A stretch of 64,000 nt of DNA from Candidatus Zixiibacteriota bacterium (GTDB lineage Bacteria > Zixibacteria > MSB-5A5 > GN15 > JACZUZ01), in assembly GCA_024280775.1 (NCBI GenBank), contig JAJRPM010000013.1, forward strand, positions 186,001 to 250,000, read 5' to 3'. Positions 1 to 64,000 of the stretch are shown here, in pieces. Positions within the stretch are counted from its first letter, which is position 1. The number at the start of each line of letters is the position of its first letter. Made by a program: the position numbers and the translations under genes. Under the pieces are notes generated by a model that did not search any database, had not been told where the DNA came from, and was given only the letters and a program-made list of their open reading frames with translations.

Positions 1-536
1 GTTTGGCGCCGATAGTCGGAGCATTCGCCGCAGGATTGATATTAGAGAAAGTGCATTATCAAGTGCATCCAACTTTCAAAGACTATTCAATAGATAAACT
101 GGTAGATCCAATAGCTGTGTTTTTAGTCCCCATATTTTTTGTGCGAATGGGCATGATGGTCGATGTTACCCATTTTGGTAAGATGGAAGTGCTGGAGTTT
201 GCATTGATGCTGACCATTGCCGCGTTCGTTGGAAAGCAGGTTTGCGGCTTGGTTGTGCGCGACAGGTCAATCAGCAAGATGTCAGTAGGATTGGGAATGG
301 TTCCCAGGGGCGAAGTAGGACTTATTTTTGCCGGAATAGGAGCCAGTTTGATGGTCGGTACTGAAAAAGTGATTTCTCCGGAAGTCTATTCGGCGGTAGT
401 GATAATGGTCATGGTAACGACACTGGTAACTCCGCCGGCTTTGAAGTGGAGTTTGATGAAATCCGAATCAAAGAATAGTACGTCTGCCACAATTCCGGGA
501 GAGGGTACAACTCCATCAGCTCCATCAGCGGAGTAA
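1..536 (+). CDS. Cation:proton antiporter (CPA2/Kef-NapA type), C-terminal part
   Basis: The reading frame is open from the left edge, so the N-terminus lies outside the window; about 178 residues remain. The fragment has several hydrophobic membrane segments and the stretch GMVPRGEVGLIFAGIG, characteristic of a late transmembrane helix in CPA2-family Na+/H+ or K+/H+ antiporters. The family exchanges monovalent cations for protons across the inner membrane. No C-terminal TrkA-N domain is attached: the protein ends in a short Ser/Thr-rich tail. Substrate cannot be told from this part. Confidence 0.85.
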   Translation, partial: LAPIVGAFAAGLILEKVHYQVHPTFKDYSIDKLVDPIAVFLVPIFFVRMGMMVDVTHFGKMEVLEFALMLTIAAFVGKQVCGLVVRDRSISKMSVGLGMVPRGEVGLIFAGIGASLMVGTEKVISPEVYSAVVIMVMVTTLVTPPALKWSLMKSESKNSTSATIPGEGTTPSAPSAE

Positions 537-667
537 GAAACCGGACATTCATCGCTCTAACATAGTTATGGAAACACCAAGCATAAGCGTTCAATCCCCC
601 GGATTAGAACTAGCGAAGCGATTTCTCCTCCTTCGAAACTAAATAGCATATAAGATACACGGATCAT

Positions 668-696
668 TTGACATCTAAGAATCGGCGACGTATGTT
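668..696 (+). promoter_or_regulatory. Sigma-70-type promoter of the initiator tRNA gene
   Basis: TTGACA at 668-673 and TATGTT at 691-696 are separated by 17 bases. The tRNA starts at 709, so initiation near 703 would leave a very short 5' leader. The match and placement strongly suggest the tRNA promoter. Confidence 0.75.
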
Positions 697-708
697 TGTC
701 GCCCTGAT

Positions 709-785
<77 letters not shown>

Positions 786-790
786 ATCTT

Positions 791-829
791 AAACTCCCGA
801 GGTGTAACAACCTCGGGAGTTTCTTTTTT
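791..829 (+). terminator. Rho-independent terminator after the tRNA
   Basis: A perfect 13-bp stem (arms 791-803 and 810-822, six-base loop) is followed by a T-rich tract. It lies five bases after the tRNA CCA end. Confidence 0.9.
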
Positions 830-1315
830 GGTGGGTTTTCCTTCGAAAAACGGATTTTCTAACAAACCTTCCGAGAAACGTTTTCCCCTTATCTGGAGCG
901 CACTTAGGGTTAAGCTTTTTCCCCACACCCTATCATTGCAAATTACTGAGGTCGTTGACAAGCAAGTCAAAGTGTGAAGCGTTTTACAAGCGTACTTAGC
1001 TGAACAGTCCAACCAAAGAACAACCTGTCAACTTTTCTCTCAAGTCGCAGTTCAACAATTATCAACCACATTTCTCGCAGAGGGGCGGCAAGAGATTTAT
1101 CGTGTCCGAATTGTGAATACCGATTTGCCAACGCAGTTCGCTAAGCATATTATGCTAATCGGTATTACTAGATTTTTGTGAGGAATGCCTCATAAACACT
1201 CTATTAGACATCGAGATGGTACAACTTATGGGTCCTCTCAGGACAATATCGCTCCCCCAATACGGACTAGGTTTCCTAAGGAGTAGACATTAAACCAAAA
1301 CATGCAGCTGAGCGA
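830..1315. other. Non-coding leader region before the sigma factor
   Basis: No convincing gene is visible. The notable structure is a nested inverted repeat at 1116-1166, listed separately. The short ORFs here lack ribosome sites or recognisable content. Confidence 0.5.
1116..1166. repeat. Nested inverted repeat upstream of the sigma gene
   Basis: Outer perfect 10-bp arms AATACCGATT (1116-1125) and AATCGGTATT (1157-1166) enclose an inner palindrome AGCATATTATGCT (1144-1156) that directly abuts the right arm. No T-run follows, so it is more like an operator or cruciform/RNA structure than a terminator. Confidence 0.6.
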
Positions 1316-1861
1316 ATGTCCCACGATGAAACTGTAATCATTGAATCTTACCTTAAAGGTGTTAGTCCGGGCTTCGAGGAAGTTAAGAATTGGATAGATA
1401 CTGTACTCCAGTTCCACGGCTGGGGGACACGGCTGGATATTGTGGAAATAAGACAAGCGACGCTTGTCGCTGTCTTGGATAACTTGCAACAGTCAAAATA
1501 TAAGGGACAGGGTCTCAAAGGTTATGTCCAGTCAATTTGCAAGCGGATTTGCTTAGATGATCTCCGGAAAAGCTACCGCAAAGAAAGATTTCTGGCAGCC
1601 AGAGAATTACAAACGCCCGCCAGTGTATCTCAAACTCCCGAATCTATCCTTATAGAAAAGGAAAAGAATGATTCTTTTCATCAGATAATGCTAGAACTCT
1701 CAGACCAATGTAGACAATTGCTACGTTGGAAGTTCTATGATCATTTCAGCCACAAGGAAATAGGCGATAAGCTTGGCCTAACCGCTGGCGCATCTCGGGT
1801 TCGAGTACATAGGTGCCTGGAAGAAACATCTAGAATTAGGGCTAGACTTGAAGAAGATTGA
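1316..1861 (+). CDS. ECF-type RNA polymerase sigma factor
   Basis: This 181-residue protein has the two-domain layout of extracytoplasmic-function sigma factors. A region-2-like helix bundle spans about residues 45-100 (GYVQSICKRICLDDLRKSYR), and a region-4 helix-turn-helix spans about 130-178, with HKEIGDKLGLTAGASRVRVH resembling the -35-binding helices. Together they would direct RNA polymerase to a small regulon. The gene precedes a double zinc-finger anti-sigma gene by 96 bases, the usual sigma/anti-sigma order. The start is uncertain: the ATG at 1316 has only a weak ribosome site, and AGGAG at 1279-1283 is too far upstream. The regulon is not visible; the adjacent exported-protein and caspase genes are plausible but untested targets. 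Confidence 0.85.
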   Translation: MSHDETVIIESYLKGVSPGFEEVKNWIDTVLQFHGWGTRLDIVEIRQATLVAVLDNLQQSKYKGQGLKGYVQSICKRICLDDLRKSYRKERFLAARELQTPASVSQTPESILIEKEKNDSFHQIMLELSDQCRQLLRWKFYDHFSHKEIGDKLGLTAGASRVRVHRCLEETSRIRARLEED

Positions 1862-1957
1862 TGACTTCATGTAACATTTCCGCCCTATGGGCTACTATAG
1901 TAGTGTGATGGTATCGAATATCTATTGGTTCTGTTATAGCAAATATATGGAAATAAA

Positions 1958-2944
1958 ATGGAAATTGAACAGTGCAATAATCCCGAAACTGACTACCCAT
2001 TGATTGACTTCCAAGCTGGTCTCCTAACAGTTGAGGAATTTGAACGCGTAGAATCGCATCTACAGAATTGTCAATCATGCAGTTCAAGGATTGAACATAT
2101 GCGGCTAATAGCAAATGGTCTACGCCGGCAAGGCTCACAAATGCATGACAAGCTATATGGCGAGCATCCATCGACTGCTGAAATTGTAGGATATGTAGAT
2201 GATAACATACGCCTTACCGAAAGCGAGTTAGGGCGGGTTAAAGGTCATATTGATACTTGTCCATTTTGTGCTGATGAAGTCGAGAAGATTGCTCAGCTCA
2301 ACAATTTTCTCTCGCAAAACGCAAGAGCCAATGATATGGACAGTTCCGCTACCGCACATCTACCGAACGGTGTCCTTACGCCGATCTTTCAGTTCTTCAA
2401 GAAACCAGCAATTGCATATCTGTTAACTGCAGCTAGCCTTGCCTTACTTGTTAATGACCGCCTAAGTGAGCAAAATATCGAAGATTCTTCCTCCAAGGCA
2501 GTAACTACTCAGGATGCACAAGTTAACCAGCCCCGATTGAACCTGCGTGAGAGTCGTACCGTGACCCTATACGAAGACAAAACCAAGAATGGGACAGTGA
2601 TTGCAAAGAGTATTGGTAAACCTCTTATTGTGAAAATAGTACGGACCGCAGGAGAGTCGCAGGTCCGGGCCATGGTAATCACGCCTGAGCCCGACATCGA
2701 GCATTATAGATATTCAATTGGGCTACTCAATGATGCTGGTAAGAAGTGGGCTCTTTCAGATAACTTCGTGGATTTCGGCGTAACAGTCTCACACAAAACT
2801 GTCACTAATCTTTCGCTGGATTGTTCTACTCTTGAAGATGGGGTATACATACTTCTGTTCACCGCCCATGACCGCGCAAAGCCAGACGTCACATATCCTG
2901 TTCAGTACCTCTTTGAACTGATTACCACTGACAAGCTGGAATAG
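1958..2944 (+). CDS. Membrane anti-sigma factor with two zf-HC2 zinc fingers
   Basis: The protein has 328 residues. Two H-x3-C-x2-C motifs, H34/C38/C41 and H97/C101/C104, are arranged as tandem zinc-binding anti-sigma domains that normally clamp an ECF sigma factor. One transmembrane helix follows at about 150-166 (AIAYLLTAASLALLV), then a roughly 160-residue C-terminal region predicted to be outside the cytoplasm and rich in beta-strand-like sequence, which could be the sensor. It follows the sigma gene on the same strand, so it is probably that sigma's partner. Two fingers in one protein is less common than one. The signal sensed cannot be inferred. Confidence 0.85.
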   Translation: MEIEQCNNPETDYPLIDFQAGLLTVEEFERVESHLQNCQSCSSRIEHMRLIANGLRRQGSQMHDKLYGEHPSTAEIVGYVDDNIRLTESELGRVKGHIDTCPFCADEVEKIAQLNNFLSQNARANDMDSSATAHLPNGVLTPIFQFFKKPAIAYLLTAASLALLVNDRLSEQNIEDSSSKAVTTQDAQVNQPRLNLRESRTVTLYEDKTKNGTVIAKSIGKPLIVKIVRTAGESQVRAMVITPEPDIEHYRYSIGLLNDAGKKWALSDNFVDFGVTVSHKTVTNLSLDCSTLEDGVYILLFTAHDRAKPDVTYPVQYLFELITTDKLE

Positions 2945-2995
2945 CAAGATTCACTCGCACTCGCACTACCACACCTAGGGCAATTTGAAAAAGAC

Positions 2996-5863
2996 TTACT
3001 TCAAGAGAGTCATTTTCTTAGTCATTTCGAACTCGCCAACTTTGATTCGATAGAGATACACACCTGATGCAAAGTCACTTGCATCCCAGTCAACATTTAC
3101 GATACCAGCGGGAGATTCCCCGGCAATCACTTGCACTTTCTGGCCTCTGATGTTGAAGATCTCCAACACCCATTCGGATTGACGAGGTATTTGGAGTTGA
3201 ATACGCGTGGATGGATTGAACGGATTCGGGAAATTCTGTGCAAGATTAAAGCCATCCGGAATTTGACCGTTGAACTCATCTTTGTCAAAACTACTATGTA
3301 TGGCATAACGCTCAGATAAGCCATGAGGCCCACTCTTGATAGTCAGGGGAACTCCTGGCTTAACAGTGTGATAGAAACCTGACTCAGAAACGAGCAGTAT
3401 CTCTGGAGCTTTACTATATCCTTCATCAAAAAAGCGTAATACGATATCCGCATTCGCTTGTGGTGAGCTAACTACTAGTGTGAACTGCCCATCAAGCTCA
3501 TTCGAGTTTAGAACAGTTTCAGCAAAACGCTCTTTGCCGCTTGACTCAATTCCAGTGGGTTCAACCCATACAACTATCGAAGGATTGGGGTACGGTGGTT
3601 TCGGGTAACCGACAGAGGCGGACATGTCATTGTTTTCATAGAGGTATGTGCAACAGTCCACTGAACCACCTGTCTCAGCAGAGATTCTCAGTTTCCAGCC
3701 TCCATCCGGCACATTTCGTTTCTGAGTTGGAGCAACATAGAGTGTTGAGGGAACAAGGAGCCGTACTCGATCCGAGGCGGAACAATTGACATTCATAAAA
3801 TAGCCTTGCCAAGGCGATAGTACTATAGAAGCCGGGACATAACCTGTATCTGAAAACATCCACAGGGTAGGATCTATTATGGCGCTATCGGCTGCTTCGG
3901 TAATTCCATATACAGTTCCATTGAAATCAATTCTGCAATCTGCTAAACCAACCAACATTGGGTAGGGTGACCCTATTTGGTTAAACCCTGAATCAAGGCG
4001 AATTGGGAAAAAATCATATCCTAACCCAACTGGCTCAGGCGGTAAAGCTGTGTATCCAGGAAAATTGATTGTGGCATCTACGCTACTGATGAGCCAATAA
4101 GATTTTCCAGGCTCGAACATTGTAAGTGTTGAATCAACACCGAACTCATCGTAGCCACCTGAGATATCCTTTGCTGGATCCCATCTCAGAGCACGCCAAC
4201 TACTCAAATGGCGAGTCCATGGCCCAAGAGCGCTTAACGTCGAATCCACGTTTGCTGGACTGGGAACCGCAGGGAAGCTGATCATCCTATACTTACGAGA
4301 TCTAACCGATGCAGCGCCCGATGATGTTACATTATTGATAGCAACAGGAATACGTATGTACGATCCGTCTTCGGGATACCGTAGCAATGCTCCTGTTTCT
4401 TCATGAATGATTTCGCCATAGAGTTCTAGACCCTCACGTGGCAATGGCGGATTAAGAGATGTGGTAAATTTGCCAGCTCCCATATCAGTAAGCATAAGCC
4501 TCTGCTCAACTTGTCGTTGTGACAGATCTGATAGAAACGCAGGTCGTCGAATGAAGATATCAGGAGATGTAAAGCCACTATCCACGGTAATCGAAAGATT
4601 GTCATCAACTGGAGTCAACTTGTTGATTCCAAATCCACGGAAGGAAACATCGCTAATCTTCGACAAAGTAAGATCTAAGCACAACGTGTCATAATCGAAC
4701 GTTCTTCCGACGAGTGTGTATTCCATTCTTGTGCCGTTGCGCTCAGCATATCCACCAAACCAACCATCATCATCTATGAGACCCGGTACTGTAATTGAAT
4801 CAAGCAGTACACCGCTAAGGTTTGTTTGGAAAATATGGCGCCGGAAGTCTCTTGCGCCTGCTACTACTAGTCTGTCGGAAGTTAGTTCCAAGATAGTCGT
4901 CGCTTCGTCACGTGAGTTTGAACCGTAAACAACGTCGTTAATAAAAACTCCTTGTCGATCTATATGCAGGAGGTAAATGTTTTTTGAACCGTTTGGCGGC
5001 GTTCCACCTGGCCCGTAGGAAAAAGTTTCGCCAACAATCCAAAATGAGCCATCAGGCGCTTGTGCGATATCTCTTCCCACATCTCTTGATGCTCCGCCAT
5101 AAACGCGCTCATTGGTAAGGTTGCCATTCAAATCCATTGTTGCAAAATATATATCCTGACCTCTTGGCGGGGCGCCTTGGTGTCCAACAATAGCGAGCTC
5201 TCCATTAGCGCACTCAATAACAGACCATGCCACACGATTTATAGAAGAGGTAAAAGTCTTTTGCAATCCAAAGACCAAAGTGTCAGGGTCGGAGATGCGG
5301 ACAAGCAGGCGACCGCCAAATATTTGATCAACCGTCTGGTCATGTTCACCAACAACGACAAATCTACCTTCAGAAGTTTGGATAATACTACTACCCCTTG
5401 AATCACCGGTTCCTCCCTGAATATCTGGAATACCCCAGATTCCATCTCCGGTCTCGGTTAGACGAAAAACAAGAACATCATCGTCCTGATCTATTCCTAC
5501 CCATGTTCTTCCAACTATCACGAATCGGCCGTTTCTAGAAACTATAGCATCTTCGGCGCGGGCGTTTTCGCGGCCTCGGTATTCCCATTCCCACTCAAAT
5601 GCGAAGCTCGAGTCTAGTTTTGTAACGAGAATATGCACTGAATCAATTGATGACCAGCAGTTACCAGCCAAATATTCTCTATCTCCAATCAGTAGGTAAC
5701 CACCATCACTAACTGGTAGAATTGCCTTCCCCCATTCTAGCTTAGCGCTTCCAATTGTGACGGTAGTGTCATTATTGAAGGCAGTCACATCAGGGCTTGT
5801 CACTACAATTGACAACAATGTCAACAGGTATAGTAGGGTAGGGCGAATATAGTAGTTATTCAT
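2996..5863 (-). CDS. Exported beta-propeller-like protein with C-terminal sorting domain
   Basis: The 955-residue protein has an N-terminal signal peptide (about residues 1-28). Its N-terminal half contains a recurring strand motif of the form G-G/R-[FYL]-[VLI]-[VI]-G (GGYLLIGD, GRFVIVGR, GRFVVVGE, GSFWIVGE), typical of beta-propeller blades or delta-60-type repeats. The middle is beta-rich without an assigned fold. Residues about 867-955 form the FCB-type C-terminal sorting/FlgD-like module (NFPNPFNPST, then SGVYLYRIKVG and a KKMTLLK end), so it is probably exported through a type IX-like route and held on the surface. It is the last gene of a minus-strand run, 28 bases after the small membrane protein gene. 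No enzymatic motif is visible. Confidence 0.8.
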   Translation of the reverse strand: MNNYYIRPTLLYLLTLLSIVVTSPDVTAFNNDTTVTIGSAKLEWGKAILPVSDGGYLLIGDREYLAGNCWSSIDSVHILVTKLDSSFAFEWEWEYRGRENARAEDAIVSRNGRFVIVGRTWVGIDQDDDVLVFRLTETGDGIWGIPDIQGGTGDSRGSSIIQTSEGRFVVVGEHDQTVDQIFGGRLLVRISDPDTLVFGLQKTFTSSINRVAWSVIECANGELAIVGHQGAPPRGQDIYFATMDLNGNLTNERVYGGASRDVGRDIAQAPDGSFWIVGETFSYGPGGTPPNGSKNIYLLHIDRQGVFINDVVYGSNSRDEATTILELTSDRLVVAGARDFRRHIFQTNLSGVLLDSITVPGLIDDDGWFGGYAERNGTRMEYTLVGRTFDYDTLCLDLTLSKISDVSFRGFGINKLTPVDDNLSITVDSGFTSPDIFIRRPAFLSDLSQRQVEQRLMLTDMGAGKFTTSLNPPLPREGLELYGEIIHEETGALLRYPEDGSYIRIPVAINNVTSSGAASVRSRKYRMISFPAVPSPANVDSTLSALGPWTRHLSSWRALRWDPAKDISGGYDEFGVDSTLTMFEPGKSYWLISSVDATINFPGYTALPPEPVGLGYDFFPIRLDSGFNQIGSPYPMLVGLADCRIDFNGTVYGITEAADSAIIDPTLWMFSDTGYVPASIVLSPWQGYFMNVNCSASDRVRLLVPSTLYVAPTQKRNVPDGGWKLRISAETGGSVDCCTYLYENNDMSASVGYPKPPYPNPSIVVWVEPTGIESSGKERFAETVLNSNELDGQFTLVVSSPQANADIVLRFFDEGYSKAPEILLVSESGFYHTVKPGVPLTIKSGPHGLSERYAIHSSFDKDEFNGQIPDGFNLAQNFPNPFNPSTRIQLQIPRQSEWVLEIFNIRGQKVQVIAGESPAGIVNVDWDASDFASGVYLYRIKVGEFEMTKKMTLLK

Positions 5864-5891
5864 TGAGGCATCGCTCTTGATAATAATTGTA

Positions 5892-6500
5892 CTATTGAGC
5901 CGGAGGTGGTGGTGGATTCGCTAAGGGTGTTGGGCCTACATGATCATCAGCAAACGGCCCTAAATCTAAGAGAGCGGCTGTACCTAAGAGCAGGCTGAGA
6001 GCTGCAGCGCCAAACCTAGATGACTTTCTTTTCCAAAAACTACGAGGCGGATTGGCGACAAGTCTCGCTTCTAAATAGATTGTTCGGAGCCGAGGAAATT
6101 CATCAAGTATTCTACTTTGCGTAAGCCTTTGAGTTGGGCGCGCTTCAAGCATATTTACCATACTAGCGAAAGCCAAAGAGTCAGAAAGCGTAGAATCGCT
6201 TACATTGATGACGTACGTATAAGCTAGCAATTCAAAAATGACCGCTCTTGTTTCAGCTTTCTTTACCAATCGACCTGAAACAAAATATTCTAAGGAATCG
6301 ACAAACATTGCAATAGCAATAGAGTCAGCGTCACCTCGACTTAGTTTGTCAGATATTACTGAGGCGTACGATGCAGCATCCTCCTCCACATTTTCACCAG
6401 CCCAAGTGGCCTGCAATTGTGTGGTAAGCATGACGAATCCAAAAGCTATAAAGCAGACGAATAGTCGCCGATGATAAGTCATAGATGGAAGACTTGACAT
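5892..6500 (-). CDS. Small membrane protein coupled to the caspase gene
   Basis: The 202-residue protein has an N-terminal hydrophobic segment (about 12-33, signal peptide or anchor), a mainly helical soluble middle, a basic stretch near FWKRKSSR, a second hydrophobic helix (AALSLLLGTAALL, about 168-181) and a proline-rich tail. I do not recognise a family. The start is decided by the TAATG overlap: its ATG shares one base with the caspase stop, implying translational coupling. That makes it a likely partner, inhibitor or anchor of the caspase-like protein, which is inference only. Confidence 0.65.
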   Translation of the reverse strand: MSSLPSMTYHRRLFVCFIAFGFVMLTTQLQATWAGENVEEDAASYASVISDKLSRGDADSIAIAMFVDSLEYFVSGRLVKKAETRAVIFELLAYTYVINVSDSTLSDSLAFASMVNMLEARPTQRLTQSRILDEFPRLRTIYLEARLVANPPRSFWKRKSSRFGAAALSLLLGTAALLDLGPFADDHVGPTPLANPPPPPAQ

Positions 6501-8101
6501 TAGCGGTTTTTTCCATTGCTGTCGGCCAATGTAAGCACTAATCTATTTGTACCTGGCTCTAAATCTACGATTGTCCCTGACTCGACAAACGGAAAAGACT
6601 TTCCGCCCAGAGATATGCTCTTAATAATTACATTTGCGCCAAATACTGTTTGCCCTACTCCAATGTTCACCAAGTATTGGCCTGGCGGAATAGAATTCAA
6701 CCCGCTGAACATCCCTATTTTTTCGGGGAATCCGTTAATCTCAAACGAAAACTTAGATCTTCGTAGGTGCTTAGGCGAGGATTCACTTATGGCAAATCTT
6801 ACATTCGCAGAACCTATTTGAATATCAGAGTTTTGGCGACCAACATCTACTATTGAAGCGTTGTTTACAAAGATGATACTGCTATCATTCAGCGGATTTC
6901 TTCGCGTGAGAGTCCGAACCGAATGCTCCCCTGGAGTTATCTCTACGTAACTGTTCGATTCTACAACTGCATCATCGATTAGCACATGAGTGTTGGCCGG
7001 TGCGTTGATGAACACTCTAATTTGACCATCGGCAGAGAACCACTCTCGAAGAATCGGTATATCGGGCAAGTTCTTTGCCGACTCTGCTAGAAAAAGAAAT
7101 GTTCCAGTGTATACATCCTCACGGAGATGACTGATTTGCGGATCAGGAGCCACAGGCAGGTCTCGGTCTCTCGCCAACTTTTGCACCAGGCTCGACGCGG
7201 ACATATAGATTTGTTCAATGTTGAGCATACCTGAATTGGTTAGATTCGTAAGCCCAGTGACAGTTTTCAAGAGTGAATATGTAAACAAGCTGTAGGTCTT
7301 GCTATCGTCGCCTGTAATGCTGTATGTTTTTTGAAGTCCCCGACCAGCGGTGAGAAGAATGCGACTGCCATTACCGTCCAGAGAATTGACTATTTGTGTT
7401 CGGTCATCTCTTCCCAGCCACTTTTCAGTATTAAGTCCCGAGGCGCAACAATCGACAATAAAAAGCATATGCTTATTCTTGTTGTGCCTGCTCCACTCTT
7501 TGACATCGGAGATCCGGATAACATCTAGGACATAGTCGTCCGGCTTTGCTCGGCCTAAAACCATATGGCCACCATTCATGTCAATTCCGTGACCTGAAAA
7601 ATAGAACAACAACCGATCTTCTGAGCCAAGAAGATTACGGAATTTGTTTGACATATAGTCGCCGATGAGATCTTTAGTAGCAACCTCATTGGTAGCCACA
7701 AATACTTCATCAAATCCGCCACTTCCAAGCAAGAAATTTGTCATTGCTTCAATATCGTTATAGACGAAAGGCAGGTTGGGGAAGGCTGGATCTTCATAAT
7801 TACTTACACCAACAAGAAATGCAACACTCCTTCCGTTAGGCAGAGGCGTTGATTCACTAATCGTTCCACCGTAGAGGGATTCCATCAGTGAGAAAAAACG
7901 TGGCTTGCTTGATTGTTCTCCACTACGTTGCCAGACCACAACACCGTCATCAAGAACCGTAGATGTGAATTCTTTATTGGCTAAGGCTACTTGAGTGAGT
8001 GTCTCGGATTCGACATTCCCCCCAGCCATAATGAAGATTATGGTAATTACAAATATTAGATTCTTCAAAAGAGACTCTATTGTATGAATACCGATGTTCA
8101 T
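6500..8101 (-). CDS. Secreted caspase-family (C14, metacaspase-like) protease
   Basis: The protein has 533 residues. A hydrophobic N-terminal segment (about 10-27) looks like a signal peptide or membrane anchor. A caspase-fold domain covers about 90-340: the beta-strand RSVAFLVGVSNY, then FYFSGHG with candidate catalytic His171, then FIVDCCASG with candidate catalytic Cys219 aligned to the metacaspase D-x-C-x-S-G motif. The His/Cys dyad is intact. C-terminal to it lies a PEGA-like beta domain (about 360-400, INAPANTHVLIDD) and a further beta-rich region. Family members cleave after basic or acidic residues; specificity is not readable here. It is followed by a coupled small membrane-protein gene and a large surface protein gene on the same strand, so a cell-envelope role is likely. 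Confidence 0.85.
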   Translation of the reverse strand: MNIGIHTIESLLKNLIFVITIIFIMAGGNVESETLTQVALANKEFTSTVLDDGVVVWQRSGEQSSKPRFFSLMESLYGGTISESTPLPNGRSVAFLVGVSNYEDPAFPNLPFVYNDIEAMTNFLLGSGGFDEVFVATNEVATKDLIGDYMSNKFRNLLGSEDRLLFYFSGHGIDMNGGHMVLGRAKPDDYVLDVIRISDVKEWSRHNKNKHMLFIVDCCASGLNTEKWLGRDDRTQIVNSLDGNGSRILLTAGRGLQKTYSITGDDSKTYSLFTYSLLKTVTGLTNLTNSGMLNIEQIYMSASSLVQKLARDRDLPVAPDPQISHLREDVYTGTFLFLAESAKNLPDIPILREWFSADGQIRVFINAPANTHVLIDDAVVESNSYVEITPGEHSVRTLTRRNPLNDSSIIFVNNASIVDVGRQNSDIQIGSANVRFAISESSPKHLRRSKFSFEINGFPEKIGMFSGLNSIPPGQYLVNIGVGQTVFGANVIIKSISLGGKSFPFVESGTIVDLEPGTNRLVLTLADSNGKNR

Positions 8102-8110
8102 ATTCTATTA

Positions 8111-8356
8111 TTAAGGATACAGATGATACCTATCCGATCCATTTTCAGCAGCTATTGATAGCCGTAAGAAATCCTGAAATTTGCTTACCCTAATCACTGT
8201 AAATCGCGCTGGAATCCACCTGCTTGTAGGGGGATAATTCTTTACCATCTGCCAAGACAATGTATACCCGACTTGGAATTTTGTCAACAGATTAATTGTT
8301 CGAAGAAGATTGAGGGTATGGTAAATATCTACGAATATTTGAGCAAGTAGGCCCAT
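8111..8356 (-). CDS. Possible 81-residue protein preceding the caspase gene
   Basis: This short reading frame lies nine bases upstream of the caspase gene on the same strand. The protein begins MGLLAQIFVDIYHTLNLLR, which could be an amphipathic helix, and its C-terminal half (ARFTVIRVSKFQDFLRLSI) looks compatible with strand-helix structure. No family is recognised and no strong ribosome site is seen. If real it heads the caspase gene run; otherwise this is the 5' leader of that run. Confidence 0.4.
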   Translation of the reverse strand: MGLLAQIFVDIYHTLNLLRTINLLTKFQVGYTLSWQMVKNYPPTSRWIPARFTVIRVSKFQDFLRLSIAAENGSDRYHLYP

Positions 8357-8366
8357 GCTCCCCAGT

Positions 8367-8407
8367 AAAACCCTTGATACACACGTCTAAAAACCCTTGA
8401 TACACAC
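8367..8407. repeat. Tandem 18-base direct repeat upstream of the caspase run
   Basis: AAAACCCTTGATACACAC occurs twice, at 8367-8384 and 8390-8407, exactly 23 bases apart (about two helical turns). It lies 11-51 bases upstream of the first reading frame of the minus-strand caspase run, where an activator or repressor would bind. Confidence 0.7.
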
Positions 8408-8712
8408 CTCTGTAGAATCTACCTCCCCTAGAAGGGTTTCCCAGTATCTGCTTTGAGTTTTCCGAAATCGAAATAAAGTAAAAAAGTGTTGTAACGTCTC
8501 ACTGCTACCGACGACCATATCCATGAAGGCAAGGTAACTCTAAAGTCTGACGCGAGTTACTACTTCAAACCGATACAGCTTCGCATTTTATGACAACAGC
8601 TCTAGAGAGCATACTATAAGGGAAGCATTCATTTGAGAAATTATTTCACGGATCTAACCTCATCAATGACATAAGCCATACGTAGAAGTGGGAATTGCGA
8701 ATCAAAAGCCAC

Positions 8713-8765
8713 GCCTGTTACACGCATGATCCCTTATGTCGTGTTACAGGCCCAGCTTTTCTTTG
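8713..8765 (+). terminator. Possible terminator hairpin
   Basis: Arms GCCTGTTACACG (8713-8724) and CGTGTTACAGGC (8740-8751) pair over 12 positions with one T-T mismatch and are followed by GCTTTTCTTT. No gene upstream on this strand explains it. Confidence 0.4.
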
Positions 8766-8800
8766 GGTGATCGTCCATTTTAAGGGATGGGGATTTTGGA

Positions 8801-8827
8801 GCCTGGCGGTGGCCTTCACCGCCAGGC
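8801..8827. repeat. Perfect 10-bp hairpin
   Basis: GCCTGGCGGT (8801-8810) and ACCGCCAGGC (8818-8827) flank a seven-base loop. Only three T bases follow on the plus strand, so terminator function is doubtful. Confidence 0.5.
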
Positions 8828-8910
8828 TTTGAATGCCGATTTCGCGATTGAATAGAACAGGACAACCGAAAAAGTGAAAACCGCATAAGTCGCCAGATAG
8901 AGATTTATTT

Positions 8911-9228
8911 ATGAACAAAAGAGTTTTACTGTCACCGATAAACCCTAGAGAATACATGAAGCGGAGTAATGGCACATCGATGACAAATTCAAACAAATGC
9001 GCTCGCTGCGGTAGAAACGTTTTGCAGAATGAAAGCGAGTGCAACGAATGCAGGGATTTGGTCAAAGTTACCAATGATACGAGTACCCCCAATTGTCCTA
9101 ATTGTCCCAATTGCCCAAATTGTAATTCCGCGGGATACAAAGTTGGTTCGGGAGCCCTTCTCGGCGTCTTTCCGACTGGCAATTCGTCAAGCGCTTTCGA
9201 ATGCAGCGCATGTGGCCACAAGTGGTAA
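8911..9228 (+). CDS. CxxC-rich mini-protein (zinc-ribbon-like)
   Basis: The protein has 105 residues, or about 90 or 82 if the ATGs at 8956 or 8980 are used; no start has a strong ribosome site. It contains CARC, CNEC, the run CPNCPNCPNC and a C-terminal FECSACGHKW, the last resembling the end of a zinc ribbon. The middle Cys cluster comes from a nine-base tandem repeat at 9091-9123, so part of it may be repeat expansion. Several pairs could bind zinc. Function is unknown. The antisense strand also holds a long ORF, which I consider a shadow because the CxxC pattern is coherent only on this strand. Confidence 0.55.
   Translation: MNKRVLLSPINPREYMKRSNGTSMTNSNKCARCGRNVLQNESECNECRDLVKVTNDTSTPNCPNCPNCPNCNSAGYKVGSGALLGVFPTGNSSSAFECSACGHKW
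9091..9123 (+). repeat. Nine-base tandem repeat encoding Asn-Cys-Pro
   Basis: About 3.5 copies of AATTGTCCY lie inside the CxxC-rich gene and translate as NCP units. Small changes between copies are synonymous or nearly so. Confidence 0.75.
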
Positions 9229-9852
9229 ACTGTCTTGGGATACGGTGTAGATTCATAGCTTTCTAGCCACCATCCCGAGCAATTGATTAGTCCTTTACTC
9301 ACAGTATTCAATATGTAACCCAGCGATGTGCGCGATGTGCTGTCAACAAGCACAGTGGATATAGGTTCACCGCCCTAGACATCAAGCACGTCCAACCCAC
9401 CGCAGGAATATTCTTCAAGTCAATACTTTTTCAGTCCTCTTCTCTCAGCCATAGCAAGATAAAGGAAGGATAGCATTCAACGCTGACACGCCAAGCTCTC
9501 TCCATTGATTTGGACTGAGAGCGGTTTTGTACGTCGGCTAAAACAATGACAGTAGGATGGTCATTGTTGCTTGGTAAGCATCAGAACCCCAAGTCACGCG
9601 ACTATGTGGTAATCGCGAGTTTTATTTGGAATCTCTTACGTTGAATGCTACTCCCTCTATAGAAACGCGAATGTTGGTTAACCCTAAAACGCATTTTCTC
9701 CATCTTGTGTTTTGTCTTGTGTTTTGTGGGCAACTACAGACCCATGCCAAGATACATAAATCCTCATAATATGCAAGCAATACATGTCCTCGATTTGCAG
9801 GTATGTGGATAATATGCTACCTCAAAAAGGCATAATCGGGGGCTATCCTGCT
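9229..9852. other. Non-coding gap before the histidine kinase
   Basis: No gene is supported. A perfect 9-bp inverted repeat AACAATGAC/GTCATTGTT lies at 9542-9568 with a nine-base loop and no T-run. A short direct repeat CTTGTGTTTTGT occurs near 9703-9729. This is the 3' side of the kinase gene. Confidence 0.45.
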
Positions 9853-12486
9853 CTACGAGTAAGGAAATCTAATCCTGAATGACGATCCCTTCCCTAATTC
9901 GCTCTGGACTGAAACCGTCGCTCCAACAGTTTCCAGAGACTCACGAACAAGATAGAGCCCCAGCCCCGTGCCATGGTCTCGGTCCTTTGTTGTGAAAAAG
10001 GGATCAAAAATTCGAGCGAGAAACTCGGGCCTAATACCATCTCCTGTATCCGAAAATATCAGCTCATAATCTCCTTCAACTACTCTCGCCTCAATAGAAA
10101 CCACACCTCCATTTGGCAATGCATCGATCGCATTCATGAGCAAACTTCCGAATACAGTGCTCAGGAGAGAGTCGTCAGCCAATACTCGTTGTAAGTCTTG
10201 TCCTAAGTCTAGCTCGACACTAACTTTAGATTTATGAAGCAAGTATTCAAAGAGATCCAGTGTTTGATTAAGACTCGACACCAAATCAACTTTATATGAT
10301 TGTTGTACTTGTGGCTGGTAAAGAGACTTGAGCTGACTGCACAAATTCACGACGCGCTGAAAATTAGCTCTCAACTTCTTCAGTTCTCTGGAGGCAAAAT
10401 CATCGGAATTCAGTCGATTTCTCAATAGATCCATTGAGCCCAGCATGCTCTGCAGGGGGTTCCCAATTTGATGGGAGTACCCAGCGACTATTCTACCGAG
10501 ATGAGCCAATTTCTCGGTGTGATTGACTTGGTCATAGCGTTGGCTTAGAATAGTATTCATTGCTTTGCTTTGCTGCAAAACAAATTTACCCATCATGCGG
10601 GCTTCCGATAAATCACGTAATACACAAACTACCGATTCTTTACCGTTCAATTCAATGATACTTGCCGATATTTCAATTGCCATGATTTCACCAGATTTTG
10701 AAAGGCTGTCGTATGTACAGCCCACCCGGTTTTTCCTCTTAAGCAAATGCTTAGCATATTTTAGCGCAAATTCACGCTGGTTACCTTCTGCGAGAAATTC
10801 AATAGGATCATGACCCAAAATTTCGTCTCGCTGATAACCCAATAACTTCAAAGTAGCTTCATTGACGTAAGTAATTTTCATTTCAGAAAACACTACAACC
10901 GGACGGGGTAATTGTTCTATAAGCGAACGAAATCCATTTTCTGCGCTTGCCTGGAGTTCTCTTGCGGCTACTTCTGATGTTATATCGATAAGTACACCAT
11001 TTATGAAAGAGCAATTGCCATCCATTCTGTTAAGTCGCAGGTTTTCTCTTACCCATCTACTTGTACCATCAGCATGAGTTATCTTGAATTCAACCTTTGA
11101 TGAAAATTTTCTACCAGTTCTAACGTCTTCAATTGCTTGAAGATAAGAATTGACATCGCTCTTTGAAATACAATTAATCCAACTCTCCAAACCTTGATCT
11201 TCAAAGTACCTGGGTGAATATCCAGTGATAACTTCAACCTCTGGAGAGATATGAGTAAACCTTGGGGGATTCTCTGGGCACATTTTTAAACGCCAGATGA
11301 CCGCTGGAGCGCAATCAAGCAATTCCTTCAATTGTACATTTGCATCCATATAACGAATCTCTGCTATTTTTCTATCCGTGATTTCAAGATCGGCCCCAAT
11401 TACTCTCAAGGGCTTTCCCGATTTATCACGTTCCACGACCTTTCCACGATCGAGTATCCACATCCAGCGACCGTGCTTGTTCCGCATCCGATGCTCAGAA
11501 ACAAATTCGCTAGTTTCTTGATTAAAATGCCTCTCAAGGCGTTGCAATACAGCATCCTTATCTTCAGGATGAAGAAGGTCAGACCATGTATCCACATGGC
11601 CTTCAATCTCATCAAGGGAATACCCAAATAATTCAGCCCAAGTATTGCTAAATAAGACTTCCCCGGTAGCTACATTCCAATCATAAACTCCCTCATGGAT
11701 TGCATCGAGAGTGTTGCGCAATCGCTCTTCATTTGAGAGAAGTCTTCGATTCACTCGTCTGGATTCTGTTACATCAGTAATAATAGACTGAAAACCAGTT
11801 ATAAGACCCTCAGAATTCCGTATATAACTCCAGTCTACCTGTTGCTCAATAACGCGTCCGTCTTTGGTAAGCGCTTTCTGTTCATAAGTCGTAGGCTTTG
11901 GTTGCTCCTTGACAAGCATAGAGAGATATTTCCGCAATTCATCACGTGCCGCATCTGATTCCAGGAGATCAATCGTTGACCTGCCTGTCAGCTCTTTTTC
12001 GTTGTATCCTACCATTTTTTGGTAGGCCGGATTCGCGTAAAGGATGTTTCCATGTATATCAATTACTTCGAACCCATAAGGATTGCTCTCGACTAGACCA
12101 CGATACTTCTCTATGCTATCTTGTAGAGCCATACTCGATTCTCTTTCTGCACTCATATCAATGCAGTATCCAACGGCTCTGCTCTCTGCGACCCGGTTAG
12201 CCTTTATTTTCCAATAAACTTTTTCTCCATTCTTTCTTACGCACCATCCTTGGACATCAAGTTCACCTGACTCAAACAGTATTTCAAAATTGTTCATCAT
12301 ATGCTCAAATGAATCTTTATGCATTAGATCGGCGACATTCATTTGAAGTAACTCTTGTTTGGAATAGCCAGACATTTTGGCTGCTTCATCGTTTACATAA
12401 ACGTGGCGGCCTTCGGACGTAACGCCAAATATCCCAATTGGCGCATGTTCTAGCATTTCTGAGAAGTCTTTGAGCATTGATTTCAA
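9853..12486 (-). CDS. Five-PAS sensor histidine kinase
   Basis: The protein has 877 residues and no obvious transmembrane segment, so it is probably cytoplasmic. Five PAS/PAC units follow each other at about 8-120, 127-245, 255-375, 385-510 and 515-635. The HisKA dimerisation helix contains AGYSHQIGNPLQ with phospho-accepting His672. The HATPase domain has an N box around Asn785 (MNAIDAL), SDTGDG at 812-817, FDPFFTTK and GTGLGLYLV. The residue after the His is Gln, where most HisKA kinases have Glu or Asp. It lies 263 bases downstream of a response-regulator gene on the same strand, the probable partner. The many PAS domains suggest cytoplasmic redox, gas or ligand sensing, but no cofactor can be assigned. 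Confidence 0.93.
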   Translation of the reverse strand: MKSMLKDFSEMLEHAPIGIFGVTSEGRHVYVNDEAAKMSGYSKQELLQMNVADLMHKDSFEHMMNNFEILFESGELDVQGWCVRKNGEKVYWKIKANRVAESRAVGYCIDMSAERESSMALQDSIEKYRGLVESNPYGFEVIDIHGNILYANPAYQKMVGYNEKELTGRSTIDLLESDAARDELRKYLSMLVKEQPKPTTYEQKALTKDGRVIEQQVDWSYIRNSEGLITGFQSIITDVTESRRVNRRLLSNEERLRNTLDAIHEGVYDWNVATGEVLFSNTWAELFGYSLDEIEGHVDTWSDLLHPEDKDAVLQRLERHFNQETSEFVSEHRMRNKHGRWMWILDRGKVVERDKSGKPLRVIGADLEITDRKIAEIRYMDANVQLKELLDCAPAVIWRLKMCPENPPRFTHISPEVEVITGYSPRYFEDQGLESWINCISKSDVNSYLQAIEDVRTGRKFSSKVEFKITHADGTSRWVRENLRLNRMDGNCSFINGVLIDITSEVAARELQASAENGFRSLIEQLPRPVVVFSEMKITYVNEATLKLLGYQRDEILGHDPIEFLAEGNQREFALKYAKHLLKRKNRVGCTYDSLSKSGEIMAIEISASIIELNGKESVVCVLRDLSEARMMGKFVLQQSKAMNTILSQRYDQVNHTEKLAHLGRIVAGYSHQIGNPLQSMLGSMDLLRNRLNSDDFASRELKKLRANFQRVVNLCSQLKSLYQPQVQQSYKVDLVSSLNQTLDLFEYLLHKSKVSVELDLGQDLQRVLADDSLLSTVFGSLLMNAIDALPNGGVVSIEARVVEGDYELIFSDTGDGIRPEFLARIFDPFFTTKDRDHGTGLGLYLVRESLETVGATVSVQSELGKGSSFRIRFPYS

Positions 12487-12749
12487 TAGTACAAGTAGAA
12501 CTCAAGCTAATTCCGAGCCTAAGCAGATGATTTCGCCGAAACCATTTTACACTCTTGTAATTGTAGGTAAGTGATGTTGGCGACTGTTGAGAGATGACGT
12601 TACAATGTGAGCCGAGTTGCGAATATCCTATTTGCGGCGATCAATCTTGCGCCAAATCAAGAATTGGATTCCCTTGTCTTGCCATCATGCTTATTTCAAA
12701 GCGCCCGTCGATCAAAGGGATTCGATGAATTGAAATTGTCCTCTTGGTA

Positions 12750-13616
12750 TCAAGACTTCAAATTCATGATTATTGGAATCCATACTTTAGCAGACTCTGA
12801 ATCAAAGAATGATTCACTAGAGAACGCAGCGTCTTCAATAAAAACGACCGCGACATCGCCGAAAGAATTCGACCGCATGGCCCAAGTCCGTATTTTGTAT
12901 CCATCGCAATGATTGACTATGGATGGGTGTACTAGTGATTCTTGGGCATTAGTTTCTTCAGGCATTCCTAACGCTTCTTGGACTGATTCAAAAATCTTCT
13001 CAGGAACTTCAAAGTCATTGTGACTGCCATTTACCGTGTTTTGCTTCATAATGAAGCCATTTCCAGTTGTATTTGAAAACATCAACTTTCCGTCCTCGTG
13101 AACTATCAAAACAGGAAATGGCAGTACATCAAAAGCGGACTGCAACATCTCTTGCTCAAAACGCTGAATCTCATTCTCCTTTGGCATACCCTGAACTTGG
13201 AGAAGCTCTTTCTTGAGACGCTGATTTGTTAGACAGCCGGAAATCAGATTCGAGAGGAGACTTACGGAAATTGGCTTTTCTATACAAGCAAATACACCAA
13301 GCTCACTCGCTTTAACTTTATACTCTGGCTCGTAAAAGGCGGTAATAGCCAAACTTTCAATAGTGGGGCGCTTACTCTTGAGCTGTTCGATAACTTCCCA
13401 ACCATCTACATCCCCGGGTAAAACGATATCAGCCACCACTACATCCACATCATTGCAGTTTCTTGAGGCAAGGGCTTCCACCCCGGATGTGAATGCACTT
13501 ACATTTAGTCCGTCACTTCTAAGAGCCTCCGAGAGCTGATCCAAAAAATCAGTTTCATCATCAACTAAGATGATATTGCTATGCCCTGAGAAGTCAAAGT
13601 GTTCTTTTTGTGCCAT
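12750..13616 (-). CDS. Response regulator: receiver domain plus PAS-like domain
   Basis: The protein has 288 residues. The N-terminal receiver has the acidic pair D19/D20, phospho-acceptor D63 (VADIVLPG), T92 and K114, all in place for phosphorylation. A linker helix leads to a second domain (about 150-275) that resembles a PAS fold (LPFPVLIVHEDGKLMFSN). There is no DNA-binding output domain, so it may act through protein contacts or relay the signal to another factor. It is just upstream of the multi-PAS kinase and probably partners it. Confidence 0.88.
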   Translation of the reverse strand: MAQKEHFDFSGHSNIILVDDETDFLDQLSEALRSDGLNVSAFTSGVEALASRNCNDVDVVVADIVLPGDVDGWEVIEQLKSKRPTIESLAITAFYEPEYKVKASELGVFACIEKPISVSLLSNLISGCLTNQRLKKELLQVQGMPKENEIQRFEQEMLQSAFDVLPFPVLIVHEDGKLMFSNTTGNGFIMKQNTVNGSHNDFEVPEKIFESVQEALGMPEETNAQESLVHPSIVNHCDGYKIRTWAMRSNSFGDVAVVFIEDAAFSSESFFDSESAKVWIPIIMNLKS

Positions 13617-13828
13617 GCATACCAGTCTAACTGTTTAAGCGCTAATATCTTTCAATTGGCCAAGTAAACTCTCAGAAAATTGATATAAGTTGTCTCACTC
13701 AATACCATCTGTATCGGCATACTCACATAAATAATTAGACGATCCCTGTTAAGGCTTCACGTAATCATACATGCCAATCCAGCCCCTTTATGGCCGGAAT
13801 ATAGGCAAATAAAAAAATAACGCAACCC

Positions 13829-14230
13829 TTAGTACTCCAGGTCTGAAATCTTTGTTTTACTAAGTCGTCTTCTTAACTCGAAGACAGCGTCGTTCAGTAA
13901 TTTGTCGGTTTCAGCCTTCAAAGCCATATCACCACTATTTTTGGGCAATGGATCTGTGGATATCAGTGGTCCATCTATCGCGACTACTATATCAAGGAGC
14001 GAAATATCACCAGACTCTTTGGCAAGCTGGAAACCACCCTGACAACCTCGATGCGCCCTAACAATTCCAGCTTTAGCCAGTAATCTGAGAGCTTTTAAGG
14101 TCGAATCGTACGGAATATCATACTTTTCAGCTATATGGCGAACCATAACAGGTTCACTATTATCAGCAGATGCCAAGTAATGTGTAGCGTGTACTGCATA
14201 GCCGGCAGCAAGGCTCAAAGAAAGTTGCAT
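13829..14230 (-). CDS. Rrf2-family transcriptional regulator
   Basis: The protein has 133 residues with the Rrf2 winged-helix pattern: N-terminal helix with GYAVHATHYLA, HIAEKYDIPYDSTLKALRLLAKAGIV as the helix-turn-helix, and HRGCQGGFQLA as the wing. Family members such as IscR and NsrR often bind an Fe-S cluster through three cysteines in the C-terminal half. Here only one Cys (in the wing) is present, so a classical cluster is unlikely. A GAGG ribosome site lies about seven bases before the ATG. The target is unknown; the nearest gene on the same strand is the response regulator, 212 bases downstream. Confidence 0.88.
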   Translation of the reverse strand: MQLSLSLAAGYAVHATHYLASADNSEPVMVRHIAEKYDIPYDSTLKALRLLAKAGIVRAHRGCQGGFQLAKESGDISLLDIVVAIDGPLISTDPLPKNSGDMALKAETDKLLNDAVFELRRRLSKTKISDLEY

Positions 14231-14794
14231 ATCAATACCTCAGAATGAGGATGGAGAAGTATACCCAAAGCGGCGCACCAAAATGTGAAATTGGTTAAGA
14301 ACTCATGCGGAAGGAAAGCGACTTAAGCATTTTCAAGTCCGCGATAAAACTACTATAATCAAGTCCCTCCACAGTGTCAATAGAGTCCTTATTCTGCTCC
14401 CTTCAGCATCCTTTACCTAAAACTCCAGAATTCAGCTACATTTCACAATGTTCATTCCAGTTACAAAGAAAAACCTACTCCACACCATAGAACCTCTCGC
14501 TACAATCATATTCCCTCAGCCCAATGTGGCATTTCGAGCGATACTCATCCTTTCAATTTCGTTTGTGGCAACCGGATGATGCTTTCGATGGCTCTTCCAA
14601 GGGTGATACACTATTGAGCTAGTTGGTTTCCGGGATAATGTTCGACAAGGTTCAAATCTCAATCTTGCCCGCCTTATAATACCCGCAACCCAATAGATAC
14701 CTATCAAATACGCCCACACTCCTCCCCAATTCCAATAACCACCATTTGGGCTCTTATAGCCATCCTATAATTCATGTATTCAAGGTCTTTTCGC

Positions 14795-14823
14795 TTGACA
14801 TATCCGAGAATTATCGGTATGAT
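14795..14823 (+). promoter_or_regulatory. Near-consensus sigma-70 promoter without an obvious gene
   Basis: TTGACA at 14795-14800, a 17-base spacer and TATGAT at 14818-14823. A transcript from about 14830 would cross at least 690 bases of apparently non-coding DNA before the 1528-aa gene. Confidence 0.65.
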
Positions 14824-15184
14824 ACGGCGTACATGCTAAACCGGTAACAGTATAGCCGGTATCATTAAGCGTAATACAATACATCATTGGCTCGTAAGGC
14901 CATTATCTTGACTGGGTTGATTCCCCTCTAAGTGTTTTAGTCTATCACCCAGTCCTTGAATCACGAGGTAGAATTGCCAAGAGCATTTATTACTACACAG
15001 CTTATAACCCCAACATCTTAGGGCGAGAGCGTGTTGCTTGGCTTCGACTGTAGAGATTCTTGGGAGAAAGGAGGATGCCCCATAGGAATACAAATCTATT
15101 AGAATTTATGTTTGGACGATGGCAATGGTAGGAACCTTGGCGGATTTCCGATTTCACCGATTTACTTGGAGTAAAAAACGCCGC

Positions 15185-15232
15185 AAGGGCGCCCTGGCAA
15201 TTACTTAGTAAGAACCAGGGTTGTGCCCTTAC
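15185..15232. repeat. REP-like long palindrome
   Basis: AAGGGCGCCCTGG (15185-15197) pairs with CCAGGGTTGTGCCCTT (15216-15231) with small bulges. The right end read on the minus strand (GTAAGGGC) matches the ends of other palindromes in the window. Confidence 0.5.
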
Positions 15233-15339
15233 GACTGGGCCTGAATCGTAAAACGATTCAGAAGCGTTTATTCAAAATAATCGGCATATGAGGTCGATTC
15301 CTATATAAATTTTCCTATCTGCGATTCCATCTCCAGCGC

Positions 15340-15367
15340 TTGAACGTATACGCTTGTCTGGTACTAT
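15340..15367 (+). promoter_or_regulatory. Promoter of the 1528-aa surface protein gene
   Basis: TTGAAC at 15340-15345, a 16-base spacer and TACTAT at 15362-15367, giving a leader of about 155 bases to the ATG at 15529. Confidence 0.5.
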
Positions 15368-15528
15368 AGGTTCCTACGCGCGTGTAAGTATGTATTAGGC
15401 ACACAATTGAATGTGGTTTACGTAACTCTGCTGTTTATACAAACAATAAGAGGTTTTATCGTATTGCCTAAAACGTCGGTTCCAGCGATTCAACTAAACA
15501 TTTGACAACATAGGAGCGAAAGAGATAT

Positions 15529-18500
15529 ATGAAAAACCTCTCTCGTACTACTTTTAGAACAATCCTAACCAGCGTAACGTTCCTCGCCCTTTTGGTCGGC
15601 GTGAACGCTAATGCTGTTGTAAGAGTTGTTTCAACATCCCCCGGCCCCGGTGAGTTTGGCTCACTTGGAGCCGCGGTAGCCGCATCCAATGGAGCAGGCT
15701 TGGCCGGTGATAGCATCCGTGTCATGCCTGGTGTCTACGATGAGGCTGGTATTGCCGTAACTGTAGCGGGACTGTCCATTCAAGGAATGGGCGCCTTAGC
15801 ATCAGATGTTGTTTTCAGCAATGCCACAGCTCCGGGAACAGGCACTCTGATTGATTGGAGTGGAACTTCCGGCGGTAGCATGGACAACATGACAATCACC
15901 GGATACGATGACGGTGTTTCAGCCCCTGGCACTGCCACTGGCTTTAGCGCCACTGGTCTAGTTTTGATTGCCAATGCAGCAGACGGTCTGGATATGAGAC
16001 TTTTTGCTAGCTCTCTTACTGGTAACACTGCGCATAGCAACGGCGGAAGCGGTATTTTGCTTCGTACTGCTGCTGGCGGAGCTAGCACAGTTGCGGCCAA
16101 CTGCCTTTATAACAACGGCGTTGGACCGACTGACAACGAGGCTAGTAATATCTGGTCTGGAAACTACTACGGTGGTTCAGATTGTGTTTCCCCATTCCCG
16201 ATCTTGGGAACTGGAGCTCTAAGTGATTTGGCCCCGTCCTGCAACGAGAACGAAGTTGCTGGTCCAGTCTCACATGAAGTCCTCGCAACTGAAACGTATA
16301 CCTTTACGTATACCTCTGTCGGTTGTATTGATGGCTCAAAAGGTCTGGCCGCTTTTGACTTTACTGCAACTTTCGACCCTGCAGTATTCGAGTATGTCCC
16401 TGGATCAGCCATTGATGGCAATGCGATTCCGGGACAGTTGCCGATGCAGGTCGATGAGTCGCTAGCATCTTCCGGTTTGATCCGTCTTTCCGCCGCCAGT
16501 GGTGGTGGTTTGGACATTCTGACTGGAACCGCAATGCTTGCCTCGATTGACCTCAAAGCGATAGATGACGCCGCCGCTTCAACAATTTCAGTGGCTTCTG
16601 ACTATCGTGATGGCGCCAATAATGCATGGCCTGTGGCTGGTGTTTCCTTATCAGCGGCTACTGTTGATATTACAGCCCCTACCTGTGCAAATCTGACACC
16701 TAACAATCCAGCTGGAGATGATGTCTATTCAGAAGGCGGACCTGGTGTTGTTGCAGATCACATCAATCTTGACGTATCCATTGATATTGCTGATGATTTC
16801 GACAGTCGTCGCATCATTTACAGAATCGATGGTGGACCGCTTCAGCACTTTGCGTGGAGCGCAGGTGGAGCAGGACCCGAAACACTCGGCCCTGTGAACA
16901 TCCCGCTAGGCGCTATAAGCGACGGTCCTCACACGTTGAAGATGTTTTCTGAGGATGTTGCTTTGAACCATGGTGACACGTGTTCGTACAGTTTCATGAT
17001 CGATCGCACCGCTCCGGTGGATCCGACAATTACATTGAAGGACGCCGATTGTAGCACGATTGACCCGAACTCCACGAACGATTCTAACATCGTTATCGAC
17101 ATCGTCGGTGACGGTACAGAAGTAACCATGGAGCTTTGGAATGGCGGTTGGCTCCCGAGTGAGGCGTTTGACGGCGTCGATCATCCGTTTGACATGGGTG
17201 GTGTGCTTGGAGCTAGAACCATATTTGTTCGCACAGCTGACAAATATGGAAACCGTAGTGGTCAGATTTCTGACAACATTGATTTGGATCTAGCTGCTCC
17301 TGTAGCCGTTGGTCCGATGACAATAGCTCCGGATCCGACATCCGATGGCGCGGTTTCTTTCACAATCGCAGGCCACGGTGGCGCTGATGCAGTTGAATGG
17401 TTAGCCTCAGAGACTGAAGCTGATCTTGACGACTGTAACAATGCTAATTGGGCTCCGAAAGCCGCTTTGACTATGGCTTTCCAACTCGCCTCTGGCGACG
17501 GCACACATACTATTTACTTCGCCTCACGTGACAAAGCTGGTAACGCCAGTAATCACTTGAGCGCCACAGTAGAAGTTGACTCTGATGCCGGCGCCGCTCC
17601 TGCGGTCGTCGTCTCGGCCACAACTGGCGAAGATTGTAGTGATAGTTGGGCTGTCGATGTTGAGGTGACTTACTCTCAGGCAGACGCAGCGTTCTTGAAT
17701 TTGACAACCAACGATGGAGCCGTAGTAGTTACAGTTCCGGCAACCGGCTCTCCGCAGATGGTGTCATATACATATGACGCTACTGATCGTGTTTGTGATT
17801 CAATGAACACTGTCAACGTCACAGTTACTGACGGCTCTTCACCAGCGAACGTAAGCGCCGCTGGTTCAGACGCTATCTTTGTCGATTGTGGCGTTCCGGC
17901 TGTTACCGCTGTTGTACTCAATAACGGTGATGCCTGGTCACAGAGCGCAACAGTAACCGTTCAGATCACTGGATCAGCGGATGGTGTTATGGTCAAGCTC
18001 GCTGAGCTTTGTGCTAGCGTTCCGGCCGCCACCGCAGTTCCGATTGACATGACTGGCGGCACCGGTAGCGTGACCTTTACGTTCCCGACTCCGGTTTGTG
18101 GCGCGAATTTCGTAGCTGTACAGTTGATCGATTGTGCAGGACGGATGTCTGTTATCGGTTGTAGCGCTGGTGTGGACTTTGATGACATCAAGGTTGACGA
18201 AGTCGATCCGCTGTTGGACAGCCTTGTCATTGACGCTGGCGCCGCTTTGAGCGTCGACACATCAGTTTCCGTTAAGCTTTTTGCTTCGGATAACTGTGGT
18301 CCGCTCGAGATGCGTCTCTCTGAAGATGCTTCCTTTGGTGGTGGCTTAGATCCGTTTGTTGCTTTCGTCGCAGTGAGTACTTTTGAAATCGCTGCTGGTG
18401 ATGGAACACACACAGTCTACGCCGAGGTGCGTGATGCTTCAAGTCGTTTGAGCGCAGCTGCTTCTGACGGTATTGATGTAGATCAAACTGATCCGGCGGT

Positions 18501-20115
18501 CGATGTAGGACAGTTGTTTATTCTCTCAGGTAATTCCGCCGCAGCAGCAGGATTTACGAATTCTGCCAGCGGTAATTCCTTGGAAGGTATCAATGGTCCT
18601 GCCGATGTGGCAACTATGCTCATCCGAGACTCTGTTACTAACGCCAACTTAACTGCTGGCTGGGTTCCGTTTGATGCAGCATCGTTTGCTTTGGCGGCCC
18701 TAGCTCCGCTTGGCGCTGAGCCAACAACCCTGCATGTACGTATCATTCTTACGGATAATGCTGGAAACGTTGGTCCATGGACAGATGTTTCAATTGGCTT
18801 TGCCTCTTCGTTTGCTAGTAGTGGCGCTTCAGCAATTCCTCCGGGAGCTGCAAGTGGCGTACCGGGTGGTAGCATGAAAATGTCATGGCCCGCGCAAACT
18901 GGCGCTCAGAACTACTTAGTTAAGTATGATCGCTGGGGCAATTATCCGTTCTTCAATACACCGGTTCCGACACCTCCTGCTACACTTTCTAGTGGGTTCC
19001 CGTTAGCGGGCCCCATTTCCGTAGCCGCTGGTTCCGATCCGGTAACGTTGAACTTTGACGCTTCAATTGATGGCACACCTGACATCTATGCAGTCTCAAT
19101 CTGGACTGTAGATATGTATGGTAACGCAACCCTGATACCGAACATCGATATACTTGAAACTAATTATATCCTTGGTGATGGCAAAGGCGCCGCCAATGAC
19201 TTCGACAATAAATTATCATTCGTCGATGAATTTGGTTTGCTCGCTGATGCTATGTTTACGGTCAACGGTGATGCTGGCTACAATCCTTATATGGATATTG
19301 GTCCGACACTTGGTGGTGACGCCAAGAATTATCCGATTCCGGATGATGCGGTTGAATTTGAAGATCTCGTAATCTTCGCTATCAACTTTGCGGCGGATCC
19401 TGCGGCCAAGACTGTGCCGGGAAGTCGCTCGTTTGCGTCATCCATCACAGTTGGAGCCTCTGTGCCAACGATGCTTGCTGAGCCGGGTTCAAAGATCCGT
19501 GTTCCGATAAGCATTTCAGAGCCGAATGCTGCGAAGGGAATGCATCTTGTTTTTGATTATGATAGAACAAGTCTGCGTTTAGTCGAAGTCAAAGCAGGCA
19601 AAATGTTTGAAACTGCCGCAGGCAAGACATTCTTCGCAGTGCGTCCTAATGTAGACAACATTGACATCAATGCTGTGTCTTTGGATGCGCCTACATATAA
19701 AGACAACGAAGTTGCAGTTCTCACTTTCGAAGCTATCACTACAACAGTAGTCGAATTGACCGATGTTGAATTGACAGTTCGCGATGCTGAGAATCAAAGC
19801 ATCGAAGTTGCCTTTAGCTCAACCCCAACTAGTGGCGGTTCGAGCATTCTTCCGAACACATTCGCTTTGGGTCAGAATTATCCTAACCCATTCAACCCGT
19901 CAACAAAGATTAACCTCTCGCTTCCGACAGCAAGTGAATACTCAATAGAGATATTCAATACTCTCGGACAAAGAGTGAAATCTTTTGAGGGCTATAGCGA
20001 CGCCGGTGTTGTATCGGTAGAGTGGAATGCTAGTGACAATGCTAGTGGCGTGTATTTCTATCGCGTCAAAGCTGGCGCTTTCGTTTCAACAAAGAAAATG
20101 GTACTACTCAAGTAA
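15529..20115 (+). CDS. 1528-aa modular surface protein (beta-helix, cohesin-like, Ig-like, dockerin-like, sorting tail)
   Basis: A signal peptide (residues 1-28, ending VNANA) is followed by a right-handed beta-helix-like stretch (about 30-215). A cohesin-like domain lies at about 240-375 (AAFDFTATFDPAVFEYVPG). Ig-like units of roughly 100 residues follow to about 1060, each starting near a [VD]-D-x-[TD]-x-P motif (DRTAPVDP, VDEVDPLLD, VDQTDPAVD). A dockerin-like Asp-rich segment is at about 1213-1290 and a second cohesin-like domain at about 1310-1430 (MHLVFDYDRTSLRLVEV). The sorting/FlgD-like tail runs from about 1440 to the end (NYPNPFNPST, SGVYFYRVKAG, KKMVLLK). It is probably exported and displayed on the cell surface; no catalytic motif is seen. 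A strong terminator follows. Confidence 0.8.
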   Translation: MKNLSRTTFRTILTSVTFLALLVGVNANAVVRVVSTSPGPGEFGSLGAAVAASNGAGLAGDSIRVMPGVYDEAGIAVTVAGLSIQGMGALASDVVFSNATAPGTGTLIDWSGTSGGSMDNMTITGYDDGVSAPGTATGFSATGLVLIANAADGLDMRLFASSLTGNTAHSNGGSGILLRTAAGGASTVAANCLYNNGVGPTDNEASNIWSGNYYGGSDCVSPFPILGTGALSDLAPSCNENEVAGPVSHEVLATETYTFTYTSVGCIDGSKGLAAFDFTATFDPAVFEYVPGSAIDGNAIPGQLPMQVDESLASSGLIRLSAASGGGLDILTGTAMLASIDLKAIDDAAASTISVASDYRDGANNAWPVAGVSLSAATVDITAPTCANLTPNNPAGDDVYSEGGPGVVADHINLDVSIDIADDFDSRRIIYRIDGGPLQHFAWSAGGAGPETLGPVNIPLGAISDGPHTLKMFSEDVALNHGDTCSYSFMIDRTAPVDPTITLKDADCSTIDPNSTNDSNIVIDIVGDGTEVTMELWNGGWLPSEAFDGVDHPFDMGGVLGARTIFVRTADKYGNRSGQISDNIDLDLAAPVAVGPMTIAPDPTSDGAVSFTIAGHGGADAVEWLASETEADLDDCNNANWAPKAALTMAFQLASGDGTHTIYFASRDKAGNASNHLSATVEVDSDAGAAPAVVVSATTGEDCSDSWAVDVEVTYSQADAAFLNLTTNDGAVVVTVPATGSPQMVSYTYDATDRVCDSMNTVNVTVTDGSSPANVSAAGSDAIFVDCGVPAVTAVVLNNGDAWSQSATVTVQITGSADGVMVKLAELCASVPAATAVPIDMTGGTGSVTFTFPTPVCGANFVAVQLIDCAGRMSVIGCSAGVDFDDIKVDEVDPLLDSLVIDAGAALSVDTSVSVKLFASDNCGPLEMRLSEDASFGGGLDPFVAFVAVSTFEIAAGDGTHTVYAEVRDASSRLSAAASDGIDVDQTDPAVDVGQLFILSGNSAAAAGFTNSASGNSLEGINGPADVATMLIRDSVTNANLTAGWVPFDAASFALAALAPLGAEPTTLHVRIILTDNAGNVGPWTDVSIGFASSFASSGASAIPPGAASGVPGGSMKMSWPAQTGAQNYLVKYDRWGNYPFFNTPVPTPPATLSSGFPLAGPISVAAGSDPVTLNFDASIDGTPDIYAVSIWTVDMYGNATLIPNIDILETNYILGDGKGAANDFDNKLSFVDEFGLLADAMFTVNGDAGYNPYMDIGPTLGGDAKNYPIPDDAVEFEDLVIFAINFAADPAAKTVPGSRSFASSITVGASVPTMLAEPGSKIRVPISISEPNAAKGMHLVFDYDRTSLRLVEVKAGKMFETAAGKTFFAVRPNVDNIDINAVSLDAPTYKDNEVAVLTFEAITTTVVELTDVELTVRDAENQSIEVAFSSTPTSGGSSILPNTFALGQNYPNPFNPSTKINLSLPTASEYSIEIFNTLGQRVKSFEGYSDAGVVSVEWNASDNASGVYFYRVKAGAFVSTKKMVLLK

Positions 20116-20138
20116 TATCATTTTTAATGTAATTCACA

Positions 20139-20176
20139 TTCCTCCGGGGCCTAGTAATGGCCCCGGAGGAACTTTT
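20139..20176 (+). terminator. Rho-independent terminator
   Basis: A perfect 13-bp stem (20139-20151 with 20159-20171, seven-base loop) followed by CTTTT, 24 bases after the surface-protein stop. Confidence 0.88.
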
Positions 20177-20376
20177 AAAACGCGATATGATAGAGAAGAG
20201 AAGTAATGCAACACTGTGCAAGGAAGCTCTCTAGTTCGGCGATACAATAGCGCCATTATCTTGCGCCTATATGGCATTCACCCCAACGGTGTGTGCTTTG
20301 ATATGCGAGGCAAAACAATGTTCATCGAAATCGACATACAATATAACAATACCTCACTTTCGTCTCGGAGGATCTT

Positions 20377-21792
20377 ATGAGAGAACGCACACCATCATTG
20401 TGTTACAAGTATGAGGCGCCTCGTAAATGGCTACTCGTCTTGAGCATTTGTATATTCCTAAGCATTTCCCAAAGCGTACATTCTGCAGAAAATTTCACTC
20501 TAACGCCTGATACTGTGTTTATAACGTCCGGTATAGGTTCCGAGTTTGACTTGCCTCTTGATATTGACGGGGCTGTAACCGGCCTAAAGCTATATCAAGT
20601 TGTTTTTGCCTTCGATAAGGCAAGAATTGATACTGTATCAATCACGGAAGGCCCATTGATGGGAACATCCAGCTCCCCAACAGCGCCATTCTTTGATGTG
20701 CTTCTAAATGACGATTCAACTACTCTTACCATCCAAAGTGTAATTCTCGGCAACGGATTCTCAGTTGACGGCCCAGGAAACCTTGCAACAATTCGACTCA
20801 GGGTAATAGGTGATGGCGTTGTAAATTTCAAAGTTCTGTCTCTGGCTGCAAAAGGATTGGGCAATGTTGACCTCTCCCCTTTTCCCACGGCATCGGGATC
20901 TATCTTTCAAGTAAATATACCACCGACTAGTTTCAACCTTCTCTTGCCGATCACAGATGATTCGATTCTTACTACTTCAACGCAGTCGATTGATTTTGAC
21001 TGGACAGAAAGTGGAACAATCTACCCCGGCGGTGGAGTAACCTACACCATGCAATATTCAACAGATTCAACATTCCCGACATTGGCCACAAGTGAGATCA
21101 CCGGTGTGATCCCTTCTAACTTATCAATTTCCGCCGCATCTTTCCCTGATAACAAATACTTTTGGCGAGTTATTGCCGTCGACGATAATGGATTTACTAC
21201 ATTTACCAACCAGACAAACTCATTTATTACGTCGGTTGATGTTCCTCCAGCAGTAATCGATTTGCTTCAACCGGCGAATGACTCCACCATCGTGAAAGAC
21301 CCAGGTGAAACGATAGAATTTCAATGGGAGTCCTCTTCAACTCCGTACCCTTCAAACCCCATTACATATACCCTGGCATATTCGACAAGTCTCACGTTCC
21401 ATGTCGACTCAACAATTACATTCCTGGGATTGTCAACACTATCTCAGATAATCTCCGTTGATGATTTAGAATTCAACGAGGCATATGTGTGGAGAGTTAC
21501 TGCCGTAGATAGCTTTGGCTTCGAAACACCATCCAACGGAATTCGGGCTTTCAGTCTAGTGCGCGGTAGCTGTTGTCTCACAGCTGGCGACGCTGACCAC
21601 AATGGGACCATGAATATCGCTGATGTGACATTTGAAATTTCAAGGATATTTTCGGGTGGACCGCCACCAGTATGCGCGGACGAAGCAGACGCTAACGGAG
21701 ATAATAAGTTCAATATCGCTGATGTGACTTTTCTCATAGCCCGTATTTTTTCTGGCGGCCCACCGCCTATTTGTGGCACAACAGGAATCTGA
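20377..21792 (+). CDS. Secreted cohesin-like/FnIII-like protein ending in a dockerin
   Basis: The 471-residue protein starts after a strong GGAGG ribosome site. A hydrophobic segment near residues 18-35 is the signal peptide. Residues about 38-175 resemble a cohesin domain (LKLYQVVFAFDKARIDTVSI). Two fibronectin III-like repeats follow (YFWRVIAVDDNGF, YVWRVTAVDSFGF). The C-terminus has a paired dockerin: two copies of a Ca-binding D-x-[DN]-x-[DN]-G loop plus helix (GDADHNGTMNIADVTF and DANGDNKFNIADVTF), each ending RIFSGGPPP. It lacks the sorting tail of its larger neighbour, so attachment through cohesin-dockerin binding to a sorted protein is plausible. Confidence 0.82.
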   Translation: MRERTPSLCYKYEAPRKWLLVLSICIFLSISQSVHSAENFTLTPDTVFITSGIGSEFDLPLDIDGAVTGLKLYQVVFAFDKARIDTVSITEGPLMGTSSSPTAPFFDVLLNDDSTTLTIQSVILGNGFSVDGPGNLATIRLRVIGDGVVNFKVLSLAAKGLGNVDLSPFPTASGSIFQVNIPPTSFNLLLPITDDSILTTSTQSIDFDWTESGTIYPGGGVTYTMQYSTDSTFPTLATSEITGVIPSNLSISAASFPDNKYFWRVIAVDDNGFTTFTNQTNSFITSVDVPPAVIDLLQPANDSTIVKDPGETIEFQWESSSTPYPSNPITYTLAYSTSLTFHVDSTITFLGLSTLSQIISVDDLEFNEAYVWRVTAVDSFGFETPSNGIRAFSLVRGSCCLTAGDADHNGTMNIADVTFEISRIFSGGPPPVCADEADANGDNKFNIADVTFLIARIFSGGPPPICGTTGI

Positions 21793-22417
21793 TGTTTGAC
21801 GCTCAATGTCCATGTGGAGTAAATCCGAAACTCGTGACATGAATCAACGGACTTACGGCATTCACGGATTCCTCTCTTAGAACGGTGTCTTCCTAACGAC
21901 AGGTCTTATGACACCTCTGCTGGAAGTTGTGACTTTTACTTTTTGTAACAGCCAGTCTTTGGATGTAGGTGGATTGTTTCCCCAAAAAAGACGCCGCAAG
22001 ATGGACCATAAGTATTATTGCCAACAGACTGAGTCGCAACCATAGGAATCGCAACACAACGAACTTCGCCTGCTTAGCTGTAAGCCACAGTAATTCAATA
22101 CCATGATTTATTCTAATTGCGCGGCATTTTAGCAGGATCGGAGAATTCAATAGGCGCATAACCCGAAGTTTGAGAGGGGGGGGATGGCAGACCACCTACT
22201 CCCAAGGTATTAGGCCAGCTTAACGGCTGGCTTTTTTGTGGGCGTAACTCAGCGGAAGACACTTTGTTGGAGAGTCGCCGCGTTTGGCTGTTTGCTATTT
22301 ATTGGGTTGTGTACTTTACTTGCGAGTACATCGGCGATTTACTTGCCATATTGCCATCGATTGGGCTACTACAATATATTGGGCGAAGGAATACTAACTT
22401 GGACAGGGGATGACCAC
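21793..22417. other. Non-coding gap with a terminator
   Basis: A 100-residue minus-strand ORF (21893-22195) is present but has no recognisable family and I do not call it. A hairpin terminator lies at 22214-22237. The frame of the next gene extends upstream to 22238, but the better start is 22418. Confidence 0.45.
22214..22237 (+). terminator. Hairpin with T-run
   Basis: GCCAGC (22214-22219) and GCTGGC (22226-22231) are followed by six T bases. It may end a transcript from the preceding gene or an unseen RNA. Confidence 0.6.
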
Positions 22418-24094
22418 ATGAAACACTTTTTCACATTGTTGTCGGTTTTGATAGCCGGTCAGTTGTTGACAGCGCGTCCTGCGCTGGCTGATTCAGTGAA
22501 TTTGAATTCAAAGATTACTGCAGTTACAGTTTATCCATCACAAGCGCAGATTACTCGAAGCGCTAGCCGTGAGCTTCCTGCTGGTGAACACACATTAGTG
22601 TTCGAGAATATTCCAGTGGCGTCGCAGACCGCCTCGTTTCGTAGCTCGGCTAGTGGACCGCAGGGGTTGGCCCTGTTGGGGATGAATCATCGTCAGGAGT
22701 TTCATACCGAATCCACCAATGAGAAAGTAGCCGAACTTGAACGACAAATCGCGCAACTGAACGATGAAGTTAAGCGCGAAATCAATGACCGGTTGGATGT
22801 TTTCAATCAGCAAAAGAAATTCCTGCTGACCTTAACAAAAACAGCGACAAAGACTTTAACCGAGCAAGTGGAAAACGGCGGTATCAAAATCGCCGAATGG
22901 CGCTCGGCCTACTCATTTGTCTCGGAGGAAGTGCGCGCCACCAATGATTCGATTCGTATTGTCTCAGCTGAGCTCAAAAAAGTAAATGACAAATTGCAAA
23001 AGCTGAAGAGTGAATACAATCAGTTGAGGACATCCCAAGCGAATAGCTCCTGGACTGTTGAAGTGGATGTGAGCCTTAAGAAGGCCGGGATAGTTAAGGT
23101 TGAGCTTCAGTATGTTATTACAGGAGCAAGTTGGAAGCCGTTGTATGACGCGCGCATGAACGAAGAAAAAGGTGAAGTTGAGCTAAGCTATCTGGCGGAA
23201 GTAGCGCAACGAACTGGTGAGGACTGGAGTAACGTCACATTGGCGTTGTCAACAGCCACTCCGTCTTCGGGAACAGGACCGGGCGAGTTGGCTAATTGGG
23301 TACTTGCTCCATCAGTCCCAGTAGGATTTTACAGAGCCCTTGGCTCTGTAAGTGACGCCGTGGAGGTATACGGAGAACAGGTCATAGACAAGTATGAAGT
23401 ACAATCCGCAAGAATGGCGAGAAAGGCCAAACCGAGGTCCACAGAATATGAGGCAGAGATTGCCACATCCTCGGTGTCTTCGGGAGCGTTTTCTACCACA
23501 TTCAACATCGCGCGCAAAGAGTCTGTCGCCTCCGGCAAGAGGGCCGTCCGAGTGTCAATCAATAGTTGGCAGTTGCAGTCTGAAGTAGACTTGATTTGCC
23601 GGCCCCGCAATAGCCAAAGTGTGTATAGACTGGTTACACTAACTAATCAGGATGACGCTCCCTTGTTACCTGGTGGCGTATCGATTTTCTCGGGAACTGA
23701 TTTTCTGGGTAATTCTACAATTCAGGATTTAGTGACACCGTCACAGAAATTCGAGTTGCCATTTGGTTTGGAGAATACAATTGCAGTAGAGCGCAAGATT
23801 GACTCCTACAAAACCGACCGCAACACCACCAGAGTACGGGTTGAGCAGACTATCAAAATCACCTTGACCAACAACGGAGCCGATAGCGCCAGCCTGACAC
23901 TTGAAGAGCCACTGCCAGTCAGCCAAGACAAAGAGATTAAAGTCAGGGTCAAAGGCATCAAGCCAGAGCCATTGGCTTCGGAGGACAAAAAGAAAGTGAC
24001 CTGGGAGGTTATCTTGGCGCCAGGCCAAGAGATGGAGTTTATTATTCCGGTGCGAATAGAATACCCACTCAATGTACTCGTCTCAGGGCTTTGA
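22418..24094 (+). CDS. Exported DUF4139 (mucoidy inhibitor A-like) protein
   Basis: The ATG at 22418 is preferred over the upstream in-frame start because AGGGGA precedes it and it begins a clean signal peptide (MKHFFTLLSVLIAGQ ... ALA). The mature protein has an N-terminal DUF4140-like beta domain (ITAVTVYPSQAQITRSAS), a coiled-coil segment (about 120-230), then a DUF4139 beta-sandwich region (YVITGASWKPLYDARM) to the end. Family function is poorly defined, with links to envelope or exopolysaccharide phenotypes. A paralogue begins at 63174. The 558-residue length is usual for the family. Confidence 0.85.
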   Translation: MKHFFTLLSVLIAGQLLTARPALADSVNLNSKITAVTVYPSQAQITRSASRELPAGEHTLVFENIPVASQTASFRSSASGPQGLALLGMNHRQEFHTESTNEKVAELERQIAQLNDEVKREINDRLDVFNQQKKFLLTLTKTATKTLTEQVENGGIKIAEWRSAYSFVSEEVRATNDSIRIVSAELKKVNDKLQKLKSEYNQLRTSQANSSWTVEVDVSLKKAGIVKVELQYVITGASWKPLYDARMNEEKGEVELSYLAEVAQRTGEDWSNVTLALSTATPSSGTGPGELANWVLAPSVPVGFYRALGSVSDAVEVYGEQVIDKYEVQSARMARKAKPRSTEYEAEIATSSVSSGAFSTTFNIARKESVASGKRAVRVSINSWQLQSEVDLICRPRNSQSVYRLVTLTNQDDAPLLPGGVSIFSGTDFLGNSTIQDLVTPSQKFELPFGLENTIAVERKIDSYKTDRNTTRVRVEQTIKITLTNNGADSASLTLEEPLPVSQDKEIKVRVKGIKPEPLASEDKKKVTWEVILAPGQEMEFIIPVRIEYPLNVLVSGL

Positions 24095-24261
24095 GTGAGA
24101 AACGCAGAATAACCGTAAGTACTTCACACCTGAACTCGCTTTGTCTTAGGTTTTAGCTTGTTAGGAGAGTTGAAATCGTCGATTTTGCCAAAACTCTCTT
24201 GCGAGAGATTTTGTAAGATGGATAGTGCGCAAATAACTTATTACAAGAAAGACTTTCAAAA

Positions 24262-24945
24262 ATGACCTTCTCAAAAACATTCTCTAACAAATCGTTTGGC
24301 AAAGAGATTCTGACTATGGCTCTTGCTGTAACCTTGATATTCGGCGCCTGCTCAAACAAAGACTCTGAATCTAAGAAAGATTCCGGTGACCCCGGGGCTA
24401 TGTCCGATATGATGGCAACTGGTGAACTCGATCCGATTGCGCCGGACGCATCGTTGGGTTGGACCAAAGCCAGCGAAGCGGGCATGAGCTGGGAGATTCC
24501 ATCAAGCTGGGTGGTGGGGCCGAAAATGCCGATGCGCGCCGGAACATACTTTGCCTCGGCAACCGATGGCGACGCAGAGCCAGCCGAATGTCGGGTCAAT
24601 TTCTTTGGCGCCGGTCAGGGTGGAGCGGTTGATGAGAATATCATGCGCTGGGCCGGGCAAATGGAGCTTGAGGGTCAGGAAGGCAAGAGCCCCACTCCGA
24701 TTGTTAAGCGGACTGAGATTTCCGGTATCCCAGTTGCGATTATCGAATTGAACGGAGTTTATCTTAGCAAGACCCGACCAATGGCCAAAGAGTTTACTCG
24801 TAAGCCGGGATTTACCATGCTTGCGGCAATCGTCACCGCGCCAGAAGGAACGATATTCTACAAAATGACCGGACCGTGCAAAACTATAGACGCCAATCGA
24901 GAGAATTTCCGTCGCATGATCGGCTCTATCAGCTCAGGTTCCTGA
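24262..24945 (+). CDS. Probable lipoprotein of unknown function
   Basis: The protein has up to 227 residues. The N-terminal hydrophobic stretch ALAVTLIFGACSNKD contains a lipobox-like FGAC, so the mature lipoprotein would begin at that Cys, followed by a Ser/Lys-rich linker. The folded part (WEIPSSWVV, CRVNFFG, MAKEFTRKPGFTMLAAIV, FYKMTGP) resembles small domains that measure or bind at the outer surface. I do not recognise the family with certainty. The gene lies between the DUF4139 gene and the LiaF-like gene on the same strand. Confidence 0.65.
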   Translation: MTFSKTFSNKSFGKEILTMALAVTLIFGACSNKDSESKKDSGDPGAMSDMMATGELDPIAPDASLGWTKASEAGMSWEIPSSWVVGPKMPMRAGTYFASATDGDAEPAECRVNFFGAGQGGAVDENIMRWAGQMELEGQEGKSPTPIVKRTEISGIPVAIIELNGVYLSKTRPMAKEFTRKPGFTMLAAIVTAPEGTIFYKMTGPCKTIDANRENFRRMIGSISSGS

Positions 24946-25136
24946 GAAGGCGCTGTTCCTGACTCCGGCTCTCGGCCAGATTCCGGCTGAAACATCTGAT
25001 GGCTCACAGACGTAGAGCTATCAGAGACAAGTCGTTGCCCTACGGGGCGACATTCGAAGTATGAATATTCGAAGTATGAATCTGGTAATTTGGCAAGAGC
25101 TGTTAGGAGTAAGTTGTGCAAGGGGAGAATAGTAGT

Positions 25137-25856
25137 ATGACTAGATCAGCAAAATCTGTTCAACCGCGGTTGGTTTTCGGGCTGACGCTTGTGGTCATTG
25201 GGTTACTTTTCCTAATGGACCGTATGCTTCCATATCGATTTCATATTGAAAGCTATTGGCCGCTCCTGTTGATAATCTGGGGTGGCGCGCGTTTCAACAC
25301 TCATGGAGCCAAAGGCTGGGTCTTCAGTGGCGCCTTGATGGTTTTCGGGACTGTTTTTTTGCTAAATGACTACTTTCCCTTCTCCTATGTATTCGACTGG
25401 GACAATATGTGGCCGTTGGCGTTGATAATCCTCGGCGGTTATCTGCTTACCAAAAGCCTTGATAAGAATAGATCCAATGACAATGTGTCGGACCCGGGCG
25501 CCAGCGTGATAGACGAATTGAAAGCCTTCACGATTCTCGGCGGCCGGAAATCGCACATTACCTCGTCCAATTTCACCGGTGGAGAAGTAACTGTCGCCCT
25601 TGGCGGATTGGAAATCGATTGTCGTCAGGCAAAACTATCGACCCAAACACCCGAGGTAATTCTGGATGTAAATGTAATAATGGGTGGTGTCGAGCTAAAA
25701 GTTCCTGAGGATTGGACAGTTGTGGTCCGAGCTACACCCATTCTCGGGGGCATCGACGACAAACGAGGTTCCGGACAAAGGAGTAGCGCTCAGGGGACAA
25801 CACTGGTTATAGACGGATTCGTATTACTCGGCGGTGTTGAGATTCTCAATGCATAA
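25137..25856 (+). CDS. LiaF-like membrane protein (DUF5668 plus C-terminal beta domain)
   Basis: The ATG at 25137 follows GGGGAG by nine bases; the longer frame from a GTG at 25116 is less likely. The 239-residue protein has four short hydrophobic helices in two hairpins, each marked by a W-P-L pattern (SYWPLLLIIWGG, NMWPLALIILGGY), which is the DUF5668 module. The C-terminal half repeats G-G-x-[KEVI] strand turns (LGGRKSHI, LGGLEIDC, MGGVELKV, LGGVEIL) as in the LiaF C-terminal domain. LiaF-type proteins act in envelope-stress sensing with a LiaRS two-component system in Firmicutes. No such kinase is adjacent, so its role here is open. Confidence 0.82.
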   Translation: MTRSAKSVQPRLVFGLTLVVIGLLFLMDRMLPYRFHIESYWPLLLIIWGGARFNTHGAKGWVFSGALMVFGTVFLLNDYFPFSYVFDWDNMWPLALIILGGYLLTKSLDKNRSNDNVSDPGASVIDELKAFTILGGRKSHITSSNFTGGEVTVALGGLEIDCRQAKLSTQTPEVILDVNVIMGGVELKVPEDWTVVVRATPILGGIDDKRGSGQRSSAQGTTLVIDGFVLLGGVEILNA

Positions 25857-25865
25857 TCTTTATTA

Positions 25866-27182
25866 CTACTTTGTACGAGCTGCTTTTTGATAGATGATTC
25901 GCCGCAATTGCCCGGTTTTGGGTGAGAATGAATCATTGAACTGCCGCAAATAGTATAGCGCTCCGTCGGTCCCTACGAAGGCATCAGGGACCGACTTGAA
26001 ATCCACAGCCCAATTCAATGAATCCGCTTGCCCGGCTACCTTCGTAGGAGTATTCCAGTTTCTATCCGCGTCTGGTTTCAGCCTTCTAATGAATCCAGCA
26101 AAATAGTCGGTATATAAATAGTCTCCGAAATACTCAGATGGCCAGGTGTATTTCCCGTTTATTACACTCGGTCGATAGACACAGAGAGAAATCACCGAGG
26201 CCACAAAACCTGTTCTATCGTAAAACGCTACCGGCTGAATGTATTCCGCCTTGGAATCCTTCCGGCACCCGGGTTGGGCTCTAGGCGCAGGCCCCTCGTA
26301 GAATGGCCAGCCGAAATTTTCTCCGCCTCCGGTTGCCTTTGGCGCATAGTCAATCTCCTCAAAATCCAGCAGGCCGACATCAGCGATCAGCATATCACCG
26401 GCAAGTGGGTCAATATCAAAGCGAAATGGATTCCGCAAACCCGAAACATATATGAGTTTGGTCTTGTCATTCAGGTATTCAGCATACGGATTATCCGCCG
26501 GAGTCAGGACGGAGATATCCCCGGTCTTCAGTTTTGCTACTTCTTTGTTAGACAGACGCACATCGAGCCGAAGAATCGAACCTCGTAAGTCAGTGATTGA
26601 TTGCGCTATACATGACGATGCGTCATCGCCAATTGAAACATACAGCATACTATCAGGTCCAAACCGCAGTGTACCACCATTGTGATTCCAGGCATTATCT
26701 GGAATATCTGTGAGAATCTCGAGTCTCGACTCCGGCGCTATCGAATCTGCTCTGTCCAGGATTTTGCTGATTGTCAAACGGCTTACCTTACATTGGTTTC
26801 CTTTGGCGGTATAGTAGATATAGAAATAGCCATTGTTTTCAAATGCCGGATCAAGGGCTACTCCAAGCAGGCCGCGCTCATTTCCCCCTGATACATTTAC
26901 ATCTTCAACAGTGTGAATCAACGTACGCACCGATGGTGAATCAGCTCCAGTCAGGTAAACTCCGCCATTATACTGTTCGAGAATCACGATTCGCCCATCA
27001 GGCAAGGGAGCCAAAGCCACCGGCGTATCAAAACTATCCGCTACAAGTTCATCAGCAAAACCTTCAGGCAATCCAATTGCGAATGCTGACACAGGAGGAA
27101 TCATCATAGTGAGCATAGTTAGCACACCAAGTAACAGAATTTTTGTTTGCGACTTTGTTTGCAGTCTTGTTCGCATTATCAA
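25866..27182 (-). CDS. Exported PQQ-type sugar (glucose/sorbosone) dehydrogenase
   Basis: A signal peptide (about 1-35) precedes a six-bladed beta-propeller of the soluble glucose dehydrogenase family. Visible family blocks are ERGLLGVALDP, HNGGTLRFGPD, SGLRNPFRFD and GGGENFGWPFYEG. Such enzymes oxidise aldoses in the periplasm using PQQ; many relatives have unknown substrates or no confirmed cofactor. It is divergent from the GNAT gene and convergent with the LiaF-like gene, nine bases apart. The 438-residue length is usual. Confidence 0.88.
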   Translation of the reverse strand: MIMRTRLQTKSQTKILLLGVLTMLTMMIPPVSAFAIGLPEGFADELVADSFDTPVALAPLPDGRIVILEQYNGGVYLTGADSPSVRTLIHTVEDVNVSGGNERGLLGVALDPAFENNGYFYIYYTAKGNQCKVSRLTISKILDRADSIAPESRLEILTDIPDNAWNHNGGTLRFGPDSMLYVSIGDDASSCIAQSITDLRGSILRLDVRLSNKEVAKLKTGDISVLTPADNPYAEYLNDKTKLIYVSGLRNPFRFDIDPLAGDMLIADVGLLDFEEIDYAPKATGGGENFGWPFYEGPAPRAQPGCRKDSKAEYIQPVAFYDRTGFVASVISLCVYRPSVINGKYTWPSEYFGDYLYTDYFAGFIRRLKPDADRNWNTPTKVAGQADSLNWAVDFKSVPDAFVGTDGALYYLRQFNDSFSPKTGQLRRIIYQKAARTK

Positions 27183-27422
27183 AATACCCTCGATTCGTCG
27201 GCCTTCATATAGTTAACCTGTTGAGTCCTCAACGTGTATATGTATACTAAGCAACGAACAGGAAACCAAAGAATACTCAGTTCAGAGCCAATCCCGCCCG
27301 CTCTGACCGGATTTCTATCTTGCAAGAGGTGTGGCCCGTCGCTACTTTTGCGGTAGTGAAACTGCGCCAATAACTCAGGTAATAACTCAAAGGCGCGTAT
27401 GGGCTAAAGCTGTCCCGGGGAG

Positions 27423-28037
27423 ATGAATCCAGCCATGAAACTAATGATGAGAAAACGGTCAATCCCGCATGTGCGAAGCGCATTTATCGGCAAGCGCGTG
27501 TTCCTTCGTCCGTCAACAATCGAGGACTACGAAACAGTGCTAATGTGGCAGGAAAGCGCCGATCCACAGCGTTTGAAGCAAACAGTTGAACCGATAATTC
27601 CTGTGGAGCAAAGGCTGGCGGAATTCAAAGAGCAACAAAGGTCTCCGATTGACACCAGTATGGCTGATTTGACTGTTGTGAATCGACATGGTGGAGATAG
27701 CGGTGACGACAGTGAAGAGGGCATTGTAGGGATGCTCTCTTATCGCGCTTTGAATTTGTTGAATCGTTCGGCGCGACTTGAAGTGTACGGCGCCCCTGAT
27801 GTTCGTGACACAGCAGAGCTTTCGGAGGCGCTTGGGTTACTGGTAAGCTACTTGTTCTATCAGTTCAATTTGAACTCGGTGTATACCGAGGTTTCCGAGT
27901 TGAACCCTAGAGCTACGGAAGTATTTGAAGCTTTGGATTTCAAACGTGACGGAGTCTTACGTCAGAGGCACTTCTTCGACGGCACATTCCATGACCTTCA
28001 CGCCTATTCGTTATTGCGTTTCGAGACGCCGCGTTGA
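27423..28037 (+). CDS. GNAT-family acetyltransferase
   Basis: The protein has 204 residues, or 200 if the ATG at 27435 is used, which has the better-spaced GGGGAG. It has the RimJ-like GNAT outline: RVFLRPSTIEDYETVLMWQ at the N-terminus, a central strand with GIVGMLSYRALN, and LNSVYTEVSELNPRATEVFEALDF as the late helix-strand with the acyl-CoA region. It would transfer an acetyl group to an amine, perhaps an N-terminus. Its last 34 bases overlap the convergent VanZ-like gene. Confidence 0.82.
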   Translation: MNPAMKLMMRKRSIPHVRSAFIGKRVFLRPSTIEDYETVLMWQESADPQRLKQTVEPIIPVEQRLAEFKEQQRSPIDTSMADLTVVNRHGGDSGDDSEEGIVGMLSYRALNLLNRSARLEVYGAPDVRDTAELSEALGLLVSYLFYQFNLNSVYTEVSELNPRATEVFEALDFKRDGVLRQRHFFDGTFHDLHAYSLLRFETPR

Positions 28038-28420
28038 TTTCTGGTGGCTTTGTTTCGTCGATGTAACACTAGAATCACCAAAGTTCCTCCGAGAACATCC
28101 GCCAAAACATCGAAGATGTCCGCTGAGCGTCCCGGAACAAATTTCTGATGAAGTTCATCGCCAAGTGAGAAAACCAAAAGCAAAGCAAAAGTTATCAAAG
28201 CGGCCAAGGACCCTGTATTCAATCTACGAGATTGAGAAAAAGAACGATAGAAAAGGAATGCGAAGACCGCATATTCGGTAAAGTGAATCAATTTGTCGGA
28301 GTTCATAATTCCGAGCTCCGGAGATTTCAGATACGGCATTGAGGACAAAGTTATAATCAGACCAGCGTATAGCATCGCCGGGAGATGGTAAAGCAATATG
28401 GTCTTGGGAGAGTTTTTCAT
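28004..28420 (-). CDS. VanZ-like membrane protein
   Basis: The 138-residue protein has four hydrophobic helices and the VanZ signature DELHQKFVPGRSADIFDVLAD. VanZ relatives are small membrane proteins of uncertain biochemical role; the prototype confers low-level teicoplanin resistance. The gene is convergent and overlapping with the GNAT gene. Confidence 0.85.
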   Translation of the reverse strand: MKNSPKTILLYHLPAMLYAGLIITLSSMPYLKSPELGIMNSDKLIHFTEYAVFAFLFYRSFSQSRRLNTGSLAALITFALLLVFSLGDELHQKFVPGRSADIFDVLADVLGGTLVILVLHRRNKATRNQRGVSKRNNE

Positions 28421-28606
28421 AGTATCACTTCGCAGAATCTCGTCACCTGGTGTATCTGGCTCACCATTAGCGGCTGGCGCCAGTTTACAACAAGCGCCTG
28501 ATTACAGCAACCTAAGAAGTTGAAGAAGTCTTCGTTTAAGTATGTTTTAGTATTTTGTTTTGAGAGCAGATTGATATTGGCCCTTATAAGAGTTATTTGA
28601 AATGCT

Positions 28607-29605
28607 ATGAATAAGAGTTTCCGTTCCTATATCCTGCCGCTGGGATTCCTGTTTTTCTTTTTGAGCGTTGCTCCATTGGGATTCATGGCGCTTGAGGATA
28701 TGAGTTACTTTGATGGTCTCTACTTGACGATTATCACTGTTTCCACAGTGGGATTTAGTGAAGTGAAGCCCTTACATGAGGCCGGTCGCTGGTATGTAAT
28801 TTTAATCATTGTCGTGGGGTTGGCGACTGTATCATATATCCTGAAGGAGTTCAGTGAGTCAATAATTGAAGGTCAGCTTCGAGTTGTACTGGGGAAAAGA
28901 AAAATGGATGCGCGTTTACGAAAACTTGTAGGGCACACAATTGTCGCCGGCTACGGACGTGTCGGGCAGGAAGTGGTGCGCGAATTGATGAAGAGCAAGA
29001 AAAAAAGTCCGTTTGTGGTTGTCGAATGCAGTGACGGAATGGCCTCCAAGTTATCGGAATTAGATATACCATATGTATGCGGTGACGTTACCACCGATGA
29101 AACTCTGCGCCAAGCGGGAATACTAACTGCCTCAAATCTGGTTTCCACTGTTCCGAGTGACGCAGACAACGTATATTTGACTCTGAGCGCCCGGCATTTG
29201 AATCCCGGTATCAATATCACCGCCCGAGCCGACCAACCGGAGGCTGAGAGAAAATTACTGCGCGCGGGAGCCACAAATGTAGTCAGTCCTCATGCTCTGG
29301 GCGGGGCCAGAATGGCGCACCTTGCAATTCGGCCGAATCTAGTACATTTTGTCCGTTCGCTCGCCGAAGGCGAGGATGACTTCAGTGTTGAGGAGACAAT
29401 TGTCTCGGCGGAATCGCCACTTGCCGGAAAAACGCTAATAGACCTTAATCTGCCGGTTGAAAGCAAAGTTTCGGTAATTGGAATTAAGAAACCCGAGGCA
29501 GGATTAGTTTTGAGCCCCAAAGGGGACACAATGATAGAGCAGGGTGATATACTATTGATGGTTGGCGAGGAACAGGCGCTGTTGCGATTTACGGAAAACA
29601 GCTAA
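28607..29605 (+). CDS. Potassium channel with RCK (TrkA-N/TrkA-C) domains
   Basis: The protein has 332 residues. Two membrane helices flank a pore loop with filter sequence TVGFSE (47-52), which differs from the classic TVGYGD. A Rossmann-type RCK domain follows (AGYGRVGQEVVREL, about 113-128; strands to about 240), then a TrkA-C domain (about 255-330). This is the MthK/YugO layout, in which ligand binding to the RCK ring gates K+ flow. The gene is followed within 55 bases by a symporter gene on the same strand. Confidence 0.9.
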   Translation: MNKSFRSYILPLGFLFFFLSVAPLGFMALEDMSYFDGLYLTIITVSTVGFSEVKPLHEAGRWYVILIIVVGLATVSYILKEFSESIIEGQLRVVLGKRKMDARLRKLVGHTIVAGYGRVGQEVVRELMKSKKKSPFVVVECSDGMASKLSELDIPYVCGDVTTDETLRQAGILTASNLVSTVPSDADNVYLTLSARHLNPGINITARADQPEAERKLLRAGATNVVSPHALGGARMAHLAIRPNLVHFVRSLAEGEDDFSVEETIVSAESPLAGKTLIDLNLPVESKVSVIGIKKPEAGLVLSPKGDTMIEQGDILLMVGEEQALLRFTENS

Positions 29606-29657
29606 ATAAAACGATTTGTTTCAGGAGACTTATCCGTTTAGGAATTGAAGAAATAAC

Positions 29658-31637
29658 ATGACTAACGCAAAAGAGAAATTCATTCTTTGGGGAATTCTAA
29701 TAGCCCTTATCGCCGGCGTATTAATTGGCTGGTATTTTCCCGAGGGCGCACAGAACCTTGCCTTCCTAGGTTCATTGTTTTTCAACGCATTGTATTTGAT
29801 AATTGTGCCATTGATTATCGCCAGCATGGTTGTCGGTATTACCGCTTTAGGCGATATACGCAAACTTGGTCGCACCGCCCGACTCGCGATTATGTACTTC
29901 ATGGCCACCAGCGCTGTTGCGGTTATAATCGGAATTATTCTGGCAGTGACTATTCAGCCCGGGATTACCGGAGATACAATGGCTGTCGTATCGTCTGGCG
30001 CCGGAGTTGACCTATCCGATATGCTAGCCAAAATCGGCGGCGCCTTGACCCACACTCTAAATGAAATGATTCCGCGCAATATTATTGCCGCCGCCGCTGA
30101 AACCAAGGTCCTGGCATTGATAGTATTCTCTTTATTCTTCGGTGGCATTCTTTCAGGAATGGGGCCTCGCGCAAAACCGGTGATTCAATTCTTTGAGGTT
30201 CTTAACGATGCAATAATGAAACTGGTGCACTTGGTGATGTATTTAGCCCCACTGGGTGTATTGGGCATTGTCGCCTCCAAGGTTGGTGAAAAAGCTGGTG
30301 ACATTGGTAATGCGGCCGCTGGTATCGGTATGTTCTCATTGGTTGTGATTATAGGACTTCTAATACACGCAATCTTGTTGACCATCACATTGAAAACTTT
30401 TACCGGCAGAAACCCCTGGACTTATCTGGCGAATATGGGGCAGGCTATCTCCACAGCAGTTGGAGTGTCATCGTCTTCGGCTACACTACCAGTGACTATG
30501 GAATGTGTAGTAGAGAAAAACAAAGTTGATCAACGCGCCGCCTCATTTGTGCTTCCTTTGGGAACCACAATCAACATGGACGGCACAGCAATGTATCAGG
30601 CTATCTCGACTATCTTCGTTTGTCAGCTATTCGGGATTCAACTTGGCATAGAACAGTATGTAATAATGTTCATCACAGCGATTCTAGCATCAGTCGGCGC
30701 GCCCGGTTTGCCGCAGGCGGGGATAGTGATGATGACTATGGTAATGGGTTCGGTTGGTGTGCCGCCGGAAATCATCGCTCAGGGTATCGGAATCATTTTG
30801 GTTGTGGATTGGGCGCTCGATAGAGGCAGAACCGCGTTGAATATCTATGGTGATGCAGTGGGCGCGGCAATTATTGCCAATACCTTTGAATTCAAAACCG
30901 CTGTGGCGCAACGACGAACTCCGGCCAAACGTGACGAAAACCGTGGCCGCTCATCAGACCGTCGCACTTCCAGCGGCTCTGATAAGTCACGGGCTGGAAA
31001 CCGGAGCGACCGAAACGACCGGAGCAACAGAAATGAGCGGCACGACAAAAACTCAAGACACAGGTCACGCTCCACTGAACATATCGAGCGCCCCTCTCCT
31101 GAGAGTTTTGGCGGCGCAGGCTCAGGGCAAAGAAAGTCTTCTGAATCAGCTTCAGAAACGAGAGCCCCGCAAAAACGCGTAAGAGTCAGCCAGCGCGCTC
31201 CTATGACCGAAGAGGAAATCGCCAGTGACAGAGAGTTGTTTGCCGGAATGGTCAAAGCTCCAGTGTTCGACATTTCGTCTTTCATTGATTCCGATGCAGG
31301 AGAGTCTTTCAGCGCTGATAAAAACGATGCGCCAGATGATAGTCCGGATATTTTTGCAATTGACGCAGACAACGGTGAGACAGATAGAGAAAGTTTTGAC
31401 TTCGACCAGGTTGTAGATTCAGATGTTACCGAGATAGAAGATGCCCCAACAGAAAGCGTCGAGTCCACTGAATCTGAGGATTCCAGCGATTCTGATGATT
31501 CTAATGATTCCGATAAAGTAGACGACAGTCACAGCGACGATGAACCTGAGGTTGATGACGTTGATTCAACTGATTCAGCTGATTCGCCGTCTGACTCGGG
31601 GGCTCGTTTTGGACGTTCGCCACGTCGTGGTGGTTGA
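29658..31637 (+). CDS. Dicarboxylate/amino-acid:cation symporter with a long charged tail
   Basis: Residues 1-418 form a complete DAACS (SDF) transporter with the diagnostic SSSSATLPVTMECV serine-rich re-entrant loop and the TINMDGTAMY motif that binds cation and substrate. It imports glutamate, aspartate or C4-dicarboxylates with Na+ or H+. The remaining 240 or so residues are unusual. About 419-490 is an Arg/Asn/Ser/Asp-rich basic stretch (RSDRNDRSNRNERHD). A short ordered-looking segment (MTEEEIASDRELFAGMVKAP) follows, and then an acidic Ser/Asp/Glu-rich tail to the end. The tail would be cytosolic and disordered. The reading frame is unbroken, so this is a real fusion or extension rather than an artefact of frame. 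Confidence 0.9.
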   Translation: MTNAKEKFILWGILIALIAGVLIGWYFPEGAQNLAFLGSLFFNALYLIIVPLIIASMVVGITALGDIRKLGRTARLAIMYFMATSAVAVIIGIILAVTIQPGITGDTMAVVSSGAGVDLSDMLAKIGGALTHTLNEMIPRNIIAAAAETKVLALIVFSLFFGGILSGMGPRAKPVIQFFEVLNDAIMKLVHLVMYLAPLGVLGIVASKVGEKAGDIGNAAAGIGMFSLVVIIGLLIHAILLTITLKTFTGRNPWTYLANMGQAISTAVGVSSSSATLPVTMECVVEKNKVDQRAASFVLPLGTTINMDGTAMYQAISTIFVCQLFGIQLGIEQYVIMFITAILASVGAPGLPQAGIVMMTMVMGSVGVPPEIIAQGIGIILVVDWALDRGRTALNIYGDAVGAAIIANTFEFKTAVAQRRTPAKRDENRGRSSDRRTSSGSDKSRAGNRSDRNDRSNRNERHDKNSRHRSRSTEHIERPSPESFGGAGSGQRKSSESASETRAPQKRVRVSQRAPMTEEEIASDRELFAGMVKAPVFDISSFIDSDAGESFSADKNDAPDDSPDIFAIDADNGETDRESFDFDQVVDSDVTEIEDAPTESVESTESEDSSDSDDSNDSDKVDDSHSDDEPEVDDVDSTDSADSPSDSGARFGRSPRRGG

Positions 31638-31724
31638 GTTGTGGTGGTTTGAGTCGTTGGGAATCATCACAGGCAATAGAATCATAAAAAGAGTCATCAA
31701 AAGAATCATGAAAGTGATTGCTTA

Positions 31725-32603
31725 GTGAATATTGTCAGATTGTACATTCTGTTTTCAGTCATCACTTCATTGTTGGTAATTCCGGGCGCGGTTTTAGTGG
31801 GATTATATGGGGCTATTGCTGGTCTTGTTGTAGCGGCGTTGACGATTGCGCTCTTATATTCTCGCGCTGATAAGCAGATTATTGAACAATTCGATGGTTG
31901 CAGAATCACAGATACATCCTCATGGGTCTACAAGTTAGTCGAGGACATCGCGCGAAAAGCGCGTCTTGGAAATGTGCCGGAAGTGTATTTGATACCAGTC
32001 AAAGCTCCGAATTCATTTATTGTAGGTCGCAGCGCCGAACGGGCAAAGCTCGGCCTAACCGAGGGCCTGCTCGAAACTCTGACCAAGCGCGAACTTGAGG
32101 GTGTAATAGGGCATGAGCTGGCTCATATTCGAGATTGCAACGCCCGGCTCAGCGGAATTGTCACTGGTATTGTCAGCTTTCTTTTGCGTCTGACAGCCGC
32201 TGGGAAAAAACACTCCGGTTTTCGAGTGACCAGAGCCATTGAAATCAACGGCCAGACGCACACTGGAATGTCTCAGAAACTGCTGTCATTCTTAATAACC
32301 CCTTTGGCCGGGGCTTTTGTGCAATTGTCAATTACCCGTAATCGTGAATTCATAGCAGACCGTCGCGGCGCAACTTTCACCAATCGCTTTCAGGAATTGG
32401 CCTCCGCCCTCAGAAAAATCCAGCTGTCATCAGAGCGTATCTCCAGTGACAATCATCCCCAACTGGCCCACTTGCTAATCTACAGCAGTTTCCATCGCCC
32501 TTTTCTCTCAGCCCTCTTTTCCGCGCATCCGCCAGTGTCCGAGCGGGTGGCTCAACTCGAAAAGCTTGCCGCCACAGGCGGAGGTGTTGAAGGGGTTTAT
32601 TAG
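31725..32603 (+). CDS. htpX: M48-family membrane zinc protease, HtpX type
   Basis: The 292-residue protein starts at a GTG. Two N-terminal membrane helices (about 3-45) are followed by the zinc motif HELAH (H130, E131, H134) and later EFIADRRGA, whose Glu is the third ligand. Two further hydrophobic stretches lie between. HtpX degrades misfolded membrane proteins with its active site in the cytosol. It follows the DAACS gene by 87 bases. The ribosome site is weak, and a GTG start is supported mainly by the expected family length. Confidence 0.9.
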   Translation: MNIVRLYILFSVITSLLVIPGAVLVGLYGAIAGLVVAALTIALLYSRADKQIIEQFDGCRITDTSSWVYKLVEDIARKARLGNVPEVYLIPVKAPNSFIVGRSAERAKLGLTEGLLETLTKRELEGVIGHELAHIRDCNARLSGIVTGIVSFLLRLTAAGKKHSGFRVTRAIEINGQTHTGMSQKLLSFLITPLAGAFVQLSITRNREFIADRRGATFTNRFQELASALRKIQLSSERISSDNHPQLAHLLIYSSFHRPFLSALFSAHPPVSERVAQLEKLAATGGGVEGVY

Positions 32604-32853
32604 GAGCCGGAGCGCTTCCAATTTGGCCTTTGGTGTATTATATTTGTTGAGAGAACGGCGCAACGTAAGCGCAGAAGTTATTGCAGAGTTTTCTGTCAGT
32701 CGAATCTGCTGAAACTGCGACGATTCCGCCTCTCGAATGTAATGAACGACGAGCCTCCTCAAGAACAATCTACCGTAACCGGACAATCTGTTTTATCCAC
32801 CGGTATGCGAACCTATGCCCCGGGCGAATACTCATCGCCGGTCGGGAGTTCCT

Positions 32854-34188
32854 ATGCCTGATTTCGCTCTTGAACTATTTGTCATTGTAATCCTGATATT
32901 AGCTAACGGCTTTTTTGCGCTCTCTGAACTCTCGTTGGTTTCGGCCCGGCGCTCCAGATTGATGGAGCTTGCCGAAGCCGGGAATCAAGCGGCAAAGCGC
33001 GCGCTGAATCTTATTCAACATCCGGAACAATTTCTTGCGGCAGTGCAAGTTGGAATCACTTTTGTCGGTACTCTAGCCGCGGTTTTTGGTGGGGCCACTG
33101 TGGTCGACTTTCTGGAGCCGATTCTTCAGAATGTCCCACTTGAGTTTGTTGCCGAGCATGCTCAGGGAATAGCAGTTGTCCTGGTAGTTGTGATGATATC
33201 ACTCCTGTCGCTGATACTTGGCGAACTGGCTCCGAAATATATAGCTCTCACTTATTCCGAAAAATTGGCTCTGAAAGTTTCCGGGCCAATTAGCGCCATG
33301 GCGACTGCCCTGCGTTTTGTCTTTCCGATTGTAACCGGCCCGGCGAAAATTGTGGCGCGAATGTTTGGCGTGAAAGAAATCACTCGGGGAAGCCCGGTTA
33401 CCGAGCTGGATGTTCATCTATTGGTCGCAGAGGGACGTAAGAGCGGAGTATTCGACGAAGCCGAGCAGGAATTGGTGCGCTCAGCGCTGGATTTCGCTGA
33501 TACAACCGCGCGTGAGGCTATGACTCATCGAGCGGATATTATCGGGTTTCAGGATGACACTTCAATTGATGATATGCTCGATGTGATGATTTCCGAGGGC
33601 TATTCTCGCTATCCGGTTTATCAGGACTCGATTGATAAGATAATAGGCGTGGTGATGTTTAAGAATGTAGTCCGCCGGCAACGTGAAAATCAGGAAGCGC
33701 ATCTCAACGATGTGCTAAGTCCGGCTATGTTCATTCCTGACTCGATGGAACTAGCTGAATTGCTCAAGAAAATGCAAAGGAAACGTCAACATATGGCGGT
33801 ATGTCTCGACGAATTTGGAGGCACAGCCGGGATAGTCACTATGGAAGACATACTCGAAGAAATTGTCGGCGAGATTCAGGACGAAACCGATGATGAAATC
33901 CCGGAATTCAGCGCTAAGAACGAGCGGGTTGCGTTCATTTCCAGCACCTTGCGTCCCGATCAACTCAATGAGCAATTCGACACGCATCTTGATGAAGAAC
34001 GATCCACCACAGTAGCTGGCATGGTGGTCAGTGTCCGCGGGGCTATTCCTGAGAAGCAAGAGCGGGTGAGACTCAGTGATGATGTAATAGTAACTGTGCT
34101 CGAGGTCAGCGGTAACCGCATATTGCGTATGAAAGTCGAGAAAGTCTCAGCCGACTCTGATTCGCCGACCGGCACAGATTCAGTATAA
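32854..34188 (+). CDS. CNNM/CorC-type transporter-associated protein (HlyC/CorC family)
   Basis: The ATG at 32854 follows GGGAG and starts the first membrane helix; the in-frame ATG at 32815 would add an unlikely basic leader. The 444-residue protein has an N-terminal CNNM (DUF21) region of about four helices, two CBS domains (about 205-330) that bind nucleotides, and a C-terminal CorC/HlyC domain. The family mediates or regulates Mg2+ (and Co2+) efflux. FGGTAGIVTMEDILEEIVGEI in the second CBS domain is typical. Confidence 0.92.
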   Translation: MPDFALELFVIVILILANGFFALSELSLVSARRSRLMELAEAGNQAAKRALNLIQHPEQFLAAVQVGITFVGTLAAVFGGATVVDFLEPILQNVPLEFVAEHAQGIAVVLVVVMISLLSLILGELAPKYIALTYSEKLALKVSGPISAMATALRFVFPIVTGPAKIVARMFGVKEITRGSPVTELDVHLLVAEGRKSGVFDEAEQELVRSALDFADTTAREAMTHRADIIGFQDDTSIDDMLDVMISEGYSRYPVYQDSIDKIIGVVMFKNVVRRQRENQEAHLNDVLSPAMFIPDSMELAELLKKMQRKRQHMAVCLDEFGGTAGIVTMEDILEEIVGEIQDETDDEIPEFSAKNERVAFISSTLRPDQLNEQFDTHLDEERSTTVAGMVVSVRGAIPEKQERVRLSDDVIVTVLEVSGNRILRMKVEKVSADSDSPTGTDSV

Positions 34189-34275
34189 TCTCCATTTGGC
34201 CATCGTCTATCTATCTCAACCCCGAATGCAACGCGTTCAATAGCATAAGTCCGGTCTTTTCCGTATCATTCGCCC

Positions 34276-34953
34276 ATGAGTCAGACACTGAAGGCAATAT
34301 TTCTTGCGCCGTTGAATTGGATGCGGCGACTATACGACTGGACAATGAGCTGGGCAGACAGCCGTCATGCGCTGATAGCTTTGGCCACTTTGGCGTTTGT
34401 CGAGAGCTCTTTCTTCCCAATTCCCCCTGATGCCCTTTTGATAGCCTTGTGTTTGGGGGCCTATCGTCGCTGGGCAAAATTTGCATTGGTGACTTCGGTT
34501 TTCTCTGTGCTGGGTGGTATGGCTGGTTATGGAATAGGATATTTTGCTTTTGATACTATTGGTCGCCCAATTATGGATGCTTTGGCGAGTTTTAGCGGCA
34601 AGGACGCCGAGGTTTTAATTTCGCAAGCGCAGTTTTGGTTCAATGAGAAGGAAATGTTCGGTGTGCTAATTGGCCCCTGGGCCGTAGCGGCGGCGGGATT
34701 CACTCCGATTCCTTACAAAGTATTCACAATTTCCGCCGGTTTCTTCCACATGGACTTTGTGATTTTTGTAATTGCCTCGGCTCTGAGTCGCTCTTTGCGG
34801 TTTTTTGCTGTGGCCGGAATTATCGGTTTGTTGTACAAGAGATATGGCGATGGTATAAAGGACTTCATAGATCGCTATTTCAATCTGCTGGCTGTGGCGT
34901 TCATGGTTTTGCTTATCGGTGGAGCCTTTGTTCTTCGCTTCATTTCTCATTAA
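34276..34953 (+). CDS. YqaA/DedA-like membrane protein
   Basis: The 225-residue protein has about five hydrophobic helices and the YqaA/DedA motif ESSFFPIPPDALLIALCLG followed by GYGIGYFAF and GFTPIPYKVFTI. DedA-superfamily proteins affect membrane lipid flipping and proton-driven homeostasis. The start has no ribosome site, but TATCAT (34264-34269) ends six bases before the ATG, compatible with a leaderless transcript. Confidence 0.85.
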   Translation: MSQTLKAIFLAPLNWMRRLYDWTMSWADSRHALIALATLAFVESSFFPIPPDALLIALCLGAYRRWAKFALVTSVFSVLGGMAGYGIGYFAFDTIGRPIMDALASFSGKDAEVLISQAQFWFNEKEMFGVLIGPWAVAAAGFTPIPYKVFTISAGFFHMDFVIFVIASALSRSLRFFAVAGIIGLLYKRYGDGIKDFIDRYFNLLAVAFMVLLIGGAFVLRFISH

Positions 34954-34981
34954 AGACCGAAGAACACAAAGGACATTCGTA

Positions 34982-35461
34982 ATGATGATAATAATGAAAA
35001 GTATCACAAGAAATTATAGCAAGGCGCTAAGACTGGGAGCTTTTGGAGCTCTGCTGACGCTGGTGTCCTGCGGAACTCCGCAACAAACGCGACCAGTTGC
35101 CGATGCCGAAGCAGATTTCGGCTCTCGTCGAAACTTTGCCCTAACTGGTGGTGTCACCGAAGAGGCCGGATTGACCGGTTTTCAAAGAGACTCATTCGGG
35201 GCCTTCTTTGCCGAAGCCGCACGTGAAATGCTCACCAAGCGCGGCCTAACCGAAGTCGGCGCTACTCAAACAGACAGCGCCGACTATATTATTCGTTTTA
35301 TTCTGCGAGATAATCTAATAGTAACCGCTCTTGACCCATCCACCCGGCGCCTAATTTGGCGCGGGCAAAGTGACAAAGGATTAAGCGGCGAAAAACTCTC
35401 CCAATCCGTGGTAACCAAATTGGTAGAGCAGGCTCTAAATGGATTTCCACCCCGGCGTTAG
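34982..35461 (+). CDS. DUF4136-like lipoprotein
   Basis: The ATG at 34982 is placed after AAAGGA; ATGs at 34985 and 34994 are also possible. The signal peptide ends in the lipobox LVSC. The mature part has the DUF4136 pattern: an Asp-rich first strand, FFAEAAREMLTKRGLTEV, a DYIIRF strand and LDPSTRRLIWRG near the end. Family function is unknown. It is followed 14 bases later by the cation-efflux gene. Confidence 0.8.
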   Translation: MMIIMKSITRNYSKALRLGAFGALLTLVSCGTPQQTRPVADAEADFGSRRNFALTGGVTEEAGLTGFQRDSFGAFFAEAAREMLTKRGLTEVGATQTDSADYIIRFILRDNLIVTALDPSTRRLIWRGQSDKGLSGEKLSQSVVTKLVEQALNGFPPRR

Positions 35462-35475
35462 CCGGTGAGGTTTGT

Positions 35476-36432
35476 ATGTCTCACTCCCATTCACATTCAC
35501 ACTCGCATCCATTGCCAAAGAACTCTCGTATTCTGGGATGGACAATCATCTTCAATGTTGTAATCACTGTCACCGAATTCGTAGCTGGAGCCTTGACTGG
35601 AGTCTTGGCCCTGGTCGCTGATGCAACACATAATCTCTCTGATGTTGCAGGCTTAGTCCTGGCGTACTTCGGCGAAAAAACCTCAGAGGCTCCAGCCACC
35701 AAAACCGCGACCTATGGACGTCGGAGAATGGAAGTCTTCACCGCGCTGATTTCTGCTACTTCATTGGTGCTTATCGCCGGTTACATTGTCTATGAAGCAT
35801 ACGGAAGATTTGTCTCTCCCCAACCTATTGAGAATTTCACTCTATTTATTATTGTTGCGACTATCGGTTTACTGGGAAATGTCGCCTCGGTTTGGATACT
35901 GCGTAAAGAAAGCGTGGACTCGATAAACCGTAAGGCGGCATTATTGCACATGGTATATGACGGTCTATCTTCGGTGGCTGTGATTATCGGAGGTATTGTG
36001 ATGTACCTCACTGACTGGACTATTGTAGATCCGATTCTTTCGGTAATGATTGCAGGCATGATTATTTGGTCATCGCTGGATGTTTTCAAGCGAGGCTGGC
36101 AGGTGTTTATGGAGGCCACGCCGATTGATATCGATTTTGATGATGTAATGTCTGAAATGGCCGAACATGAATCGGTGCAGAATGCCCATCATTTGCATAT
36201 TTGGTCGCTGTCTTCCACAGAAACCGCTTTGTCCTGCCATGTTTGTGTTGCCACCGACAATCTGTCGGACATCAATCAAATACTGGTTGAACTGAATCAG
36301 AAGCTCAAAGAGAAATTCGGTATTAGCCATGCGACTATCCAGGTTGAAACCGGCCCTTGTAGCGATCCTAACGGGATTTGTAGCGAGGAGCTACATTCCG
36401 AAACAGCTCCGGGAGCTTCAAAGCGCCTTTGA
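35476..36432 (+). CDS. Cation diffusion facilitator (CDF) metal efflux protein
   Basis: The 318-residue protein has an N-terminal His/Ser-rich metal-binding tail (MSHSHSHSHSH), six membrane helices, the ALVADATHNLSDVAGLVLAYFG helix with paired metal-binding His/Asp, a second metal helix (LLHMVYDGLSSVAVI) and a cytosolic C-terminal domain with HHLHIWSLSS. It exchanges Zn2+, Cd2+ or Co2+ for protons. A GGTGAGG ribosome site precedes the ATG. Confidence 0.95.
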   Translation: MSHSHSHSHSHPLPKNSRILGWTIIFNVVITVTEFVAGALTGVLALVADATHNLSDVAGLVLAYFGEKTSEAPATKTATYGRRRMEVFTALISATSLVLIAGYIVYEAYGRFVSPQPIENFTLFIIVATIGLLGNVASVWILRKESVDSINRKAALLHMVYDGLSSVAVIIGGIVMYLTDWTIVDPILSVMIAGMIIWSSLDVFKRGWQVFMEATPIDIDFDDVMSEMAEHESVQNAHHLHIWSLSSTETALSCHVCVATDNLSDINQILVELNQKLKEKFGISHATIQVETGPCSDPNGICSEELHSETAPGASKRL

Positions 36433-36491
36433 AAAGCAGTAACTTTGAAAAACAGTAACTTCTAAAAACAGCAACTTTGAAAAACAGCGCT
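36428..36491. repeat. Four tandem 16-base repeats after the CDF gene
   Basis: Units of the form TTTGAAAAACAGTAAC lie at 36428, 36444, 36460 and 36476 with a few substitutions. The first overlaps the CDF stop codon. Confidence 0.8.
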
Positions 36492-36545
36492 CTCTCAACA
36501 CCTTTTAGTCAACCCCGCAAAACTAAGAACTGATTCGGAAAAGTA

Positions 36546-37922
36546 ATGGCCAACTCCAGAGAAGCCTTAGAATTTGAAATTGTAGATTTAGGTCATGACG
36601 GGAAATCAATCGCCCGTCCCAAAGATGGAAGCTCCAAAGTGGCTTTTCTTGACCGCGGTTTACCCGGCGAGATTGTGCTGGCGAAAATCTACAAACGCAG
36701 TCGACGCTATGACCGGGGACGAGTCACCGAAATACTTGAATCCTCACCCGAGCGAGTTGATTCGGAATGTTCGCATTTTTCGATTTGTGGCGGTTGTAGC
36801 TGGCAGGATCTGGGCTATGAATCACAAGTCAAATACAAGCGGAAGAGAATAATAGACTCATTGGAGCGACTTGGTGGGTTTGAAGACACCACGGTCAACG
36901 AGGTAATCACTGCCGCGCGAACAAAGTTCTATCGCAACAAAATGGAGTTTTCTTTTAATGTAGAGCCGGACTCAGAAAACGGATTCGCATTGGGTTTACA
37001 CTATCGGGGTGAATTTTCCAAAGTATTTGATGTCCATGAATGTCTGCTTGAATCAGAAAGCTCAAATCGAATATTGAGTTGGTTCAGGAATTATGTGAGC
37101 GAGAATGATATTCCCGCCTATGACGTCAGGAATCATAATGGCTATTTGCGTTTTGTGATGATTCGCGAGGGAAAACACACCGGGGAGACGATGGTCAATA
37201 TAGTGACCACCACCGAAGAGTTTCCTCAAAAAGAAAAATTCATCGCCAAGTTCACCAAAGCTTTTCCTGAAGTTACCACCGTCACTCATAACCGCAATGA
37301 CCGGCTTTCGAATATCGCCTATGGCGACAGCGAGGAAATACTCTTTGGAGCCGGTTTCATAAATGAAGTCATACTCGGCCATACTTTCCGCGTATATGCC
37401 AATTCATTCATGCAAACCAACAGCTATCAAGTCGAAGCGCTTTATCAACTGGCGCTCGAATCCGCTGAGTTTCGCCCTGATGACAGAGTTTTTGACCTGT
37501 ATTGCGGGGCCGGGACAATCGGGATTTGCGCCGCCGACCAAGTCAAAGAAATAGTCGGGATTGAATTAGAGGAGTCGGCGATAACCGCCGCCAAAGAAAA
37601 CGTCCAGCTCAACAATATCGCCAACACCACTTTCTATCATGGAGGGGTGCGTGAGACTCTTCGAGAGAAAAAGCAGGAACTAAAGAACGCAGATGTTATT
37701 CTAGTTGACCCTCCGAGAGCCGGAATGCATCCGCGCGCGGTTTATCATGCCTCAACTTTTGGCGCTCGTCGAATTGTCTATATTTCCTGCAGTCCCGGGG
37801 CTTTTGTTCGTGACGCCACCCTATTCCGGGACAATGGCTATCAATTGAAAGAGCTTACTCCGGTGGACATGTTTCCACATACCACCCATATAGAATTAGT
37901 CGCGATTTTTGATCCGGCTTGA
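36546..37922 (+). CDS. rlmD: 23S rRNA (uracil-C5)-methyltransferase, RlmD/RlmCD type
   Basis: The 458-residue protein has an N-terminal TRAM RNA-binding domain (about 5-65), an Fe-S site with C75, C81 and C84 plus C166, and a C-terminal SAM methyltransferase domain (VFDLYCGAGTIGI; DPPRAGMHP; ISCSPGAF containing the nucleophilic Cys). It methylates uridine in 23S rRNA. Whether it targets U1939, U747 or both cannot be told from sequence. GGAAAAG precedes the ATG. Confidence 0.93.
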   Translation: MANSREALEFEIVDLGHDGKSIARPKDGSSKVAFLDRGLPGEIVLAKIYKRSRRYDRGRVTEILESSPERVDSECSHFSICGGCSWQDLGYESQVKYKRKRIIDSLERLGGFEDTTVNEVITAARTKFYRNKMEFSFNVEPDSENGFALGLHYRGEFSKVFDVHECLLESESSNRILSWFRNYVSENDIPAYDVRNHNGYLRFVMIREGKHTGETMVNIVTTTEEFPQKEKFIAKFTKAFPEVTTVTHNRNDRLSNIAYGDSEEILFGAGFINEVILGHTFRVYANSFMQTNSYQVEALYQLALESAEFRPDDRVFDLYCGAGTIGICAADQVKEIVGIELEESAITAAKENVQLNNIANTTFYHGGVRETLREKKQELKNADVILVDPPRAGMHPRAVYHASTFGARRIVYISCSPGAFVRDATLFRDNGYQLKELTPVDMFPHTTHIELVAIFDPA

Positions 37923-38095
37923 TTCAAGCGCCTTATCGTTACACTCCTCTGCGAAATCACAACATGTAGTTATGCCTATTCAAATGAGCTACAATCTGTC
38001 GAGTATGGACCTGTGAATTGATTTATAACACTTTCGATAATCGTTTGTGTATTCGTGGGAGCTTTTCTTTTCGGTGAGATATTGTATATTGTCTT

Positions 38096-38596
38096 ATGAT
38101 GCGTGAGATAATTTGGGCTCCATGGAGATCGGGATTTATTAAGGGAAAACCCGAACCGGGATGTGTGTTCTGTCGTCTCCAGCGAGAGACCGACAAACGT
38201 AAGATTTTGGTTATTGAAACCGGCAAACACAATTTCATTGTCATGAACAAGTTTCCCTACACTTCCGGTCACCTGCTAGTTATTCCCAAAAGACATCTCG
38301 GAACGCTGGAGAAATTAACCACTCCCGAGGCCAATGAGCATTTCAAGTTAGTGCGTTTGGCCGCATCGGCGCTGAAACGCGCGCTGAAGACTGACGGCAT
38401 AAATACCGGCATGAATCTCGGACGAACCGCCGGAGCCGGAGTGTTGCATCATATTCATACGCATTTGGTGCCGCGATGGCAGGGTGACAGCAATTTTATG
38501 CCGGTGATTGGAGAGACAAGAATGATGTCTCTTGATCTCGAACCAATGTATGATGCGCTATGCGCTGAGTTTTTGCGCCTGAAGAAGAAAAAGTAG
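38096..38596 (+). CDS. HIT-family hydrolase (AP4A/nucleotide-binding)
   Basis: The 166-residue protein has the HIT motif HHIHTHLVPRW (H-x-H-x-H) and CVFC in an N-terminal zinc-like site. Relatives hydrolyse dinucleoside polyphosphates or AMP conjugates. The ATG is doubled (MM). No ribosome site is seen, but TATATT (38085-38090) ends five bases before the first ATG. Confidence 0.9.
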   Translation: MMREIIWAPWRSGFIKGKPEPGCVFCRLQRETDKRKILVIETGKHNFIVMNKFPYTSGHLLVIPKRHLGTLEKLTTPEANEHFKLVRLAASALKRALKTDGINTGMNLGRTAGAGVLHHIHTHLVPRWQGDSNFMPVIGETRMMSLDLEPMYDALCAEFLRLKKKK

Positions 38597-38706
38597 TTTT
38601 GCATTACAATTGATTTGAATGCGCTGAATCATTTCTTGAGTAACATCCAACAACTATTGCTTGCGAAGTAGTAAAGCAAGAAAGAATATAAGAGGTAAAG
38701 TAGTTA

Positions 38707-40440
38707 GTGGCTCCCCCTCGGCGAATACCTACTAAAGCGGAATTGTTGCGCTTGCAACGACAATTCAAGACCGATGCGCGTATCGCGGAGCGGCTTGGGA
38801 ATGTCGATCCGTACTTAGTTTCCTATTGGCGCCGCAAACGCAATGTCCCAAACTATAGCGCACCGAAATTTTCCGAGAAGGAAATCGGTGTTCTTTGGGA
38901 GCGTTTCGGTGATGATGACAGGTGTGGCGCGGAGTTAGGAGTTTCTAAGGGCGCGTTCTATAGTTGGCGTCGTCGCTATGGAATCAAAAACAAGCCGGCT
39001 TTTCTAAAGCTGGAACAAATGGAAATTAATTTCCCCGGAGACACCTCGCCGCGATCAATTTCCAACAATCAGGGCATCAGGCCGGCAACTCATAAGCTCA
39101 TTTTCAACAAGAGCGCTGATAGCGCCGCCAATAGCTCCAATGGGAACGCAATTCCGATTACTCCGGACCTGGTAGCCATCAACAACCCCACCGCGACTGC
39201 TATTAGTTATTATTTTGCGACAAACAAGAAACCTGCTCTGGCGGTAGAGCGCCTGGCGCTAATGCTCAAGGACGGCAAATTCTCACCCGATGCGGCAGGT
39301 CACCTGAACAATTCACTTTGCCCAGGCTCGGTTCATCAATGGGCAAAAAAGATGCAGGTGCGTCACGCATATAGTGAAGTGGACGGCAACATGTGGAATC
39401 GACTCTACTTCTCTGGTGGCGCTTTGCCGGGCCAGTTGGTTTTATGTCAGCGTGGGTTTGAAAGATTCGCCGGAGCGATCGGCGCTTTGGGATGGTGGAG
39501 TTCTGATGAAGATTTGGTGAGGACTTTTTCGACCGGAACAGCACATATCACCACACCAAAGGTTGTCCGAGTCAACATCACTGGGAAGCGCTATGCTCCG
39601 ATTTATGCTGTTGATATTCTGATAAACCTAGCGGCGAACCTAGCAGAAAAGGATTACTCCCAGAGAGCGCTGGAGTATGCCGGTTCAGCGATGATGAGTA
39701 TGCCGGTAGCTGACAGGCAGGCGTTATGCGCAATTGGTTCTTTGATAGATGTGCGCTCAGCTCTAACACCCTGTGACACAGTTACAGTACGTCACACAGC
39801 CACGCTGGGGAGTTGGAAGTTTGATCAAGTTTCTCCAGATCGTGACGCGGAGTTTGTTGATTCATATCAATTCAATATTGAGTCAGTAAAACCGATGGTT
39901 GCAATAAAACGCGCTCTAGATGGAGTCGGCGAATTCTCTCAGCAATCACAATTGTCATTATCACAAGAAACAACTGATTCATCGTCCTCCGAGAATAATA
40001 CTAACACCAAGAAACATTCCGTTACCTTTCACACTGCGCAGGAAGTCACAGGCTTAGGCGTGGATGTGGTATTCATAGGCGGCTCCCCCGGTGGAGACTA
40101 TGAATCTCTGCGCAAAGCCGCCGAGGCGTTGCATGGGAAGAAAGTCGCCGATGAGGTTCGGTTGCTGGTCTCACCGACGTCCCGGGAAGTGTACCTTCGC
40201 TCGCTTAAGCGAGGAATCCTCCGTCAGCTGATTGAAGCGGGAGCTGTGATTCTCAATCCGGGGGTTGATTCAACCTCTCTAGGTCTATTTGGTATTAGTC
40301 CCGCTGCAAAAGTTGCCACTACCTCTGTTGAGCCCTTGTTTTCCTCTGCCGAAAATACTGCGGACCGCTATGTAGTATCTCCTCTGACTGCCGCTATCTC
40401 CGCTGTCAATGGTCATTTGCTTGACCCGCGCGGTAATTGA
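38707..40440 (+). CDS. HTH-aconitase/LeuC fusion lacking Fe-S and DSH residues
   Basis: The 577-residue protein starts at a GTG with an AGAGG site upstream. Residues 11-50 and 56-97 look like two helix-turn-helix units (IAERLGNVDPYLVSYWRRK; CGAELGVSKGAFYSWRRRYG). From about 150 to the end it follows the large subunit of 3-isopropylmalate dehydratase/aconitase in order: PGQLVLCQRGFERFAGAIGAL (242-261), VVRVNITGK, ALEYAGSAMMSMPVADRQAL (321-340), VDVVFIGGSPGGD (452-464), VSPTSREV, NPGVDSTSLGL (517-527) and YVVSPLTAAISAVNGH (555-570). Where LeuC has GDSHT there is CQRGF, where it has IGSCTN the Cys is Ser460, and both Cys of GCSMC are absent. It therefore cannot hold the usual 4Fe-4S cluster. A DNA-binding regulator using the fold for sensing or dimerisation is the best guess. 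Confidence 0.78.
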   Translation: MAPPRRIPTKAELLRLQRQFKTDARIAERLGNVDPYLVSYWRRKRNVPNYSAPKFSEKEIGVLWERFGDDDRCGAELGVSKGAFYSWRRRYGIKNKPAFLKLEQMEINFPGDTSPRSISNNQGIRPATHKLIFNKSADSAANSSNGNAIPITPDLVAINNPTATAISYYFATNKKPALAVERLALMLKDGKFSPDAAGHLNNSLCPGSVHQWAKKMQVRHAYSEVDGNMWNRLYFSGGALPGQLVLCQRGFERFAGAIGALGWWSSDEDLVRTFSTGTAHITTPKVVRVNITGKRYAPIYAVDILINLAANLAEKDYSQRALEYAGSAMMSMPVADRQALCAIGSLIDVRSALTPCDTVTVRHTATLGSWKFDQVSPDRDAEFVDSYQFNIESVKPMVAIKRALDGVGEFSQQSQLSLSQETTDSSSSENNTNTKKHSVTFHTAQEVTGLGVDVVFIGGSPGGDYESLRKAAEALHGKKVADEVRLLVSPTSREVYLRSLKRGILRQLIEAGAVILNPGVDSTSLGLFGISPAAKVATTSVEPLFSSAENTADRYVVSPLTAAISAVNGHLLDPRGN

Positions 40441-40634
40441 CCTTTCTGTTAAGTCTATCAGACTAGCTGATCATAGCTCAACCTAAAATCTGATCCTCTA
40501 AGGCGCGTAGCTATTGTTCCGATATCAATAGTATCGCTCTCAGTAGAACAGGGGGAAATTCATCAGTGAACAGTTTATTCCTGATTGTATATTTCTTAGG
40601 ATAAATTGTTTGGCAAGATATCAGGAGAAGACTA

Positions 40635-41060
40635 ATGGGAAACAGAATCATCAGAAATATGTTGGGGGTTACGATTTCATTGGTGTTCTTCGGTTTCATG
40701 ATCTCAAAGATGATGACATCTGGTGTAGCCCCGCCGAGCATGATGTCCCGACCGGACTATGTTCCTGAAAGCGCTGTGCAACGAATCGCCGCGAGAATTT
40801 GGTTTGATTGTCAACCTGCAGAAAGCAACCAAGCGAATCATTTCAAGGTGACTATCTATGATGGTGACACAGCGAGCGTACGTATGCGGAAAGAGCTATT
40901 CGATAATCCTGAAACAGTTGAGAACGGCACATTCATGGTATCAGGTCCGCCAGTTTCCGCCGAAGAACTACGAGAGCTTTTCAGACTCTACGATGGAGAG
41001 ATGATATATCTCAAGAACGGTGAGACTATGACACCAGTCTATGATCTGTCGTATCGCTGA
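40635..41060 (+). CDS. Small membrane-anchored hypothetical protein
   Basis: The 141-residue protein starts after a good AGGAGA site. One N-terminal membrane helix (about 8-30) precedes a soluble domain with alternating strands (HFKVTIYDGDTASVRM; LRELFRLYDGEMIYL). No family recognised. It stands alone between the aconitase-like gene and a long gap. Confidence 0.65.
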   Translation: MGNRIIRNMLGVTISLVFFGFMISKMMTSGVAPPSMMSRPDYVPESAVQRIAARIWFDCQPAESNQANHFKVTIYDGDTASVRMRKELFDNPETVENGTFMVSGPPVSAEELRELFRLYDGEMIYLKNGETMTPVYDLSYR

Positions 41061-41304
41061 CCTACACCAGGAGATTATGCATAGCGGCAAGCACCACCAC
41101 CTACACCACCAGCAGAAAAAATGTCTTGACAAGAAATCTGCCTTTAGCTATCATTTGTATGTAGCTGGCGCGCCCCCTCTGGAGAGTTCAAAAGGCCGCC
41201 AGTTGTCCCCACCTACCCCCACCTGTCCTTAGAGACTCTTTGGACATTTCAATACCATCCGCCAAACTTGAATTTGCATGACTTCATTTGCGCTTTAACT
41301 ATCT

Positions 41305-41346
41305 TCTTGTATTGGGTCCTCTTGTATTGGGTCTTCTTGTATTAGA
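41305..41346. repeat. 15-base tandem repeat, nearly three copies
   Basis: TCTTGTATTGGGTCC, TCTTGTATTGGGTCT and a shortened TCTTGTATTAGA lie end to end. Confidence 0.7.
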
Positions 41347-41581
41347 TAGTGATTTCAGCAAAGTCGTTATTGCAGAACATCTTCATTCGCTTAGACACCG
41401 GGAAATCAATTAATTGCCAGTGCAGTTATGCGCTGTTCTTAGAGGATTGTAACGTGTCTTCTGTGATTGGGTTGCTTGAATAGACCCTCCTTTTCGCGGT
41501 GACACTGAAATATTAACCTTTTGACGCAGTTTCGTGAGCCCCCGGGCTAACGCTAAAGTAGAAATCAATCTCTCCCTCAGG

Positions 41582-41604
41582 AAGGAGGAGCTTTTATGAA
41601 GTAA
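41582..41604 (+). promoter_or_regulatory. Strong ribosome site before a start-Lys-stop codon triplet
   Basis: AAGGAGGAG (41582-41590) sits five bases before ATG AAG TAA (41596-41604). The reading frame continues after the stop as LFVVVFAHCHK, which would resemble a signal peptide if the stop were a mutation. Confidence 0.45.
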
Positions 41605-42076
41605 TTGTTTGTGGTGGTGTTTGCTCACTGTCACAAGCGGGATGGGCCGCCGTCACAGTTCTTATGGAAATTCAACTGTGATTGGAATTCGGTTCATCCG
41701 TCGGTTGGTCGCGAACATGTTGCGAGACATAATTCTACTCGGCCCAGAAGACTGTTTCACGCATGTTACTAGCCTGTAATCTGATTGCACACGGACCATA
41801 ACTCAATATTGTCTTCGCACGCAATATTTGATTTCGGAACTAGTGGAGACGATGACGCAGATCGAAACGCGGCCAACCCTTAATCCCGCCAAATACAAAA
41901 GGATTTGTTCTATTTAGTAAATAGCGGGAGTTGTAAACGAAGTTTGGAATGCTCTTGGCGACGAGAGGCGCCGGTTGTATTCTGTGACCTCGTAAGTTCT
42001 ATAGTGAATTGAATAGTGACGCAAGGGTTTCTTGAACGTCACTTAAGATTCGCGCTTTGATCCGCAAATCGAAGCT

Positions 42077-42111
42077 CCACCGGGACCAGTTTGGTCCCGG
42101 TGGTTTTTTTT
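42077..42111 (+). terminator. Strong rho-independent terminator
   Basis: Perfect 12-bp stem CCACCGGGACCA/TGGTCCCGGTGG (42077-42088, 42092-42103) with a tight loop and eight T bases. No recognised gene precedes it within 1 kb on this strand. Confidence 0.85.
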
Positions 42112-42445
42112 GCTCTCCGCAATTCATCCTCCTGGCGCTACCTGAATCCTCTAACCAACTTCCCTACTGTATGGGACACATCCTATATATCAGGCTCTAG
42201 TTAAGGACTCCGCTCATGGAACCCCCGGTAACACCCGCAACGTATCCTCGTTTATCATAAGCGTTTAGACTTCATAAGACTCTTGCGAGTTACTCTTGGC
42301 GCCGCTCTTGCAAAGTCTCTCGATGTCACACCAAATCCTGGCCTATGCGGTTAGAAGGCCGGGCGAAACAGGTGGACTAGATAACAACTGGAATAACGAC
42401 GCTGTACAAGTGACAACTTCAGGAGCTGGATAGAGGAGGCGCCGA

Positions 42446-42691
42446 ATGCGGGTAAAGTTTACATTGACGATGGACGATGTGACAGTGGCGGATCATGATA
42501 TTGATTGCATCATAATTGACTGGATTGACGACGTAAACGAACAAGAAGTCGTGGCGTTGTCACATCGCTGGATATCCACGCAGAACTTCCTCTCGCAGAG
42601 CATGGAAGGCCTCTCGCGCGTTGGTGAGTCATCACTAACTATTGAGCCACTTGACATCGATCAACTCGGAGCTGATTCTCCCCAATTATGA
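42446..42691 (+). CDS. Small hypothetical acidic protein
   Basis: The 81-residue protein follows a very good GAGGAGG ribosome site. It is acidic (DDVTVADHDIDCIIIDWIDDVNEQE) with no signal peptide. No family recognised. Confidence 0.6.
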   Translation: MRVKFTLTMDDVTVADHDIDCIIIDWIDDVNEQEVVALSHRWISTQNFLSQSMEGLSRVGESSLTIEPLDIDQLGADSPQL

Positions 42692-42746
42692 TTCTCTGCA
42701 ATTGTAACACACATAATTGCCGATACAAGTGATAGAGACAGAAATA

Positions 42747-42798
42747 CAGTCGAGTGACACATCAACTAAATGTGATGAGTCGCCCGACTGTATCTTTG
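42747..42798. repeat. Inverted repeat after the small acidic gene
   Basis: ATACAGTCG and CGACTGTAT pair perfectly over 9 bp with an inner imperfect GACACATC/GTGATGAGTC stem. Only a short T stretch follows, so terminator function is uncertain. Confidence 0.4.
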
Positions 42799-42943
42799 TA
42801 ATTTGAAGGTCTGTCCCATTGTGGAACACATTGGTCTTTACGAGAAAGGCAAAACTATTCCTTGCCCGCTATGGGACAGAAGTGTATCATAGGTGAAAGT
42901 AGTTTAATCGCAGGAATCATAGAAAGCGATATTTGAGGTGGTA

Positions 42944-43366
42944 ATGTTTGAGGCAGTTGTAAATGGAACGCTGATGCTATTCAGAGGGATAGTGACTACA
43001 CTCGCGGATACTAGCCGAGGGTTGTATAGCGCTCTTATTTCAGCTGATTCTCCTGTGGTAGATAAAGTCGCTGAGTTTGCCGGTATTGATTCCTCGGTTT
43101 TGGGACAATACTTTGAGGGCGCCAAAACATATATCCTGGAGAATTTTGGTGAATCAGGACTCTATGCGACATACATAGCGCTAGCGGCCATTACCGTCTT
43201 TGTGCTCTCCAAACTGTTCAAGTTGTCATTTGCTATTTTGAAACTAGTTGTTGTTCCCTCGGTAGCTTTGGCGTTTGTCGCCACATTCTTTTTACCACAG
43301 AGTTTCTTCCATTTTCTTCCTGTCACAGTGTCACTCTTCTCTGTCTTGCTATTGTTCCGCGGTTAA
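42944..43366 (+). CDS. Small membrane protein, unknown family
   Basis: The ATG at 42944 follows GAGGTGG; a GTG at 42938 is in frame. The 140-residue protein has an N-terminal amphipathic region (VVNGTLMLFRGIVTTLADT) and C-terminal hydrophobic helices (LYATYIALAAITVFVLSKLF; LKLVVVPSVALAFVATFF). No family recognised. Confidence 0.6.
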   Translation: MFEAVVNGTLMLFRGIVTTLADTSRGLYSALISADSPVVDKVAEFAGIDSSVLGQYFEGAKTYILENFGESGLYATYIALAAITVFVLSKLFKLSFAILKLVVVPSVALAFVATFFLPQSFFHFLPVTVSLFSVLLLFRG

Positions 43367-43632
43367 CTTCGTCACGATACTATTTATTTCCCATTATTCA
43401 GATTCACCGTCACTATCTCTGTTTGTCCTATAGTCATGGGGCAAATCCAATAATCTCTCACCTTCGGTGTTACCTGCAAAACATTGCTCTCTGCTAGTAT
43501 CCTCTTATCTGTCAGTAGCTTGTGATTCTCCAATAGAGCTGGCGCCGCGCTTGCCCATTAGTAGTTCGATTACATCTGAAACACGTCGCTTCAACTCAAC
43601 GCTATGGAGCGCCAGATGGCCTGAAAGACTAT

Positions 43633-44286
43633 ATGGAGAACACAGCAATGGCAACGAAGCATTTGACCGACACAAAAAAGACACAAAAGAAAAGCGCGAT
43701 TCCCACCGGCAAGAGAGGGCGTGTTAGAAAAAGAGCGACAGCAGATAACGCCAACCTTGACGACGCCAAAAACTCAGAATCTCCAGCCGATGTTTCAAGT
43801 GTTTGTGTTAGTTGCGGCGGGGAGTTGCTCTTTATTGATGAAGCGCGGCTTTGCCCTAAGTGTAACACCGAAGCCTCTATCATAATGATAAAGGAGCTTT
43901 CGGCGGTTGTGATGGAACGCGCGGAATTGGACTCAGGTTTTATTGAATGCCCCGGGGCTACACTCTTTGATCTGAAGACTGGTGAGCCAATTGAGGGCGC
44001 TGTTTTTGGAGATGACACAGCCGCACCGAACTCTACCGCAGATGGGGCAGTTGAAAGCTATACTGTAAAGCATGTAAGGTGGCCCGTATTTCCTCCGGGG
44101 CATAAAAAACGCCGGATGATTCCAACTGAAGCCTACGGAAAGATACGTCGCTGTCGCGCCTGCCAGGACTACACTGTTCGTATGCGCCGTAGAGAAGGCG
44201 CCGATTTTTGCGCTCCCAGCGCAAAATTTCCACACAGAAAGCGTCTCAAAAGCGTCGATTTAGTCAGCCATCGACAGACAATTTAA
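43633..44286 (+). CDS. Zinc-ribbon protein with basic N-terminus
   Basis: The 217-residue protein has a Lys/Arg-rich N-terminal 40 residues and a zinc-ribbon-like CVSCGGELLFIDEARLCPKC (58-77). A second CRAC lies near residue 178 in a basic C-terminal part (RRMIPTEAYGKIRRCRACQ). No enzymatic motif. The basic ends suggest nucleic-acid or ribosome binding, which is inference. Start alternatives exist at the Met six residues in. Confidence 0.6.
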   Translation: MENTAMATKHLTDTKKTQKKSAIPTGKRGRVRKRATADNANLDDAKNSESPADVSSVCVSCGGELLFIDEARLCPKCNTEASIIMIKELSAVVMERAELDSGFIECPGATLFDLKTGEPIEGAVFGDDTAAPNSTADGAVESYTVKHVRWPVFPPGHKKRRMIPTEAYGKIRRCRACQDYTVRMRRREGADFCAPSAKFPHRKRLKSVDLVSHRQTI

Positions 44287-44474
44287 GCGCCTTGAGACTC
44301 CGTATTTGGGGCTCTTTTTGATCCTGCGCCGCAACATTTTTTGGACTACCTAATCAAGTTCAGAACAGGTCCAAGAATCTTTGCTCGGCCTATTGTAACT
44401 CTTTTACTATCAATCATATAGGTCTACTGATTCCGCTTGCGGAATGCGTTGTTTTTTCGTATTTTCTTCTTGAG

Positions 44475-44798
44475 ATGGGAACCGAAAACACAGGCGCAAA
44501 TTCGCACGCAAATCACTCAGATGCGTCTCCGCTCGGCGGGCAGATTTTGCGGGTAATGGCCGGTTTTGGCTATCGCAAAGATTTCCTTGGCTGGCGAGTT
44601 GTGAGCTCCTGGGAGGAGATTGTCGGCGAGCGAATCGCAAAAATGTCGACGGCGACTCGTTACGAAGACCAATCGTTATATGTGAAAGTTGCAAACCCCC
44701 TTCTCAGGCAGAATCTCAGTATGGAAGTCGACCTGCTTCTTGATGAGATTAGGAAGTTTGTCGGGACTGGAATTGTAAAGAAGATTCACTTCCACTAA
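44475..44798 (+). CDS. DciA-like (DUF721) replicative helicase loader
   Basis: The 107-residue protein has the DUF721 core: FLGWRVVSSWEEIVGERIAKMS, then SLYVKVANPLLRQNLSMEVDLLLDEI. DciA is the ancestral bacterial loader of the DnaB helicase and often lies beside gyrB or recF, and gyrB follows here within 63 bases. The N-terminal 20 residues look disordered. Confidence 0.85.
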   Translation: MGTENTGANSHANHSDASPLGGQILRVMAGFGYRKDFLGWRVVSSWEEIVGERIAKMSTATRYEDQSLYVKVANPLLRQNLSMEVDLLLDEIRKFVGTGIVKKIHFH

Positions 44799-46865
<2,067 letters not shown>

Positions 46866-46889
46866 AGAGTTAGCTTTCGCACAAACTTC

Positions 46890-46914
46890 GTAGTGGCGTC
46901 CTTTGGGGCGCCTT
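46890..46914 (+). repeat. REP-like palindrome a
   Basis: Starts GTAGTGGCGTCC and ends GGGGCGCC. Its sequence plus flank recurs inverted at 52157-52190. Confidence 0.7.
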
Positions 46915-46951
46915 GTTTGGCTAAGGCAATTTGTTTGGCATATGCAAAAAA

Positions 46952-46974
46952 GGCTGGGCAAGCCCAGCCACTAC
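46952..46974 (-). repeat. REP-like palindrome b
   Basis: GGCTGGGC/GCCCAGCC stem ending CACTAC (GTAGTGG on the minus strand). Confidence 0.7.
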
Positions 46975-46980
46975 GACTGT

Positions 46981-47028
46981 GACAATCACTGCGACAATCG
47001 TTGCGACAATCACTGTGACAATTATTGA
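46981..47028 (+). repeat. Four 12-base tandem repeats
   Basis: Units GACAATCACTGC, GACAATCGTTGC, GACAATCACTGT and GACAATTATTGA follow one another. Confidence 0.8.
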
Positions 47029-47041
47029 GTAGTTTGATAAA

Positions 47042-47068
47042 GTAGGGGCGCCGTTTCGGCGCCCTTTT
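47042..47068 (+). terminator. REP-like palindrome c acting as a terminator
   Basis: GTAGGGGCGCCG ttt CGGCGCCC is followed by CTTTTC. The shape suits rho-independent termination after gyrB. Confidence 0.6.
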
Positions 47069-47100
47069 CTATGTTGGCAAGAATCTATGATATCATTAAA

Positions 47101-47123
47101 AGGCGGGGAAACCCCGCCCGTAC
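47101..47123 (-). repeat. REP-like palindrome d
   Basis: AGGCGGGG/CCCCGCCC stem; the minus strand reads GTACGGGCGGGG. Confidence 0.65.
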
Positions 47124-47168
47124 AATTTCTAGAGACAGCCCTTCGTTAGTTCTCGCGCAAAAAAAAGT

Positions 47169-47218
47169 CCCTGTCAGTTCCGATTGTTCCGCATTCGGCT
47201 GACAGGGGCGTTTTTTTT
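47169..47218 (+). terminator. Rho-independent terminator downstream of gyrB
   Basis: CCCTGTCAG (47169-47177) pairs with CTGACAGGG (47199-47207) with an inner CCGA/TCGG, followed by eight T bases. Confidence 0.75.
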
Positions 47219-47547
47219 AGAAGCGCTCTTTTGTGTATTATCTATTTGTGGTTCTCTTGGAAAACGCTTCTTGTTAAATTCACCCCTACGCAAAATGTAT
47301 ACTGTTGCTACTCTTTGAAAAAATGTATGTAAACCCGATCATGATAATTCAGCGCTAATGAAGCTCTGAACCTACAATTTCGGTGACTAATAGTTCAATT
47401 GTTACTCCTGCTCCTTGCCGGCTTTCCTGTTTGCCGGCTGTTGTAGGTTCTACGCAAAAAGCAGGTCTTAGGTTCCCAACCAAGCGAAAGATAAATCTTA
47501 ACTTGCTATCGGGCAGGGAAATAAAATTCCAAACTCATGGAGAATCT

Positions 47548-47925
47548 CTATTCACTGTACAAAGCCGAGACTGCTCCAGCGGGATCTTCGATAATGCAGA
47601 ACTTCCCGGTATCTCCGTAATTGCGGGGGCCGTCGATTATTTTCCCTCCAAGCTTGACACAGACTTCTGAGCTTTCAATGACGTTGGCCACAGTAATGTA
47701 GATTATCCACTTGGACGGAATCTTAGAGTTACCTCCACGTTTATGGCAAATTCCCGCAACAGGATTCTCGTCTTCTTCGGGATGCATACAATGATCATTG
47801 TAATCCCCCATCGACACCGGACTACTTTGCCAGCCGGTTACTTTTTCATAGAACTCACTAATCTCCTCTGCGTTATCAACTGTCAAGTCCATCCAGCCAA
47901 TAGTCCCAATCTTCGAGTCAGCCAT
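47548..47925 (-). CDS. VOC/glyoxalase-fold protein
   Basis: The start at 47925 follows GGAGAAAAGAGT and gives 125 residues; the longer frame to 48141 is a spurious extension. The protein begins IGWMDLTVDNAEEISEFYEKVTGW, a typical first VOC module, and ends with CIIEDPAGAVSALY. VOC proteins include glyoxalases, dioxygenases and resistance proteins; the activity cannot be assigned. Metal ligands are not complete enough to call an enzyme. It is divergent from the LysE-like gene. Confidence 0.85.
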   Translation of the reverse strand: MADSKIGTIGWMDLTVDNAEEISEFYEKVTGWQSSPVSMGDYNDHCMHPEEDENPVAGICHKRGGNSKIPSKWIIYITVANVIESSEVCVKLGGKIIDGPRNYGDTGKFCIIEDPAGAVSALYSE

Positions 47926-48046
47926 ACTCTTTTCTCCATTCTTGCTGTGATAATGCTTATTAGTCTGAAACTGGCGCATATTTGAAGCGCCTGCTATATT
48001 GTCAGCGGAAGTCTGTTCTTGGTAAGAATATACACTACAATATCTG

Positions 48047-48634
48047 ATGAACCTATTTGAGATTTTCGGAAATTCATTTCTAGTTGGACTCTCTGGCGCT
48101 CTGATGCCCGGGCCGCTATTGGTAGTGGCCCTGGCGCGCACTCCTGGCTATGGAGCTAAAACCGGACCGGTAGTGATTATTGGCCATGCAATTGTTGAAC
48201 TGGTAACTGTCGCGGCTCTTTCGCTCGGCCTTGCGGCGATAGTCGGAAAACAACCTGCGGTTGCAAGAATTATTGCCGTAGTCGGTGGTGTCGCTCTGCT
48301 ATGGATGTCTGTGACCATGTTACGGGAAATCCGTCGCGGTATCAAAGCTCCCTCAAGTGCAACCAATGCAGAGAATGTCAGCGCCAGTGTTCCGGCTCTG
48401 ATAAAGGAAGGCATGGTCGCCACAATTTCAAATCCCTATTGGTTTGTGTGGTGGGCGACAGTTGGTTCGGCGTTGTTAGTTACATCCTTGAAAGCAGGAG
48501 CTATTGGCGCCCCGGTGTTCTACTTCGGACATATTCTTTCAGATTTGGTGTGGTATTCGACAGTTACAATTGTAGTCTGGCAGGGCAAAAATCTATTTTC
48601 CGGCAAACGCTATCATTATCTAATTGGCTCCTGA
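48047..48634 (+). pseudogene. LysE/RhtB-type exporter interrupted by an in-frame TGA
   Basis: The open frame of 195 residues has the LysE outline: SFLVGLSGALMPGPLLVVALART with the conserved GPLL motif, then helices to YWFVWWATVGSALLV and FGHILSDLVWYSTVTI. It stops at a TGA (48632-48634) just after SGKRYHYLIGS. The same frame continues after the stop for 23 codons as ALFLIWLAGWFIYQGLTG before a TGA at 48704, which is the expected final LysE helix. So the gene appears truncated by one nonsense codon. Family members export amino acids or similar compounds. The remaining five helices may still be partly functional, so 'broken' is likely but not certain. Confidence 0.7.
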
Positions 48635-48757
48635 GCTCTGTTCTTGATTTGGCTTGCCGGATGGTTTATCTATCAGGGTCTGACAGGCGCAATTCAGCTC
48701 AGCTGAGTCCAGAAATTCTCCCGCGATTTTTCGCAAGTAAGAAATGAGGTTGTTATT

Positions 48758-51700
48758 GTGAGTCATCGAAACAGAGTCACTTGTTTTGTCACCACTCGTT
48801 TTGTCACCACTGGATTTGTCACATTCGTCTCTCCTTTGGCGCTAGTGACAGCTCTACTTTTCTCACAGACAGCGCTAGCGCAGATTCGGGGCTTTAACAC
48901 TTCCTCCTCTCGCAGTGGCGCATACTGGCAACAGCAAGTTGATTATCAAATCGATGTGACGCTGGCTGATGATGGTCGCACAATAACCGGCTCCGAAATA
49001 ATTTTCTACACCAACAACTCCCCTGACACACTACACAAATTATACCTGAAAGCCTTTCCCAACAGCGCGCGTAAAGGCTCGTTGATGGACAAGCGGAATC
49101 GGGAGCTGGAAGACTACAAGCTGGCCTACGCGGATTCTAGCCAATGGGGATATTTGCGAATCAGTGACGTCACAGGACGAGGCGGCAAAGAATTAGCTGC
49201 GACTCTTGACGGAACAATCTATGAAATCACTTTGCAGGCCCCAATCGTTCCGGGCGCCACTGCCAGAGTGAATCTCAACTTTGAAACTCGTTTGCCTGTC
49301 GGTGTTGGTGATAGACACCACTTAATCGCCGGGCAAAGCAAGGCGGCCTATTGGTATCCACAGGTTTGTGTTTATGACCGTAAGATGGGCTGGGTGAATT
49401 CACAATATCTTGGCAGGGGTGAGTGTTACGGCGACTTCGGCGATTTCACTGTCACAATCACAGCTCCTGAGAATAGAATTGTCGCGGCTACAGGAATACT
49501 GACCAATCGCGCCGAAGTCCTGCCGGATTCATTGCGAGCAAAATTGGACATCTCGCAATTCATCGGCGACGCCGACACTTGGCCAACTTTTGATTTTGAT
49601 AACACCAAAAACAAATCATGGAAATTCTACGCCAAGAAAGTAAATGACTTTGCCTGGGTGGCCTCGCCGGATTTTTGTATTGATGAGCAAACATACAATG
49701 GTGTTCATATCGAAATCTTCCCGCGTCGTTCAAATGCCCAAAATTGGATTAAGGCCAAAGAATATTCAGCGCGTGCGCTGGAAACATTTTCGGAGCTCTA
49801 TGGTGACTATGGCTGGCCGGAGTTGAAAGTTACTGACAGCTATGACGGCATGGAATATCCGATGCTTACCTTCTGTGGTGGCGGTGATCCCTCACCGCAT
49901 TTTCCGCTGCTAATCTATCATGAAATCGGCCACTTTTGGTTTATGGGGCTAGTCGGCTCCAATCAGGTCGACCGTCCGTTTCTGGATGAAGGATTCACTA
50001 CCATGGCTGAAATTGTGGCGATGGAAAAATATCACGGGCGAAAAGGTAACAACATTAGCTTTGCGGGGAATTGGTTCAAAGAAAAATTCTATCCGCTGGA
50101 TGAAGACCGTGATGCGCGCGGTTACCGGATTTATCTGGACTGGGTGCGCTCAGGTTATGACTTGCCGATGATTATTTCCTCAGATTACGCCGGCGAATAT
50201 TGGGCCTATCGCAATAGCTCGTATTACAAGCCGGTAGTGATGCACTTTTCATTGCGCGCAATCTACGGAGACCAATTGTATTTCAACGCTATGCGCTACT
50301 ACGCTCGCAAGTGGTTCTATAAGCATCCTTATGAGGATGATTTTGTTGAGTCTTTCTCTGGTGTGGTGGGCGAGCGACTTGATGATTACTTCGAGCAATG
50401 GCTAACCTCGCGGCGGAAAATTGACTACAAATACGAATCACACAAACGTATCGAAGGTGACACCTATAAAATAACGCTCTCAAAACCCGGCGACTTTGTC
50501 ACACCGATTGATATTGCCTTTATAAACAAAGCAGGTGACACCACATTTTACACTGTCAACCCGGAAGGTCATCACTATGTCAAATCCAACTACAATGACG
50601 GCGGAACCTGGCGGCAATATCGCCAGCCTTCTAATGAATACGAATTCGAAGCCACCGTCCCCGGCGGAATCAGCAAAGCTGTAGTTGACCCCTACAATCT
50701 CCTGCCGGATGTAAACCGTCTCAACAATGAATCGGGATTCCTGCCGCCGATTGAAACCCGCGTCGATGCAATGTTTTTCGATGTGCCCTCAATGCACAAA
50801 TACTCCCTGCGCCTGCGCCCCGACCTATGGTACGACCAACCCAACGGCCTAATAGTAGGCGGCCACGCGCAAGGCAGTTATATCAAAACTGATTACAAAT
50901 TCTCGCTCGATGTTGGTGTCGGAACTGAGTCTGGTAAAGCGCGATATGACTTGAAAGTATCACATCCGTTTCGCCCACTCGGTCGACTTGCATTTGTCAA
51001 CTGGCGATCGTTGCGCTCAGACTACCGATTTAGTGTGAAACTTGGCTTGAACAAAGTTTACCGGCCACGTTGGACTGGTTCTGATTACTTCGCATTTGAT
51101 GTAAGTGTCAACGGCCTTTTTTTTGATCACGACGCGCCAGGAACATTGTTCCCATTTCCGGCGACCAACGAAACTACTCCATTCGTCGGAGAAGGTGTTT
51201 GGTCAAGTTTCGACGATAGGTGGGCATCGTTTGATGTAAGATACTTCCGAGAGGGACGTATTGTGAGTTTCTCGATACGACAAAACCGTAGTTATTACAC
51301 TGGACCATACAGTAACAGTTCGGGATTCAGGTCATTAACTAACGATGTCGAAATCAAAATCAACCCGAGTCAAGGCGCCCAAGTTCGCCTCTCAGCTTCT
51401 AGTCTTCTTCAGTCAGGATCTCGAGTCCCGCAACAGTTTCTTGGACATTTGAGTCGTTCAACTCCATTCGAGGCCTACTCTGAGAGCCAAGTCTTTCGCT
51501 CGTCAGGGTCATTCCCAAATAGTTGGAGATCAGATTTCTACCTGGCAGGGTCCGGAGTTCGAGGCTATCAGAACAGATCACTGTACGGAACAGAGAAGCA
51601 TGTATATTCGGCTATCGTTTCCAAGGATAATGTTTTGAGTAACATGGGATTTGCTAAGTTGCCAATAGTGGGAAAATATTTGGCGCGCTTCCGAACTGAG

Positions 51701-51970
51701 GCGTTTGCGCAAATCGGGTCAATAAAGCGATCGAGCAGGGTGTACAATGGGGTCTCAAACAACCTCTTTGAGACCCCATTACAATCCGATATAGATAAAA
51801 CTTATTCCTCCGCAGGAATCTCATTCGCTTCGCCCTCAGTATGGAACGGCCAAAAACTCCGCTTCGATATCCCGCTATATCTCTCTCGCCCGCTTCCGGG
51901 AGAGGACAAATGGGATTTCAGATTCTCAGCGGCGCTGGTGTTGCCGTTGAATACCGAGCGCTGGCCGTAA
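48758..51970 (+). CDS. Exported M1-family metallopeptidase
   Basis: The 1070-residue protein starts at a GTG behind GAGG. A hydrophobic segment ending LLFSQTALAQ is the signal peptide. The N-terminal domain is a beta-saddle, followed by the M1 catalytic domain with HEIGH (388-392), whose third zinc ligand E411 lies 18 residues after H392 (DEGFT). The C-terminal 450 residues are beta-rich and Tyr/Arg-rich, unlike a soluble peptidase, and may form an outer-membrane-associated or barrel-like domain. Substrates would be N-terminal peptides. A perfect 14-bp inverted repeat sits inside the coding region at 51746-51780. Confidence 0.9.
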   Translation: MSHRNRVTCFVTTRFVTTGFVTFVSPLALVTALLFSQTALAQIRGFNTSSSRSGAYWQQQVDYQIDVTLADDGRTITGSEIIFYTNNSPDTLHKLYLKAFPNSARKGSLMDKRNRELEDYKLAYADSSQWGYLRISDVTGRGGKELAATLDGTIYEITLQAPIVPGATARVNLNFETRLPVGVGDRHHLIAGQSKAAYWYPQVCVYDRKMGWVNSQYLGRGECYGDFGDFTVTITAPENRIVAATGILTNRAEVLPDSLRAKLDISQFIGDADTWPTFDFDNTKNKSWKFYAKKVNDFAWVASPDFCIDEQTYNGVHIEIFPRRSNAQNWIKAKEYSARALETFSELYGDYGWPELKVTDSYDGMEYPMLTFCGGGDPSPHFPLLIYHEIGHFWFMGLVGSNQVDRPFLDEGFTTMAEIVAMEKYHGRKGNNISFAGNWFKEKFYPLDEDRDARGYRIYLDWVRSGYDLPMIISSDYAGEYWAYRNSSYYKPVVMHFSLRAIYGDQLYFNAMRYYARKWFYKHPYEDDFVESFSGVVGERLDDYFEQWLTSRRKIDYKYESHKRIEGDTYKITLSKPGDFVTPIDIAFINKAGDTTFYTVNPEGHHYVKSNYNDGGTWRQYRQPSNEYEFEATVPGGISKAVVDPYNLLPDVNRLNNESGFLPPIETRVDAMFFDVPSMHKYSLRLRPDLWYDQPNGLIVGGHAQGSYIKTDYKFSLDVGVGTESGKARYDLKVSHPFRPLGRLAFVNWRSLRSDYRFSVKLGLNKVYRPRWTGSDYFAFDVSVNGLFFDHDAPGTLFPFPATNETTPFVGEGVWSSFDDRWASFDVRYFREGRIVSFSIRQNRSYYTGPYSNSSGFRSLTNDVEIKINPSQGAQVRLSASSLLQSGSRVPQQFLGHLSRSTPFEAYSESQVFRSSGSFPNSWRSDFYLAGSGVRGYQNRSLYGTEKHVYSAIVSKDNVLSNMGFAKLPIVGKYLARFRTEAFAQIGSIKRSSRVYNGVSNNLFETPLQSDIDKTYSSAGISFASPSVWNGQKLRFDIPLYLSRPLPGEDKWDFRFSAALVLPLNTERWP
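51746..51780. repeat. Perfect 14-bp inverted repeat inside the M1 gene
   Basis: AATGGGGTCTCAAA (51746-51759) and TTTGAGACCCCATT (51767-51780) flank a seven-base loop. It is translated as part of NGVSNNLFETPLQ. Confidence 0.85.
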
Positions 51971-51985
51971 ATTATTCTCCCACCA

Positions 51986-52008
51986 GTAGGGGCGGGGTTT
52001 CCCCGCCT
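51986..52008 (+). repeat. REP-like palindrome e
   Basis: GTAGGGGCGGGG followed by TTTCCCCGCC. Confidence 0.7.
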
Positions 52009-52043
52009 TGTCTCAACCTAGACATCAGCTTGGGCAGAACACA

Positions 52044-52066
52044 GGCGCCGAAACGGACGCCCCTAC
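52044..52066 (-). repeat. REP-like palindrome f
   Basis: The minus strand reads GTAGGGGCGTCCG, then TTTCGGCGCC. Confidence 0.65.
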
Positions 52067-52097
52067 GACATCAAACCATTTCAATAATCACTCAAGT

Positions 52098-52121
52098 GTA
52101 GTGGCGGGGCTTGCCCCGCCT
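52098..52121 (+). repeat. REP-like palindrome g
   Basis: GTAGTGGCGGGGCTTGCC then CCGCC. Confidence 0.7.
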
Positions 52122-52156
52122 TCTCTGCATTGGCGATACACTTCGTTTCGGCCAAC

Positions 52157-52181
52157 AAGGCGCCCCAAGGGACGCCACTAC
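52157..52181 (-). repeat. REP-like palindrome h
   Basis: The minus strand reads GTAGTGGCGTCCCTTGGGGC; homologous to palindrome a including its flank. Confidence 0.7.
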
Positions 52182-52210
52182 GAATTGTACCTGATGCATT
52201 CATCCAGAAT

Positions 52211-52234
52211 GGCACAGCGCGCTGTGCCCTTACC
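52211..52234 (-). repeat. REP-like palindrome i
   Basis: GGCACAGCGCGCTGTGCC is a perfect 18-base palindrome; on the minus strand it is preceded by GTAAG. Confidence 0.65.
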
Positions 52235-52302
52235 GGCGAAAAATCTGAATTATTTCGGTGACGGCGCCTGCCACTTTGGCTCTGACATATTATACTGTTC
52301 TC

Positions 52303-55300
52303 ATGAAGTCCGCCGAGTTTGTCCACTTACATACACACAGTCAGTATTCGCTCCTTGATGGGGCGTGTAAGCTTGATGATGTTATTGCTATTGCCAAAGA
52401 GCGTAAGATGCCGGCTTTGGCGATTACTGATCATGGGAATATGTTCGGGGCAGTTGAGTTCTATCAGAAAGCGCTCAAAGCGGGGATAAAGCCTATCATC
52501 GGCATTGAGGCCTATGTTTCAGCCGGGCCGATGACTGTTAAGAAGCCCCATGAAAAATATCCCGACGGCGGGTTTCATCTGGTTTTGCTGGCCAAGAATC
52601 AGGTTGGCTATCAAAACCTGATAAAAATTGCCTCAGCTGGTTATCTCGAAGGTTTCTACCATCGCCCGCGGGTGGACAAGGACTATTTGCGCGCGCATAG
52701 TGAGGGTTTGATTGCCACCTCCGCCTGTCCACAGGGTGAGGTCAACTGGAATTTGCTACGCGGCTACTACGACGATGCGCTAAAAGCCGCTAATACATAC
52801 AGCGAGATATTTGGTCCCGACAATTTCTTTTTGGAAATGCAAGACCACGGACTGGATATCGAGCAGAAGCTTATCCCCGAGATTGCCAAACTGCATAGCG
52901 AAACCAAGCTACCTTTGGTTTGTAGTAATGACTGTCACTATCTCCGTCAGGAAGACGCCAAGGCGCATGATGCGCTGTTGTGTATCCAAACTGGCAAGTT
53001 GGTTTCTGATACCAAGCGGATGAACTATGACACCGACCAGATTTTTTTCAAATCCCCCAAGGAGATGATTGAGCTTTTCGGTGAGTTTCCTGAGGCCGCC
53101 GAAAATACTTTGCGTATCGCCGAAGCCTGCAATGTCGAATTCGAATTCGGCAAATTATATTTGCCCAAGTTTCCGATTCCAAAACCCTATGTGGACGCAG
53201 ACGAATATCTCCGCGAGCTGACAACCAGAGGCGCCGAAGAGCGCTATGGCGGGAAAATCGATGATGAAGCCAACGTCGCTGTCAAAGAGCGCCTGGACTA
53301 TGAACTAAGTGTCATCAAGCGCCTCGGTTACGCCGGCTACTTTCTAATCACTAAAGATTTTATTGACCATGCGCGCGAAATTGGGGTGCGTGTCGGTCCG
53401 GGACGTGGCTCGGCGGCGGGTTCAATCGTTTCGTATACGCTTAAAATCACCAGCATTGACCCTCTGAAGTATTCGTTGCTCTTTGAGCGCTTTCTCAATC
53501 CCGAACGCGTATCAATGCCTGATATCGATATTGATTTTGCCGATCGCGGTCGGGAAAAAATCATCGAGTATGTAATTGAAAAGTACGGCTCGGACAATGT
53601 CACTCAGATTATCACTTTCGGAACTATGGCAGCGCGTGGCGTATTGCGCGATGTCGGGCGCGTGCTTTCAATTCCCTATAGTGAAGTAGACAAAATCGCC
53701 AAGATGGTGCCATTCGCCACCGATATGACACTTGCGCGCGCACTCAAAGAAAATCCGGATATACAAAAGCTGGCCGACACAGATGAACGAGTGGCGACCC
53801 TGCTGGATTATGGCCAACGACTTGAAGGACTGACACGTCATGCCTCAACCCACGCCGCCGGAGTGGTAATTGCTCCCTCGGCGCTGACTAACTATGTTCC
53901 GCTTTTCAAAGGCTCTAAAGACGAAGTGACAACACAGTTCGATATGAAATGTGTTGAGAAAATTGGTTTGCTGAAAATGGATTTTCTTGGTTTGCGCACT
54001 TTGACAGTGATTGATGATGCGCTGGCAATGATTGAATCCGGGCACGGGAAGAAAGTTGATATAGATAGTGTTCCGCTTGACGATGAAAAAGTGTTCAAAC
54101 TTTTCGGCGCCGGGTTGACCATTGGTGTATTCCAGTTTGAGTCATCAGGTATGCGTGAATACCTGCGCAAACTCAAGCCCGAATCACTTGATGACTTGAT
54201 GTCAATGAATGCGCTCTATCGTCCCGGCTCTCTCGATGCGCGTATCGGCAATAAGAACATGGTTGATGTATACATCGACCGAAAAAAAGACGCTAAGAAT
54301 TTCAAGTATGATCATCCGATTCTCGAAGATGTGCTAAAGAACACCTATGGTGTGATTGTCTTTCAGGAACAGGTTCTGCAAATCGCTAATCGTCTGGCCG
54401 GCTTCTCAATGGGCAAAGCGGATCTATTGCGTAAGGCAATGGGCAAGAAAGACGCCAACCTGATGGCCGAGCAGAAAAAAGAATTTCTGATTGGTTGTGA
54501 AGAGAAAAAAATAAACAAGAAAATCGCGGCAACTGTATTCGATCAAATTGAGAAATTCGCGCGTTATGGATTTAACAAGGCCCACTCGGTTTGCTACGCC
54601 TATGTCGCATATCAGACAGCATTCCTGAAAGCGCACTATCCGCATGAATTCCTCGCGGCGTGTATGACTTCGGAAATCGACTCCTCCGATAGGATAAATA
54701 TCCTGCTGGAAGAATGTCGCCAACTCAAAATCAAAGCCCTGCCGCCGGATGTGAACGAATCGCAATTAGAGTTCACGGTAGTCGACGGAAATATCCGCTT
54801 TGGCCTGCTGGCAATCAAAAATGTTGGCGAAGCGGCGGTCAATGCGATAATTTCTGCAAGAGACTCCGAAGGAAAATTCGCCTCCCTGGCGGATTTCGTC
54901 AGCCGAACACCTACGAAATCACTTAATCGCCGTACATTGGAATCATTGATTCACGCCGGAGCATTAGATAATCTGCCGGGAAATCGCCAGCAAAAAGTCA
55001 CCTCGGTCGAACGTATGCTGGAATTCGGAGCTCGGGTCCAACAGCAATCGGCCTCGCATGACCTTTTCGTCGACTCCAGCGGCGCCACTCAGCGTGCCGA
55101 GCCGGAATTCGCTAATATCGAGGAATATCCCACCACCACCCTGCTTTCACAGGAAAAAGAAACCCTCGGATTCTATGTTTCCGGCCATCCGCTCGATAGA
55201 TATCGCATCATGATAGCCGCTCTAATCTCGGCAAAAATCTCAGATTTGGGCGACTTTGCCGATGGGACCGAAGTCAAAGTTATGGGTATATTCACGACCA

Positions 55301-55797
55301 TTAAAACCACTGCCGATAAGCGTGGTAAACTGATGGCATTTAGCACATTAGAGGACTTTAGCGGTTCTACGGAATTGATATGTTTTTCCGATTGTTATGA
55401 AAAGCATAAGGAAACAATTGTAGCGGGGAAAATGGCTCTAGCTACAGGGCGAGGTTCAACTCGAGAGGGTCAGGCCGCGAAAATCCTCGCCAACGAAGTG
55501 GTTCCGCTGGAAAAAGTTATGGAACGCTTTGACTGCCAACTGGTAATAAAGGTGAATCAAGAATTTGCCGACCCTGATAAGGTGGAGTCGGCCCTGAAGA
55601 TTCTTGAGGAGGCGGGGAATTCAGCTCTGACTGCGCCTCAAAAGCCGTTGCTGATTTCATACCGATTCAACGGCTCTGAGGCGATAATTCGCTCCAAGAA
55701 GTATCGGGTCAACCCCGAAAATGAGTTGATGCAAAAGCTCGGCAAAGCACTTGGTGAGGACGAAGTGTATTTGATTCCTAACACCGCCGGTCGTTAA
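52303..55797 (+). CDS. dnaE: DNA polymerase III alpha subunit
   Basis: The ATG at 52303 begins MKSAEFVHLHTHSQYSLLDG; the upstream start at 52258 only adds an unlikely leader. The 1164-residue protein has an N-terminal PHP domain (about 1-210), the palm with catalytic Asp residues in PDIDIDFAD (about 405-413), fingers and thumb (VGPGRGSAAGSIVSYTL; HAAGVVIAP; YRPGSLDARIG), a helix-hairpin-helix region and a C-terminal OB-fold (VKVMGIFTTIKTTADKRGKL). This is the replicative polymerase. No ribosome site is visible; TATACT (52291-52296) ends six bases before the ATG. Confidence 0.97.
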   Translation: MKSAEFVHLHTHSQYSLLDGACKLDDVIAIAKERKMPALAITDHGNMFGAVEFYQKALKAGIKPIIGIEAYVSAGPMTVKKPHEKYPDGGFHLVLLAKNQVGYQNLIKIASAGYLEGFYHRPRVDKDYLRAHSEGLIATSACPQGEVNWNLLRGYYDDALKAANTYSEIFGPDNFFLEMQDHGLDIEQKLIPEIAKLHSETKLPLVCSNDCHYLRQEDAKAHDALLCIQTGKLVSDTKRMNYDTDQIFFKSPKEMIELFGEFPEAAENTLRIAEACNVEFEFGKLYLPKFPIPKPYVDADEYLRELTTRGAEERYGGKIDDEANVAVKERLDYELSVIKRLGYAGYFLITKDFIDHAREIGVRVGPGRGSAAGSIVSYTLKITSIDPLKYSLLFERFLNPERVSMPDIDIDFADRGREKIIEYVIEKYGSDNVTQIITFGTMAARGVLRDVGRVLSIPYSEVDKIAKMVPFATDMTLARALKENPDIQKLADTDERVATLLDYGQRLEGLTRHASTHAAGVVIAPSALTNYVPLFKGSKDEVTTQFDMKCVEKIGLLKMDFLGLRTLTVIDDALAMIESGHGKKVDIDSVPLDDEKVFKLFGAGLTIGVFQFESSGMREYLRKLKPESLDDLMSMNALYRPGSLDARIGNKNMVDVYIDRKKDAKNFKYDHPILEDVLKNTYGVIVFQEQVLQIANRLAGFSMGKADLLRKAMGKKDANLMAEQKKEFLIGCEEKKINKKIAATVFDQIEKFARYGFNKAHSVCYAYVAYQTAFLKAHYPHEFLAACMTSEIDSSDRINILLEECRQLKIKALPPDVNESQLEFTVVDGNIRFGLLAIKNVGEAAVNAIISARDSEGKFASLADFVSRTPTKSLNRRTLESLIHAGALDNLPGNRQQKVTSVERMLEFGARVQQQSASHDLFVDSSGATQRAEPEFANIEEYPTTTLLSQEKETLGFYVSGHPLDRYRIMIAALISAKISDLGDFADGTEVKVMGIFTTIKTTADKRGKLMAFSTLEDFSGSTELICFSDCYEKHKETIVAGKMALATGRGSTREGQAAKILANEVVPLEKVMERFDCQLVIKVNQEFADPDKVESALKILEEAGNSALTAPQKPLLISYRFNGSEAIIRSKKYRVNPENELMQKLGKALGEDEVYLIPNTAGR

Positions 55798-56162
55798 AAG
55801 TAGTATTGCCGGATTCTATCCAACCGGGGCAGATGAACCACCGATAGATAGATTGACAGCTAACGATATTCGGTGTTTCTTAAGTCGGGCTTTGTTGAAA
55901 GGGCTACCACAGCTCGAGTTTCCGAAACCCGGAACCTACCATAGCTGTATTTAATTAGGACAAATCGATAACGCGTGGGAACGCCATCCCACTTACGATC
56001 GTTCTAATTTGAGAAGCGAGCACATCAAATCCCTCTGCAGTGATGTCTCGCAAGGCCGAAGAATATGCTGGACTCGTATGAGTCAAGATGTCATAGGCAC
56101 AACGAAAAATAACCGGAGATTTTTTGGTTCCATCACCGACCCTTAAGAGAGATAACAGTACC
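55798..56162. other. Non-coding gap after dnaE
   Basis: No supported gene. A 69-residue minus-strand ORF (55955-56164) overlaps the next gene's start and has no ribosome site, so I do not call it. Neither REP-like elements nor a clear terminator are seen. Confidence 0.5.
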
Positions 56163-56755
56163 ATGCAAAGCTCACGAAATATAATCTTGCCTCAATCCGG
56201 CGCCATAGGCGCATCACTAGCGACAGGATTGCTTTTGGCGCTAGTGATACAACTATTCCCAGCCAATGCCGCTCTCGCCGGCTCTGCGCGTGATTCGGTT
56301 GAAGCGCGATCTGCGAAGAAGTCCGGAAACGCCGAAGAGATTACTTGGATGAAATATGAGGACGGAGTCAAACTCGCCAAAGAGCAAGACAAGCAAATCC
56401 TCATCGATTTTTCAACCGCGTGGTGCGGCTATTGCAAAAAATGGATCGTGAGACATTCACCAACACTGGTGTCATCAACTACATAAACGACAATTTCGTC
56501 GCTATCAGAGTTGATGGAGACTCAAAACGCGAATTCGAGATCGACGGTTTCTCAACTACCGAGAAGAAACTTACTTCAGAGATGTTTGGTGTGCGCGGGT
56601 ATCCGACTTTTTGGTTCCTTGAGCCGGATGGATCGAAAATTGGTAAGCAACCCGGCTACCAACCGGCGCAGGGTTTTCTAGAATTGCTTACCTACGTCAA
56701 AGATAAGAAATACCTTGAGCAAGCCGATGGCTCCAGCCAGGGTCAGGGTCAATAG
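56163..56755 (+). pseudogene. Exported thioredoxin-fold protein split by a frameshift at an A6 run
   Basis: The first frame starts at 56163 (or 56124), has a signal peptide (to about residue 40) and runs through ILIDFSTAWCGYCKKW to a stop at 56486. The second frame, from about 56420, carries MDRETFTNTGVINYINDNFVAIRV, the direct continuation of a thioredoxin fold. A -1 shift at AAAAAA (56436-56441) gives CGYCKKMDRETF, as expected for the family, and a 197-residue product with active-site C88/C91. Either a base was lost (mutation or sequencing error) or slippage restores the frame. It would be a periplasmic thiol reductase. A TlpA-like gene follows. Confidence 0.75.
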
Positions 56756-56797
56756 AGGATGAAACAATCTACCGGGAATTACAGGGGACAAAAATCA

Positions 56798-57469
56798 ATG
56801 AAACAAAAAACCCTCATAGCCGCCGCACGCAGTGAGTCTCTCACATTGTTGAAAGCCCTCTCATTTGCGGTTCTATTCGCTCTTAGCGTTGGCCTGCTGA
56901 CTTCATGCTCCGAATCAACTAGCAAAACAAAACCAGATTCATCCGAAGTTTCCAAGGAGGGAACAGAAAAAGAGTTTACCCCCGACCAAAGCGTTACTTC
57001 GAATACCGTTTCGAATTTTGACCTTTCAGCCTACGAAGGTCCAACTTTCACTTTGGCGACTCCCGATGGTTCGACTATGACGTTCACCGACATGCTCGGG
57101 AAAGGCAAACCGTTAGTAGTAAATTTCTGGGGAACCTGGTGCGGGCCTTGCAGACGTGAAATGCCCGAGTTTGTAAAAATCTACGACGAATACAAATCCA
57201 AGGGATTGCAGTTGGTCGGCATTGCTTTACGTGACACACCTGAGAAAGTCAAAGCTTACACATCGCAAGCGGGTATCAAATGGCCCATGGTTCTTGGGAA
57301 TGTGGAAACAGCGAAAGCTTTCGGAGGCATCACTGGTATTCCCACTACAATCTTCTATGACAGTCAGGGCCTTGAACTATCACGCTATGTAGGTCCGATG
57401 TCCTTTAAGATGTTCAAAGAACGTCTGGATTCGGCTTTGTTGCATGAAAGCGAGCTTGCCAGCTTGTAA
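56798..57469 (+). CDS. TlpA-like thioredoxin lipoprotein
   Basis: The ATG at 56798 has AGGGGA ten bases before it; an in-frame ATG at 56759 is less likely. The signal ends in the lipobox LLTSC, so the protein is membrane-anchored. The thioredoxin domain has VVNFWGTWCGPCRREMPEF with the CGPC redox pair and cis-Pro region GGITGIPTTIF. TlpA/ResA proteins reduce periplasmic disulfides, often for cytochrome c maturation. It follows the frameshifted thioredoxin gene. Confidence 0.9.
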   Translation: MKQKTLIAAARSESLTLLKALSFAVLFALSVGLLTSCSESTSKTKPDSSEVSKEGTEKEFTPDQSVTSNTVSNFDLSAYEGPTFTLATPDGSTMTFTDMLGKGKPLVVNFWGTWCGPCRREMPEFVKIYDEYKSKGLQLVGIALRDTPEKVKAYTSQAGIKWPMVLGNVETAKAFGGITGIPTTIFYDSQGLELSRYVGPMSFKMFKERLDSALLHESELASL

Positions 57470-57515
57470 GTGAGATTAGAGTCAACCGAAGAGATTCAGC
57501 TACCTCCCAAACAAC

Positions 57516-57550
57516 AAAACCCGCCTCGGTTTAGAATCGAGGCGGGTTTT
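57516..57550. terminator. Bidirectional terminator
   Basis: Perfect 13-bp stem (57516-57528 with 57538-57550) with A-run on one side and T-run on the other. It lies between convergent genes. Confidence 0.88.
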
Positions 57551-57580
57551 CTTATTACAGGGGGGAAATAGCAAATGATC

Positions 57581-58141
57581 TCAACCACGTGACTCATGAC
57601 CGTCTGATTCATCGTCATCGGAATCATGGTGACGCTTATGCTTTGAGTTTACTCTATCAAACCCTTTTCTAGCCTTTGAATTCCTAGGATTCAACTCCAA
57701 AGCCAATGAATAACTCCCACTGGCTTTTCTGGGTCGGCCCGCTAATTCATAAGTCATTCCAAAAGCCGTGTAGATACGTGACTTAACTCTTGGATTCCTC
57801 GGGGACTGATTCAAAGCCAACTCCAGGCGGTAGGTGGATAGTTTGAACTGATGAATCTCGCTATGACTCATTCCCAAATAATATTGTGTCTCCCAATTCC
57901 CAGGATGTTTCGCCAGTGACTTCTGAAAATGCTTAATTGCTTTCTTGTATTTCCCCTGACTGTAGAATTTGACACCCCTGCTAAAATGCTTGTCCTGATG
58001 GCCCACATGCCCCTTACCCTTGGGGATTTTTGTGTCCTTTTCGACTATCACCGTTCTGTGATATGTGGCGCAGGATGAAACACCGAGCGCCAACCCGGCG
58101 AAAATTCCGAAAATTGCAACTAGTGTGGCGATCCTTTTCAT
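57581..58141 (-). CDS. TPR lipoprotein
   Basis: The 186-residue protein has a signal peptide ending in VSSC. After a basic linker come about three tetratricopeptide repeats (FSRGVKFYSQGKYKKAIKHF; YLGMSHSEIHQFKLSTYRL; FGMTYELAGRPRKASGSY). The tail is Lys/His/Asp-rich. TPR lipoproteins act as scaffolds in the envelope. No partner is obvious; the gene is divergent from pheA. Confidence 0.85.
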   Translation of the reverse strand: MKRIATLVAIFGIFAGLALGVSSCATYHRTVIVEKDTKIPKGKGHVGHQDKHFSRGVKFYSQGKYKKAIKHFQKSLAKHPGNWETQYYLGMSHSEIHQFKLSTYRLELALNQSPRNPRVKSRIYTAFGMTYELAGRPRKASGSYSLALELNPRNSKARKGFDRVNSKHKRHHDSDDDESDGHESRG

Positions 58142-58331
58142 AGATATTACTCCTTTGATTCAAACGACAATGGATTGTGTGCCTTACCTAACTAATTCGG
58201 CAAAACAACTGGATGTTATTAGCGCATACGAATCTCCAAACCGGCTACAAGTTTTGCTGGTCTGCTCCGTTTTTTTATCACCATAACAAACCCAATTAAC
58301 GATACTTTGTGGAACAACCGATAGGAACTCT

Positions 58332-59195
58332 ATGAACAAGAGCAATTTCACTGCAGAGACCAAAGTCGCTTTTCAAGGAGAACCGGGAGCGCATTCTGAG
58401 GCCGCCGCATTTCAGGCCTTTGGAGATAAAATCACTTCGGTTCCCTGTGAGACTTTCGCCGGAATTTACGAAGCGGTTTCAAAAGGCAAAGCCGACTATG
58501 GTATAGCCCCGATTGAAAACTCTTTGGTAGGTTCGATTCATCAAAACTATGACTTGTTGTTGGAATGGCGCCTGCCAGTAATCGGAGAGGTCAACTATAA
58601 GGTCTCGCATGCGCTTCTGGCCCGCAAAGGCGCAACAATTGACGGCATCAACAAAGTCTACTCGCATCCGGTGGCGCTGGAACAGTGTCGCGCATTTTTC
58701 GAAGCGCATCCGCGGATGCAACCGGTCGTTTGGAATGACACTGCCGGCGCGGTGAAAATGGTTTCTGAATCATCTTTGATTAACGCCGCCGCAGTGGCGG
58801 GTGTATCAGCCGCGCAAATATATGACATGGAAGTGCTACAGGAAGAACTTGAGGACCAGTCCAACAACCACACTCGGTTCCTGATAGTTGCCAAGAAAGC
58901 CGAGCCATTCGAAGGTCCCTGCAAAACCTCGGTAGTGTTTTCTCTGAAAAACGAACCCGGCGCCCTTTTCAAATGTCTTTCAGTATTTGCTTTGCGAGAT
59001 ATTTCATTGACCAAGATTGAGTCCCGTCCGATGCGTCAGGAGGGATGGCAGTATTTCTTCTATGTCGATTTCGCAGACTCAGCGCATTCCGAGCGCGGTG
59101 TCAAAGCGCTGTCGCATTTAGAGGAAGTAGCGATTTTTGTAAAGGTTCTTGGCACTTACGCCAGCGATCTTAGCTTTGCCAGTCATGCGCATTGA
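58332..59195 (+). CDS. pheA: Prephenate dehydratase
   Basis: The 287-residue protein has the dehydratase domain (VAFQGEPGAHSEAAAFQAFG; APIENSLVGSI; NHTRFLIVAKK with the catalytic TRF) and a C-terminal ACT domain (about 195-280, VVFSLKNEPGALFKCLSVF; LTKIESRP) that binds Phe for feedback. It makes phenylpyruvate for phenylalanine synthesis. No chorismate mutase domain is fused. Its stop overlaps the next start (TGATG). Confidence 0.95.
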   Translation: MNKSNFTAETKVAFQGEPGAHSEAAAFQAFGDKITSVPCETFAGIYEAVSKGKADYGIAPIENSLVGSIHQNYDLLLEWRLPVIGEVNYKVSHALLARKGATIDGINKVYSHPVALEQCRAFFEAHPRMQPVVWNDTAGAVKMVSESSLINAAAVAGVSAAQIYDMEVLQEELEDQSNNHTRFLIVAKKAEPFEGPCKTSVVFSLKNEPGALFKCLSVFALRDISLTKIESRPMRQEGWQYFFYVDFADSAHSERGVKALSHLEEVAIFVKVLGTYASDLSFASHAH

Positions 59196-60172
59196 TGCAG
59201 ATTGATAATGGGACGGTAGAAGTAGTTATGGAAAACCTTCAGCAATACATTTCAGACTTCTTCGCGCTTGACCCCACCATGGTCAGCAAGGCAATCTCTT
59301 CGGCGCTAATAGTTGTAGCTCTGATTTTGATGCGCTTCATTGTTATCCGCATCGTGACTCGCCACACCGAAGATGTGCGAGCCCGTTACACCTGGCGCAA
59401 ATCCACGACCTATATTTCGGTTATTATTGGCTCTCTGGTTATCGGTCGAGTGTGGTTTTCCGGTTTTCAATCGTTGACTACTTATTTGGGGTTGGTTTCA
59501 GCCGGTGTAGCCATAGCGCTCAAAGATCCACTTTCTAATCTGGCGGCCTGGCTTTTCATAGTATGGCGCAGACCCTTTACTCCCGGCGATAGGATAGAAA
59601 TCGGCGGGGTGCGTGGCGATGTTATAGATCAGCGGATATTTCAATTCACTGTAATGGAAATCGGGAATTGGGTTGATGGCGATCAATCCACTGGGCGCGT
59701 GGTGCGTATCCCCAACGGTAAGGTTTTCACCGAGCCATTGGCTAACTACAGCAAGGGGTTTCAGTTTATCTGGGATGAAGTGCAGGTGTTAGTGACTTTT
59801 GAAAGTGATTGGAAAAAGGCGAAAAGTATTCTCCTGGAAATAGCGCAGGTGCGCACCAAACATCTTACCAAAGAGGCCGAGCGCCGCGTGCAGGAGGCTT
59901 CAGCAAAGATGATGATTTTCTACCGCACTCTCACCCCAATAGTCTATACCTCGGTGAAAGATAGTGGCATCATGTTTTCAATTCGCTTCTTGTGCGACCC
60001 ACGCGGCAGAAGAAAAGCCGAAGAAGAAATCTGGGAGGACATTTTGGACAGATTCGACGAATGCGACGACATAGATTTTGCCTATCCCACACACCGTTTG
60101 TTTGATAACGCCTTAGAGGGCAAACCCATGGCGCGAGCGGAAATCCCACCGCAAGCCAACCATACACCGTAA
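59195..60172 (+). CDS. MscS-type mechanosensitive channel
   Basis: The ATG at 59195 shares a base with the pheA stop (TGATG), so translation is probably coupled; an alternative ATG lies at 59228. The protein has N-terminal membrane helices and the MscS pore helix LVSAGVAIALKDPLSNLAAW, then the beta domain with RPFTPGDRIEIGGVRGDVID and VRIPNGKVF. The C-terminal part is alpha/beta. These channels release solutes during hypo-osmotic shock. Confidence 0.9.
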   Translation: MQIDNGTVEVVMENLQQYISDFFALDPTMVSKAISSALIVVALILMRFIVIRIVTRHTEDVRARYTWRKSTTYISVIIGSLVIGRVWFSGFQSLTTYLGLVSAGVAIALKDPLSNLAAWLFIVWRRPFTPGDRIEIGGVRGDVIDQRIFQFTVMEIGNWVDGDQSTGRVVRIPNGKVFTEPLANYSKGFQFIWDEVQVLVTFESDWKKAKSILLEIAQVRTKHLTKEAERRVQEASAKMMIFYRTLTPIVYTSVKDSGIMFSIRFLCDPRGRRKAEEEIWEDILDRFDECDDIDFAYPTHRLFDNALEGKPMARAEIPPQANHTP

Positions 60173-60184
60173 TATCCCAAGCCT

Positions 60185-60208
60185 GTAGTGGAGGGGCTTG
60201 CCCGTCCT
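60185..60208 (+). repeat. REP-like palindrome j
   Basis: GTAGTGGAGGGGCTTGCCCG with one mismatch in the stem. Same family as those near gyrB and dnaE. Confidence 0.55.
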
Positions 60209-60232
60209 TCTTGGCGCATGCCTACTACCCAG

Positions 60233-60268
60233 CTTACCCAACCTACCCGACCTACCCGACCTACCCGA
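60233..60268. repeat. Nine-base tandem repeat at the end of the glycosyltransferase gene
   Basis: Four copies of CCTACCCGA (first copy CTTACCCAA) overlap the glycosyltransferase stop codon at 60261-60263. Confidence 0.75.
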
Positions 60269-61433
60269 CCGCCAAACGATAAATCTCCGCATAGCGCCGA
60301 GCAACAGCCGGACCTGTGAAACGCTCTATCGCATTGACCTGCGCCGCATCGGCTATGCGTCTTGTTTCATCAGCGTCACTAAGCGCTTTCTGCATAACAT
60401 CCGCCAATGATTCAGCATTATCAACTTCTGCCAGCAAGCCTGTCTCTCTGTTTTCGATAATATCCGTGATACCGCCTGAGTTTACACCTACTGGCATAGC
60501 GCCGCACAACGCCCCCTCCACCAACGTCAATCCGAATCCCTCCTTGAATGAATTCAGCACAACAGCCTGCGCGCGGGAGTAAACTTTGCGTAACTCCGCA
60601 TGCGGAACCGGCCCGGAAATCGTCACTATCCCATTCAATTCATACTCATTTATTTTCGAGACAATCTCATCTTCAAGCGGTCCGGCTCCGTAGATTTCCA
60701 ATGAGTAATCAACACCGCGCTGATGTAATAGACGACAAGCTTCAATCAAAACCCCAACTCGTTTTTGTTCGGTAAACCGGGTCACTGAAACCAGTAACTT
60801 AGTATCTCGTGTGACAGTTTCATCAACGTAGAACAGCGACTCGTCATTTGGCAGGGGGCATACTGCAATTTTCTCTGCGTATGCGGGAAACGCATCTCGG
60901 GCAATAGACTGCAAGTATGAGCTAACCACACTCCATGATTTCGCGCGCTTCAATGCATCACCTGCGAACCAGCGCGCCACAGCATATTGAGAAAGTAGGC
61001 GCACATCGGTTCCATGCGAATGTATCACCAAAGGGATATTCGCCGTTTTTGATACTTGCGAGCCAACAGGCGCCGACGGTATTGCCCAGTGCGCGGCAAT
61101 CAAATCGAAATTGTTGTCTTGTGTCAGTTGCTCAGCGCTTTGGCGCATCGCTCGCATAAACCGTCGAAAACGCAATAGCCCCCCCGGGCTGAGAAGTTGC
61201 TTGTGCATATTGCCTCGATAGGCGAAAGTCTCTTTGTCATCGGTGTCATAACGAAATCTATTGACCGGGATACCGTCAAGAGTTTCTGATTCTGGCAAAC
61301 CTGTGTCATGCGGCGCCAGAACAGTGACATTGATGTTTTCCTCTTTTAACTGGCGCGCCAGCAAATGCAGGAAAACACCGGAATAATCCCGGTCGTGGCG
61401 TGGGTAGTTATGCGTTAGAAAAAGGACGTTCAT
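60261..61433 (-). CDS. GT4-type glycosyltransferase
   Basis: The 390-residue protein has a GT-B fold: N-terminal NVLFLTHNYPRHDRDYSGVFLHLL, the middle IHSHGTDVRL and a C-terminal nucleotide-sugar domain with SVTRFTEQKRVGVLIEA, GAGPLEDEI and the E-x7-E motif in FKEGFGLTLVEGALCG. It transfers a sugar from a nucleotide sugar to a lipid or polymer in the cytosolic leaflet. Acceptor is unknown. The gene is divergent from the squalene-synthase-like gene. Confidence 0.93.
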   Translation of the reverse strand: MNVLFLTHNYPRHDRDYSGVFLHLLARQLKEENINVTVLAPHDTGLPESETLDGIPVNRFRYDTDDKETFAYRGNMHKQLLSPGGLLRFRRFMRAMRQSAEQLTQDNNFDLIAAHWAIPSAPVGSQVSKTANIPLVIHSHGTDVRLLSQYAVARWFAGDALKRAKSWSVVSSYLQSIARDAFPAYAEKIAVCPLPNDESLFYVDETVTRDTKLLVSVTRFTEQKRVGVLIEACRLLHQRGVDYSLEIYGAGPLEDEIVSKINEYELNGIVTISGPVPHAELRKVYSRAQAVVLNSFKEGFGLTLVEGALCGAMPVGVNSGGITDIIENRETGLLAEVDNAESLADVMQKALSDADETRRIADAAQVNAIERFTGPAVARRYAEIYRLAVG

Positions 61434-61567
61434 GAGATTCTTTATCAGATGCGTGGTATTTTAAAAGTAATTCCACAGGAGGCATAATACCGCGCCAGAC
61501 CCCAGTGAGAAACATCAATCGAACCTACACTCTTGCTATCGCCGTAAAATTATCCTACGATTAGGTC

Positions 61568-62563
61568 ATGGACCAACCCGCAACAGACCACACTCCACAA
61601 TTGAATGCGCTCGAATCTGAGCTCAAAAACCCGATTTTGGATATTGCCGCCTCATTTTGGGATGAGGAGCGCTATCGGGCTTTCAGGGTGTGTTACCAAT
61701 CAATGCGCCAATTGGATGATATTGTCGATGACCTAAAAATCGCCGGCCTAGCTGATAACCCCGATTTGCGCTCCGAAGTTAAGGATCAGCTAGAGGAAGT
61801 CATAGCCCTGCTTCAAAGCGACAGCCCAGTTCCTGCGGAACTTCAGGAAGTTGCGGGACTCAATGAGCTACGTGAGACTATGAAGCGCTTCAAAATCCCG
61901 ATGGCCCCTTGGCTGAAGCTTGCGAAAGCGATGGAGTTTGACCTGGAGCATTCTGGATTCGATTCGTTCCTGCAATTCGCACGCTATGCCAAAGGCGCGG
62001 CAGTGGCCCCGGCTTCGGTTTTTATTCACCTGATAGGAATATCGCGCAACAAAGACGAATACCACCCCGCTCCGATAGATATTTTCAAATCAGCCAGACC
62101 ACTGGCGATGTTTTCTTATCTGACCCATATCTTGCGAGACTTCCGTCAGGACGCCGCAGAAGGGCTGGAGTATTTCCCGCTGACAGCCCGAGAGAGTTTT
62201 GGTGTCTCTGCAGATAACTGGAACGCTTCGGCAGAGGGAATGCAAACATCAGGCTTTACCTCTATGGTACAACACTATCACTCACTAGCAGACAGATACC
62301 GTCTGAAATCAGTCGTGGAAAAAAATCCTGTCTATCCATTTCTGAATGAGTACACCCGCTTTAGTCTGCATTTGATTTGGGATTTGTATTCTCAAATACA
62401 TGAATCTATCTCCAAAGCGAACTTCGTACTAGATCCGAAATTGACACATCCAAACAAAGATGATATTTCCCAACGAGTAATGAAACTAGCTGAGAAAATG
62501 AAAGTCTCAGATGAAACTCTTATACGTGGTTTGAATCGAGTTGGTCTCGGAGCTGGCAACTAG
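61568..62563 (+). CDS. Squalene/phytoene synthase-family protein
   Basis: The 331-residue protein has both Asp-rich motifs of trans-prenyl condensing enzymes: DDIVDD at 50-55 and DFRQD at 191-195, with FRVCYQSMRQLDDI and ILRDFRQDAAEG around them. It would condense two prenyl diphosphates (farnesyl or geranylgeranyl) to squalene- or phytoene-type products. No hopanoid or carotenoid genes are adjacent, so the product is open. Confidence 0.9.
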   Translation: MDQPATDHTPQLNALESELKNPILDIAASFWDEERYRAFRVCYQSMRQLDDIVDDLKIAGLADNPDLRSEVKDQLEEVIALLQSDSPVPAELQEVAGLNELRETMKRFKIPMAPWLKLAKAMEFDLEHSGFDSFLQFARYAKGAAVAPASVFIHLIGISRNKDEYHPAPIDIFKSARPLAMFSYLTHILRDFRQDAAEGLEYFPLTARESFGVSADNWNASAEGMQTSGFTSMVQHYHSLADRYRLKSVVEKNPVYPFLNEYTRFSLHLIWDLYSQIHESISKANFVLDPKLTHPNKDDISQRVMKLAEKMKVSDETLIRGLNRVGLGAGN

Positions 62564-62573
62564 CAACGTAGCG

Positions 62574-62927
62574 CTAGTAGGAGCAATCACATATTCCACC
62601 AAAGAGACAAAGCGGACAGCTAACTCGCTCATCAGCGTCCAGCTTCATTTTTGCGATGCCACAATTGGGACATAAGGCTCCTATTTCAAAGGACGGCACA
62701 GCGACCACATTGCATTCACCGTCTTGATTCTCTGGATGCCGATTCAATTCTGACAGAGACTTATAGTCGCTCAAGTCCGGGCCGCATCCAGCTCCCCAGC
62801 CTGTGGGATACCAACGCCCTGGAGCATCCTCGGAGAATACATCAGAATGACCGGGCTTTCCCGGCCAAAGAGAATCTGACGTTTCTCGGGTAGATAGACT
62901 TCTCTCATGCAGGTTCCGTCTCGTCAT
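62574..62927 (-). CDS. Possible small zinc-ribbon protein
   Basis: The 117-residue frame ends with CPNCGIAKMKLDADERVSC and then PLCLFGGICDC, a convincing Cys-pair ribbon. The N-terminal part has no recognisable content and the start lacks a ribosome site, so the true start may be internal. It is convergent with the squalene-synthase-like gene. Confidence 0.5.
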   Translation of the reverse strand: MTRRNLHERSLSTRETSDSLWPGKPGHSDVFSEDAPGRWYPTGWGAGCGPDLSDYKSLSELNRHPENQDGECNVVAVPSFEIGALCPNCGIAKMKLDADERVSCPLCLFGGICDCSY

Positions 62928-63173
62928 ACACTAAATATCGGTAGTTTCAAGCTTGAGCGCTATCAAATCCGGCACGAGCAGGGAATCCCACAAGCCATTA
63001 CCTCTCAATCGATTAGTCTTTCTGGGCTGGGCAATATCCATTCTCTTTCGAATTGAGTTGCTCTACTGCTGGCAAAAACCAATCTTTTGGCAACTGTCCC
63101 CCGATTGTATAAGGATTTGCAGCGGGATTATGATTACGAGAATCAATAGCGCCTTCTAATGGAGAAAACAGAA

Positions 63174-64000
63174 ATGACAAGCAAATCAGACTTGAGATAT
63201 TCTCAGGCTATCAGAGCCACTTTCGCGGGAATGGCGTTGTTTTTCGCCGGGTTACTCGCCCCTGGCTTGGTGAGCGCCGCCGATAAACTTTCAGTAACAG
63301 TTTACAATTCCGACTTGGGTGTAGTACATGAAGTCCGCGAATTGGAATTCAATAACGGCATCGGTCAAATAGCGTTTCGCGATGTGCCCGCGATGATCGA
63401 CCCGACATCAGTCGGATTCAAGACTCTAAGCTCAAGGCTCTCAGTTAACATACTAGAGCAGAACTATCAATTCGATTTAGTCAGTCCCGAAAAACTATAT
63501 GACCGCTATATCGACAAGAATATCGAGCTAATCTCCAATGACGGCAAAATCCACAGCGGGAAATTGCTGACATATTCTTCCAGCGCGGTGACTCTACAAG
63601 ATGAGCACGGTCGAATCCAAATTGTCAGGCTCAATGAGATTAGCAACACAAACCTGCCCGAACTACCTGAAGGATTGATTACTCGTCCTACTCTGTTTTG
63701 GAAATACGCCTCTTCTGGTTCCGGCAAGTCAAAATGCGAAGTTAGCTATCAAACTGGCGGGATTTCCTGGCATGCCGAATATGTCGCGGTTCTCGATGAC
63801 GCCGAAAAGAACATAGACCTCTCCGGCTGGTCGTCCATAGACAATCGCTCAGGTAAAACATACAAAGACGCCACCCTGAAACTCGTAGCCGGTGAAATCA
63901 ACCGCGCTCGTCAACCGCAATCCAAACGACTATATCGAAACGCCATGACGGCCTCAGCTATGGAGTATGACGGCGTAGGATTCGACGAGAAGGCTTTTTT
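63174..64000 (+). CDS. Second DUF4139 protein, N-terminal part
   Basis: The frame is open through the right edge. The ATG at 63174 follows GGAG by nine bases; an in-frame ATG at 63159 is possible. A signal peptide (about 1-37, ending LVSAA) precedes a beta-rich N-terminal region (DKLSVTVYNSDLGVVHEVRE) and WHAEYVAVLD, the start of a DUF4139 core. It is a paralogue of the protein at 22418-24094 but lacks the coiled-coil between the two halves in the visible part. About 275 residues are seen. Confidence 0.8.
   Translation, partial: MTSKSDLRYSQAIRATFAGMALFFAGLLAPGLVSAADKLSVTVYNSDLGVVHEVRELEFNNGIGQIAFRDVPAMIDPTSVGFKTLSSRLSVNILEQNYQFDLVSPEKLYDRYIDKNIELISNDGKIHSGKLLTYSSSAVTLQDEHGRIQIVRLNEISNTNLPELPEGLITRPTLFWKYASSGSGKSKCEVSYQTGGISWHAEYVAVLDDAEKNIDLSGWSSIDNRSGKTYKDATLKLVAGEINRARQPQSKRLYRNAMTASAMEYDGVGFDEKAF

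Follow-up and report, generated by a model that had tools for sequence, protein, structure and literature searches.

An exported C14 caspase encoded beside an ECF sigma/anti-sigma pair in a Candidatus Zixiibacteriota bacterium: a possible protease-operated switch at the envelope

Genes and features of the locus

The window, meaning the whole 64,000-nucleotide stretch of DNA that was analysed, carries three consecutive minus-strand genes: one for an exported C14 caspase, one for a membrane protein of 202 aa, and one for a 955-aa protein that ends in a type IX sorting tail. Converging on this run from the plus strand is an ECF sigma/anti-sigma pair (1316–2944), whose final stop codon lies 51 nt from that of the facing gene. 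All of the genes named in the initial annotation were found in place, including the converging pair, whose members score above the cut-offs for TIGR02937 and zf-HC2. The caspase stop codon and the start of the 202-aa gene overlap as TAATG, and there is a 28-nt gap within the run; together with the shared strand, this implies that the three genes form one operon. Export-like segments are found at the N-termini of all three products.

The caspase (6500–8101, minus strand, 533 aa) belongs to peptidase family C14 by its match to PF00656 (E 1.3e-11, 45.1 bits, cut-off 21.4). Of the catalytic dyad, His171 (codon 7589–7591) is invariant and Cys219 (codon 7445–7447) is kept in at least 90% of the 37 aligned relatives (alignment A5), so that the loss of the dyad, which the initial annotation had named as a ground for giving up its reading, is not seen. 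The N-terminal segment is hydrophobic, and signal-peptide-like N-termini are also present on the two closest homologues. The earlier description of a caspase fold with an intact dyad and a signal peptide is therefore upheld by the family match, the 37-row alignment and the hydrophobic N-terminus, and the retained dyad and export segment point to a protease that is exported and apparently active. In the AlphaFold model (m0a336c1036c6), residues from about 91 to 220 mostly have a pLDDT above 90, and the predicted model matches MALT1 (3uo8_B) with a Z score of 20.9 and 3.0 Å over 208 residues; the caspase fold is well predicted, with a beta-rich C-terminal part beginning at about residue 345. A sequence search of solved structures gave no match.

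The 202-aa protein (5892–6500, minus strand) is an orphan with a signal-like N-terminus, a helical middle, a C-terminal hydrophobic helix and a proline-rich tail. The overlap with the caspase stop codon and the hydrophobic helix confirm the small, translationally adjoining membrane protein that had been proposed. Pfam, PHROGs and PADLOC all lack a match to it and NCBIfam gives only noise; homologues are missing from the 145 other genomes, and a set of 6749 ORFs, taken from the window and from loci compared with it, contains no relative. Its single-sequence structure model (pLDDT 44) is unusable. The 955-aa exported protein (2996–5863, minus strand) had been called a sorted beta-propeller protein. 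The sorting half of that name stands: residues 878–951 form a type A C-terminal sorting domain of type IX secretion cargo, a Por secretion tail matching PF18962 (30.5 bits, cut-off 27) and TIGR04183 (39.8 bits, cut-off 23). The propeller half is less secure: its sole basis is about four short repeats recognised by eye, and no propeller domain is matched in Pfam even at E 10.

Upstream of the caspase, the possible 81-aa gene of the initial annotation (8111–8356, minus strand) is probably not a gene, because its codon score of −0.15 bits per codon is like that of antisense ORFs and it has no match in family-profile searches. The tandem upstream repeats are real, but amount to two copies of a 23-nt unit (8367–8411, Tandem Repeats Finder), at least 266 nt upstream of the caspase start and the only exact copies in the genome. 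Two exact copies of the element TCAGGA-N14-CAATA end 53 nt before the ECF start codon (1238–1262, plus strand) and 51 nt before that of the caspase (8153–8177, minus strand). As an ECF-promoter element shared by both operons the pair is a lead only and not significant, since pairs as good turn up in 24% of controls; predicted promoters and terminators in the window are about as many as in shuffled sequence.

The ECF sigma factor (1316–1861, plus strand, 181 aa) scores 62.2 bits against TIGR02937 (cut-off 42.9) and 80.5 bits against a model of its relatives' ECF factors built without the window sequence. The anti-sigma factor (1958–2944, plus strand, 328 aa) scores above the cut-off for zf-HC2 (PF13490, 24.4 bits, cut-off 22.2), and its layout is of two zf-HC2-type fingers, a hydrophobic stretch at about residues 150–165, taken as a membrane helix, and an outer domain. 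It belongs to the family of alignment A4, scoring 79.9 bits against a model of that family built without it, and no other A4 match occurs in this genome.

Conservation among relatives

The locus lies in a segment beside a tRNA-Met gene (709–785, plus strand, ARAGORN) that is variable between relatives. The tRNA gene is the final feature shared with relatives of the same family, all three of which have it together with an antiporter gene, and nothing in 36 kb of a same-genus genome corresponds to the segment that follows. A mobile island borne by the tRNA was considered and set aside, as the tRNA 3' end does not recur in the window and no integrase was noticed among the ORFs. A defence or phage origin was likewise rejected: apart from a weak PADLOC match of the sigma factor to ZorE (E 0.0015), only generic caspase and sigma matches were found in PADLOC and PHROGs.

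The full-length caspase is absent from the 145 other genomes searched, and there is none elsewhere in 132 genomes of the phylum. A contig scan with the caspase alone as query gave no match, and one with a four-sequence alignment found two loci (L086 and L087). The two closest orthologues end at contig ends, with the downstream genes beyond, and no sigma gene was seen upstream of them; no sorted neighbour gene was seen at the orthologue loci. Among 50 plasmid records none covered 80% of the caspase query, and viral contigs gave two weak loci. Conservation of the gene run, which the initial annotation had proposed as a check, was thus not borne out, with neither a full-length caspase nor a 202-aa gene in any other genome among 146 and no same-genus counterpart of the segment. 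The prospect that the genes would prove scattered in all relatives, which it had named as counting against it, was half realised: it applies to the caspase run, of which the caspase and the 202-aa gene are absent. Relatives share the class of locus, but not this particular run of genes.

The anti-sigma family and exported CHAT proteases

That class emerges from the anti-sigma factor. Across 80 genomes of the order, a TPR-CHAT protease, which is caspase-fold, is encoded within 5 kb of 38 of the 52 A4 anti-sigma genes that are the best-scoring profile matches (at least 88 bits), with about 0.3 expected. The CHAT set used comprises 65 matches, made up of all those with E values up to 2.6e-53 and of three fragments, and excludes a second class and weaker matches; one of the latter (E 8e-5, at the contig end G063:C345) adjoins an anti-sigma gene, so that 38 is a lower bound. 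The linkage is also seen among matches outside the profile's seed (17 of 28) and with the window's anti-sigma factor alone as query (9 of 16 loci). An N-terminal export segment is present on 50 of 53 CHATs of the anti-sigma-linked class, as against none of 12 in the second CHAT class; these export counts exclude CHATs below 100 bits or 600 aa, those with starts cut by a contig end and duplicates. Of the second-class loci, 9 of 13 were read. The CHAT histidine and cysteine are conserved in 59 of 59.

These loci (e.g., L173, L176 and L038) combine exported TPR-CHATs, ECF factors and double-finger anti-sigma factors of the same family as the window's, and 13 of the 38 are convergent, as here. The window's ECF factor groups with 14 ECF factors, all with A4-type anti-sigma factors and 10 of them CHAT-linked (support 96/91, on a long branch). 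The likeness of the window's anti-sigma outer domain to the CHAT-linked ones is weak (hmmsearch E 0.0026, hhalign probability 15.9%). A sorted surface protein is encoded at 10 of 42 ECF/anti-sigma pairs. The window departs from the pattern in two respects. Its protease is a C14 caspase rather than a TPR-CHAT, and its surface-protein gene lies inside the protease operon, whereas at CHAT loci it and the ECF gene usually diverge.

A caspase-fold front end to a sigma switch?

The locus is quite possibly, at somewhat under even confidence, a variant of an order-wide module in which an exported caspase-fold protease works via the anti-sigma factor of an ECF pair, a module that in this order often includes a sorted or dockerin-bearing surface protein. 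Here the C14 caspase would replace the exported TPR-CHAT, sharing its operon with the genes for a membrane protein and for one sorted by the type IX route. An envelope signal would activate the protease, which would cut the anti-sigma factor in its outer domain or signal to that domain in some other way; the freed ECF factor may then transcribe genes that include the one for the surface protein. The caspase–sigma link of the initial annotation is plausible because A4-family anti-sigma factors adjoin exported caspase-fold CHATs in so many places, and the position of the caspase next to such a switch suggests, without proving, that it works it. Exported proteases from other families are also found next to pairs of this type, S8 enzymes at L178 and L268 and an M4 enzyme at L265.

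Does the caspase belong to the neighbouring pair at all? The pair and the caspase operon may have been acquired separately into the variable segment by the tRNA gene, with no interaction, a possibility to be taken seriously even if the balance leans against it. The adjacency alone is not significant, since 0.118 caspase/anti-sigma pairs are expected over the order (P = 0.11), and the two operons are convergent, on opposite strands and with the 955-aa gene between them. Nor is any other C14 caspase so linked: the window's is the only one of 39 beside an A4-type anti-sigma gene, with none at 26 other loci in the order and none at 77 caspase loci elsewhere, of which two have an ECF gene within 5 kb. 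Against coincidence stand the strong association of such anti-sigma genes with exported caspase-fold proteases and the content of the window genome (G000), in which a single A4 anti-sigma gene lies near a single C14 caspase and there is no CHAT (PF12770) match, so that no TPR-CHAT adjoins the pair. For this genome taken by itself, an anti-sigma–caspase gap this short has a chance probability of about 0.003.

The sigma pair could instead be incidental, or merely set expression, if the caspase and the 202-aa protein serve to mature or shed the sorted 955-aa protein. The implied operon and the three export-like N-termini favour this, as does the placement of PorU, the type IX sortase, in the same protease clan. 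It is nevertheless unlikely, given that these genomes have many sorting-tail proteins without an adjoining caspase, that tail-like DNA recurs in relatives G001, G002 and G003, and that a sorted neighbour was seen at no orthologue locus. Less probable still is a role in cell death or defence on the lines of the EACC1 or EACC2 caspase systems, in which the 202-aa protein would be the membrane effector. The best NCBIfam match of the caspase is "caspase, EACC1-associated type" (NF047832), the PADLOC generic caspase model matches its catalytic core, and published EACC2-caspase neighbourhoods, in the available excerpt, contain an ECF factor and a TPR protein (PMC8195603). However, the NCBIfam match reaches 90.5 bits where the cut-off is 140, the protease is an exported one and no effector domain was detected. 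The constant EACC component was not detected in the window and the gene order differs: as excerpted, EACC1 systems are two-gene, with a single-TM membrane component encoded 5' of the caspase (PMC7159879), whereas the 202-aa gene is 3' and its product unmatched in NCBIfam.

Caspase–sigma neighbours and a cytosolic precedent in Craspase are already published. Type III-E Craspase comprises Cas7-11, TPR-CHAT Csx29, Csx30 and CASP-sigma, and Csx29 cleaves Csx30, a sigma-factor inhibitor, by which the sigma factor is proposed to be freed (PMC10028731, in part). The likeness to the window is that the gene for a caspase-fold protease is accompanied by those for an ECF-type sigma factor and an inhibitor of that factor. 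Craspase, however, is described there as cytosolic and RNA-triggered, while the window has an exported protease and a putatively membrane-spanning anti-sigma factor; it also has CRISPR parts, and no CRISPR genes were noticed among the window ORFs and families looked at. DegS–RseA–RpoE likewise joins an envelope protease, a membrane-spanning anti-sigma factor and an ECF factor, but DegS is an HtrA serine protease, and the available portions of PMC10028731 and PMC8103513 contain no caspase-fold site-1 protease. Metacaspase operons with sigma-70 factors, reported in Myxococcus, Anaeromyxobacter, Haliangium, Sorangium, Ralstonia and Fibrobacter, resemble the window in that caspase and sigma-factor genes adjoin; in those, both are in the same operon, and export, anti-sigma type and CHAT substitution do not figure in the excerpted text (PMC3501461). 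Searches of the open PMC literature gave no paper that deals with membrane anti-sigma factors together with exported proteases of the CHAT or caspase type.

Bacterial caspases and CHAT proteases have mostly been treated as cytosolic defence or death enzymes with unknown substrates. A conserved, exported subset tied to membrane-spanning anti-sigma factors offers a concrete candidate substrate and, if the proposed module is real, would carry the principle of Craspase and DegS, a protease acting through an anti-sigma factor, over to caspase-fold enzymes that lie outside the cytoplasm. A bolder and rather doubtful extension is that exported caspase-fold proteases (as a rule TPR-CHAT, in the window a C14 caspase, perhaps S8 or M4 enzymes in their place at other loci) are interchangeable front ends of ECF switches. 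Such a switch would be an envelope counterpart of Craspase, with a caspase-fold enzyme that acts on a transmembrane anti-sigma factor at its outer domain and thereby turns on surface proteins.

Anti-sigma factors beside exported CHAT proteases

With the window anti-sigma as a lone query, 16 other places were found and read with their flanks, and at 9 of these a TPR-CHAT (a caspase-fold protease matched by PF12770) adjoins the ECF/anti-sigma pair. A profile (A4) made from 24 such double-finger zf-HC2-type, membrane-spanning anti-sigmas was run over all 80 genomes of the order, and a TPR-CHAT lies within 5 kb at 38 of the 52 strongest places, where about 0.28 would be expected; 25 of these CHATs are on the strand of the anti-sigma and 13 are convergent with it, like the window. 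Most of the rows that seeded A4 (21 of 24) came from CHAT loci; of the 28 places among the 52 that did not seed the profile, 17 have a CHAT nearby. In the reverse view, such an anti-sigma is found at 28 of 47 fetched TPR-CHAT loci, some of the remainder being cut by contig ends. In 10 of 42 pairs, the strand opposite the ECF gene encodes a sorting-tail surface protein within 500 bp of it.

The catalytic His and Cys are kept in all of these CHATs (59/59), and 50 of 53 have a hydrophobic segment at the N-terminus, versus 0 of 12 in a second CHAT class. Judged by sequence, the anti-sigma-linked CHATs are exported, so that protease and anti-sigma outer domain would share a compartment. Some pairs without an adjacent exported CHAT lie next to other exported proteases, namely a subtilase at two loci (L178, L268) and a thermolysin-type protease at a third (L265). 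(At L039 and L261, a subtilase is found on the divergent side and a CHAT is present as well.) No such protease was seen at the non-CHAT pairs L262, L263, L264, L266 and L267.

The caspase gene run of the window

All elements of the minus-strand run and the converging pair described in the initial annotation are present: a 533-aa caspase gene (6500–8101; PF00656), a 202-aa gene (5892–6500) whose start overlaps the caspase stop codon as TAATG, and, 28 nt further on, a 955-aa gene (2996–5863), with the ECF sigma gene (1316–1861) and the anti-sigma gene (1958–2944) convergent with them. The 955-aa product, annotated as a sorted beta-propeller protein, does carry a type IX sorting tail; the propeller label is based on a few short repeats and has no backing from Pfam. 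The tandem upstream repeats amount to two 23-nt copies, which occur nowhere else in the genome, and the possible 81-aa gene is probably a non-coding ORF.

The caspase is the sole PF00656 match in its genome and scores well above the cut-off; its top NCBIfam match, the EACC1-associated caspase, is under the cut-off. The His171/Cys219 dyad, noted as intact, is retained across an alignment of 37 caspases. Most of the catalytic domain is predicted with high confidence, and the model resembles both caspases and the MALT1 paracaspase (Z ~20). The C-terminal part is beta-rich and of low confidence.

A 105-aa ORF at 8911–9228 has many Cys pairs and a CPNCPNCPNC run; it is zinc-ribbon-like, with a weak codon score. 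Two cohesin-domain proteins are encoded at 15529–20115 and 20377–21792, of which the former bears a type IX sorting tail and the latter a weak dockerin; dockerins are borne by secreted proteins at relatives' CHAT loci.

Does the window pair belong with its caspase?

Each of the 14 ECFs with which the window ECF clusters, on a long branch, is paired with an anti-sigma of this type, and 10 are CHAT-linked. The window anti-sigma scores 79.9 bits against a profile made without it, with weak similarity in the outer domain. No CHAT was found in the window's genome. Among 39 C14 caspase (PF00656) places in the order, the window alone has such an anti-sigma within 5 kb; since about 0.12 caspase/anti-sigma pairs are expected over the order by chance, P = 0.11 for this adjacency. 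Control caspases adjoin such anti-sigmas in 0 of 26 cases in the order and 0 of 77 elsewhere (an ECF gene is found at 2 of the 77). The reading of a caspase in CHAT's place thus draws its support from the CHAT loci and not from the window. A link of the run to the sigma factor, part of the initial proposal, is plausible given the position of the anti-sigma family beside CHAT (38/52); the window's adjacency by itself falls short of significance.

Among the 146 related genomes (this one counted), matches outside the window's own genome are confined to the catalytic core, with 29% in the top-scoring hit. Closer homologues are found on two contigs elsewhere, one deltaproteobacterial (L086) and one acidobacterial (L087); taken along the aligned length they reach 36 and 37%, and in their best segments 44 and 47%. 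Both have signal-like N-terminal sequences, and that of L086 runs on into an Lcl_C domain; both are cut by contig ends, leaving the downstream genes outside the contigs. In one relative (L032; G046:C51), four large C14 caspases are clustered on one contig, and the three within the fetched stretch bear long N-terminal extensions.

The antiporter and tRNA-Met left of the run are common to 3/3 family relatives. In the same-genus genome, the 36 kb that follow match none of the window's other ORFs (the other two relatives offer only short contigs for this comparison), and, repeated tail and dockerin sequences aside, DNA similarity resumes only at about 22.5 kb. The run therefore sits in a variable segment.

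A possible signaling route and its precedents

How might such a system work? Presumably, the exported protease would sense an envelope event and then cut the outer domain of the anti-sigma or pass a signal to it in some other way; the released sigma factor would induce surface genes along with its own operon. Matching bipartite elements lie 53 nt before the ECF start and 51 nt before the caspase start, a result equaled by 24% of controls. Csx29–Csx30–sigma offers a cytosolic parallel, likened by its authors to DegS–RseA (PMC10028731). Neighborhoods of caspases and sigma factors were known before, as caspase operons containing sigma factors (2012; PMC3501461) and EACC2-caspase loci with ECF factors (2021; PMC8195603); no report of an exported CHAT or caspase paired with a membrane anti-sigma was found in the open PMC literature searched.

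The second CHAT class (non-exported, ~920 aa) occurs in a conserved triad of ECF, ~200-aa gene and CHAT (L212, 4506–8480; also L208, L209, L210, L214, L216, L218, L219 and L220), a layout reminiscent of sigma–Csx30–Csx29. The middle protein has a common motif like FDS..LPLPEGVRPA at 9/9 loci read. The ECF/anti-sigma pair at L268 (2466–15155) has as its neighbors a second-class CHAT, a dockerin-bearing subtilase that is convergent, and a secreted beta-propeller protein with a dockerin. Farther along the window (38707–40440), a 577-aa protein has an aconitase-family domain (Pfam), and its N-terminal ~115 aa resemble, by eye, repeated DNA-binding helices.

Follow-up and report, generated by a model that had tools for sequence, protein, structure and literature searches.

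In a 64,000-nucleotide stretch of DNA from Candidatus Zixiibacteriota bacterium, referred to here as the window, one gene joins two tandem helix-turn-helix (HTH) units to a LeuC-type fold that has lost its active site. We read its product, with a probability of about two in three, as a pseudoenzyme that regulates transcription and descends from a LeuC-type hydro-lyase carrying a DNA-binding head. Because the active site is gone and the head is nearly unchanged, an enzyme appears to have been converted to a gene regulator. The gene and its parts, in window coordinates, are these:

38707..40440, plus strand: HTH-HTH-LeuC fusion gene; GTG start, 577-aa open reading frame
38734..38838, plus strand: HTH unit 1, residues ~10-44; helices 10-20, 23-29 and 35-44 in the model
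38875..38979, plus strand: HTH unit 2, residues ~57-91; helices 57-67, 70-77 and 81-91 in the model; HTH_Tnp_1/HTH_23 matches
38992..39039, plus strand: linker (residues ~96-111) carrying a conserved KPAFLKLEQxE motif; low model confidence
39085..40437, plus strand: LeuC-fold pseudoenzyme domain, residues ~127-577 (Foldseek 4kp1 MJ0499, PF00330)
39445..39459, plus strand: CQRGF replacing GDSHT, residues 247-251
39922..40014, plus strand: low-confidence insertion in the LeuC domain, residues 406-436, pLDDT <50; found in the window's family
40084..40086, plus strand: Ser460 replacing the first cluster Cys (SCTN), by alignment
40261..40281, plus strand: GVDSTSL (519-525) replacing GCxxCxG; second and third cluster Cys gone
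40327..40344, plus strand: VEPLFS (541-546) replacing RNFxGR of active members; both substrate Arg gone

A candidate Shine-Dalgarno sequence, GAGG at 38692-38695, lies 5' of the GTG start. Residues 216-569 of the product match Pfam model PF00330 (Aconitase) with E=3.1e-37, which passes the cut-off. The top NCBIfam match, NF001614 for the LeuC/HacA subfamily, reaches 1.6e-52 but, at 178.6 bits, stays far short of its cut-off of 385, and the protein misses every other NCBIfam cut-off as well. Its top sequence matches in the PDB are LeuC MJ0499, the best chain, and homoaconitase MJ1003. An AlphaFold model built from 19 relatives (mean pLDDT 75) matches LeuC MJ0499 (4kp1) in Foldseek with E=7.8e-35 and a TM-score, on the target, of 0.85; aconitases, IRP1 and AcnX follow. 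A preliminary description, made from the DNA letters, had claimed LeuC-like blocks in order over the full length and had proposed structure prediction as a check for the aconitase fold; all blocks are indeed present in order, and the model has the LeuC fold.

None of ten key active-site residues, Cys included, remains in the window protein. The three [4Fe-4S] Cys positions are occupied by S460, V520 and T523, the Asp-His pair has given way to K188 and D189, and both Arg of NRNFxGR are gone (V541, S546). The preliminary description had already recognized CQRGF at the place of GDSHT, Ser460 at the SCTN Cys and the absence of both GCSMC Cys at 519-525; alignment agrees on all three, with GVDST at 519-523. 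As the substrate pocket is gone too, the window protein is unlikely to sense the old metabolite.

The architecture is near-universal in the phylum. A profile search with the HTH module found the fusion in 120 of 132 Zixibacteria genomes, and in 76 of the 78 good ones, with one copy in each; in almost all of the 120 genomes the match opens a long reading frame. Recurrence in 119-120 genomes cannot be put down to chance. Scanning contigs with patterns taken from the window sequence, to which divergent relatives would be invisible, gave 20 relatives, labelled as Zixibacteria or, in a few cases, as Calditrichota, FCB group or plain bacterium; several of those with labels other than Zixibacteria are contigs assigned to the window's phylum in the whole-genome search. 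At one locus (L003 5001-6605, genome G058) the fusion frame breaks off some 268 codons in, although the remainder still matches, through either an assembly error or a true frameshift.

We aligned 118 scorable fusions and, from the same phylum, 19 LeuC-type proteins that stand alone, and scored ten active-site residues in each. All ten are present in 19 of 19 standalone controls, and all ten are likewise kept in 11 of 11 fusions belonging to families f6, f12, f13 and f14 (motifs GTDSHT, GSCTNG, GCGPC and NRNFKGR); with every active-site residue in place, members of the intact fusion families score 580 bits for the LeuC subfamily. A complete active site occurs in none of the other 107 scorable fusions. 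The three Cys survive in twelve fusions that have lost catalytic residues: six of f4, four of f16 and one each of f15 and f2. Among dead members the active-site positions vary freely, and the most decayed families, f5, f18 and f19, are still LeuC-like (NF001614, 1e-13 to 3e-18), with a less certain residue-level alignment. In the window's own family, each of the four members has zero of three cluster Cys. The loss is thus no degeneration of the window copy only, a case the preliminary description had allowed for: it is common to all four members of that family and to 107 of the 118 scorable fusions. The suggestion that the HTH and the Cys loss might be conserved together fails, in that the HTH is universal, yet 11 genomes have the complete site and 12 have all the Cys. 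A universal HTH together with intact active sites in four families indicates that the HTH-bearing enzyme came first and that catalysis was lost later. Since a complete site is unlikely to have been regained, we take the intact form to be ancestral.

In a LeuC tree with the 19 standalone proteins as outgroup, computed after leaving out row L104, a mis-translated open reading frame, and the longest branches, the fusions form a single clade apart from standalone LeuC with support 99; one fusion event is the simplest reading. The mean path to the common ancestor of the fusions is 0.29 for intact against 1.25 for dead members. Dead members fall on one side of a branch with support 91. On a tree of HIT (the product of the adjacent gene, below) and HTH, built without the LeuC columns, changes in activity number two and those in the Cys triad ten. 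By these sequence comparisons, Cys loss is a repeated event, and loss of catalysis one that occurred once or a few times; long-branch effects may have had some influence on the trees.

Selection has acted differently on the two halves. In three intact pairs, dN for HTH versus LeuC is 0.054 versus 0.015, 0.136 versus 0.099 and 0.127 versus 0.121, whereas in dead f2 pairs HTH dN lies roughly 3 to 24 times below LeuC dN (0.008 versus 0.193, for example). Mean HTH identity is 84% in dead f2 versus 64% in intact members, mean LeuC identity is 47% versus 74%, and HIT identity, used as a yardstick, is 66% versus 59%. These contrasts in dN and identity imply that loss of catalysis went with a move of constraint from the enzyme to the HTH. 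The dead LeuC part nevertheless shows dN/dS of about 0.05-0.2 where dS is measurable, that is, purifying selection and no decay; saturation of many dS values makes dN the more reliable of the two. Eight Arg (294, 295, 297, 361, 362, 367, 469 and 506) are newly conserved in dead f2 proteins. We considered a basic patch gained as a DNA grip and rejected it, because the LeuC domain, for all the specific Arg gained, has no higher net charge.

The N-terminal module, residues 1-105, consists of two repeats of a tri-helical unit, each with a third helix of W-R-R-K type, and is modeled as six helices in two tri-helical units with core pLDDT above 90. Single sequences score weakly, the window sequence alone matching HTH_23 over residues 75-91 with E=7e-4. 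Of 31 diverse relatives, however, 29 match HTH_Tnp_1 (best 9.9e-6) and 26 match HTH_23 in Pfam, and Y40, W41 and K44 of HTH unit 1 are invariant across the 31 rows. The model and these matches establish the two N-terminal HTH-like units that were proposed at the outset. Foldseek found no significant single structural match for the pair (best E=0.09), and its top neighbours, non-significant, are mostly DNA-binding HTH proteins. Marginal and implausible matches were all that a PDB sequence search with the HTH profile returned, and a plasmid search with the HTH consensus returned no match. DNA binding by the module is accordingly a prediction, for which both family and fold type speak strongly.

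Word counts found no phylum-wide operator 5' of the HIT gene, although the HTH is nearly invariant; there are family-level candidates only. The window's candidate is weak:

37989..38004, plus strand: 16-mer CTACAATCTGTCGAGT, weak operator candidate 5' of the HIT gene; the sister species has the same sequence

At 0-1 mismatches, CTACAATCTGTCGAGT is unique in both genomes (two species of the window's genus). In 12 genomes of family f4, a near-conserved A-AAACC block abuts the operon's -35 element and is almost unique genome-wide, the pattern having at most two matches per genome and a reversed control pattern none in 10 genomes. Both patterns were read off these same promoters and match there by construction, so that they inform only by being rare elsewhere. 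Perfect DnaA-box-like sequences, TGTGGATAA and TTATCCACA, occur at loci L003 and L020 just 5' of or overlapping the HIT start, TTATCCACA overlapping the ATG. DnaA boxes 5' of HIT were rejected as a general operator, being confined to a few f2 genomes.

The near-invariance of the module in f2, with no phylum-wide operator, would also fit a conserved macromolecular target. The N-terminal module might bind RNA, RNA polymerase or the ribosome, making the protein a post-transcriptional or polymerase-associated regulator in the manner of IRP1 and bacterial apo-aconitases; RNA binding is known for apo-proteins of the aconitase superfamily (M. tuberculosis apo-AcnA, PMC7527780; IRP1, PMC6884552). We consider this unlikely, as the units score as the DNA-binding families HTH_Tnp_1 and HTH_23 and fold as two tri-helical HTH, and as most of the closest Foldseek neighbours, though non-significant, bind DNA.

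The gene preceding the fusion is a nearly constant neighbour:

38096..38596, plus strand: HIT-family gene for a 166-aa protein of Ap4A phosphorylase/ATP adenylyltransferase type; it leads the conserved pair

Its product matches Pfam HIT with 1.1e-16 and PDB entries 3ano and 6af2 with E~2e-26, and the HxHxH His triad is intact both in it and in 52 of 52 aligned HIT copies. The HIT gene lies directly upstream of the fusion in 116 of 119 genomes, the HIT stop and the fusion start mostly overlapping by 4 bp; in the window they are 110 bp apart. Such frequent overlap, combined with a HIT active site that is intact in all aligned copies, might mean that the LeuC fold serves as a scaffold that binds and controls the co-translated HIT enzyme, with the HTH tethering the complex to DNA. 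However, HIT adjoins intact LeuC as well, so the pairing is older than the loss of catalysis, and we hold a scaffold role to be quite improbable.

On the other side of the fusion, the region downstream of it (window 40635-44286) contains genes that are kept in the sister species; four open reading frames scanned there (40635, 42446, 42938 and 43633) match no Pfam family. Elsewhere the window encodes a protein with a caspase-like domain (6500-8101, minus strand; Peptidase_C14, 1.3e-11) and a secreted protein of 1528 aa that has both a cohesin domain and a Por secretion tail (15529-20115, plus strand).

Directly downstream of intact fusions stands LeuD with the motif GCGSSREQA. In families f4, f15 and f16, LeuD remains in some genomes with that motif destroyed (GIGDNSLPA, GGGADCGQA, GICHESCPG, GNEIGDLSS, GCGSNDQRS). 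There is none near the fusion in the window, and it is gone from the locus in most other genomes too; PF00694 is matched just twice in the window's genome, whose two further aconitase-type genes (919 and 682 aa) both include a domain 4 by sequence. Family f10 is an exception: at L072 (G094) and L151 (G095), a fully dead LeuC domain is followed by LeuD with intact GCGSSREQA. This LeuD may by now serve a different enzyme.

Purifying selection on the LeuC domain and the eight new conserved Arg of f2 might be taken to mean that the protein is still an enzyme, with altered, cluster-free chemistry, and that the HTH merely localises or autoregulates it. We judge this very improbable: the Asp-His pair, DSH and both substrate Arg went along with the Cys, these sites vary freely among dead members, and LeuD, the partner in catalysis, has either disappeared or degenerated. 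Plain decay in the window lineage, with the reading frame surviving by chance, would explain the loss of all active-site residues but is dismissed as scarcely credible, given a frame open in nearly all genomes, strong purifying selection and a near-universal single copy; phylum-wide presence and purifying selection likewise rule out a lineage-specific pseudogene.

For the reaction originally catalyzed, a role of the intact fusions in leucine biosynthesis was not supported, since LeuA (TIGR00973) went undetected in all seven f12-f14 genomes looked at and, in the f6 genome G007, it is a separate LeuC that adjoins LeuB. In G109 (L167, 2021-5421), a standalone LeuC-type large subunit, a LeuD-type small subunit and NADP-isocitrate dehydrogenase are encoded together, and this company suggests that the LeuC-type gene is probably part of a two-subunit TCA-cycle aconitase. 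With LeuA undetected, another LeuC beside LeuB and the standalone protein aconitase-like, the fusion enzyme would be a further LeuCD-type hydro-lyase. The window's genome also encodes a 682-aa LeuC-LeuD fused, homoaconitase-like protein (L022; G000:C8 ~60500-63000), whose gene adjoins an isopropylmalate/homocitrate-synthase-like gene.

We picture the conversion of a LeuC-type enzyme into a regulator in four steps, the sequences themselves showing the first three. In an ancestor of the phylum, a tandem pair of HTH units was joined to the large subunit of a hydro-lyase of LeuCD type, the operon being ordered HIT - HTH::LeuC - LeuD. Four families retain the enzyme with all cluster ligands, active-site residues and an intact LeuD. 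Elsewhere catalytic residues, LeuD and Cys (the last repeatedly) were lost, leaving the HTH as the most constrained part. The HTH pair is expected to bind DNA, probably at few sites, its own promoter among them, and the LeuC fold might dimerise or bind an effector and in this way switch DNA binding. The weakest step concerns HIT: translationally coupled, it is a likely functional partner, and on that account a nucleotide signal or a protein contact may have replaced the old substrate. The fullest version, a phylum-wide core regulator whose dead LeuC fold senses a new HIT-linked signal, such as a dinucleoside polyphosphate or other nucleotide, with the intermediates alive in one orthologous gene, is speculative, and we think it unlikely to hold in full.

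By membership the window protein is no LeuC enzyme: it lacks the cluster ligands, the catalytic residues and a LeuD partner, and its family score is too low. With archaeal/HacA-type LeuC (NF001614, TIGR01343, TIGR02086; MJ0499) it shares the fold and the ordered blocks; it differs from these enzymes in having no cluster Cys, catalytic residues or LeuD, and in its two N-terminal HTH units. IRP1 and the bacterial apo-aconitases belong to the same superfamily and likewise regulate in a cluster-less form; the apo-form of M. tuberculosis AcnA binds RNA (PMC7527780), as does IRP1 as an apo-protein (PMC6884552). Those proteins, however, retain their Cys, switch by cluster loss and bind RNA through the enzyme fold itself, whereas binding by the fusion is predicted to run through separate HTH units. 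Judged from its sequence, with the three Cys absent, the window protein is not an IRP-like reversible-cluster switch.

Regulators built from an HTH and an enzyme fold offer a further comparison. ROK repressors combine an HTH with a sugar-kinase fold, and PutA, BirA and NadR are trigger enzymes with a built-in DNA-binding domain. MocR/GabR regulators combine a winged HTH with a PLP aminotransferase fold (PMC6677901). The fusion resembles the MocR and ROK types in having an HTH at one end and an enzyme fold, usually inactive, that would serve as effector domain; it is predicted to work like them without membership in either. Its fold is that of aconitase rather than PLP fold I or sugar kinase, its HTH are two small tandem tri-helical units, it has a HIT partner, and catalytically intact orthologues of the gene still exist. 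The intact fusions are predicted to work as trigger enzymes do, with an enzyme and a DNA-binding head in one chain; by sequence the active site of this chain is intact in 11 relatives and absent from the window protein. No aconitase/LeuC member was found among trigger enzymes, and most fusions, the window protein included, are without catalysis. For the terms used, titles and abstracts of the open-access literature yielded no aconitase-superfamily protein with an HTH, and no match for Zixibacteria combined with aconitase. HTH-plus-enzyme-fold regulators as such are already known (MocR, ROK); the aconitase-superfamily version was not found in the searchable literature. The aconitase superfamily would gain a predicted DNA-binding branch, and an uncultured phylum a candidate core regulator. 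MocR- and ROK-type regulators are usually known only as finished products, whereas here one near-universal orthologous gene presents the complete, the Cys-keeping inactive and the fully dead enzyme together, with LeuD decaying in step and constraint shifting from the enzyme to the DNA-binding half. With living stages side by side, the transition from enzyme to regulator becomes directly testable by comparing members.
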